A stretch of DNA of 36,445 nt, taken from the NCBI GenBank assembly GCA_016180855.1, contig JACPAL010000021.1, positions 1 through 36,445 of the forward strand. The letters run 5' to 3'. Positions 1 to 36,445 of this stretch are shown here, in pieces. Numbering within the stretch: position 1 is the first letter of the stretch; every line of letters begins with the position of its first letter. The notes under the pieces were generated by a model. It did not search any database, was not told the origin of the DNA, and worked only from the letters and a program-made list of their open reading frames with translations. Source of the DNA: Deltaproteobacteria bacterium. GTDB taxonomy: Bacteria > UBA10199 > JACPAL01. The translations under genes and the position numbers were made by a program.

Positions 1-106
1 TGTGGATCTGATCACACCGATTGCGATGGACAAGGAGCTGCGGTTTGCGATTCGAGAGGGAGGTCATACGGTCGGTGCCGGAGTCGTCGCTGAGGTGGTC
101 GAATAG
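1..106 (+). CDS. tuf: Elongation factor Tu, C-terminal end (partial)
   Basis: Only the last 34 codons are inside the window; reading starts at base 2 and ends at the TAG at 104-106. The residues [18 protein letters not shown] and the ending [11 protein letters not shown] match the end of EF-Tu domain 3. EF-Tu carries aminoacyl-tRNA to the ribosome as a GTP complex. Its place just before rpsJ is the classical str-S10 junction. The identity is firm although the piece is short. Confidence 0.93.
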
Positions 107-149
107 AAGGAGTGATTAAGGGAGTAGTGGAAAGAGGGAAGGAATTATT

Positions 150-476
150 ATGGCAACTGAATACGACAAGAGTTCGAAGATAAGGATCCGATTGAAGGGG
201 TTCGATTATCGTCTCTTGGATCAATCGACCGGAGAGATTGTGGAGACGGTTCGGAGGACGGGTGGACATATTGCGGGTCCGATTCCGTTGCCGACGCGGA
301 TTGAGAGGTACTGTGTTCTCCGTTCTCCCCATGTCGACAAGAAGTCTCGCGAGGCGTTCCAGATCAGAACGCACAAGAGATTGTTAGATATTCTTGAACC
401 GACGCAACAGACGATCGATGCCTTGATGCGGCTTGAACTAGCGGCCGGCGTTGAGGTTGAGATCAAAATGCTCTGA
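150..476 (+). CDS. rpsJ: 30S ribosomal protein S10
   Basis: S10 of the small-subunit head, also known as NusE in transcription antitermination complexes. The 108-residue product has the typical [18 protein letters not shown] start and the [25 protein letters not shown] loop region, then [12 protein letters not shown]. It is a few residues longer than the usual 102-105. The ATG follows a purine-rich ribosome site (GGGAAGGAA) at about 136-144. It is the first gene of the S10 block and lies 43 bp after tuf, with no clear terminator between them. Confidence 0.97.
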
Positions 477-493
477 ATTTGAGGCAGGGAATT

Positions 494-1123
494 ATGAGCC
501 AGGAGAAAAAAGGGATTTTAGGCAAGAAGGTTGGAATGACACAGCTCTTCGGGAAGGCGGGAGAGTTGCTGCCTGTTACCGTCATTGATGTCACTGGTTG
601 TCGTGTGGTTCAGAAGAAGTCCAAGGAGAAGGAAGGGTATGAGGCGGTTCAGCTTGGATTTCAGGAGATCTCTGAAAAAAGGGCCAGCAAGCCGCTTAAG
701 GGGCATTTTAAAAAGCACGGTCTGAGCGTCATGCGCTACCTCCGGGAGTTTCCCGCCGGTTTTGGAGAGGGTCTTAAGGAGGGTGATTCGATCAAGTCGG
801 ACATTTTTAAAGAGGGCGATTTGATAGCGGTAACTGGCGTAACAAAGGGGAAAGGTTTTCAAGGGGTCATCAAGAGACATGGAAAGAGTGGAGGGCCGGC
901 AAGTCATGGATCTCGTTTCCATCGCACCACGGGGTCGATAGGACAGCGTACCTCGCCAGGAGAGGTTTTTAAAAATATGAAATTACCGGGACACTTGGGA
1001 GACGAAACGGTGACAGTGAAAAACCTTCAGGTTGTCGAGGTGAGGGAGAATCTCCTCTTTTTAAAAGGGGCTGTCCCTGGAGCGAATAATAACCTGGTTA
1101 TGTTGAGGAAGGTTCCATCATGA
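494..1123 (+). CDS. rplC: 50S ribosomal protein L3
   Basis: L3 is an early-assembling 23S rRNA binder near the peptidyl transferase centre. The 209-residue product shows [13 protein letters not shown] at the start, then [18 protein letters not shown] and the [11 protein letters not shown] and [15 protein letters not shown] stretches of the L3 loop. An in-frame TTG at 479 would add five residues, but the ATG at 494 is preferred: a GAGGCAGGGA ribosome site sits just before it at 481-490 and homologues start near this point. It overlaps rplD by 4 bp (ATGA). Confidence 0.97.
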
Positions 1124-1740
1124 CGCCGGAGATTACAGTTTATAACAGTGCAAAGAAGAAGGTTGGAACACTGGCATGGCCTGAACAGCTTTCGGTCGAG
1201 GTAAGTACCGGACGCATCCATCAGGTGGCCGTGAATCAGTTGCGGAATCGGCGCCAAGGGAATGCCCATGTTAAAAGCAGGCATTTTGTTTCGGGGAGCA
1301 CGAGAAAAATTTATCGCCAGAAGGGAACCGGCCGTGCGCGACATGGAGACATCAGGGCTCCTCTTTTTGTCGGAGGAGGTCGGGCGTTTGGTCCTCGCGC
1401 TCGTGATTGGACCGTCAGGACTCCTCGTCAGATCAGCCGGGCTGCCTTGCGTGATCTTCTTTCACTTCGCCGTTCGGAGGAGAAGCTTTGGATCGTGGAT
1501 CGTCTGGAGATGAAGGCGCCAAAGACAAAGGAGGCGTCGTCCCTTCTTGCCTCTTTTGGTCTCTCATCGGGGCTTGTTGTTTTGGGAGAGGCAAATCCGG
1601 CCGTCGAGAGATCAATGCGGAATCTGGCAACATTTAAGGTGACAAGGGTTGATTCGCTGAATCTGCTCGACCTGCTTCGTTATGAAAATCTCATGATGAC
1701 GCAGTCGGCCTTTGAAACGTTGGTCAAGAGGTTTTCATGA
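1120..1740 (+). CDS. rplD: 50S ribosomal protein L4
   Basis: L4 lines the exit tunnel and in enterobacteria also represses the S10 operon. The 206-residue product has the internal loop with [19 protein letters not shown] and the Gly/Arg-rich [19 protein letters not shown] segment of the family, followed by a two-layer C-terminal domain. Start and stop overlap the neighbours by 4 bp on both sides, so translation is probably coupled. No S10-type leader hairpin for L4 autoregulation was recognised in the 43-bp tuf-rpsJ gap. Confidence 0.96.
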
Positions 1741-2024
1741 AGTCATTGGAACAAATTATAATTCGTCCCTTGATTACGGAAAAAGCAGTTCTTGGGAGGG
1801 CGTTTGCTCGCTATTATTTTGAGGTCGCTCGGGATGCCTCAAAACCGGCGATTCGAGAAGCCGTTGAAAAGTTTTTTAAGGTCAAGGTGGAGGAGGTTCG
1901 GACCATTAAAATTCCAGGTAAAAAGAGGCGATATGGTCGCCAGTTGGGAATGAAACCTCCTTCCAAAAAGGCGATTGTGACCCTTCGTGAGGGTCAGAAA
2001 ATTGAAATTTTGGAGGCTGAATAG
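1737..2024 (+). CDS. rplW: 50S ribosomal protein L23
   Basis: L23 sits at the tunnel exit and docks trigger factor and SRP. The 95-residue product is of usual length, starts with the conserved [12 protein letters not shown] and contains the [20 protein letters not shown] segment. ATG 1737 overlaps the rplD stop, and its own TAG shares one base with the GTG start of rplB. Confidence 0.96.
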
Positions 2025-2854
2025 TGGCCATTAAAAACTACAGACCGATAACGTCGACGACACGGTATCAGACGGTGATCGATTTTTCATCCCTTACGGA
2101 CAAAAAACCGGAAAAACGTTTGCTGGCTCCTCTGGCAAAGACGGGTGGAAGAAACAACACTGGTCGTGTCACGATGAGATGGATTGGTGGGGGTCACAAG
2201 CGTCGTTACCGAGTCATTGATTTTCGCCGGGACAAGAGGGGAATCGTGGGACGTGTTGAGGCCGTTGAATACGATCCCAACCGTTCTGCGTTTATTGCGC
2301 TTGTTCTCTACAAGGATGGTGAGCGACGTTACATCCTGGCTCCTACGGGTGTTCGGGTTGGCAGTCAGATTCTTGCCGACAAGGAGGCGGAGATTGAGCC
2401 GGGTAATCACTTGCCTCTGAATGCAATTCCATTGGGTACAGGAATACATAATATCGAATTTGAACCGGGTCGCGGTGGCCAGCTGGTAAGAAGTGCAGGA
2501 GGAGTGGCCCAGTTGCTTGCCAAGGAGGGGGAAATGGCCCAGGTTCGTCTTCCCTCAGGTTCGGTTAGAAAGTTTAGGAGCGATTGTTGGGCAACGATTG
2601 GACAAATTTCGAATTTGGACCATGAAAATATCGTTATTGGAAAAGCGGGCCGGACACGTTGGTTGGGGCGATTACCGAGTGTACGCGGTGTTGCGATGAA
2701 TCCTGTTGATCATCCGCATGGAGGTGGTGAAGGCAAATCGAAGGGTGGAAATCATCCATCATCCCCGTGGGGGCTCCCGACCAAGGGATATAAGACCCGC
2801 CACAACAAGAGGACAGATCGATATATTGTCAGCGACAGGAGGGTTAAGATCTAA
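2024..2854 (+). CDS. rplB: 50S ribosomal protein L2
   Basis: L2 is a primary 23S binder needed for subunit joining and peptidyl transferase activity. The 276-residue length is standard. Visible landmarks are [15 protein letters not shown] at the start, [22 protein letters not shown], and the near-invariant [20 protein letters not shown] containing the functional histidine region. The start is GTG at 2024, overlapping the rplW TAG by one base; the homologous start leaves no other choice. Confidence 0.97.
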
Positions 2855-3201
2855 TGCCACGATCACTAAAAAAAGGACCTTTTGTTGAAGAGCATCTGCT
2901 CAAAAAGATCCAGGTTGCGACTCAGTCAAAGAGTCGGAAGGTTATAAAGACATGGTCTCGGAGATCGGCGATCACTCCGGACTTTGTTGGATTGACCTTT
3001 GCTGTTCATAATGGTCGAAAGTTTATCCCCGTTTTTGTAACCGAAAATATGGTCGGCCATTGCCTTGGGGAATTTGCCCCGACAAGACTGTACAAGGGTC
3101 ATACCGGTATCCGGAAGGCAGACAAAGAACCAACAGCACCAGGGGCGGCCCCGGCGGCTCCAGCAAAATCGGCCCCGGCTGCAGCAAAGGGAGGGGCTTA
3201 A
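2854..3201 (+). CDS. rpsS: 30S ribosomal protein S19 with Ala/Pro-rich tail
   Basis: S19 binds the head of the 30S subunit next to S13. The core is typical: [29 protein letters not shown], and [11 protein letters not shown] followed by [10 protein letters not shown]. The family usually ends near residue 92-93. Here 115 residues are encoded, and the extra 20 or so are a low-complexity tail of Ala, Pro, Lys and Gly ([20 protein letters not shown]). The tail is in frame, without a frameshift, and the next gene begins 4 bp after the stop. Confidence 0.96.
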
Positions 3202-3205
3202 TCCA

Positions 3206-3538
3206 ATGGCTCAATTTACGGCCCATTTGAGATATCTTCGTGTTGCCCCCAGAAAGGTTAGGCTCGTTGCCGATACCTTGAGGGGACAAAAGGTTCAGGA
3301 GGCCTTAGATCGTTTGCTTTTTTCCAAGGCCTCGTCATCGAAGGACTTGGCCAAGTTGATTCGTTCGGCTGTTGCTAATGCGGACAAAAAAGGGGGCGTC
3401 GATATCGATCGATTGATTGTGAGAACATTGTACGTTAATGAAGGGCCTATTTTGAGAAGGTCTCTTGCTCGGGCCCGAGGGAGTGCTTCCAGGATTAACA
3501 AGAAGACGAGCCATATAACTCTCGTCTTAGAGGATTAA
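3206..3538 (+). CDS. rplV: 50S ribosomal protein L22
   Basis: L22 lines the exit tunnel with its long beta-hairpin. Starting at ATG 3206 the product is 110 residues, the family length, beginning [22 protein letters not shown] and ending with the hairpin sequence [15 protein letters not shown]. The reading frame stays open further upstream into rpsS, but that part has no L22 similarity. A GGGAGGGG ribosome site at about 3189-3196 supports ATG 3206. Confidence 0.96.
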
Positions 3539-3543
3539 CTATT

Positions 3544-4200
3544 ATGGGACAGAAAACTCATCCCTATGGATTTCGTTTAGGAATTACCAAGCCTTGGTTG
3601 TCGCGATGGTATACCGAGAAGGATTACGCCCACTTTGTGGCCGAGGATTCCAGGATTCGTCTTCTTGTCAAGAAGAGGCTCTACAGTGCTGGAGTTTCCA
3701 GGGTAGAGATTGAGCGCCGTGGTGGTGTGGTGGCCATAAAAATTTATACAGCAAGGCCTGGATTGGTCATCGGCAAGAAGGGGACCGGAATCGATGCCCT
3801 CAAGATTGATTTGGCTAAAGATCTCAAGAAAGAGATTGATGTGAGCATTCATGAAGTCAGGAAGGCGGAGCTAGATGCCCAACTGGTTGCTGAAAATATT
3901 GCGATGCAGCTCGAAAGGCGTGTTGCTTTTAGGCGGGCCATGAAGAAGGCAGTGACCCAAGCGCTCAAGCTCGGTGCGCTTGGTATCAAGGTAAAATGCG
4001 GAGGCCGGCTTGCCGGTGCCGAAATTGCCCGAAAAGAATGGTACCGCGAGGGGCGTGTTCCCCTTCATACGCTTCGGGCTGATATCGATTATGGTCAGGC
4101 CGAAGCGTTGACAACGTACGGAAAGATCGGTGTGAAATGCTGGATTTACAAGGGAGATGTTTTCGGTGTTGTGACCCATGAGGAGGCCCAAGGGGCTTAA
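3544..4200 (+). CDS. rpsC: 30S ribosomal protein S3
   Basis: S3 forms part of the mRNA entry tunnel and has helicase activity. The 218-residue product begins [13 protein letters not shown], carries the KH domain GxxG-like motif within [16 protein letters not shown] (about residues 75-90) and the C-terminal [33 protein letters not shown] signature region. Length is normal. It lies 5 bp after rplV. Confidence 0.97.
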
Positions 4201-4206
4201 AGTGAG

Positions 4207-4629
4207 ATGCTTCAACCGGCAAGATTAAAATTTAGGAAGACCCAGAAGGGCCGTGTTTACGGCCTGGCAACGCGTGGTCAGTACGTGAGCTTTGGTGATG
4301 TCGGCCTTCAGTCTCTGGAAAGGGGTCTCGTGACATCCCGGCAGATCGAGGCTTGTCGTTTGGCGATGGCGCGTTTTCTTAAAAAAGGGGGAAAGGTTTT
4401 TATCCGGATTTTTCCCGATAAGCCGATTACGAAAAAACCGGCTGAGACACGTATGGGAAAAGGGAAGGGGGCTGTTGAGGGATGGGGTTGCCCCATAAAA
4501 CCGGGGCGTGTCCTTTTTGAGGTGGGTGGGTTGGCGTCGGATGTTGCTTCCGAGGCCCTTTTACTTGCCTCTTCGAAGCTTCCTGTGAAAACGCAATTGG
4601 TAACAAGGGAGAAGTTTCGTGGAATCTAA
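4207..4629 (+). CDS. rplP: 50S ribosomal protein L16
   Basis: L16 organises the A-site tRNA region and is a late assembly protein. The 140-residue product has the L16 landmarks [40 protein letters not shown] and [15 protein letters not shown]. Its last codons overlap the GTG start of rpmC by 11 bp. Most L16 starts read MLQPKRxKFRK; here it is [15 protein letters not shown]. Confidence 0.97.
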
Positions 4630-4807
4630 GGTTTTAAGAGAGAAAAAGCCGGAAGAGCTGGTGAGGACGCTCAAGGATTTACGACATGAGATGGCCGACT
4701 TGACGCTGAAGGTGCGGATGGGAACCTCTAAGGAGGTTGCGAAACTGCGGCAGATCCGAAAGACCATTGCACGTGTTCTTACGATTCAGCATGAGAGGAG
4801 TCTTTAA
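4619..4807 (+). CDS. rpmC: 50S ribosomal protein L29
   Basis: L29 is a small helical-hairpin protein near the tunnel exit. The 62-residue product has [28 protein letters not shown] and then the conserved [15 protein letters not shown] helix. The start is a GTG at 4619 inside the end of rplP, giving an 11-bp overlap. No later in-frame ATG would leave a complete first helix. Confidence 0.94.
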
Positions 4808-4810
4808 TTT

Positions 4811-5086
4811 ATGAGGAGACGAGAGATGGTTGGTGTTGTTTTGAGTCACAAAATGAGCAAGACGGCTGTCGTTCGTGTGGAGCGAAGGACGGTCGATCGG
4901 CGTCTGCATAGGGTGCAGGTGAAACAGAACAAATTCAAGATTCATGATGAACGGGATGAGGCAAAGATCGGCGACACGGTTCTCGTCGTTGAATGCCGTC
5001 CTCTTTCCTGTGAGAAAAGGTTTCGGTTGAAAAAGGTATTGAGAAAAGGGGAAGAAGGATTGGCCCCTGAGGTGGGCGTGGCATGA
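4811..5086 (+). CDS. rpsQ: 30S ribosomal protein S17
   Basis: S17 is a primary 16S rRNA binder with an OB fold. The 91-residue product contains [19 protein letters not shown] and [37 protein letters not shown], both characteristic. The family norm is 82-90 residues. ATG 4811 is 3 bp after rpmC and the stop overlaps rplN by 4 bp. Confidence 0.96.
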
Positions 5087-5451
5087 TCCAGAATGAGACA
5101 GTTTGTAATTCTGCCGATAATTCGGGTGCGAAGAAGTTGTTATGTATCAGGGTGATGGGTGGCTCCAGGCGTCGGTATGCAACGCTAGGGGATGTCGTTG
5201 TTGTCGCCGTTAAGGAGGCGTTGCCCAATGCCAAGGTCAAGAAGGGCGACGTCAAGAAAGGAGTCATTGTCAGAGTGGCCAAGGAGGTCCGTCGGCAGGA
5301 CGGGAGTTATATCCGTTTTGATGACAACTCGATTGTTCTGATTGACCAAGCCGGAGAACCTCTGGGAACACGGATATTCGGCCCCGTGGCTCGTGAATTG
5401 AGGGCGAAAAAGTTCATGAAAATTATTTCGCTCGCGCCGGAAGTTTTATAG
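5083..5451 (+). CDS. rplN: 50S ribosomal protein L14
   Basis: L14 sits at the subunit interface and is the docking site of the silencing factor RsfS. The product has the standard 122 residues and the signatures [30 protein letters not shown] and [29 protein letters not shown]. It overlaps rpsQ by 4 bp. Confidence 0.97.
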
Positions 5452-5468
5452 GGAGAAGGTTTTAAAAA

Positions 5469-5783
5469 ATGCGGATTCGAAGAAATGACCAAGTGATTGT
5501 GATTAGTGGAAAAGAGAAGGGAAAGACCGGAAAGGTCTTGTCCGTTCTATTGGAGGAGAATCGTGCTGTTGTTGAGAAGCTCAATATGGTTAAGAGGCAT
5601 CAGAGGCCGACGGCCAAGATGAAACAGGGTGGTATTGTGGAGAAGGAATTGTCCATTCACCTGTCGAATCTCCTTTTGTATTGCTCCCGCTGTTCCAAAG
5701 GGGTTCGTGTCAGGATCAAGACGGATGACAAGGGTGGCAAGACAAGACGGTGTGCCCGATGCCAGGAGGCATTTGCAGCATGA
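5469..5783 (+). CDS. rplX: 50S ribosomal protein L24 (zinc-ribbon-like C terminus)
   Basis: L24 starts 50S assembly with a KOW domain, visible as [22 protein letters not shown]. The 104-residue product continues with [13 protein letters not shown]. Toward the end it carries CSRC and CARC pairs, a four-cysteine arrangement that may bind zinc and is common in deltaproteobacterial L24. The stop overlaps the start of rplE by 4 bp. Confidence 0.96.
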
Positions 5784-6319
5784 CATTTGAAGAGATTTAC
5801 AAGAAGAAATGCATCCCCGAACTCATGAAACAGTTGGGGGTGAAGAATACAATGGCGGTACCCCGGCTTGAAAAGATAGTCGTTTCCAGCTGTCTTAAAG
5901 AGGCCGTTCAGGACAAGAAGGTTCTGGACAAGGCGGTGGAGGAACTCGGTCTGATTACCGGGCAAAAGGCTGTCATTGCAAAAGCGCGCAAGTCGATTGC
6001 CAATTTCAAGCTGAGAAAGGGGATCCCGATCGGTTGTCGGGTCGTTCTGAGGAAAAAGATGATGTTTGAGTTTCTGAACAGGTTGATCAATGTGGTGCTT
6101 CCCCGGACGAGAGACTTTCACGGGATTTCACCGAAAGGTTTTGATGGGCGCGGAAATTATACTTTTGGCATAACAGAGCAGATTGTTTTCCCCGAAATTA
6201 ATTTTGACAAGATCGACAAGGTTCGCGGGATGAATGTGACGATCGTCACGACGGCGAAGACGGATGAACACGGAAGGGCGCTTCTGAGGCTTTTGGGAAT
6301 GCCTTTTCGGGAGAATTAA
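5780..6319 (+). CDS. rplE: 50S ribosomal protein L5
   Basis: L5 binds 5S rRNA and the P-site tRNA elbow. From ATG 5780 the product is 179 residues, the normal size, with [20 protein letters not shown], the [23 protein letters not shown] loop, [21 protein letters not shown] and a C-terminal [14 protein letters not shown]. An upstream in-frame alternative start at 5750 lies inside rplX and is not needed. ATG 5780 overlaps the rplX TGA. Confidence 0.96.
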
Positions 6320-6320
6320 A

Positions 6321-6506
6321 ATGGCAAAAACATCACTCATTATAAAAGCTCAGAGGAGTCCCAAGTTTAAAGTCCGGCAGTATCACCGTTGCACTTTTTG
6401 CGGCAGGCCGCGCGGCTTTTTACGTCGTTTCGGAATGTGTCGCCTTTGTTTCAGGAAGAGGGCGCTTGCAGGCGAACTCCCGGGTGTTGAAAAGGCCAGT
6501 TGGTAG
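6321..6506 (+). CDS. rpsN: 30S ribosomal protein S14, zinc type
   Basis: This is the short 61-residue zinc-binding form of S14. The four ligands are CTFC and CRLC around [12 protein letters not shown], and the end reads [13 protein letters not shown] as in type Z homologues. The presence of the zinc form, without a visible paralogue here, means the ribosome uses Zn at this site. It starts 1 bp after rplE. Confidence 0.96.
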
Positions 6507-6519
6507 GAAGGAGAGTCGA

Positions 6520-6915
6520 ATGACCGATCCTATTGGAGATATGTTAAGTCGGATTCGTAATGCGCAATGTTCGCGTCATGAATCCGTCAAGATCCCGTTT
6601 TCTCAGATCAAGCTTGAGATTGTGAAAATTTTGCACAACGAGGGGCTAGTGGGTGCTTATCGGCTCGCGGCGACTCCCAAGGGTGGAAAAGAGGTTGAGG
6701 TGGCACTTCGCTACCGGGACAAAAAAATTCCGATTATTAGTGAGCTAAAGCGTTCCAGTCGTCCTGGGCGACGTATTTATGTTGGGTATGATGAGATTCC
6801 ATCCGTTTGTAGTGGTGTAGGAATTGTTATCTTGTCGACTTCCAAGGGAATTATGACAGAGCGTCAGGCCCGGGAGATGAAGGTTGGTGGGGAGATCATT
6901 TGTACTGTTTTGTAG
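6520..6915 (+). CDS. rpsH: 30S ribosomal protein S8
   Basis: S8 is a primary 16S binder and in E. coli the autoregulator of the spc operon. From ATG 6520 the product has 131 residues: TDPIGDMLSRIRNAQ at the start and ISTSKGIMTERQAR-like SSTSKGIMT and GGEIICTVL at the end. A GGAAGGAGAG ribosome site (about 6506-6515) sets this start against the longer in-frame reading that would run back into rpsN. Confidence 0.96.
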   Translation: MTDPIGDMLSRIRNAQCSRHESVKIPFSQIKLEIVKILHNEGLVGAYRLAATPKGGKEVEVALRYRDKKIPIISELKRSSRPGRRIYVGYDEIPSVCSGVGIVILSTSKGIMTERQAREMKVGGEIICTVL

Positions 6916-6930
6916 TTTAAATGAGGAACT

Positions 6931-7485
6931 ATGTCACGCGTTGGAAAACAGCCAATCAAGATTCCGGAAAAGGTTAAGGTTTCCGTTCAGGGGAATCTGA
7001 TCCGTGTTGAGGGTCCTCTTGGAAAATTAGAGCGTCATCTGGATCCACTTTTGAAGCTGGTTGTCTCTCCTCAGGAACTTCTTGTTCAGAGAGGAGAGGA
7101 GACTCCAATCGCCTCCTGTCGACAAGGACTCAACAGAAATTTGATTCGCAATATGGTGCAGGGGGTCAGTCAAGGATTCCAGAAAGTGTTGCAGATCAAC
7201 GGGGTCGGTTTTAGGTCTGAGGTGAAGGGGAAGGAACTACATTTGGCTTTGGGGTATTCGCATCCGATTGTTTTCCCGATTCCTGAGGGGATTAAGATTG
7301 CCGTTGAAAAACAAGTTCGTGTGACAGTTTCCGGTTCGTCACGAGAGTTGGTTGGAGAGACAGCGGCCCGTATACGAAAATTGAGATTGCCTGAACCGTA
7401 TAAGGGAAAGGGAATCAAATATGAAAATGAGGTATTGTTGCATAAGGTTGGTAAGGCGGCTGCTGGTGGAGGTGGAGGAAAATGA
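6931..7485 (+). CDS. rplF: 50S ribosomal protein L6
   Basis: L6 supports the sarcin-ricin loop region. The 184-residue product begins SRVGKQPIKIPEKVKV, contains the two repeated L6 domains, and carries the signature LPEPYKGKGIKYENE near the end, followed by a short Gly/Ala tail. It overlaps rplR by 4 bp. Confidence 0.97.
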   Translation: MSRVGKQPIKIPEKVKVSVQGNLIRVEGPLGKLERHLDPLLKLVVSPQELLVQRGEETPIASCRQGLNRNLIRNMVQGVSQGFQKVLQINGVGFRSEVKGKELHLALGYSHPIVFPIPEGIKIAVEKQVRVTVSGSSRELVGETAARIRKLRLPEPYKGKGIKYENEVLLHKVGKAAAGGGGGK

Positions 7486-7838
7486 GTAATAATAAAGCCG
7501 AGGCGCGGGTAAGAAGGCATCAACGTCTTCGAAAAAAAGTTAGCGGGACGAAAGAGATGCCTCGTTTGTCCCTCTACAGGAGCCTGTCCAATCTGTACGC
7601 TCAGTTGATTGACGATGAGAAATCGGTGACACTCCTGGGGCTTTCAACAAAATCGAAGGAGTGTGCCAAGATTGATGGTGGAAATATCAGTGGGGCCCGT
7701 CAATTTGGACTTTTGTTTGCCAAGAGGGCCAAAGAGAAGGATCTCTGCAAGGCGGTTTTTGATCGAGGTGGATGGATGTATCATGGGCGTGTGAAGGCAT
7801 TTGCTGATGGTGTTCGAGAAGGAGGAGTGAAAATCTAA
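7482..7838 (+). CDS. rplR: 50S ribosomal protein L18
   Basis: L18 binds 5S rRNA. The 118-residue product has RRHQRLRKKVSGTKEMPRLSLYRSLSNLYAQLIDDE and ends KAVFDRGGWMYHGRVKAFADGVREGG, both typical. It overlaps rplF by 4 bp and directly abuts rpsE. Confidence 0.96.
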   Translation: MSNNKAEARVRRHQRLRKKVSGTKEMPRLSLYRSLSNLYAQLIDDEKSVTLLGLSTKSKECAKIDGGNISGARQFGLLFAKRAKEKDLCKAVFDRGGWMYHGRVKAFADGVREGGVKI

Positions 7839-8318
7839 ATGGCAACAAAAGAAGTCAGCCCTTTTGTGGAGAGAATTGTCGATGTGCGTCGTGTGGCCAA
7901 GGTTGTTAAGGGAGGCCGAAGATTCAGCTTTTCTGCCCTCGTCGTTGTTGGGGATCAGAAGGGGCGTGTTGGTGTCGGGTTGGGAAAGGCCGCTGAGGTT
8001 CCTGAGGCGATTCGGAAGGGGACGGAAAAGGCGAAGAAGAACTTTATTCAGGTTCCTTTGGTTGAGGGGACAATTCCACATGAGGTTTTGGGCAACTATG
8101 GATCAGGATCCGTCCTCATGAAACCGGCATCACAGGGAACAGGAGTTATAGCGGGTGGGGCTGTCCGGGCGATTCTTGATGTCGTTGGGCTCAAGGATAT
8201 ATTGACGAAAAGTCTTGGAACGAGCACCCCCCACAATGTGGTCAAAGCGGTCGTCGATGGACTCAAGAAACTTCATTATCGTGAAGATTACAGTCGTTGG
8301 AGAAGGGGTGTTTCATGA
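7839..8318 (+). CDS. rpsE: 30S ribosomal protein S5
   Basis: S5 takes part in translational fidelity and mRNA entry. The 159-residue product shows [38 protein letters not shown] and the late [30 protein letters not shown]. Its stop overlaps the start of rplO by 4 bp. That overlap leaves no space for rpmD, which normally lies between these genes. Confidence 0.97.
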
Positions 8319-8758
8319 ATCTGGGGAACTTGATTGCTCCTGATGGTGCTCGAAAGAAGAAAAAGAGACTCGGTCGTGGTGAGGGATCGGGTCATGGTGG
8401 AACTTCCACCAAGGGGCACAAAGGACAAAAATCAAGATCGGGAGGTACGATCAGTCCCGGTTTTGAGGGGGGGCAGATGCCGCTTATCCGCCGCCTTCCC
8501 AAGCGCGGTTTTGTTCCTTGGACAAGACGTGAATTCTCTGTTGTCAATGTCGGAGATCTAGGAACAATTCCTGAAAATACGGTTGTAGATCTTAATTATC
8601 TTAAGAAAAATGGATTTTTGAAACAGGAGCTTGACGGGTTGAAAATCCTTGGCGACGGAGAGATCAAGGTCCCCTTGGTGATACGGGCTCATCGGTTTTC
8701 AAAAACGGCACAAGAGAAAATCAAGAATGCCGGGGGAAGGACAGAGGTCGTCGAATAA
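8315..8758 (+). CDS. rplO: 50S ribosomal protein L15
   Basis: L15 is a late-assembly protein. From ATG 8315 the product is 147 residues with the disordered basic start [31 protein letters not shown] and then [17 protein letters not shown], a near-universal L15 block. The ATG is inside the end of rpsE; the TAATG overlap with secY is one base. Confidence 0.96.
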
Positions 8759-10065
8759 TGGCTCTTCCGGTTGTGAATCTTGCTCGCATTCCCGAGCTGC
8801 GAAAGCGTCTTCTTTTTACGGTGCTCCTGCTAGCGGTCTATCGTTTGGGAGTCTACGTTCCGACACCTGGGGTTGATACCGCCCAGCTTAGCAACATAAT
8901 CCAGAGAGGAACCGTTTTTGAGATTTTCAACCTCTTCTCCGGAGGCGCCTTGGAGAGATTTTCCGTTTTTGCGCTGGGAATAATGCCGTATATCAGTGCT
9001 TCCATTATCCTGCAGTTGTTGACAGTCGCCGTTCCCAGCCTTGAGAGACTATCAAAAGAAGGGGGAGAGCAGGGGCGGAGAAAAATTACGCAGTACACTC
9101 GGTACGGGACTGTTCTCCTTTCACTCATTCAAGGATTTGGAATAAGCTATGGTTTACAAACCCAGGGTGTTATTCTGCCGGGGATTGGTGGACTCTCCTT
9201 TTATCTGTCGACGATGATTACCCTGTCAGCAGGAACCTGTTTCATCATGTGGCTAGGAGAACAGATTTCAGAGAGAGGAATCGGGAACGGGATTTCACTC
9301 ATTATTTTTGCCGGTATTGTTACTTCAATCCCCGGTGGTTTTCGCGATGCCTGGATGACCAAGGAGCAGTTCGCCGGTCTATTTGGATTCCTTCTTTTGT
9401 TGGCATTTATTTTCTTGGTTGTTGCCTTTATCATTTTTTTTGAACGGTCTCATCGGCGGATCCCTATCCAATACGCTAAGAGGGTTGTGGGGAGAAAACT
9501 CTACGGAGGACAGAGTACCCATTTGCCGCTCAAATTGAATTCCGCGGGTGTTATTCCACCCATTTTTGCTTCCTCTCTGATCTTGTTTCCTGCGACGATG
9601 GCTCAGTTTGTTCAGAATGAAAAAATCAAAACAGTTGCAGCGCTATTGGGGACGGGCTGGCTTCACGATTTTCTGTATGTCGCCCTGATTATATTTTTCA
9701 CCTATTTTTACACAGCGGTGACGTTCAATCCTTCCGATGTGGCGGACAACATCCGTAAATTTGGTGGCTTTATTCCGGGTATTCGCCCTGGACCAAGTAC
9801 CTCGGAGTATATTGATCGTATCTTGGCAAGGATTACACTGGGCGGCGCCCTTTATCTCGCAGGCGTTTGTGTCTTGCCACAAATTTTAATAACACAATTT
9901 GGAATCCCGGGCTCTTTGGCCACCCTGTTTGGGGGGACCTCACTTCTTATTGTTGTTGGTGTTTCAATGGATACGCTGGCACAGATTGAGGCTCATCTTT
10001 TGGCACGAAATTATGAAGGGCTCATGGGAGAGGGGAAGGGACGTTTTCGTGGGAGGAGGGGATGA
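8758..10065 (+). CDS. secY: Protein translocase subunit SecY
   Basis: SecY is the ten-helix channel of the Sec translocon in the inner membrane. The 435-residue product has about ten hydrophobic segments. It shows the family marks AVYRLGVYVPTPGVD in helix 1, GIMPYISASIILQLL in helix 2, GISLIIFAGIV, the cytoplasmic loop with RRIPIQYAKR, and GTSLLIVVGVSMDT near the end. Length is normal. It is coupled to rplO and adk by 1- and 4-bp overlaps. Confidence 0.97.
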   Translation: MALPVVNLARIPELRKRLLFTVLLLAVYRLGVYVPTPGVDTAQLSNIIQRGTVFEIFNLFSGGALERFSVFALGIMPYISASIILQLLTVAVPSLERLSKEGGEQGRRKITQYTRYGTVLLSLIQGFGISYGLQTQGVILPGIGGLSFYLSTMITLSAGTCFIMWLGEQISERGIGNGISLIIFAGIVTSIPGGFRDAWMTKEQFAGLFGFLLLLAFIFLVVAFIIFFERSHRRIPIQYAKRVVGRKLYGGQSTHLPLKLNSAGVIPPIFASSLILFPATMAQFVQNEKIKTVAALLGTGWLHDFLYVALIIFFTYFYTAVTFNPSDVADNIRKFGGFIPGIRPGPSTSEYIDRILARITLGGALYLAGVCVLPQILITQFGIPGSLATLFGGTSLLIVVGVSMDTLAQIEAHLLARNYEGLMGEGKGRFRGRRG

Positions 10066-10679
10066 GGATGATTCTTTTGGGGCCACCGGGAGCCGGGAAA
10101 GGAACTCAAGCCAAAAAACTGTCACAGCGAATGGGTATCCCTCAAATTTCAACGGGTGACCTGCTTCGTACAGAGAGGGAGGCGAATACCGACTTGGGCA
10201 GAAAAGCAGCTCAGTATATGAGTGAGGGAAAGCTGGTGCCCGATGAACTGGTCGTCAGTATGGTGACAAAACGCCTCCAACAGAGCGATTGTCAGCAAGG
10301 AGTTATTCTGGACGGATTTCCACGCAATATTGATCAGGCAAAAGGTTTGAGTGTGGATCGCGTCATCTATTTAGATCTTCCTAGGGAGGAGATTGTACGA
10401 CGACTCTCGGGCAGGCGTTATTGCGTTGATTGCAAGGAGAATTATCAGCTGGATTCTTGCCCCCCCAAAAAGACTGGCTCCTGTGACGTTTGTGGGGCGC
10501 AGTTGGCGCAGCGAGACGATGATCGTGAGGAGGTTATTCGTAAGAGGCTTCAGGTCTATGAAGTGGAGACGGCCCCCCTCGTAGAACACTACGAGAAAAG
10601 AGGACAGCTGGTTCACATATCCGGCAGAGGTTCTGTCGATGATATTTTTTCGAGGATCCAGAAGGCGCTTGGGATATGA
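10062..10679 (+). CDS. adk: Adenylate kinase with zinc-type LID
   Basis: Adenylate kinase converts ATP plus AMP to two ADP. The 205-residue product has the P-loop GPPGAGKGTQA (about residues 7-17), the AMP-binding STGDLLR and the GFPRN block. The LID domain holds CVDC and CDVC pairs, the four-cysteine structural zinc site known from Gram-positive and many other adenylate kinases. It sits between secY and map, overlapping each by 4 bp, as in many bacteria. Confidence 0.97.
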   Translation: MRMILLGPPGAGKGTQAKKLSQRMGIPQISTGDLLRTEREANTDLGRKAAQYMSEGKLVPDELVVSMVTKRLQQSDCQQGVILDGFPRNIDQAKGLSVDRVIYLDLPREEIVRRLSGRRYCVDCKENYQLDSCPPKKTGSCDVCGAQLAQRDDDREEVIRKRLQVYEVETAPLVEHYEKRGQLVHISGRGSVDDIFSRIQKALGI

Positions 10680-11422
10680 TTGTCCTGAAATCGAGGGAAG
10701 AGCTTGCAAAGATAAGAAAGGCCTCAAAAATTGTGGCGGTTATTTTAAAGGAAATAGAAGAGATGATTAGGCCGGATGTGACAACCGAGGAGCTGGATCG
10801 TTTTGCGGAGGAAAGGATTCGTAGTTTGGGAGGGGTTCCTGCCTTCAAGGGATATCGTGGTTATCAGGCGACACTTTGCACCTCGATCAACGAGGAGGTG
10901 GTGCATGGAATTCCGTCCAAGAGAAGTTTAAAGAATGGCGATATTATTGGGATTGATTGTGGGGCGATTGCAGATGGTTATTATGGAGATGCCGCGGTTA
11001 CCTTCCCCGTAGGTCAGATTTCGGAGGAATCGGCAAAGTTGATACAGGCGACTCGTAAGGCATTGGAGTCAGGCATACAGATGATGCGGGTAGGGAACCG
11101 GTTGGGAGATGTTTCCTATGCCGTTCAGTGCCAAGGGGACGCATATTCCTATGGAATTGTTAGGGATTTTGTTGGCCATGGGATAGGGCGTGCCTTGCAT
11201 GAGGAGCCTCAAGTCCCCAACTATGGGAGTCCCCACACCGGGATTCGGCTCTCGCCCGGTCTTGTCCTGGCCATTGAGCCGATGTTTAACTTGGGGACCC
11301 ATTTAGTAAAAGTTCTCGATGATGGCTGGACAGCAGTCACAACTGATGGTAGACGATCCGCCCATTTCGAACATACGGTTGCTGTGACGGAATCAGGTCC
11401 GGAGGTTTTAACAGTTTTATGA
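10676..11422 (+). CDS. map: Type I methionine aminopeptidase
   Basis: This enzyme removes the initiator methionine from nascent proteins. The 248-residue product is the short type Ia form, without an N-terminal zinc or SH3 extension. All five metal ligands are recognisable: Asp in GIDCGA, Asp in YYGDAAVTF, His in [12 protein letters not shown], Glu in LAIEPMF and Glu in [13 protein letters not shown] 10676 overlaps adk and the stop overlaps the start of rpmJ. Confidence 0.97.
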
Positions 11423-11532
11423 AGGTACGTTCATCGCTCCATAAGATTTGTGCCAAGTGCAAAATTGTCAAGCGGAGCGGTGTCGTGCGGATTATCTGCC
11501 CCAACCCGAAACATAAGCAGAGACAAGGATAA
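11419..11532 (+). CDS. rpmJ: 50S ribosomal protein L36, zinc type
   Basis: A 37-residue gene found by reading the gap between map and rpsM. The protein begins [15 protein letters not shown] and ends [11 protein letters not shown], the L36 pattern. The zinc ligands C11, C14, C27 and H33 are all present, so this is the zinc-binding form. ATG 11419 overlaps the map TGA, and rpsM follows 3 bp after the TAA. L36 is a late 23S-binding protein. infA, which often sits just before rpmJ, is not here. Confidence 0.96.
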
Positions 11533-11535
11533 TTT

Positions 11536-11922
11536 ATGGCACGCATTGCCGGATTAGATCTTCCTTCAAAGAGAGCTGTTGTCGTGGCCCTTCAGACAAT
11601 TCATGGAATCGGCTGGACAACGGCAGAGAATATTTTGAAAAAAGCCGGAATTGACCGAAATCTCAAGACCGAAAAACTTTCGGATCAGCAAGTGGGTAAG
11701 ATACGGGAAATTTTGGAGCAGTCTCATAAGGTAGAGGGTGATTTGAGAAAAGAGACAGCAATGAACATCAAGCGTCTCATGGATTTGGGGGCTTATCGTG
11801 GGCTCCGTCATCGGATGAAACTGCCGGTTCGGGGCCAGAGGACGCACACCAATGCACGAACAAGAAAGGGACGTCCTCGTATTGCGATTGCCGGTAAAAA
11901 GCAGGCAAAGGCCCCAACCTAA
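11536..11922 (+). CDS. rpsM: 30S ribosomal protein S13
   Basis: S13 in the 30S head contacts the P-site tRNA and L5. The 128-residue product starts [25 protein letters not shown] and has [32 protein letters not shown], the signature block. The tail after it ([15 protein letters not shown]) is a few residues longer than the usual GKKK ending. It starts 3 bp after rpmJ. Confidence 0.97.
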
Positions 11923-11945
11923 TTTAAGAATTGAGGGAAAGATTT

Positions 11946-12389
11946 ATGGGTAGCACAAAACCTAAAACAGTCGAAGGCGTGGAGGCGGCTCCTCAAGCAG
12001 GGGAAGCGAAGAAGGTTGTTCGAAAAAAACGCTCCAAGAAGCTTGCACCAGTTGGTGTTGTGCATGTTCAGGCCAGTTTCAACAACACGGTAATTACCGT
12101 TACGGATCCGACAGGCAATACCGTTTCCTGGTCGTCGTCAGGGGCGAAGGGATTCAAAGGATCGCGCAAGAGTACCCCCTTTGCGGCCCAGGTTGCAGCA
12201 GAAGATGCGGCCCGCAAGGCGGTGGAACAGGGGATGAGGACTGTCTCCGTGATTGTGAAGGGACCTGGTGCTGGACGCGAGGCGGCCCTTCGTGCGATTG
12301 CTTCAGCGGGTCTCCGGATTACAGGGATTCGTGATGCGACCCCTATTCCTCATAACGGTTGTCGTCCGCCTAAACGAAGACGCGTGTAA
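11946..12389 (+). CDS. rpsK: 30S ribosomal protein S11 with N-terminal extension
   Basis: S11 helps form the platform of the 30S subunit. The core ([22 protein letters not shown] and the C-terminal [18 protein letters not shown]) is standard. From ATG 11946 the product is 147 residues, about 18 longer than the usual 129. The extra part is an Ala/Glu/Lys-rich N-terminal tail before RKKRSKK. GAGGGAAAG at about 11934-11942 serves as the ribosome site; a still longer TTG start at 11931 is less likely. Confidence 0.96.
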
Positions 12390-12400
12390 GGGAGGTTCAT

Positions 12401-13027
12401 TTGGCAAAGTATCTTGATTCAGCCTGTCGGATTTGTCGTCGTGAAGGGCTCAAACTTTTTTTGAAGGGCCAGCGCTGCTATACGGAAAAATGTGCCTTCG
12501 AAAGACGCGAATATGCTCCCGGTGTTCATGGACAAAAGAGGGTAAAGCTTTCTGAGTATGGTGTGCAGTTGCGTGAAAAGCAAAAAATCAGGCGTCTTTA
12601 CGGTCTGATGGAAAAGCAGTTTCGGTCTGTTTTTCAGGAGGCCTCGAGGAGAAAAGGGCGTACGGGAGAGAATCTTTTGAACATGTTGGAGAGGAGACTT
12701 GATAACATGGTCTATCGTCTTGGATTTGCCAATTCGCGTGGAGAGGCTCGTCAGCTTGTCCTCCATGGACATTTTGAGGTGAATGGACGCAGGGTCAAAA
12801 TTCCATCCTACCAGGTGAAAATGGGCGATGAAATTTCGGTTCGCGAGAAAAGCCGTGCGATGGTGAGGATTCAGGAGTCGCTTGAGGCTGTTGATCGCCG
12901 CGGTATTCCGGGATGGTTGGAGCTTCAGAAGGAGAAATTTTCCGGACGTGTGAAAAGTTATCCTGCACGGGAAGAACTAACGCTTCCGATGCAGGAACAA
13001 CTGGTTGTTGAATTGTACTCAAAATAA
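12401..13027 (+). CDS. rpsD: 30S ribosomal protein S4
   Basis: S4 nucleates 30S assembly and is part of the fidelity region. The 208-residue product starts [15 protein letters not shown] and shows CRIC plus CYTEKC, four cysteines of the zinc-binding S4 form, then the S4 RNA-binding domain ([39 protein letters not shown]). The start is a TTG at 12401, backed by a GGAGG site at 12391-12395 and by the alignment of the N terminus with homologues. Confidence 0.96.
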
Positions 13028-13045
13028 TTTTTAGGAGGAATCACT

Positions 13046-14056
13046 ATGTATCGTAACTGGCGCAATCTCATCAAACCGAAAATGCTCGAATTTGAAAAGG
13101 AGGCAAGTACCTCCACTTACGGTAAGTTTGTAGCAAGCCCTTTGGAGAGGGGCTTTGGTCAGACACTGGGGAATGCGTTACGCCGCATTCTTCTCTCCTC
13201 CCTCCAGGGAGCCGCCATCAGCAATGTCAGAATCGATGGTGTCTTGCATGAATTTGGCACAATCCCTGGAGTTGTTGAGGATGTCGCGGATATCCTGCTC
13301 AATTTGAAACAGGTTCGCCTCAAGATCCATTCTGGAGAGATGGACACCATTCGCCTCGAAGTGAAGGGGGAAAAAGAGGTTTGTGGAGCCGACATCCAGA
13401 CGGGTGAAAATGTTATCGTCTTGAATCCCGACGTCCATATTGCAACGCTGAATGCAGAAGGGAAACTCAAGATAGAGATGACGGTTAAAATGGGGAAGGG
13501 ATACGCCCCCAGCGAGAGAAACAAGGGCGAAAAGGATCCGATCGGGATGATTGCCCTTGATTCGATTCATTCACCTGTCACCAAGGTGAACTACATGGTG
13601 ACGAATGCTCGCGTCGGACAGATGACAGATTATGATCGTTTATCACTCGAAGTTTGGACAGATGGTTCGGTGCTTCCGCTGGATGCGGTTGCCTTTGCCG
13701 CGAAGATTCTGAAGGAGCAGTTGCAGATCTTCATCAACTTTGAGGAGATAGCGGAACCGGTTATTGAAGAGAGAATCGAAGAGAAGCCTGCCTTTAACGA
13801 AAACCTGAATCGACGGGTTGAAGAGCTTGAGCTCTCGGTCCGGTCAGCCAATTGTCTGGAAAATGCACAGATTCGCTACATTGGAGAGCTTTGCCAGAGG
13901 ACAGAAGCCGAGATGCTCCGGACGAAGAACTTTGGAAGAAAGTCATTGAATGAGATCAAGGAAATTCTTGCCGAGATGGGGCTCAATCTTGGCATGAAGC
14001 TTGAGGGGTGGATGGCTCCGAGAGAAACAGAAAAACCCAAGGAAGAGATTGAGTAA
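13046..14056 (+). CDS. rpoA: RNA polymerase subunit alpha
   Basis: Alpha dimerises to start RNA polymerase assembly, and its C-terminal domain contacts UP elements and activators. The 336-residue product has the N-terminal domain signature [25 protein letters not shown], a Glu-rich linker near residue 245, and an alpha-CTD with [41 protein letters not shown] strong AGGAGGA ribosome site lies at about 13033-13039. This is the canonical place before rplQ. Confidence 0.98.
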
Positions 14057-14061
14057 CCCTG

Positions 14062-14598
14062 ATGCGGCATCTGGTTGATCATAGAAAGTTGGGTCGTACG
14101 ACCTCTCACCGCAAGGCGATGCTACGCAATATGGTAACATCCCTGGTTCTTCATGAGCGGCTCGAGACAACCTTGCCCAAGGCAAAAGAACTGAGGCGGT
14201 TGGCCGATCGTATGATCACTTGGGGCAAAGAAGGTGGTTTGGCTGCCAGACGTCAGGCCGCACGCGTTCTTCAATCACCAGAGGCGCTTAAGAAGCTTTT
14301 TAATGGGCTTGCTAAACGGTTTGAGGATCGGCAGGGAGGCTACACCCGGATTCTTCATTTTGGCTTCCGGCGGGGTGATGGAGCCCCAATGGCAGCGATT
14401 GAATATCTCGGATATGAAACGCCTCAGCCTTTGAAGAGAGAAGAGAAAAAGGGCGAGAAGCAGAAAACAAAGAAAGTCGTTCCGGAAAAGAAAGTTTCAA
14501 CAAAGGCGGGTGGCAAGGAGCCAGCCAAGAAGAAGCAAGAGGGGAAGAAGGATAAGAAGGGGTGGGGGCTTTTTAGTCGTAAGAAGAAGAATGGATGA
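14062..14598 (+). CDS. rplQ: 50S ribosomal protein L17 with long Lys-rich tail
   Basis: The first 118 residues are a normal L17: [53 protein letters not shown], and a GGYTRIL block. The family normally ends near 117-130. Here about 60 more residues follow, almost all Lys, Glu, Gly, Pro and Gln, closing with [11 protein letters not shown]. The tail is probably disordered. The next gene overlaps the stop by 4 bp, so the ribosomal operon leads directly into the redox and iron genes. Confidence 0.96.
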
Positions 14599-15128
14599 GG
14601 ACGAGAAGCTTTGTCCTGCTCCTCTTTGCGCTCTCCGTCATTTTTTGTTTTACTCTTTATAGAGAAGGAAAGCAGCCGGGTGAACCAGCTCCCGATTTTT
14701 CCCTGCCAACAGAACAACGGCAGGTCCGATTGTCCGATTATCGAGGCCAATTTGTTTTACTAAATTTCTGGGCAACCTGGTGTCCTCCCTGTGTTGCCGA
14801 GATGCCATCTTTGGAAAGGCTGCATCAGCGCTTTCAAAATGAATCCTTTGAAATACTGGCCGTCAGTTTGGATGAGGACTGGGCTTCGATCCGACGTTTT
14901 CGACAGAAAATTCCGCTCACGCTAAAAATTCTCCTCGACCAAGGAGGGGAGATTGCCTCTCTCTACGGAACTCATCAAATTCCTGAGACTTATCTTGTTG
15001 ATGATTCAGGAGTGATCGTTAAAAAAATTATTGGGCCAAGACAATGGGATGATGAGAAGGTGGCACGGGAGATCCAGCTCTTACTCTCTTCAAAATCCGT
15101 GGTTGACAGGTTCCCGTCTTCAGAATAA
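14595..15128 (+). CDS. TlpA/ResA-like membrane-anchored thioredoxin
   Basis: A 177-residue envelope thioredoxin of the TlpA/ResA/AhpC-TSA group. Residues 5-22 are hydrophobic and act as a signal anchor; C18 is not in a clear lipobox. The fold follows with APDFSLPT at about 32-39, the active site WCPPC at 62-66 and the cis-proline in [10 protein letters not shown] (P130). Such proteins reduce or exchange disulfides in the periplasm, for example during cytochrome c maturation; which substrate applies here is unknown. ATG 14595 overlaps the rplQ stop, and fur follows, so it belongs to the same transcription unit. Confidence 0.88.
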
Positions 15129-15130
15129 CT

Positions 15131-15149
15131 GATATTGAAAATCAATTTC
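15131..15149 (+). promoter_or_regulatory. Putative Fur box before fur
   Basis: GATATTGAAAATCAATTTC matches 15 of 19 positions of the classical Fur box GATAATGATAATCATTATC, counted by eye. It also contains the near-palindrome TGAAAATCAATTTCA. It lies between the TlpA-like gene and the fur start codon, 3 bp before ATG 15153. This suggests Fur represses its own gene and the following ZIP gene, or forms a roadblock inside the ribosomal operon. No separate -35/-10 pair was identified. Confidence 0.55.
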
Positions 15150-15152
15150 ATT

Positions 15153-15596
15153 ATGGAAACCCGTGGCAAAAAAATGGAGATCTATCGGCACTACTTGCGA
15201 ACAAAACATCTCAAAACCACGAAGCAGCGGGACCGGATTGTGGAGGAGTTTCTTCGAGTTCATCAGCATCTGACCGTTGAGGAGCTTCTATTCCGTGTTC
15301 GTCGTCAGGATGCGAGTATCGGTCCTGCGACGGTTTATCGGGCGCTCAAACTTTTAATAGAGTGTGGTCTTGCTAGCAAAAGGGAATTTGGGGGAGGGAA
15401 GGCTCGGTATGAGCAGGGGACGGATCGTCACCATGATCATCTGATCTGTGTTGGATGTGGCAAGATTGTTGAGTTCGAAAATGAAGAGATAGAGAAGCTC
15501 CAGATTAAAGTCTGCAAAAAAAATAAATTTCATCTTGCTCATCACAAGATGGAACTCTACGGCACCTGTTGCCAGTGTCAACGAAAGGGGGCCTAA
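15153..15596 (+). CDS. fur: Fur-family metal-responsive repressor
   Basis: A 147-residue Fur-family regulator. It has an N-terminal winged helix (LKTTKQRDRIVEEFLRVHQHLTVEELLFRVR, then GPATVYRALKLLIECGL), the HHDHLIC metal block near 93-99, and two CxxC pairs (C99-C102 and C139-C142) for structural zinc. The subtype (Fur, Zur or PerR) cannot be settled by eye, but the HHDH-CxxC-GKIVEFEN pattern fits true Fur best. Start options are TTG 15135, ATG 15153 and ATG 15174; the TTG would put the Fur box inside the gene, so 15153 is chosen. It is followed after 1 bp by the ZIP-cupredoxin gene. Confidence 0.9.
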   Translation: METRGKKMEIYRHYLRTKHLKTTKQRDRIVEEFLRVHQHLTVEELLFRVRRQDASIGPATVYRALKLLIECGLASKREFGGGKARYEQGTDRHHDHLICVGCGKIVEFENEEIEKLQIKVCKKNKFHLAHHKMELYGTCCQCQRKGA

Positions 15597-15597
15597 A

Positions 15598-16689
15598 ATG
15601 CACGAGGTAAGTCAAGGGGTGGTGCTTCTTGCGGGTGCGATCGCCGGCTTCACTATTTACCTGGGGTTGCCGGTTGCCCTCTTGAGAGTCTCTCTCCGAT
15701 GGCGCCTTTTTCTAAGTGCCGGTTCAGTGGGGGTGCTCCTCTTTCTTTTTGTAGAAATCAGCTATCAAGTGATGGAGCAGATTGAGTCGATTCTAAAGCT
15801 TGCCGTTATGGGCTACCGGACTTATTTTGAATTTTACCGGCACGTTGGAATATTCATTTTTGGTTTTGCCTTTGCGCTTGTCTCCCTTCTTCTTTTTGAG
15901 ATAAAATTTATACGAAAACCGAAAGGAGAGGAAAGGTCGTCGGCCCGGCGAATGGCCCTGATGATTGCTTTTGGGATTGGGCTTCATAACTTTAGTGAGG
16001 GTTTGGTGATTGGGCAGCAATTCTCGGGTGGGGCCTTGGCCTTGGGTTATCTGCTTGTTGTGGGGTTTGCCCTGCATAATGCGACGGAGGGATTTGGTAT
16101 TGCAGCACCCCTTGTTGACAATCGCCCCTCCTTCCTATTTCTTTTCATGTTGGGCTTGATCGGAGGGGGCCCGACGTTTCTTGGGACGTTTGTGGGGACG
16201 CAATGGACCTCCGAAATAGCCGAGTCCCTTTTCTTGTCTCTTGCGGCTGGTGCCATTCTTTATGTTGTTGGTGAATTGATACACTTGGGACGGGTTCGTG
16301 GGGGGTATATCACGGCGAGCCTTGGCTTACTCTTTGGTTTTTTCGTTGCCTTTGGATCGGACCTTGTCATTGAAAAGGCGACGACCTCCTCTTTTTTATC
16401 AAGGGCCGAGTCAAAGGAGATTCAGATGTACGCGGGGGATTTTTTTTTCAAACCGAGTGAGATCCATCTGGAGGCAGGCAAGTCTTATAAGCTGGTTGTT
16501 TCTAACCAAGGTGAAGTGGATCACGAAGTCGAATTTCTGGGATTAGGAGAAGAGATCGAACAGGTTGTTCCTTGGAAAGGTCAGACGGCGGTTCTTTTGG
16601 CTCCCCGGCATGGTGGCCGGTACCCCTTTATTTGTGATATGCCAGGGCATCTTTCAAAAGGGATGCAAGGCTCTCTCGTTGTCCACTGA
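15598..16689 (+). CDS. ZIP-type metal transporter fused to a cupredoxin domain
   Basis: A 363-residue protein with two parts. Residues 1-258 are a polytopic ZIP-like permease: about eight hydrophobic segments and the two metal-site motifs HNFSEG (130-135) and HNATEG (160-165), equivalent to the helix 4 and 5 sites of ZIP carriers. Residues 275-363, after the last helix, are a cupredoxin domain. Candidate type 1 copper ligands are H309 (VDHEVEFLG), then C346, H351 and M356 in FICDMPGHLSKGMQGSLVV. The topology should place it in the periplasm, but this is not proven. ZIP proteins carry Fe(II), Zn or Mn; the cupredoxin recalls the EfeO/FTR1 permease-plus-oxidase pairing. Directly downstream of fur, so iron is the likeliest substrate. 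The start is ATG 15598, 1 bp after fur. Confidence 0.85.
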   Translation: MHEVSQGVVLLAGAIAGFTIYLGLPVALLRVSLRWRLFLSAGSVGVLLFLFVEISYQVMEQIESILKLAVMGYRTYFEFYRHVGIFIFGFAFALVSLLLFEIKFIRKPKGEERSSARRMALMIAFGIGLHNFSEGLVIGQQFSGGALALGYLLVVGFALHNATEGFGIAAPLVDNRPSFLFLFMLGLIGGGPTFLGTFVGTQWTSEIAESLFLSLAAGAILYVVGELIHLGRVRGGYITASLGLLFGFFVAFGSDLVIEKATTSSFLSRAESKEIQMYAGDFFFKPSEIHLEAGKSYKLVVSNQGEVDHEVEFLGLGEEIEQVVPWKGQTAVLLAPRHGGRYPFICDMPGHLSKGMQGSLVVH

Positions 16690-16933
16690 GGGTTGGCAGG
16701 CCGCCTATTGCAAGAAGGGATTGACTTTCAGCTCGTTTTGGAATTTACCAAAGATATCTTATCCAGAGGCTCTGGCGTCGCAGGCGCGGGTTTAAGGAAA
16801 GAGGATAGCTCTAACCTAAGTCCTTCGGTTCATAAATTCGGTGACGAATTTATTTACTCAGGACTGGTGCTGAGCGAGTAATTTTGTTGATTTTTTTGGC
16901 TTTGTATATACGTCATAGTAATCACGAGTCGAA
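16690..16933 (+). other. Intergenic region with hairpins after the ZIP gene
   Basis: No credible gene was seen in these 244 bases. There are two inverted repeats. The first is ATAAATTCG (16832-16840), loop GTGA, and CGAATTTAT (16845-16853), a perfect 9-bp stem. The second is CTCAG (16857-16861) with CTGAG (16870-16874), flanked by TACTC/GAGTA. It is followed by a T-rich stretch with seven T at 16891-16897. The second hairpin plus T-run may end the fur-ZIP transcript. A TATATA at 16905-16910 may belong to a promoter for the next gene, but no good -35 was found. Confidence 0.45.
16857..16897 (+). terminator. Possible terminator after the fur-ZIP unit
   Basis: A short stem (CTCAG/CTGAG, extended by TACTC/GAGTA) precedes ATTTTGTTGATTTTTTT. 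The stem is weak and the T-run starts about 16 bases after it, so the evidence is modest. The AT-rich hairpin at 16832-16853 just before it may add to the structure. Confidence 0.3.
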
Positions 16934-17266
16934 GTGCTAAGGACAGAGTTGAAGGAATTATTTCAATTCTTTTCGCGGCGATGGCGCCTACGGCCCCTCT
17001 CAGAGGGAGGGCGTGAAAATTTGCAAGCAAAAAAGATCGTTTTACCCCCCGAGGAGTCTATTGCCGCAGAATCTTTTGAAATGGATCAGCGGACCGACCA
17101 CTCCATTCTTGTCGGCCGATTTATCATCAGGGGACAGGTCATGCTCGTTTCTCATTCCCAATGGGAGGGGGACTCTCATCCATTGACCGTTACTCAACGG
17201 AGAGAAATTTTGAGAAGAACGATTCAGGAACGATTGAGAAAGCTTCGAGAGTACCGAAAAAACTGA
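16934..17266 (+). CDS. Hypothetical protein before exbB
   Basis: An open frame of 110 residues not assigned to any family. It is basic at both ends (FFSRRWRLRP early; TQRREILRRTIQERLRKLREYRKN at the end) with a more ordered middle (ILVGRFIIRGQVMLVSHSQWEGDSHPL). No signal peptide or membrane helix is seen, and no metal motif. GTG 16934 and an in-frame TTG at 16949 (with AAGGACAG before it) are both possible starts. It ends 9 bp before exbB, so it is likely cotranscribed with exbBD; a link to energised transport is inference from position only. Confidence 0.6.
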   Translation: MLRTELKELFQFFSRRWRLRPLSEGGRENLQAKKIVLPPEESIAAESFEMDQRTDHSILVGRFIIRGQVMLVSHSQWEGDSHPLTVTQRREILRRTIQERLRKLREYRKN

Positions 17267-17275
17267 TTCAAGGCT

Positions 17276-17893
17276 ATGTGGGCAAAAATTTATTATTATT
17301 TTGATGTGGGTGGTTGGTGCATGTGGGGGATCGCTCTCTGTTCCGTGCTCGCTTTGGCGGTTTTTCTTGAAAGGCTCTTCGCTTTGCATAAGGAGATTGT
17401 TCTTCCAAGGAGTCTGGCGATTGAGGTGCAGGATCTTGTTCGTCGTGGGCTGATTGCTGAGGCGGTCACTTTGTGCCGAAAGAAGGAATCTCCTCTGGGT
17501 CGGGTGATTCAGGTTGGATTGGAGAATGCCGGAAAACTTCGCGAAAGAATCAAGGAACTCGTTAATGAGGTGGGTCAGAGAGAGGCAAGCCGTCTTGGTC
17601 GCTACATGGCTATTTTAAATACGACCATCAGTGTTGCACCGATGTTGGGTTTTTTAGGCACCGTGATAGGCATGGTTGACCTTTTTACTTCCGTTGCAGC
17701 GGTGGGGGAGGTGACGAACATCGGAATGATTGCCGATGGTATTTATAAAGCACTTTATACAACGGTGTTTGGTCTGGTCGTCGCAATTCCAGCGACTCTT
17801 TTTTACCGCTTTCTGTCAGCGCGTGTTGAGTCGCTTGTTTTAGAGATGGAAGAGGTCTCATTCAAGATTGTTGACCTGATTAAGAATGAATAA
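17276..17893 (+). CDS. exbB: ExbB/TolQ/MotA-family proton channel protein
   Basis: A 205-residue inner-membrane protein. Three hydrophobic helices are visible: residues about 14-32, 115-140 (TTISVAPMLGFLGTVIGMVDLF) and 155-178 (YKALYTTVFGLVVAIPATLFY). The conserved core APMLGFLGTVIGMVDLF and the TTVFGLVVAIPA block are the ExbB/TolQ signature. With ExbD it uses the proton gradient to drive a TonB- or TolA-type partner. No tonB is adjacent; a TonB-like protein lies 16 kb away at 34455. Confidence 0.9.
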   Translation: MWAKIYYYFDVGGWCMWGIALCSVLALAVFLERLFALHKEIVLPRSLAIEVQDLVRRGLIAEAVTLCRKKESPLGRVIQVGLENAGKLRERIKELVNEVGQREASRLGRYMAILNTTISVAPMLGFLGTVIGMVDLFTSVAAVGEVTNIGMIADGIYKALYTTVFGLVVAIPATLFYRFLSARVESLVLEMEEVSFKIVDLIKNE

Positions 17894-17908
17894 GAGAGGA
17901 TCAAGCCA

Positions 17909-18313
17909 TTGGCCTTTCTGAAGAAACGAGTCGAGGAGGAGGTCGGTTTCAACGTAACCCCTCTGGTCGATGTGATGTTCAACCTCCTTATTTTTATTAT
18001 TATCACGGCCCAGTATTCCAATATTCAATCGCTTAAAGTGAATCTGCCCAAGGCCCAATCGGGGACGACCATGGAAAAGGAGGAGGAGACCATTGTAGTG
18101 ACCCTGACCAAGGAGGGGCAAGTCCACCTCAACGACGAAAAGATCCCGTTGGACGATTTAAAGCCAAGACTTGTTTCTCTCTCTGCCAGAGAGAATCCGC
18201 CCCGAGTTATCCTTCAGGCGGATCGTGATTCTACAACAGGGGGTCTGGTCAAGGTGATGGATTTGGCTTCTCAGGCAGGTCTTAAGAAGATCTCGATTGA
18301 AACCAAGAAATAG
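17909..18313 (+). CDS. exbD: ExbD/TolR-family biopolymer transport protein
   Basis: A 134-residue protein with a single N-terminal membrane helix. The helix starts with NVTPLVDVMFNLLIFIIITA, which holds the essential Asp of ExbD (about residue 22). A periplasmic domain follows with VTLTKEGQVHLNDEKIPLDDL and VILQADRDSTTGGLVKVMDLASQAG, typical of ExbD/TolR. The start is TTG 17909 after an AGAGAGGA site at 17893-17900. It is 15 bp behind exbB and faces the subtilase gene, whose stop is only 7 bp away. Confidence 0.9.
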   Translation: MAFLKKRVEEEVGFNVTPLVDVMFNLLIFIIITAQYSNIQSLKVNLPKAQSGTTMEKEEETIVVTLTKEGQVHLNDEKIPLDDLKPRLVSLSARENPPRVILQADRDSTTGGLVKVMDLASQAGLKKISIETKK

Positions 18314-18320
18314 TTTTCCC

Positions 18321-21300
18321 TTAATTTCTTCTGAAGACAAGATCATCAAACCAGAAGGTCCCACGACCGCTACGATCGATCCCAAATTTAATTTGTGCCG
18401 TTGCGGCCCCCGCCGGGGCGGGGAGGAGCGATGAGAATTGTTGCCATTCGGACCTTACTTTCCCAAGTTTTGCATTCTCAGCCCTGATCAATCTTCCCGA
18501 ACTATTAAACCACGCAAGGGTCACGAAAGGACGTGGGGTATTGAGGATACTCAAACCACCAACGGCCTTGATCCAGCCAGAGGCATAGTATTGATGACCC
18601 GCTGTCACTGGGATAGAGCTTAAACTGCTTACGGTAGTTTGTCTTCCTCCTCGAGGAGATGGTGTCAAACGGGCCGCCTTTGCGCCAGAGTGAAATGTTG
18701 TCGTGTCAATCGTTGCCCCAGTCGAAAACTGCCAATCTGTTTGATCCTCTTCGAACCCGGGGTTTGTCAAGAGATTCGGATACTGGGCCCTCACAGTAAC
18801 CGGTTCAGAATAGGGCGATTCATTTCCCGCCAGGTCAATAGCGGAGACCTCATAGGTCAGGTCGATTCCGATCGGCTGGTTCGTATCGATAAACTGCGTC
18901 TCTGTCGCTGTCGCAACAAGGGATCCATAGCGGTAAATCCGATAACCTTCGACACTTATATTATCGGTTGCGGGTTGCCAGCGGAGGGTCACACTCGCCG
19001 TGTCATCAGGCTCCAGAGAGACAGAGGCCTCGAGCCCCGTGGGGGTTGTCGGAGGTTCGCCAGGGGTCCAAAAGGTATGCTCTGAGACAGACTCTTCATC
19101 AGGGTGGCCAAAAAGATGAATTCTTAAATGATAAAAGGTTTCCGGGCTTAGGTATGAAACGTGGGAGGTGGAAACTCGCCTCAGAGGATTTATAGGTTCG
19201 TCTTCAAATTGACCGAGAGGATCTCCCGTGGGACCCTCCCACTCTGATCGTTGTGGTCCCCAATGATCAATAGGGGGTGGATCTATATGAAAAACGCTCC
19301 TTTCGATTGTCTGAGGAGTTGAGAAGTCAAGGTGAGCCACGTAATATGGGGGGTGACCGGGAGGGGGGGTATAAAGCTGAAACCTGGGATTAAAGCGTGT
19401 TACTTCAAGAGGGTAATTATTATAGTAAACAAAGATATCCTGCGAGGTCGTATTGCCATATTGATCATACGCCACTGCTCGTATGCGCCGCGGTCCACCA
19501 TCCCTTGCGGCTGTCGAATCCCATTCATAACTCCATTCCGTTGTCCCGGTGGCATCTAGAAAAGACCAGGCCATGGGATCCCTATCGAATGACAACGCGA
19601 CGCGTGCCACTTCGCCATTATCTGATGCCGTTCCTCGGACGGTGATCGGTCCGGACAAAACGTTGTCAGGCCCGCCTTCAGGAGACTCTATCTGAATGGT
19701 CGGAGGAACGATGGGTCCTTTAAAGACACCAACCCTCTCGTAGAAGGTCGTCCCATCTTGATTATCGATACTGAGTCGGATGATATAGGACTGTTCCGTC
19801 GTAAGGGGAGTCATATCAAATGTGCCGAGAACCCCATTCGTTACAGGCGTTGTGCTCTCACTGATCGGGATCCATGTGATCCTAACGTTGGGATAATCTA
19901 GAGAATATCCCTCACCATACTCAAGTCGATACCGTGAAAAATTGCGGCTCGTTGCGGTTCCGCGGATTTCAATAGTCCCTTCGACTGCCTCACCGTTTCT
20001 TGGGGCCGCGATGAGACTCTCTCCGAATGTCGTTGTCGTGAGAGCCGGTACAGCGCGGATCAAACCATATCCCAAATTGGGGCAGAACTCGTTTGAACAA
20101 AACGGAGAGTCCGAGGATGATTTCAGGATCTGTCGAATCTCTTGTACGGTTAATGTTGGATTTTGCGAGATGAGAAGTGCTGCGAGTCCCACCACATGTG
20201 GTGTCGCCATACTTGTTCCATCCCAAGCGACGGTTCCACCGCCAAGAATCGTGGAGAGGATACTCACACCGGGGGCGACAACATCAAGCTTATGTCCCTG
20301 ATTGGAAAAATAGGCCCGGGTGTTATTGGGTTGGGTAGCACCAACTACGATGACGCCTGGGGTATTTGCGGGATAGAAGTATCGGATATCCGCGCCATAG
20401 TCATTTCCGGCCGCCGTAACGACGACAACACCGAGGTTTAGGGCATAGTTTACGGCATCTTCGATACCCTGCGAGAAGAAGGGGCCTCCAAGACTTAAAT
20501 TGATGATATCGGCACCGATGTCGGCGGCATAGGTGATACCGGCAGCGACCGCATCGAAGGGGCATCCTCGCCGACGATCCGGGAAGCAGACCTTGACCGG
20601 GGCTACTTTTGAGTTATAGGCGACACCGATCACGTCGAGACTGTTATTCCCGATACCGGCGATCGTCCCCGACACATGCGTTCCATGTCCACCGTCATCG
20701 ATCGGATTATTATCCCTGTTGACAAAGTCCCATCCCCTCGAATCATCAATAAAACCGTTTTCATCGTCATCAACGTTATTCCCAACGATTTCAGAGCTGC
20801 TTGCCCAAATGTTGGTTGCCAGATCGGCATGATTGTAATCGACACCGGTATCGACAACGGCCACCGTGATACCATCGCCCGTTTCAATATCCCATGCCTC
20901 CTCCATGCCTATTCGACTCAGTCCCCACAGGGAATTTTCGGGAAGATTCTCACCCTCTGGATCCCATGCGGGGTCGTTTGGAATCATAGTGAGATCCAAT
21001 GCCTGAATTCGTTCCGCATATTCAACGTCAGCCTCTTGTTTTAATTGATTCAGTTTTTCATTGATCCTCTCTTCAGCAACCTTTGGGTTTGTCATCGGGA
21101 GGTTCCCAAGATCAAGTTCCAGAATATAGGATTGCGTGAGTTCAGGAGTCGGAAAGTTGCGTTGGACTCGATTCGAACGACGCTGGAATCTTCCTTTGAG
21201 TTCATTGGTCAGAAGCATCTCTGATTTACCCGTCTTCTTCTTTTTATACACTTTGCCCGGATGTAGCGGTCGGATCTCTTTAAGTCGATATTTCTCAAAG

Positions 21301-21536
21301 AGGGTTCGAAGCTTTCTGTCACCACCGTGATTCATGAGTTTGAGGGTGTTCAACGGCAATTTGCCTTCAATCTTGTTTGCTGTTTCCTGGCGGTATTTGA
21401 CAAGTATTCTCGGGATCGGAGCGACGGTCGTAAAACTTGGGGGGGGAGAGGAAGACCCGGCGTTAAGAGCCGTTGGATAAAAAAGAAAACAAATCCCGAT
21501 TATCCAAAAAGCGGCAAAGATTTTTTGAAGAGACAT
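18321..21536 (-). CDS. Secreted subtilisin-like serine protease, multidomain
   Basis: A 1071-residue S8-family protease with signal peptide (hydrophobic residues 5-25, ending ALNA). A propeptide-like region (about 40-180) precedes the catalytic domain. The triad is clear: D229 in AVVDTGVDYNHADL, H284 in GGHGTHVSGTIAG, S442 in GTSMATPHVVG, with oxyanion N378 in AAGND. After residue 510 come beta-rich modules: Ig-like repeats, an Fn3-like module (PTTPTGLEASVSL, then DNISVEGYRIYR) and a C-terminal jelly-roll domain beginning NLLTNPGFEEDQTDWQF. It is probably a secreted or surface enzyme for extracellular protein. ATG 21536 is preferred to an upstream TTG at 21578 because it gives the intact signal peptide. 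Confidence 0.9.
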   Translation of the reverse strand: MSLQKIFAAFWIIGICFLFYPTALNAGSSSPPPSFTTVAPIPRILVKYRQETANKIEGKLPLNTLKLMNHGGDRKLRTLFEKYRLKEIRPLHPGKVYKKKKTGKSEMLLTNELKGRFQRRSNRVQRNFPTPELTQSYILELDLGNLPMTNPKVAEERINEKLNQLKQEADVEYAERIQALDLTMIPNDPAWDPEGENLPENSLWGLSRIGMEEAWDIETGDGITVAVVDTGVDYNHADLATNIWASSSEIVGNNVDDDENGFIDDSRGWDFVNRDNNPIDDGGHGTHVSGTIAGIGNNSLDVIGVAYNSKVAPVKVCFPDRRRGCPFDAVAAGITYAADIGADIINLSLGGPFFSQGIEDAVNYALNLGVVVVTAAGNDYGADIRYFYPANTPGVIVVGATQPNNTRAYFSNQGHKLDVVAPGVSILSTILGGGTVAWDGTSMATPHVVGLAALLISQNPTLTVQEIRQILKSSSDSPFCSNEFCPNLGYGLIRAVPALTTTTFGESLIAAPRNGEAVEGTIEIRGTATSRNFSRYRLEYGEGYSLDYPNVRITWIPISESTTPVTNGVLGTFDMTPLTTEQSYIIRLSIDNQDGTTFYERVGVFKGPIVPPTIQIESPEGGPDNVLSGPITVRGTASDNGEVARVALSFDRDPMAWSFLDATGTTEWSYEWDSTAARDGGPRRIRAVAYDQYGNTTSQDIFVYYNNYPLEVTRFNPRFQLYTPPPGHPPYYVAHLDFSTPQTIERSVFHIDPPPIDHWGPQRSEWEGPTGDPLGQFEDEPINPLRRVSTSHVSYLSPETFYHLRIHLFGHPDEESVSEHTFWTPGEPPTTPTGLEASVSLEPDDTASVTLRWQPATDNISVEGYRIYRYGSLVATATETQFIDTNQPIGIDLTYEVSAIDLAGNESPYSEPVTVRAQYPNLLTNPGFEEDQTDWQFSTGATIDTTTFHSGAKAARLTPSPRGGRQTTVSSLSSIPVTAGHQYYASGWIKAVGGLSILNTPRPFVTLAWFNSSGRLIRAENAKLGKVRSEWQQFSSLLPAPAGAATAQIKFGIDRSGRGTFWFDDLVFRRN

Positions 21537-21652
21537 CTGAATATATATAAAGGACAGGCAATTTCGATGCCAAGGCAACAGGACCGGTTATTTTTTAACT
21601 ACTTGAAATAAGAGGCATTTCTTTTTTACTCACTGACAGGGGTACGATATCA

Positions 21653-21686
21653 TTATCAAATCGATAAATTTTTACCAATTTGATAA
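21653..21686. repeat. Inverted repeat TTATCAAAT / ATTTGATAA
   Basis: Perfect 9-bp arms at 21653-21661 and 21678-21686 with 16 bases between them. The left arm overlaps ATTATC, a Fur-like half site, so the pair could be an operator for either divergent gene. It could equally be a chance AT-rich palindrome. Confidence 0.5.
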
Positions 21687-21689
21687 ACA

Positions 21690-21728
21690 TGAAGCTCCTC
21701 GCGGCAAGACGGCATGGTTTTCTGGCGG
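21690..21728. repeat. REP-like hairpin element, diverged copy
   Basis: TGAAGCTCCTCGCGGCAAGA and the following GGTTTTCTGGCGGA closely parallel the copy at 28163-28201, which has CTCCCCGCGGCAAGACCGCGGGGTTT. In this copy the inner stem has decayed (CTCGCGG against CGGCATGG). It resembles the REP-type palindromes spread by RAYT transposases; no such transposase lies in the window. Confidence 0.55.
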
Positions 21729-21760
21729 AGGCGGATAAAAATAAAATCAAATAAAAATTG

Positions 21761-21789
21761 TTGACAGGGCTCCCCGTTCCCCCTACACC
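21761..21789 (+). promoter_or_regulatory. Putative promoter of the porin-ApbE operon
   Basis: A perfect -35 box TTGACA at 21761-21766 is followed after 17 bases by TACACC (21784-21789), a poor -10 (3 of 6). It lies after an A/T-rich tract (21736-21758), which could be an UP element, and ahead of the Fur box, so Fur bound at 21808-21827 would block RNA polymerase. Confidence 0.45.
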
Positions 21790-21807
21790 TCTCTACAGAA
21801 ATGAAAT

Positions 21808-21827
21808 TGAGAATGATTATCAATATC
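21808..21827 (+). promoter_or_regulatory. Strong Fur box controlling the porin-ApbE operon
   Basis: TGAGAATGATTATCA (21808-21822) matches the 7-1-7 Fur motif TGATAATnATTATCA at 13 of 14 defined positions. As the 19-mer at 21809-21827 it matches 16 of 19. It is placed between a TTGACA promoter box and the ribosome site of the porin gene, the normal place of a repressor operator. This makes the following five genes likely iron-repressed. Confidence 0.8.
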
Positions 21828-21847
21828 TTAAAAGGAGGTTCATCGCT

Positions 21848-23005
21848 ATGAAAAACGTGGTTTTTGCCAAGACGGCCCTGTTGGTGTTGGGACTGCTGTT
21901 GGGAGGTTCCTCTCTCTCTTATTCGACCCCAAAAATTAAAATACCCTTGGGAGAAGAGGAGGGAGCTGAACAAAAGGCCCCTTTTTATTTCTTTGGTTAC
22001 GGAGAACTTCACTACAACAATCGAGTGGGGGATGGTGGTGATCAGTTCGACTTTCACCGCATGGTTTTGGGGTTTGGATATGACTTTACCGACAAATGGA
22101 ACTTTCGGACGGAGCTCGATTTTGAACACGCGTTTACCGAGCCTGAATTGGAATTTGCTCATGTTGATTATCTAAGGAGCCCTCATCTCAATCTTCGGTT
22201 TGGAAGCCTTTTGGTCCCGATGGGGGTGATCAATCAGCATCATGAACCGCCTCTCTTCTACAGTGTTGAGAGGCCGGAGGTTTATCGCGTTATTATTCCC
22301 ACGACCTGGCAAGAGGGAGGGGCTGGGATCTACGGAGAGATCACTGACGGACTTCACTATCAGTTGTACGGAACCTCCAGCCTGAACGCCTCCGGATTCA
22401 ATGGGAGCAATGGCGTTCGCGGTGGACGGGGACATGTGGGAGAGCAGATCGGACGTGACTTTGCAGGCTCTGGTCGTTTGGAATACGTCGGGCTTCCCGG
22501 TTTTCGTTTAGGGACATCTCTCTTCGCTGGTAATACGGGGCAAGGGGACGCCACGATCGACGGAGGTCTTCTTCTCATAGGTGAGGGGGATGCCAAATAC
22601 AGTCTTGAGGGTTTTGATCTGGAAGGGCTCTTTGTCTGGAGCCATCTATCAGATGCCGGTAATATCAACACCACCCTAGTAGTGGCCACGCCGACCTTTA
22701 CCAATTTTGTCGCATCCCAAATGATGGGGTGGTATCTCGAGGGGGCTTATCATCTTTTCTATCATCTAAAACCGGAAATCAGACAGGATCTCGTTCTCTT
22801 TAGCCGTTTCGAAGATTTTAATACCCAGTATCGGATGCCGACCGGATTTGCTTCCAGTGCAGCGAATGATCGTAATACCGTTACGACGGGTCTCGCCTAC
22901 CTTCCGATTCCCCAGGTAGTCTTTAAGGCTGATTATATGCTCAATTGGAGTCAGGCGAATGGTGGAACGGATCAGTTTAATCTTGGAGTTGGATTCATGT
23001 ATTAA
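21848..23005 (+). CDS. Outer-membrane porin, Fur-regulated
   Basis: A 385-residue beta-barrel porin. It has a signal peptide (residues 1-26; LLVLGLLLGGSSLSYS), a short mature start, then alternating amphipathic strands such as FGYGELHYNN, FDFHRMVLGFGYDF, WNFRTELDFEHAF and NLRFGSLLVPMG. The protein ends VGFMY; a terminal aromatic residue is usual for outer-membrane insertion. It resembles the OprO/OprP-like porin group found beside Fur boxes. The solute is not known. ATG 21848 has an AAAGGAGG ribosome site; an upstream in-frame TTG at 21758 would include the promoter and is rejected. Confidence 0.8.
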   Translation: MKNVVFAKTALLVLGLLLGGSSLSYSTPKIKIPLGEEEGAEQKAPFYFFGYGELHYNNRVGDGGDQFDFHRMVLGFGYDFTDKWNFRTELDFEHAFTEPELEFAHVDYLRSPHLNLRFGSLLVPMGVINQHHEPPLFYSVERPEVYRVIIPTTWQEGGAGIYGEITDGLHYQLYGTSSLNASGFNGSNGVRGGRGHVGEQIGRDFAGSGRLEYVGLPGFRLGTSLFAGNTGQGDATIDGGLLLIGEGDAKYSLEGFDLEGLFVWSHLSDAGNINTTLVVATPTFTNFVASQMMGWYLEGAYHLFYHLKPEIRQDLVLFSRFEDFNTQYRMPTGFASSAANDRNTVTTGLAYLPIPQVVFKADYMLNWSQANGGTDQFNLGVGFMY

Positions 23006-23020
23006 ATGGGAGGAAAAACG

Positions 23021-23224
23021 ATGGATACAAACCATGAAAAACATCACCGCCGGTGGAGCCTTCAACTCTGCGGTTCCAATGCGATTCATATTGTCTACGG
23101 ACCGGTGACCCTGCATATTCCCCGACAAGACCTGCCGCATTTGATGTTGGGTCTTGTCAGAATGAGCCGAGAAATGATTGCAAAGGGATTGAGGGGAGAA
23201 GAGAGTGAAGCAGTTCTTCACTAG
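23021..23224 (+). CDS. Small hypothetical protein between porin and FMN-binding gene
   Basis: A 67-residue protein with no membrane helix or signal peptide and no family assigned. It is rich in His at the start (TNHEKHHRRW) and contains WSLQLCGSNAIHIVYGPVTLHIPRQDLPHLMLGL, which reads as a few beta-strands and a helix. The start ATG 23021 is supported by GGGAGGA at 23008-23014. It sits 15 bp after the porin and its end overlaps the next gene by 20 bp, so it is a true member of the operon. It has one Cys and seven His residues; metal or heme binding is only a guess. Confidence 0.7.
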   Translation: MDTNHEKHHRRWSLQLCGSNAIHIVYGPVTLHIPRQDLPHLMLGLVRMSREMIAKGLRGEESEAVLH

Positions 23225-23762
23225 AGCTGTTTATCTATTACTTGTTGGTTTAGTGACGACGTCTCTTTTTGCCGAGCCGACTGTTTATTTAAGGCCCGAA
23301 GAGGCGCTTCAGATCATTTTCAGGGATTCCGAGGAAGTTGTTTCGGATTCCACAATACTAACCGCCCCGCAAAAGCTTGAGTTGAAAAAGAAACTGGGTG
23401 AACCACTTCGCAAAGAGACCTGGAACTTTTTTATTGCCAGAAGTGGGGGAAAGATTGATGGCTATGCCCTTGTCGACCAGGAGGTCGGAAAAACAGAGCC
23501 GATTACCTTTTTGACGGCGCTTACACCGGATGGCAAGGTAAAAGAGGTCGAAGTTCTTGCCTACAGGGAACCAATCGGGAGTGAGGTAAGACACAAGAAT
23601 TTTCTGAAACAGTACCGTGAGAAACGTCCGGAGAGCCCCTTGATCGTGGGGAGGGATATCCAGGGAATTACAGGAGCGACACTTTCAGCACGGGCTGTCT
23701 CCAGAGGGGTCCGGAGGGCCCTTGCTTTATGGGAGATCCTTTATGGAAAGGAGAAGAGATGA
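23205..23762 (+). CDS. FMN-binding domain protein (flavinylation substrate)
   Basis: A 185-residue secreted protein with signal peptide (1-23, ending LFAEP). The C-terminal half is an FMN-binding domain of the NqrC/RnfG type: VEVLAYREPIGSEVRHKNFLKQY, then the acceptor block DIQGITGATLSARAV. The Thr of ITGAT (T159) is the expected site of covalent FMN attachment by ApbE, whose gene is two genes downstream. The protein is probably a periplasmic flavin electron carrier; Fe(III) or another acceptor is inference from the Fur box. The start is GTG 23205, inside the end of the preceding gene. Confidence 0.87.
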   Translation: MKQFFTRAVYLLLVGLVTTSLFAEPTVYLRPEEALQIIFRDSEEVVSDSTILTAPQKLELKKKLGEPLRKETWNFFIARSGGKIDGYALVDQEVGKTEPITFLTALTPDGKVKEVEVLAYREPIGSEVRHKNFLKQYREKRPESPLIVGRDIQGITGATLSARAVSRGVRRALALWEILYGKEKR

Positions 23763-24256
23763 TGAGACTCTCTGTGCTTCCGCTCTCGGCCAAAACACTC
23801 ATTACCTGTTTGCTCTTTGCATTGTCCGTTGGGTATTTTGTCTCCCTCCTTCAGATAGGCAATCGTACCGATTTTAATCAGCAAAAGACTGTCAGGCATT
23901 TTCGGGGTGTTGATGGTGATTCCGAACTCTATCCTCCGCAGAGCACGGCCACACTGATTTCCGTGGCCCATGTCCATAGTTTTAGTCAACCCGTGGTTAT
24001 CGCCCTTGTCTCATTACTCTTCCTCTTTACCGGAATTTCGGAGGGAAAGAAGGTCTTTTGGATTCTCGTTGCTTTTATCGGCAGTCTTGCAGGTATTTGT
24101 ACTCCCTGGTTGATTCGTGATGTTTCCCCATATTCTGTCTTCGGGCTTTATCTTTCAGGGATCGCCCTTTTGGGATCCTTTTGCGTCATGGCGACTCGTG
24201 TTCTTTATGAGACCTGGAGATCTCCCTCCCTTCCCCCCAATAATGCGAAGAGCTAA
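23759..24256 (+). CDS. Four-helix membrane protein with HxH motif
   Basis: A 165-residue inner-membrane protein with about four hydrophobic segments: residues 12-28, 76-95, 102-120 and 128-150. The loop before the second segment carries HVHSF (VAHVHSFSQPVVIAL), an HxH pair that could bind a heme or metal. Between helix 1 and the HxH is a polar, probably periplasmic stretch. No known family could be named with certainty. It overlaps the FMN-binding gene by 4 bp and apbE by 14 bp, so it is probably the membrane partner that feeds electrons to the flavinylated protein. Double ATG at 23759; the first is taken. Confidence 0.72.
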   Translation: MMRLSVLPLSAKTLITCLLFALSVGYFVSLLQIGNRTDFNQQKTVRHFRGVDGDSELYPPQSTATLISVAHVHSFSQPVVIALVSLLFLFTGISEGKKVFWILVAFIGSLAGICTPWLIRDVSPYSVFGLYLSGIALLGSFCVMATRVLYETWRSPSLPPNNAKS

Positions 24257-25118
24257 TCTTATATTAATTTTTTTTTGTTCATTAGCGTCAGCCGCCGAAT
24301 TTTCGAGAACACAAATTTTAATGGGAGATGTTCCTGTTGTTATTACCGTTCGGGCCCCTTCCGGCAGAAAAGAAAAGGCGTTTCATGTGATGGATGATGC
24401 CTTTCAACTGGCCCGTGAAATTGAAAATGAGGTGAGCGAATTTGTCCCTTCGAGTGACACGTTTCATTTAAACAGCGTGAAGATAAAAGAAGAGGTGTTT
24501 ATTCGACCTCACCTGTTGAAAATTCTGTTGTTGGCGGAACAAGTTTCGCTTCGAACCGAAGGGGCCTTTGATGTCACTTTTGCTTCCAGAAATCGTGCGG
24601 CCTCTTTTCGCGATTTGCAGATCAATCAAGATCGTTCGACCGTTTTAATTGATCGGCGTGGCATAAAAATTGGCGTCTCGGGAATAGCAAAGGGCTACAT
24701 TGTAGATCGAATGAGTGAGTTTCTGAATGAGAATGGATTTTCTAGCCACCTTGTTAATGCAGGGGGGGATTTAATGGCCCATGGTGTTTGGAGAATTGGC
24801 ATTAGGGACCCTTTGAGCGATCGTATCCTCTGTTCATTGGATCTCCAGGACCAGGCGGCCTCTACCTCCGGTCTTTATGAAAGGGGGAGACATCTCTTTG
24901 ACCCCCGATTAAAGGGGCCTATCGAAAACCCTGATTTTTTGAGTGTTACCGTTATTGGCGACACCTGTTTTGATACCGATCCGTTGTCTACTGCAGGATT
25001 CATGGTTGGGAGAAGGGGAGTGGAGAGGCTGATTTCAAGGTTTTTCGGGGTCTCGCTTATTGTTGTAGATCAAAAAGGCAGGGTGGACAGCTACCCTACC
25101 ATCGGTCTTTGCCGATAA
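24243..25118 (+). CDS. apbE: FAD:protein FMN transferase ApbE
   Basis: A 291-residue ApbE-family protein with an N-terminal signal sequence (about 1-18). It shows GIAKGYIVDRMSEFL at 147-161, NAGGD at 172-176, HLFDPRLKGPI near 218-226 and the Mg-binding-like segment DTDPLSTAGFMVG near 244-256. ApbE moves FMN from FAD to a Ser/Thr in a periplasmic substrate; the likely substrate is the FMN-binding protein upstream. The start ATG 24243 lies inside the upstream gene without a clear ribosome site, pointing to coupled translation. A longer frame from 24117 exists but lacks family similarity there. Confidence 0.9.
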   Translation: MRRANLILIFFCSLASAAEFSRTQILMGDVPVVITVRAPSGRKEKAFHVMDDAFQLAREIENEVSEFVPSSDTFHLNSVKIKEEVFIRPHLLKILLLAEQVSLRTEGAFDVTFASRNRAASFRDLQINQDRSTVLIDRRGIKIGVSGIAKGYIVDRMSEFLNENGFSSHLVNAGGDLMAHGVWRIGIRDPLSDRILCSLDLQDQAASTSGLYERGRHLFDPRLKGPIENPDFLSVTVIGDTCFDTDPLSTAGFMVGRRGVERLISRFFGVSLIVVDQKGRVDSYPTIGLCR

Positions 25119-25130
25119 AGAGAGTTATGA

Positions 25131-25261
25131 GACTGTTGAAAAATGCCATCTGCTGCGTTCCCCTCGTCACCGGCTCCTCGACGTACCCTCAAGTACGCCT
25201 GCGTCGCGGCTCCTCGGGGTGCCTTGCAGGCTCGGCGCCGTTCGATCCCCATCAAGGAAAC
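25131..25261. repeat. Dispersed TTGAAAAA-type intergenic repeat, right end lost
   Basis: Begins GACTGTTGAAAAATGCCAT and carries a GC-rich body with a central CGTAC / GTACG stem (25179-25183 and 25190-25194) and repeated GGCTCCTCG. It resembles the MITE-like intergenic repeats common in deltaproteobacterial genomes, which normally finish with the complement of their start (TTTTTCAACAGTC). That right end is missing. The first 19 bases recur exactly at 28778-28796. Confidence 0.65.
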
Positions 25262-25293
25262 AAATGATTTGGCACCCACGTTTGATTTAAGCA

Positions 25294-25322
25294 TTGACAA
25301 TGGAGTACACTCCTTTTAAATT
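25294..25322 (+). promoter_or_regulatory. Promoter with operator-like repeats before the first DUF4143 gene
   Basis: TTGACA at 25294-25299, 17-base spacer, TAAATT at 25317-25322 as -10 (4 of 6). The spacer contains GGAGTACACTCC (25302-25313), a near-palindrome. A related block, AAGGAGTTAATTCCTTTT (25331-25348), directly precedes the ATG at 25349 and provides the AAGGAG ribosome site. The related blocks suggest an operator used by a repressor. Confidence 0.55.
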
Positions 25323-25348
25323 GGATTTTAAAGGAGTTAATTCCTTTT

Positions 25349-26515
25349 ATGTATGATCGAAGGCTTATAATTCGACTCCCTCGGGGACAGTCCGCGTTTC
25401 TTTGGGGGGCCCGCCAGACCGGCAAATCAACTTATTTAGAGTCTCATTTTCCCAAGTCGCTGAAATATGATTTTCTCCAGTCGGACCTTTATCTTAACTT
25501 CATGAAGGAACCGCATCGTTTACGAGAAGAATTATTAGAGAAAAAAATCTCACCGTCCGAGCAACCGATCATTCTTGACGAGGTCCAAAAAATTCCCCTA
25601 CTTCTTGACGAGGTTCATTGGCTGATTGAGAATAAAAAATTAAGTTTCATCCTCTGCGGTTCCAGTGCGCGAAAACTGAAAAGGGAGAAGGCCAATCTTT
25701 TGGGCGGCCGTGCCTGGCGCTTTGACATGCACCCCCTCGTGTTCCCCGAAATTCCCGATTTCAATCTCCTGAAAGCCCTTCAGCAAGGGCTCTTACCATC
25801 CCATTATCAGACCGAGTATCCGGAAAAGGCTCTGAGGGCTTATGTCAATGATTACTTGACCGAAGAAATCAGGGCGGAAGGTTTGAGCCGAAATCTGGCC
25901 GCCTTCGCGAAATTTCTGGAGGCCGCCGCCTTTTCACACGGTCAACTCGTGCACTACAAGAACATCGCCAGCGACTGTGGTGTCGATGCCAAAACGGTAA
26001 AAGAATATTTTGAAATATTAAAAGATACTTACATCGCCTCCTTCCTCCAACCCCTTCAGAAGAAAAATGGAAGAAAGAGCCTCTCGGCGACTCCCAAATT
26101 CTATTTTTTCGACCCTGGCGTCGTCAACTTTCTGTCCAAAACATCCTTGAACCAGCTGAAAGGGCCCCAGGCCGGTTTAAGTTTCGAGGGGTATCTCTTC
26201 CATGAGATCAATACCTACCGTTCCTACACCGAAAAGGATTTTGACCTTCATTATTGGCGCACCGGTAGTGGCCATGAAGTGGATTTTGTTCTCAATAAAG
26301 ATGAGGTCACTATCGAGGCCAAGATTTCTGATCGTATCAAACCGGACGATATCAAGGGATTAAGAGTGTTCCTTGACGAATCACCCGTTAAAAAGGCTTA
26401 TGTCGTCTGCTTGGAAAAAAGACAACGGCTGATTACAACCCCGGAAGGAAAAGAGGTCCATATAGTTCCCTGGAAAAACTTTCTGGAGGTCCTTTGGAAT
26501 GGTGACATCATCTAA
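25349..26515 (+). CDS. AAA+ ATPase with DUF4143 domain (first copy)
   Basis: A 388-residue ATPase. The N-terminal AAA domain has Walker A GARQTGKST (20-28) and Walker B IILDEVQ (74-80), with the sensor-like LCGSSARKL segment after it. The C-terminal DUF4143 part resembles a restriction-endonuclease-like fold: E in FEGYLFHEI, YWRTGSGHEVDFVLN and IEAKIS give an E-D-ExK pattern. Many bacteria have multiple copies; their role is not established, though links to mobile-element or stress functions have been proposed. It starts after its own promoter and ends just before a histidine-kinase fragment. AAGGAG at 25331-25336 is the ribosome site. Confidence 0.85.
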   Translation: MYDRRLIIRLPRGQSAFLWGARQTGKSTYLESHFPKSLKYDFLQSDLYLNFMKEPHRLREELLEKKISPSEQPIILDEVQKIPLLLDEVHWLIENKKLSFILCGSSARKLKREKANLLGGRAWRFDMHPLVFPEIPDFNLLKALQQGLLPSHYQTEYPEKALRAYVNDYLTEEIRAEGLSRNLAAFAKFLEAAAFSHGQLVHYKNIASDCGVDAKTVKEYFEILKDTYIASFLQPLQKKNGRKSLSATPKFYFFDPGVVNFLSKTSLNQLKGPQAGLSFEGYLFHEINTYRSYTEKDFDLHYWRTGSGHEVDFVLNKDEVTIEAKISDRIKPDDIKGLRVFLDESPVKKAYVVCLEKRQRLITTPEGKEVHIVPWKNFLEVLWNGDII

Positions 26516-26717
26516 CAGATCAATAACTTTTCGAGAATCTCATTCGAGGGGATTAAGGGCTCGGGCATAGCCCGGACTTACAAGGGGACCGGCTTGGGGC
26601 TCGCCATCTGCAAGGAGATCATCGAACAGCACGGAGGGGGGGATAGGGGTTACGAGCGACGGCGAAAAGGGGGTCGAGTTTTATTTCACACTGCCGATTG
26701 GCTCCACGGTTTTGTGA
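26516..26717 (+). pseudogene. Remnant of a sensor histidine kinase (ATP-binding end)
   Basis: Right after the ATPase stop, and in the same frame, the sequence encodes KGTGLGLAICKEIIEQHGGG, the G2 box of a histidine kinase ATPase domain. Then the frame breaks at a run of seven G (26636-26642). Dropping one G restores IGVTSDGEKGVEFYFTLPI, the normal C terminus, up to a TGA at 26715-26717. The N box, dimerisation domain and sensor part are absent. A sequencing error in the G run could explain the shift but not the missing front. Its end overlaps the 3' end of the next gene on the opposite strand. Confidence 0.75.
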
Positions 26718-28011
26718 GCAGCGAAACGGCATAGAGTGGGAAGTTGCAGGTCTGGGAGTCTCGTTTGAGATTCAAAAGGTTCAGTCGAAGGAGTGAATCG
26801 GGAGAAAATTGATCCGCGTAGGAGCTGAGGCTCCGGCTTCGCGGGCGGATCCCTGATTTGACTTCGAGAGGATAGATCCGATCTTCGAGCTCAATCAAAA
26901 AATCAATTTCCGCCTTTCCTCCCTCACTCCTCCAGTAATAAAGTTCCTCCATTCCCAAAAAGGCAATGAGCTGTTGGGCCACATAGTTTTCCGCCAAGGC
27001 CCCTTTGTATTCTTCAAAGAGTCGGTAACGTTCGACGAGGACCGTGGTCGGAGTTCGGGCCATCGCCCCCAAAAGCCCGACATCGAGCATGTAGACCTTA
27101 AAACAGTTTTGGTCGGCATAATGCTTGAGGGGAAATTGACTTTTCTGGACCGCACTTGCCCGGTGAATCAGCCCCGCATCCTTAAGCCAGACTAGCGCAT
27201 TCTCATACTCCCTGGCTCGAGCTCCTTTCTTGAGCGCTGAAAAGATAAATTTTCGATGCTCTCGAGCCAAATGGGACAGGAGGGAATCCCAAATCAGGGT
27301 GAGCTTTGGAATATCCGAAGCCGGCGCGTGTTTGGCGAAATCCAGGATATACGAATCGATCACCTCGCGTTGAATTTGACGGACCTCGAAGGGATCCCGT
27401 TTCTCAGCGTAACATTTCACCGCCTCGGGCATTCCCCCCACGAAATAATACTGATGGAGGAGGTCAATGAGTTCCTGGTGAAAAGGTTCGGCATAAGGAA
27501 CAAGTTTTTCGGTCTCTTCTAAAACCATTCGGTAGCGCGATTCCCCGACGGCTTCAAGAAACTCAAGAAAAGTCAGTGGACGGAGATCGAGAAAATTCAC
27601 CTTCCCGACGGGAAAAGATCTCGGTGTGGAGAGTTTCACACCGAGCAGGGAACCGGCACAAGCGAGGTGATATTCCGGAGCCTGCTCCTGGAAATATTTG
27701 AGCGAATTGAGTGCGGCGTTCGACGTCTGGATCTCGTCAAAAATAACGAGATCCTGCTCGGGGCGGATTTTGCTCTTCGAATAAATTTCAAGATCATTAA
27801 GGATTCTTCGGGGATCCAGGTTTTTTTCAAAGAATTGGCCGAGTCTTGGAACCTCCTCGAAATTAAAATAGTGGACTTGACCATACTCTTTTTTCCCAAA
27901 TTCCATGAGAAGGTAGGTTTTTCCAGTTTGCCTGGCTCCTTTAAGGAGTAGCGGTTTTCGCCGCTCCGAGATCTTCCATGCGACGAGCCTTTGATAGGCA
28001 TCCCGTTTCAT
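26686..28011 (-). CDS. AAA+ ATPase with DUF4143 domain (second copy)
   Basis: A 441-residue ATPase of a different subgroup from the one at 25349. Walker A GARQTGKTY lies at 25-33 and Walker B LVIFDEIQ at 88-95. A winged-helix-like middle is followed by a C-terminal DUF4143 nuclease-like domain with YYWRSEGGKAEIDFLIELEDRIYPLEVKSG; the E-D-ExK residues are intact. The final SQSAV residues read antisense across the kinase remnant, so the native C terminus may have been replaced there. The start ATG at 28011 follows a TTGACA box. Function is uncertain, as for the first copy. Confidence 0.85.
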   Translation of the reverse strand: MKRDAYQRLVAWKISERRKPLLLKGARQTGKTYLLMEFGKKEYGQVHYFNFEEVPRLGQFFEKNLDPRRILNDLEIYSKSKIRPEQDLVIFDEIQTSNAALNSLKYFQEQAPEYHLACAGSLLGVKLSTPRSFPVGKVNFLDLRPLTFLEFLEAVGESRYRMVLEETEKLVPYAEPFHQELIDLLHQYYFVGGMPEAVKCYAEKRDPFEVRQIQREVIDSYILDFAKHAPASDIPKLTLIWDSLLSHLAREHRKFIFSALKKGARAREYENALVWLKDAGLIHRASAVQKSQFPLKHYADQNCFKVYMLDVGLLGAMARTPTTVLVERYRLFEEYKGALAENYVAQQLIAFLGMEELYYWRSEGGKAEIDFLIELEDRIYPLEVKSGIRPRSRSLSSYADQFSPDSLLRLNLLNLKRDSQTCNFPLYAVSLLTKPWSQSAV

Positions 28012-28027
28012 ACCCTTAACTGATGTA

Positions 28028-28083
28028 CCATTTTTGCCCCCTTGTCAATGGTTAACGGTGAATTATGTGATAAAATACACATA
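28028..28083 (-). promoter_or_regulatory. Promoter region of the second DUF4143 gene
   Basis: On the - strand TTGACA (28048-28043) lies 31 bases before the start codon, with a possible TACATC -10 after a short 15-base spacer. Upstream is a perfect inverted repeat TATGTG (28064-28069) / CACATA (28078-28083), spaced by 8 A/T-rich bases, a typical regulator site shape. The -10 fit is imperfect. Confidence 0.35.
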
Positions 28084-28162
28084 TTGTTCCACTTAAATGT
28101 GATATTTAACTCCATTTCTCTGGTCCTGGAATCCAACCTTGGCCCCATCCCCTGGTCCAGGA

Positions 28163-28201
28163 TGAAGCTCCCCGCGGCAAGACCGCGGGGTTTCTTGGCG
28201 G
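28163..28201. repeat. REP-like hairpin element, intact copy
   Basis: A perfect 8-bp GC stem CCCCGCGG (28170-28177) and CCGCGGGG (28183-28190) with loop CAAGA, preceded by TGAAGCT and followed by TTTCTTGGCGG. It shares its layout and most bases with the copy at 21690-21728. The stem plus TTTCTT could also act as a terminator on the + strand. Confidence 0.6.
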
Positions 28202-28264
28202 AATCCCCGTAGCCACCGACCCTCCTCTGCCAATGCTTCGGATCTCCGGACCATTCATCGCCGC

Positions 28265-28420
28265 AAGACAAACGGGCCTCAAGCATTCAAGGAGGAATAT
28301 AAAGTCAACCAGGCGATCATGGTCTCACTGGATGCCTCGCCTCGATTGGCCGGCGGTATTCGGATCTTGCCCTGAAATATCTTTCTGGAGGAACTCTGGT
28401 TCGGAAAAATCATTGCTTGA
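28265..28420 (+). pseudogene. Remnant of a third DUF4143 ATPase (C-terminal end)
   Basis: The frame from about 28280 reads QAFKEEYKVNQAIMVSLD, then a stretch ending RILP, a stop codon TGA (28373-28375), and NIFLEELWFGKIIA before a second TGA at 28418-28420. This parallels the end of the gene at 25349 (KKAYVVCLEKRQRLI, then HIVPWKNFLEVLWNGDII). The internal TGA stands where a Trp codon (TGG) is expected. The AAA domain and most of DUF4143 are missing, so this is a decayed 3' end. Confidence 0.7.
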
Positions 28421-28589
28421 GTGGATTTTTTTGCCAAAATTCTCCTAGCCAACTTTGCAATGTTGAGAGTAAATTGAGCAATCTTTATGGCTCGCCCCAC
28501 TGATAATGGAAGAGGTAACAAAAAAAATTATTTCCCATCTCCCCGCGCAGGATTTAAATTTTCGCTATAGAAATTGTCGCGATAATATG

Positions 28590-28662
<73 letters not shown>

Positions 28663-28714
28663 GTTTCTAGGTGCGGAGCAAATCCCGCCGCCTCGTTCCT
28701 TACTCGATCCCTTG

Positions 28715-28744
28715 CGTATATCGAGCAGAATCATTGAAAATCAA
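28715..28744 (-). promoter_or_regulatory. Putative promoter of the tRNA-Ala gene
   Basis: On the - strand TTGATT (28744-28739) and TATACG (28720-28715) are spaced by 18 bases, each matching 4 of 6 consensus positions. They lie about 50 bases before the mature tRNA, leaving a short leader with a GC-rich stretch. Confidence 0.4.
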
Positions 28745-28773
28745 CAGGAATCAGAAGCTCCCTTTCCCCCTTG

Positions 28774-28812
28774 AAGGGACTGTTGAAAAATGCCATTTTT
28801 CAACAGTCCCTT
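28774..28812. repeat. Perfect 18-bp palindrome, collapsed dispersed repeat
   Basis: AAGGGACTGTTGAAAAAT (28774-28791), spacer GCC, and its exact complement ATTTTTCAACAGTCCCTT (28795-28812). The left arm shares 19 bases with the start of the repeat at 25131. The element thus looks like the two ends of that repeat with the body deleted. It would form a very stable hairpin just upstream of rlmN and may act as a terminator in either direction. Confidence 0.85.
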
Positions 28813-28847
28813 GAAATGTTTTGTACAGATGATCTAAGTAGGTCCCC

Positions 28848-29900
28848 ATGCGCCAGAACATACTGGATCTGACCTTGGATCGACTCTCTTCCTGGTGTTC
28901 GGAGAGGGAGCTCAAGAGGTATGTTCCCCCGCAGGTTTACCAGTGGCTTTATTCCAAGAAGGTTGTCTCTTTTGAGGAGATGACAAACATTGCCGTGGAG
29001 ACTCGGGCACTCTTTGCGGAATATTTTTATATCGGGCGACTCGAGGTCGGTGCCCGTCATCACTCCCAGGTTGATCAATCGAGAAAATATCTATTTCGTC
29101 TTCAGGACGGTCGTTCGATTGAATCGGTCCTGATGCCGCAAAAAAATCGCCTGACCCTTTGTGTCTCGAGTCAGGTTGGATGTGCGATGGGGTGCAAGTT
29201 CTGTAAAACGGCCGAGATGAAACTCGTCCGGAATCTGACCCAAGGTGAAATTCTCGGACAGATTCTTGAGGTTTGGCGCGAACTTTCACCCGGAACCCGC
29301 ATTAGCAACATTGTACTCATGGGGATGGGGGAGCCTCTTCATAATTATGACAATCTGCTCTCATCGATCCGGATTATGACCGATGATCGTGGTCTGGGAA
29401 TCTCGCAGAGAAAGATCACAGTCTCTACGGTCGGTCTGGCTCCCGAAATAGAGCGCTTTGCTAACGACTCGGGTGTTAAATTGGCGCTTTCCTTAAATGC
29501 CACTACGGAAGAGGGGCGACAAAACTTGATGCCGATCACCAAAAAATATTCTTTAGAGCGGGTCATTGAGGCCTGCAAAAAATATACGGAGTTGCAGCCC
29601 AAGCGACGGGTAACCCTTGAATACGTCATGATGGCTGGGATCAATGATTCCCTGGAGGATGCGAAGCGATTGGCCCGGATTGGTTCGCATATCCCGTGCA
29701 AAATTAACCTCATCCCCTACAACGAGTACCCCGCTTCTCCCTTCCAACGTCCCTCAGAGGAAAAGGTCGGTCTCTTTTTTCATTATCTGGCTGACCGGCA
29801 TTTTCAGGTGAATATCCGTTATTCCAAGGGACTGGATGTTATGGGGGCGTGTGGTCAGTTGTGTGTAAATCCGGGAACCCCCTCACCGGTGACGACCTGA
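28848..29900 (+). CDS. rlmN: Dual-specificity RNA methyltransferase RlmN
   Basis: A 350-residue radical SAM enzyme that methylates C2 of A2503 in 23S rRNA and A37 in some tRNAs. The radical SAM cluster motif CAMGCKFC is present, followed by GMGEPLHNYDN and the SLNATTEEGRQNLMPI block. The C-terminal GACGQL holds the second catalytic Cys of the RlmN/Cfr mechanism; the partner Cys is expected upstream of this, in the conserved core. RlmN is preferred to Cfr by the N-terminal domain and motif spacing. The start ATG 28848 has weak ribosome-site support (AAGTAGG). Confidence 0.93.
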   Translation: MRQNILDLTLDRLSSWCSERELKRYVPPQVYQWLYSKKVVSFEEMTNIAVETRALFAEYFYIGRLEVGARHHSQVDQSRKYLFRLQDGRSIESVLMPQKNRLTLCVSSQVGCAMGCKFCKTAEMKLVRNLTQGEILGQILEVWRELSPGTRISNIVLMGMGEPLHNYDNLLSSIRIMTDDRGLGISQRKITVSTVGLAPEIERFANDSGVKLALSLNATTEEGRQNLMPITKKYSLERVIEACKKYTELQPKRRVTLEYVMMAGINDSLEDAKRLARIGSHIPCKINLIPYNEYPASPFQRPSEEKVGLFFHYLADRHFQVNIRYSKGLDVMGACGQLCVNPGTPSPVTT

Positions 29901-29935
29901 ACGGCTCAAACGCCCTCTCCAACAGGTGAAGAGGG

Positions 29936-29959
29936 CCCTCTACCGCTTGCGGGAGAGGG
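29936..29959. repeat. Hairpin between rlmN and the MTA phosphorylase gene
   Basis: CCCTCT (29936-29941) pairs with AGAGGG (29954-29959) and encloses CCGCTTGCGG, giving a 10-pair stem with one mismatch. Direct neighbours include GGGTGAGGGT (29985-29994). This resembles a widespread intergenic repeat made of CCCTCTCCCGC and GGGTGAGGGT. It may serve as the rlmN terminator, although no T-run follows. Confidence 0.5.
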
Positions 29960-30009
29960 GAGTTCAAATCTTGACGAAACAGAAGGGTGAGGGTACGTAA
30001 GGCGTCCCT

Positions 30010-30873
30010 ATGTCAGAACCATTAATTGGTATCATCGGCGGCAGTGGACTCTATGAGATAGAGGGTTTGAAGGTTATTGAAGAGATCAATCTTGAGACCC
30101 CTTTTGGAAAGCCTTCGGATGCCTTTATGGCGGGTGAGATGGCAGGGAGAAAGGTGGTTTTTCTCTCCCGGCATGGGCGTGGACACCGTCTCTCTCCTTC
30201 AGAGCTCAATTTCAGGGCGAATATCTGGGGAATGAAGAAACTGGGAGTTGAATGGATTATTGCGGTCTCTGCCGTTGGAAGCATGAGGGAGGAGATTCAT
30301 CCGGGTGATATGGTTATTGTCGACCAATTTTTTGACAGAACGCGTGGTCGTCCCTCCACCTTTTTTACGGAGGGTGTTGTCGCCCACGTCACTTTTGCGG
30401 ATCCTCTCTGCCCGTCGCTTCGCAAGATACTGATCCAGTCAGGGAAGACTGTTGGGGCAACCATTCATGAAAAGGGGACCTATCTTTGTATGGAAGGGCC
30501 TCAGTTTTCGACGCGGTCGGAATCAAATCTCTATCGAAAATGGGGAATGGATGTCATCGGGATGACCAACCTTCAAGAGGCAAAACTCGCCCGCGAGGCG
30601 GAAATTTGTTATGCAACGATCGCCCTTTCTACTGATTACGATTGTTGGCATGAGCATCATGGTGATGTGACGGTTGATGCGATTGTTGCTGTGCTTAAGA
30701 AGAATGTGGAGACCGCCAAGAAAATGATTCGTGAGGCAATCAAGATAATTCAACACCCGCGGAATTGCGGTTGTGGGGAGGCCTTAAAGACGGCGATTCT
30801 GACCGATCGGCAGGCGATTTCACCGGAAGCAAAGAAAAAACTGGAACTTATTGCAGGTCGGTATTTTTCATGA
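30010..30873 (+). CDS. mtnP: S-methyl-5'-thioadenosine phosphorylase
   Basis: A 287-residue enzyme that splits 5'-methylthioadenosine with phosphate into adenine and 5-methylthioribose-1-phosphate, part of polyamine and SAM salvage. It starts with IGIIGGSGLYEIEG, then RHGRGHRLSPSELNFRANIWGMKKLGV, the MEGPQFSTRSESNLYR substrate block, and STDYDCWHEHHGDVTVDAI near the end. These fit the MTAP/PNP family and favour MTAP over PNP. The stop overlaps the next gene by 4 bp. Confidence 0.92.
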   Translation: MSEPLIGIIGGSGLYEIEGLKVIEEINLETPFGKPSDAFMAGEMAGRKVVFLSRHGRGHRLSPSELNFRANIWGMKKLGVEWIIAVSAVGSMREEIHPGDMVIVDQFFDRTRGRPSTFFTEGVVAHVTFADPLCPSLRKILIQSGKTVGATIHEKGTYLCMEGPQFSTRSESNLYRKWGMDVIGMTNLQEAKLAREAEICYATIALSTDYDCWHEHHGDVTVDAIVAVLKKNVETAKKMIREAIKIIQHPRNCGCGEALKTAILTDRQAISPEAKKKLELIAGRYFS

Positions 30874-31781
30874 GTGTCATTGTTGTTGGAACAGTCGCCC
30901 TGGATTGTATTGAAACTCCTTTTGGTCGTGCGGATGAGATGCTGGGGGGATCGGGGACCCATTTTGCCTCGGCGGCCTCCTATTTTGCCCCGGTTCATCT
31001 CGTCGGTGTGGTGGGGGAGGATTTTCCACGCGAGGCACTTCATTATCTCAAGGAGCGCGGTGTTAATCTGGACCATGTCGTAACGGCTCCCGGAAGGAGT
31101 TTTCGGTGGGAGGGGCGCTATCATTATGACATGAATACCCGTGATACCTTGAAAACGGAGTTAGGGGTCCTGGCTGGTTTTACGCCAAAAATATCCCCTT
31201 CCTGTCGTGAGGGGGAGCATCTCTTTTTGGGGAACATCCATCCAGCGGTCCAGATGCAGGTTTTGGAGCAGGTTCGGGCGAGAACGGTCTCGCTCGATAC
31301 AATGAATTTGTGGATCGAAACGGAACGGAAGGGGCTCGAGCAGGTGATGGCTCGGGTTGACCTCATGGTCTTGAATGAGGAAGAGGCCCGCCAGCTCTCG
31401 GGAGAATATTCCCTTGTGAAAGCGGCCCGGACAATCAACCGTTTGGGGCCACGTATTCTGGTGATTAAACGAGGGGAGTATGGGGCCCTTCTCTTTTACA
31501 AGGGTGAGATCTTTTCAGCCCCCGGTCTTCCGCTGGAGGCGGTGAAAGATCCAACCGGGGCGGGGGATTCCTTTGCCGGGGGGCTCATCGGTTATCTTGA
31601 TCGCTCAGGCCCCCTTGATTTTGAAACGCTCAAGAAGGGGGTTATCATGGGAAGTGTGATGGCCTCATTTAACGTTGAAGATTTTGGACCGAATCGTTTA
31701 AAGAAGCTTGGTCGTGATGAAATTCGAGGGCGGATTGAAGAGTTCAGGCGTCTTGCCCATTTTGAACCGTTGGAGGTCTAG
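30870..31781 (+). CDS. PfkB-family sugar or nucleoside kinase
   Basis: A 303-residue ribokinase-like kinase. It shows the early GGSGTHFASAASYF block, then GVVGEDFP, and the late PfkB signature DPTGAGDSFAGGLIGYL that holds the catalytic Asp and anion hole. The substrate is not known. The coupled position after MTA phosphorylase suggests a role in nucleoside or methylthioribose metabolism; adenosine kinase is another option. ATG 30870 overlaps the mtnP stop by 4 bp. Confidence 0.85.
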   Translation: MSVIVVGTVALDCIETPFGRADEMLGGSGTHFASAASYFAPVHLVGVVGEDFPREALHYLKERGVNLDHVVTAPGRSFRWEGRYHYDMNTRDTLKTELGVLAGFTPKISPSCREGEHLFLGNIHPAVQMQVLEQVRARTVSLDTMNLWIETERKGLEQVMARVDLMVLNEEEARQLSGEYSLVKAARTINRLGPRILVIKRGEYGALLFYKGEIFSAPGLPLEAVKDPTGAGDSFAGGLIGYLDRSGPLDFETLKKGVIMGSVMASFNVEDFGPNRLKKLGRDEIRGRIEEFRRLAHFEPLEV

Positions 31782-32141
31782 GTGATAGAATCGCTCGGAC
31801 AGTATCTCAAGAAGGAGCGTGAGGGGAAAGGGGTGCCCCTTGAAGATTTGGCGCGTTCCACAAAGATAAATCTCCATTTTTTAGAGAGCCTGGAGGGGGA
31901 CCAATGGGAGTCCCTCCCAAAAGGGGCCTTTATTCTCGGTTTTCTGAAGAGCTATAGCCGCGAGGTCGGTATTCCGGAGGTTGAGGTTATGCGTCGCTAT
32001 GAGGCGCTTCGTCCAGTCTCTCGCGGCGAAGAACATCCCTTTCAAAAATTTCGTGGAGTTGAGGTCCGCAACCGGTTTTTCCTTTTTCTTCTGATTGCCC
32101 TTGGGTTGATCATTCTTGCTGCTTACCTCTCGACACGCTAG
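31782..32141 (+). CDS. Short RodZ-like HTH membrane protein
   Basis: A 119-residue protein with an N-terminal HTH_25-type domain (LGQYLKKEREGKGVPLEDLARSTKINLHFLESLEGDQWESLPKGAFILGFLKSYSRE) and one membrane helix near residues 96-115 (FFLFLLIALGLIILAAYL). RodZ links MreB to the envelope; true RodZ carries a further periplasmic domain that is missing here, so it may be a short paralogue. It starts with GTG 31782 behind TGGAGGT, directly after the kinase gene. Confidence 0.8.
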   Translation: MIESLGQYLKKEREGKGVPLEDLARSTKINLHFLESLEGDQWESLPKGAFILGFLKSYSREVGIPEVEVMRRYEALRPVSRGEEHPFQKFRGVEVRNRFFLFLLIALGLIILAAYLSTR

Positions 32142-32150
32142 TCTCACAAT

Positions 32151-32840
32151 ATGAGTTCCGAGGAAGTCCACGCGATTGTTCTAAAAACGACGCCGTATCG
32201 GGAAGACGACTTGCTCTGTGATCTTTTTACGTTAGAAAAGGGCCGGCTGTTAGGACTGGCCCGATCGGCCCGCAAGAGTCGCATCCGGTTTGGATCTGTT
32301 TTGACAACGGCCAATATTCTCAAGATCTCCCTTGAAAACAAGCGGGGGGTCTCCATCGTTTTTCTCAAAGAGGCCTCGCTTGAGTCCCCCTGGGTGCACC
32401 TTTATGGAAGTTTAGAATCTCTCGGTGTTACCCTTTATTTCATGGAACTGATGCGGGCCTTTACATTCGATGGATCGCCGGAGCCGCAGAAGTTTCATCT
32501 TCTGCATCACTCGCTGATTGCGCTGGAAAATGGGGAGGAGCCCTCTTCGGTGCGAACTGGTTTTGAGCGTCACCTGCTTCGTTTGGCGGGGGTTCTCCCT
32601 TACCTTCAGGATTGTTTAAGATGTCATGCCTTGGAGGAGCAATATTATTTCGTCTTTCAGGAGGGGGGCTTGTTTTGCCACAACTGTCTTCCCGCCGGAT
32701 CCCCTTTTCTGACGGTCTCCAAGGACAGCCTGGAGGATCTCTTTACTCCGTTTTTGGAATACTGTATCGGTAGGAAAATCCATTCTAAAACTCTATGTCA
32801 AAAACCTCCCCCAAAAATTGTTCAAGAACCCGTTTTTTAA
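32151..32840 (+). CDS. recO: DNA repair protein RecO
   Basis: RecO works with RecR in loading RecA on gapped DNA. The 229-residue product has an N-terminal OB fold (EVHAIVLKTTPYREDDLLCDLFTLEKGRLLGLARSARKSRIRFG) and a zinc module with C155, C158, C176 and C179. Total length is a little short of the usual 240-250. Its last 46 bases overlap the start of the next gene. ATG 32151 lies 9 bp after the preceding stop. Confidence 0.9.
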   Translation: MSSEEVHAIVLKTTPYREDDLLCDLFTLEKGRLLGLARSARKSRIRFGSVLTTANILKISLENKRGVSIVFLKEASLESPWVHLYGSLESLGVTLYFMELMRAFTFDGSPEPQKFHLLHHSLIALENGEEPSSVRTGFERHLLRLAGVLPYLQDCLRCHALEEQYYFVFQEGGLFCHNCLPAGSPFLTVSKDSLEDLFTPFLEYCIGRKIHSKTLCQKPPPKIVQEPVF

Positions 32841-34453
32841 AGGCTTATTGGACTTTTGGCATCATCTTTATTTCCTATTGCCTGGCGGGGTTAAAGCGGA
32901 GATTTTTTGGGAGGTGGGTGGGAGATAACGAGCTTCTTGAAGTCCATCGGCGCAATGCCAAGAGGATAGAATCGACGATCCTCGAGCTTAAGGGGATCTA
33001 TATCAAGGTGGGACAGATGCTCTCGATCATGAGTAACTTCCTGCCCGACGAGCTTCGAAGAGGATTAGAGGGGCTTCAGGACGCGGTGCCACCGCATCCC
33101 TATCCCGCTATCGAGGAGAGATTTCTGCAGGAGTTTGGAAAAAAACCGGACGATATTTTTAGTCGCTTTGAAAAGGTGCCGATTGCCTCTGCCTCGCTCG
33201 GTCAGGTTCACGTTGCCTTTCTGCCGGACGGCACGAAGGTAGCTGTCAAGGTGCAGTATCCGGAAATCGAAGAGATCGTCCGGATCGATCTCAAGACAAT
33301 GAAAAAGATTTTTTCTTTCCTCCACCTCCTGTTCCCTCATTATGGTCTGAAAATCGTTTACCGGGAAATCGCCGAGGTTGTCTGTCAGGAACTGGACTAT
33401 CTCTATGAGGGGAAAAATCTTGAATCACTTCGGGACAATTTTAAAAATGAGAAGGATTTCCTGTTTCCCGATGTCTACTGGGATTTCTCGAGCTCACGAA
33501 TTCTGACACTCCGGTTTATGGAAGGGATGAAGGTTTCTGACCTGGCCGGACTCCGAAAGGCCGGATTGGCCCCGCGCACAATAGCGACAAAGATCATCCA
33601 CGGCTATTGCAAACAGATCTTTCTGGATGGCGTCTACCATGCGGATCCGCATCCGGGCAATCTGCTGATCCAGCAGGATGGACGGATCGTCCTCGTTGAT
33701 TTTGGTGCGCTCGCCCGGATCTCGGAAGGGATGCAGAAAGGGATCACCCAATTTGCGGAAGGGCTCATCAAAAGGGACACGCGAATGCTCGCGGCGGCGA
33801 TGCGTCAGATGGGGTTTGTCGCGCGCGAGGAGGGGATGGAGCCGTTTGAAAAACTCATTGATTATCTTTATGGCCGGCTGACCCAGGTCAAGGTGGAAAA
33901 TTTTAAGGATCTCAACCTCGCCAATCTCCAGAATGTCGAGGAGTTATTGGAGCTCAAAAAGCTGAACATCAGCTTCAAAGACCTGATCAGTTCGTTTCAT
34001 GTGCCCCGAGATTGGCTTCTTTTGGAGAGGACGATGCTTCTCGTTGTTGGGCTCACCACCCACCTCGACCCAACGTTAAATCCGGTCGAAATAGTCCTTC
34101 CTTATGTGGAACGGTTTGTCTTGAAAGATCGGGCTCTTTCCGATGCGTTGGTAACGATGGTACAGGAGATCGGGCTTTCCTATCTCCGTCTGCCGCATGA
34201 AATTTACAGGACGCTTCGCCTTTTGAATGAGGGACAGCTGACCATTCGCAATCTGGACCTCCGTTCCCATTCTGATCGGCTGGATCGTTTGGGACACCGG
34301 TTTCTCTATGCCATTCTGATGGTGGGAGGATTCTTTCTGGGGCTTCGTCTCGAAGAAGTTGGCTTTACGACGGAATCACGGTATACTCATCTCGCGGCCG
34401 CCGTCATGGGGTTATTTTTGGCCGTCTCGCTTGTAAGAAACAAGCGTTCTTAA
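32795..34453 (+). CDS. ABC1/UbiB-family atypical kinase
   Basis: A 552-residue member of the UbiB/ADCK family. The family marks are present: KGIYIKVGQMLS (about 66-77), the Ala-rich loop ASASLGQVH (131-139), VAVKVQYP with the Lys at 152, YHADPHPGNL and LVDFG. The C terminus has two hydrophobic helices (YAILMVGGFFLGLRL and LAAAVMGLFLAVSLV). UbiB proteins help quinone synthesis or lipid traffic; its exact task here is open. ATG 32795 overlaps recO by 46 bp, which is long for an operon, but no better downstream start keeps the motif-rich front. Confidence 0.88.
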   Translation: MSKTSPKNCSRTRFLKAYWTFGIIFISYCLAGLKRRFFGRWVGDNELLEVHRRNAKRIESTILELKGIYIKVGQMLSIMSNFLPDELRRGLEGLQDAVPPHPYPAIEERFLQEFGKKPDDIFSRFEKVPIASASLGQVHVAFLPDGTKVAVKVQYPEIEEIVRIDLKTMKKIFSFLHLLFPHYGLKIVYREIAEVVCQELDYLYEGKNLESLRDNFKNEKDFLFPDVYWDFSSSRILTLRFMEGMKVSDLAGLRKAGLAPRTIATKIIHGYCKQIFLDGVYHADPHPGNLLIQQDGRIVLVDFGALARISEGMQKGITQFAEGLIKRDTRMLAAAMRQMGFVAREEGMEPFEKLIDYLYGRLTQVKVENFKDLNLANLQNVEELLELKKLNISFKDLISSFHVPRDWLLLERTMLLVVGLTTHLDPTLNPVEIVLPYVERFVLKDRALSDALVTMVQEIGLSYLRLPHEIYRTLRLLNEGQLTIRNLDLRSHSDRLDRLGHRFLYAILMVGGFFLGLRLEEVGFTTESRYTHLAAAVMGLFLAVSLVRNKRS

Positions 34454-34454
34454 A

Positions 34455-35234
34455 ATGATGAGAGAAGAGAATCAAGACCGCCGGATTACGATCGCCTTTC
34501 TTGCCTCGCTCTTCCTGCATCTGCTCATCGCCTTTCTGCTCATTCCGTCGGCATTTCTCGAAAAAAAGAGGTCGGAGGAACTGGAGGTTGTGCTTCAAGC
34601 GGTCGATATTGCCGATATTGAAAGGCCCGAACGCGAAGAGCGTCCCAAGAAGGCACGGTTTCTTGGCCTGTATGACTCTTCGGTAGAGAAGGAGGAGGTC
34701 GCGGTCAAACCTTATCTCCCCCCCTCGCAGAGGAGGATACTTACGGGCAGTGACGGGCGTGATCTGAAGGAGGAGGGGGAAGGGGCCCGTTATGCTGCGT
34801 TGCCCAGTGAGAAAAGACCTCTCCAGCCGGAGGAGGGGGAGGATCTTGTCTCGGTCCTGCCCGAAGAATTCTTTCCGGATGTGAGGCTAGGTGAGAAGAC
34901 CTACCTGAATGTCTACCGGTATCCGAAGATCTCCTATTTTGTCCGATTGAAAAAGATTTTTAGACTGACCTGGAATCCCGAACCGATTATCATGCGTCAT
35001 CTCTTTGAAGGAAGTTTGATGGCCAGTACGATTCAGGCGACGGTTGCCTTTGAGATTGACCGGCAGGGAAACCTGCGGAGGCTTTTTCTCTACCAGTCCT
35101 CGGGATCACCCTCCTATGATGAAGAATGCCTCCGGGTCATTCAGGCGTCCGCGCCGTTTGCTGTGCCTCCCAAGCATCTTTTGAATGAGAAGGGGGTACT
35201 GGCGTTGAATGTGCCTTTTACGGTCTTTTTCTAG
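34455..35234 (+). CDS. TonB-like energy-transducing protein
   Basis: A 259-residue protein with a single N-terminal membrane helix (residues 11-33, ITIAFLASLFLHLLIAFLLIP), a charged Glu/Lys/Arg-rich spacer, and a C-terminal TonB-like domain (STIQATVAFEIDRQGNLRRL, then SGSPSYDEECLRVIQASAPFAVPP). The spacer is not the long Pro-rich linker of classical TonB, so TonB or TolA-like is the fair label. It starts one base after the UbiB-family gene, far from exbBD at 17276. Confidence 0.8.
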   Translation: MMREENQDRRITIAFLASLFLHLLIAFLLIPSAFLEKKRSEELEVVLQAVDIADIERPEREERPKKARFLGLYDSSVEKEEVAVKPYLPPSQRRILTGSDGRDLKEEGEGARYAALPSEKRPLQPEEGEDLVSVLPEEFFPDVRLGEKTYLNVYRYPKISYFVRLKKIFRLTWNPEPIIMRHLFEGSLMASTIQATVAFEIDRQGNLRRLFLYQSSGSPSYDEECLRVIQASAPFAVPPKHLLNEKGVLALNVPFTVFF

Positions 35235-35277
35235 TAACGCGTCCCATGAATAACCTTATGCTTTGTCCCCGCATTCC

Positions 35278-36444
35278 TTATTGAATTGGTAACTTTTTCA
35301 GGTCTACAGTAGCACCAAGATCTTGCGAGACCTCAAAATAGATCGTGTCTCCAACTATCTGAGAACTGAAGACAATTCCTGAAGACTCGGCATGATAAAG
35401 GGAAGGGGTCCCGCCCGTTGTTAAAACCCTATAAATTCCTGTGGTGTTATTCAAGGTGCCTGAAAAGTAGGCGTACCCATTGTGGATTTGAACACCCCCT
35501 ATGCTGGTTATGCCTGATACAAGTGTCGTCGCATCTCCTCCCCCACTCAGTGGGGCATATTTGACCGCCCCATTGTTTTGAAGGGCAGTCCCCTCTGCCC
35601 AATAAAGATTGGTGTTGTCGGCGTCAATTCCCCTAACTGTTGAAAAGGTTACCGACGTCGTGGCAATATTTTTTACACCCCCTCCAGCGGCCGCATCACT
35701 TGCTATCGATGCGAGACTCCCACCCACTGTCGAGATACTTTTGAGGCCTCGAGAATCATTGCCGCCGATGTTGCCTGGACTAATCGCAAAAAACAGTGTT
35801 GAGCCTTTCAACATGAAGGCCCTCGGATAGGCCAAACTGCTCACAAGATTTACCTTGCTTCCACCGCCCAAGGGGACACCACGCACCCTCCCGCTGGGTC
35901 CGCCTATGCCATCACCCCAATAGAAATTATTCTCATCGGCGTAAAAATTATTTTGAGGGCCTGTACTGGTCGTTGACACGGTGGTAATAGAACCCTGTCC
36001 CGTCCTTGCCTTACAGAATATCCCTGAGGTAGTGATGTCTGCGGGATTGTTCGACCAGCAGACATTTGCACCAGAAAAGATAGGAACCCTCGGTTTTTCC
36101 AGGCCGGTGGCGATACAGTTAGGCGACCCGCCTGAGGTTGAAATGATACAAATCCTCCCGTTCGTCGAGGAACTTGTATTATCGGCGTAGACACAATCCG
36201 TGGCGTCGCAGTAATGTACACTCGATTGCACAACACCGCTAACAAGCGTAGCAACAGATGGAGCACTCTGCTGTTGCTGCTGAGAAGAGCAATCCGTCGG
36301 GCAGGTTGTGGCGGTCTCACCCCTCGTCGGGCGACAGGTCCCGTCACCACAATAACCGCCTCCCCCGGCAACACTCCCGCAATCCGACGGACAGTTCGTC
36401 GGTGACTCCGAACCGTTGCAAAGGGCATCCCCGCAGATCTCAGA
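35278..36444 (-). CDS. Secreted Cys-rich repeat protein, C-terminal part (partial)
   Basis: The frame is open to the window edge; 388 residues are visible and the start lies outside. The visible front has Cys repeats: ICGDALCNGSESPTNCPSDC and YCGDGTCRPTRGETATTCPTDC, then a run of five Gln, and SAPSVATLVSGVV. The rest is beta-rich with recurring Gly/Ser blocks and LYWAEG, FYWGDG and YFSGT motifs like a beta-propeller, for example NFYADENNFYWGDG. The CGDGxC-type repeats are typical of secreted proteins of myxobacteria and relatives. A GTG at 36231 could be read as start but would drop the repeats. Confidence 0.75.
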   Translation of the reverse strand, partial: SEICGDALCNGSESPTNCPSDCGSVAGGGGYCGDGTCRPTRGETATTCPTDCSSQQQQQSAPSVATLVSGVVQSSVHYCDATDCVYADNTSSSTNGRICIISTSGGSPNCIATGLEKPRVPIFSGANVCWSNNPADITTSGIFCKARTGQGSITTVSTTSTGPQNNFYADENNFYWGDGIGGPSGRVRGVPLGGGSKVNLVSSLAYPRAFMLKGSTLFFAISPGNIGGNDSRGLKSISTVGGSLASIASDAAAGGGVKNIATTSVTFSTVRGIDADNTNLYWAEGTALQNNGAVKYAPLSGGGDATTLVSGITSIGGVQIHNGYAYFSGTLNNTTGIYRVLTTGGTPSLYHAESSGIVFSSQIVGDTIYFEVSQDLGATVDLKKLPIQ

Positions 36445-36445
36445 C

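Follow-up and report, generated by a model that had tools for sequence, protein, structure and literature searches.

We analysed a 36,445-nucleotide stretch of contig JACPAL010000021.1 from a genome titled Deltaproteobacteria bacterium (hereafter the window), in which a metal permease of the ZIP family and a cupredoxin domain are encoded as a single protein. The fusion gene lies downstream of a Fur-box-like site and fur, and upstream of a small open reading frame (ORF) and genes for ExbB- and ExbD-type proteins:

15130–15150 (+), Fur-box-like site: two overlapping matches with three mismatches each, offset by six bases, shortly before the probable start of fur
15135–15596 (+), fur: FUR family match of 123 bits, listed start TTG at 15135
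15598–16689 (+), ZIP–cupredoxin fusion gene: 363 amino acids, translation without internal stop
16934–17266 (+), small ORF with no Pfam match: also present in the sister genus (L143:9481-9798), between the fusion and exbB
17276–17893 (+), ExbB/TolQ-type proton channel: order conserved in the sister genus (G001)
17909–18313 (+), ExbD/TolR-type protein: order conserved in G001

The real start of fur is probably the ATG at 15153 or 15174, and its stop codon lies one base before the ATG of the fusion gene. No other Fur-family gene occurs in the genome, which is 96% complete. A longer ORF for the fusion, starting from a TTG at 15535, merely overlaps the end of fur and was rejected; the coordinates that start at 15598 are right.

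As the preliminary description had proposed, one frame of 363 residues contains both domains, each of which scores above its Pfam cut-off. Zip (PF02535) matches residues 111–224 (42.8 bits against a cut-off of 35.1) and Cupredoxin_1 (PF13473) matches residues 269–362 (50.3 bits against 27), with Copper-bind also scoring just above its cut-off. The motif and ligand positions given earlier are all correct: HNFSEG occupies residues 130–135 and HNATEG residues 160–165, and the type 1 copper ligands are H309, C346, H351 and M356 (two histidines, one cysteine and one methionine), C346 being the sole cysteine in the whole protein. The ZIP metal site is made up of H130, N131 and E134, of H160, N161 and E164, and of E226. 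The permease part has eight predicted transmembrane helices with the transport-site residues conserved on helices 4 and 5, as in the ZIP family. The fusion is not a simple ZupT duplicate, because the same genome encodes a separate 255-residue ZIP on another contig.

A full-length AlphaFold2 model built from a 37-sequence alignment (mean pLDDT 87, pTM 0.81) consists of eight long helices followed by a beta domain from residue 273 onwards; the transmembrane helices are predicted to span residues 6–269, with a short linker leading to the cupredoxin (269–362). In Foldseek, BbZIP was the match for the membrane part, and a Bacillus anthracis Cupredoxin_1 protein was that for the beta domain. The eight-helix ZIP fold is common to the fusion and BbZIP, a prokaryotic ZIP of the GufA/ZupT type (PF02535; PDB 5tsa/8czj), and H177, E181 and E211 of BbZIP, as given in PMC9873690, correspond to H130, E134 and E164 of the fusion. 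BbZIP differs in having no C-terminal domain and in carrying Q207 and D208 where the fusion, with its helix motifs HNFSEG and HNATEG, has H160 and N161.

Because residues 355–363 were of low confidence in the full-length model, the cupredoxin was also modelled alone (pLDDT 87.9). Its best match was copper-bound 4hcf (E = 1.1e-10), followed by FtrB, auracyanin and CuA domains. A profile built from the sequences of nine fusions likewise had 4hcf as its top match, and the alignment paired all four ligands (H, C, H and M). This B. anthracis Cupredoxin_1 is therefore the best match in both fold and sequence, but it is a stand-alone domain with no transporter fused to it. Profile, fold and ligands together argue for a type 1 copper cupredoxin, which is predicted to be redox active. 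ZIPs usually have both ends outside the cytoplasm. In the fusion, positive charges cluster in loops 1–2, 3–4 and 7–8, which together with the eight helices places both termini outside the cytoplasm; the copper domain is thus predicted to be periplasmic, about ten residues after the eighth transmembrane helix. We regard the family as ZIP permeases with their own blue-copper domain, and predict from sequence that they transport divalent metal.

The fusion is carried by ten genomes from three phylum-level groups, on which ground a chance or assembly artefact was rejected. Besides the source genome (G000), full-length copies are present in G001, G060, G061, G067, G068, G070, G071 and G073, and the copy in G062 is split across two contig ends. 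G001, from the sister genus, has the same protein in the same place at 68% identity. When 385 genomes were searched with a fusion profile, no fusion beyond those of G000 and G001 was found at E ≤ 1e-30, and the four other matches covered the ZIP part only. Beyond G000 and G001, a scan of one genome per species (84,980 species) recovered two full-length matches, in L016 (Deltaproteobacteria by its title, Myxococcota by NCBI name) and L017 (Nitrospinota), together with a third, L019, that is cut by a contig end; its missing half is on another contig of that genome, where Cupredoxin_1 was confirmed. The same scan returned many ZIP-only relatives, in Chloroflexota, Actinomycetota and archaea. The full fusion was found in 6 of 24 Nitrospinota genomes (plus one more partial match), in 2 of 46 genomes of the source organism's phylum and in 1 of 297 genomes of the phylum of L016. 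The numbers in this census are minima, since the scan of 84,980 genomes relied on two short peptides that some fusions lack.

H309, C346, H351 and M356 are invariant in nine aligned full-length fusions, which, with the PF13473 match, bears out the earlier claim of a complete type 1 copper set. H130, N131, E134, H160, N161 and E164 are invariant in the nine fusions and in all 77 unfused rows. Both domains were detected in every full-length relative scanned, although in L138 Zip scored under the curated threshold. We also built a quick tree from 43 ZIP parts, in which a single branch (SH-aLRT 93) separates the ten fused rows from the others. On these sequences, the fused copies are one group inside a larger, mostly unfused ZIP subfamily, a pattern that fits a single fusion event, although it falls short of proof.

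Two side observations concern individual sequences. Residue 53, in the second transmembrane helix, is Glu in all five fused rows checked and Asp in 73 of the 77 unfused relatives, possibly a fusion-linked change in the transport path. A partial fusion-like match at a contig end in a Nitrospinota genome (L142; G069:C221, 3094–3327) covers residues 187–268 only and may be a broken or frameshifted copy.

The preliminary description placed the fusion beside fur, and this holds for the source genome but not as a rule: among the ten genomes found to carry the fusion, fur is directly upstream in only four (G000, G001, G061 and G067). At all four fur-linked loci there are TGATAATNATTATCA-like sites upstream of fur, with 3, 3, 0 and 2 mismatches, respectively; the perfect Fur box is from Nitrospinota. 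Single-base shuffles of the same stretch (500 for each locus) matched equally well in fractions of 0.006, 0.008, 0 and 0.002 of cases. No Fur box within four mismatches was found in the scanned promoter regions upstream of the fur-less fusions. Across the whole window, six Fur-box matches with three or fewer mismatches were observed, against 1.2 expected. The tight operon and the predicted sites upstream of it support the control by Fur that had been suggested for the fur–fusion operon.

The best Fur-box match in the window lies further downstream, in front of a second group of genes; exbB and exbD sit between the two operons:

21808–21828 (+), second Fur box, TGAGAATGATTATCA: one mismatch, plus an overlapping site, upstream of the porin cluster
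21848–23005 (+), Porin_O_P-type outer membrane protein: same cluster in G001
23205–23762 (+), FMN_bind protein
23729–24256 (+), putative small membrane protein without a Pfam match: between FMN_bind and ApbE, counterpart in G001
24117–25118 (+), ApbE flavin transferase: real start probably near 24244

In G001, the porin/FMN_bind/ApbE cluster follows shortly after exbD, with its order kept and a Fur box with two mismatches. Published work connects flavinylated extracytosolic proteins with assimilatory iron reduction, and Fur represses some clusters of this type (PMC8238504). The cluster at 21808–25118 resembles a flavoprotein system of the periplasm under the control of Fur, and it may be a ferric reductase; its putative link to the fusion comes only from closeness and from Fur-box sequences that the two have in common. 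Two other features of this part of the window are a large secreted protein, subtilase-like by eye (18321–21578, minus strand), which lies between exbD and the porin cluster and is absent from that place in the sister genus, and two AAA_14/DUF4143 ATPase genes (25349–28011), which are on opposite strands, back to back.

The reading that we tentatively favour, at a little under an even chance, is that the protein is a Fur-controlled ZIP-family importer of the inner membrane for Fe(II), or possibly for other divalent metals, in which the type 1 copper domain at the periplasmic end would handle electrons; we infer both that iron is transported and that the copper domain acts in redox chemistry. 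Points in favour of an Fe(II) importer are the Fur boxes at all four fur-linked loci and their absence from the promoter regions scanned for the fur-less fusions, the conserved Fur box and gene order of the porin/FMN_bind/ApbE cluster in the sister genus, and the genome having no match to FTR1 (PF03239). The genome also encodes one TonB-dependent receptor plug domain, and FeoB, by which Fe(II) import is already provided; the latter counts against a further Fe(II) importer. A lone type 1 copper site, moreover, need not react with iron at all, which weakens the case for a redox role.

The contexts of the other fusions also bear on the metal. An ArsR-family gene precedes the fusion in G060 and G062 (2 of 10 fusions), and no metal regulator adjoins it in G068, G070, G071 and G073 (4 of 10), both of which speak against an Fe(II) importer. 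The metal context expected in relatives was thus present as fur in four fusions or as ArsR in two, and no adjacent metal regulator was seen in the other four. The iron uptake proposed in the preliminary description keeps the Fur boxes and the fur-linked loci in its favour, but it is what we infer from these rather than a property common to the ArsR-linked and regulator-less copies.

The ArsR-family regulator takes the place of Fur directly upstream of the fusion (L016, 3498–3860; L019, 3509–3865), and the regulator may have been exchanged between Fur and ArsR. The ArsR sequences contain ELCVCD and end in D-x-H...H-x-x-E, which we take to be a SmtB/CadC-like motif. The ArsR-linked fusion of G060 has a divergent heavy-metal P-type ATPase as a neighbour. 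No CPC or SPC motif was found in the P-type ATPase beside L016; the P-type ATPase of L020 has SPC and an HEGST end and is presumably P1B-4-like.

Several of the unfused ZIP relatives adjoin DtxR-type repressors, which sense iron or manganese, and this again counts for an Fe(II) importer. Among the 25 families listed for 116 neighbour proteins, DtxR repressors were the most frequent (7), two matches were to Cu-oxidase_2 and none was to a cupredoxin. A detached cupredoxin partner beside the unfused ZIPs was likewise rejected, none being found by a narrow local profile. Taking the ArsR, regulator-less and DtxR contexts together, the subfamily therefore points to transition metals generally, with iron favoured for the fur-linked copies.

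The main rival to the Fe(II) importer is copper (or zinc) acquisition, in which the cupredoxin would be a periplasmic metal trap or chaperone handing copper to the ZIP pore, and the link to Fur would reflect metal cross-talk or co-transcription. The four ligands make the domain a copper binder, both copper and zinc forms of its closest solved relative have been crystallised, and the SmtB/CadC-like C-terminal motif of the ArsR proteins that precede two fusions would suit this alternative. Buried type 1 sites, however, hold copper firmly and work in electron transfer, not in passing metal on, and the Fur boxes in all four fur-linked operons point to iron. In ammonia-oxidising archaea, ZIP permeases increase when copper is limiting and adjoin multicopper oxidases, and a role in copper uptake has been proposed for them (PMC7785015); archaeal members of the ZIP subfamily studied here were found. 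The archaeal pair NVIE_000590/NVIE_000600 resembles the fusion in pairing a ZIP permease with a copper redox protein, but there the two are separate genes, a multicopper oxidase takes the place of the single cupredoxin, and the response is to copper limitation (PMC7785015). On balance, we consider copper acquisition fairly unlikely.

The copper domain could instead be a membrane-tethered electron carrier for respiration or for periplasmic thiol or cytochrome chemistry, attached to an ordinary ZIP with which it shares no mechanism. Its fold also resembles the CuA and auracyanin electron carriers, a ResA/TlpA-type protein is encoded upstream of fur in the window, a CcmH gene lies downstream of the fusion in L017, and four fusions have no metal neighbour. 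However, the ZIP metal-site residues are fully kept in the fused copies and the Fur boxes tie expression to iron, so that we judge this alternative unlikely.

The preliminary description drew an analogy to FTR1/EfeU systems, which would make the protein a ferroxidase-permease of the FTR1/Fet3 kind in one chain, the copper domain oxidizing Fe(II) and the ZIP importing the product. The fusion of a copper protein to a permease, the Fur box and the iron context are all in keeping with this, and the fold neighbours of the domain include FtrB, which serves as the cupredoxin in an FTR1-type system. Multicopper oxidases, however, use oxygen by means of a trinuclear centre, and the single type 1 site of the fusion comes without one to pass electrons to oxygen. 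ZIPs transport divalent ions (PMC9873690), which would make it self-defeating to oxidize Fe(II) before the ZIP pore. In EfeUOB and FtrABCD, as in the fusion, an iron permease acts with a periplasmic protein of cupredoxin fold, but their permease is FTR1 rather than a ZIP and their cupredoxin is a protein of its own. The type 1 HHC ligands are not conserved in FtrB, and EfeO has been assigned to a different cupredoxin class (PMC11966278); the copper domain of the fusion is therefore not of their kind. We rejected an FTR1-type system as such, the permease being a ZIP and the genome having no PF03239 match; the analogy is weak, and a one-chain ferroxidase-permease is very improbable.

For the Fe(II) importer that we favour, the following sequence of events can be proposed. 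Iron shortage would cause Fur to release both the fur–fusion operon and the porin/FMN-protein/ApbE operon. Iron would enter the periplasm, where a periplasmic flavoprotein would keep it as Fe(II) or make it so, and the ZIP carrier would move Fe(II) inward. The copper domain, some ten residues from the last transmembrane helix, would pass electrons to or from iron itself, or a redox partner in the periplasm, at the mouth of the pore; the metal would thereby arrive in a transportable state. Reduction is favoured here over FTR1-style oxidation because ZIPs carry divalent ions. Plant IRT1 and the ferric reductase FRO2 couple a redox step to a ZIP Fe(II) importer by the same logic, but FRO2 is a separate flavocytochrome reductase with no copper domain. 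The stronger version, a self-contained redox-assisted ZIP iron importer in which the covalently attached type 1 domain of an elevator-type carrier determines the oxidation state that iron has at the mouth of the pore, with Fur controlling both this protein and a periplasmic flavoprotein that works alongside it, we regard as conceivable but somewhat unlikely.

The Zip and Cupredoxin_1 domains are both known, whereas their combination and its wiring to Fur appear undescribed. We found no description of a ZIP–cupredoxin fusion in 5.39 million open-access papers, and an earlier listing may exist in subscription papers or on domain-architecture pages; to that extent, the earlier suggestion of a new architecture stands. 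Bacteria and humans alike have ZIP carriers, which are seldom regarded as redox proteins. That a ZIP is naturally fused to a complete blue-copper domain, in an arrangement conserved across three phylum-level groups and partly wired to Fur, suggests that electron transfer can be coupled to ZIP transport, and it makes the redox state of a metal and its transport accessible to study through one gene. The findings suggest a one-protein device for redox-assisted uptake of a metal, probably iron. If this is true, it would be a further solution to iron import beside Feo and the FTR1 ferroxidase-permeases, and iron uptake would be linked to copper status in Nitrospinota and in little-known bacteria of groundwater.
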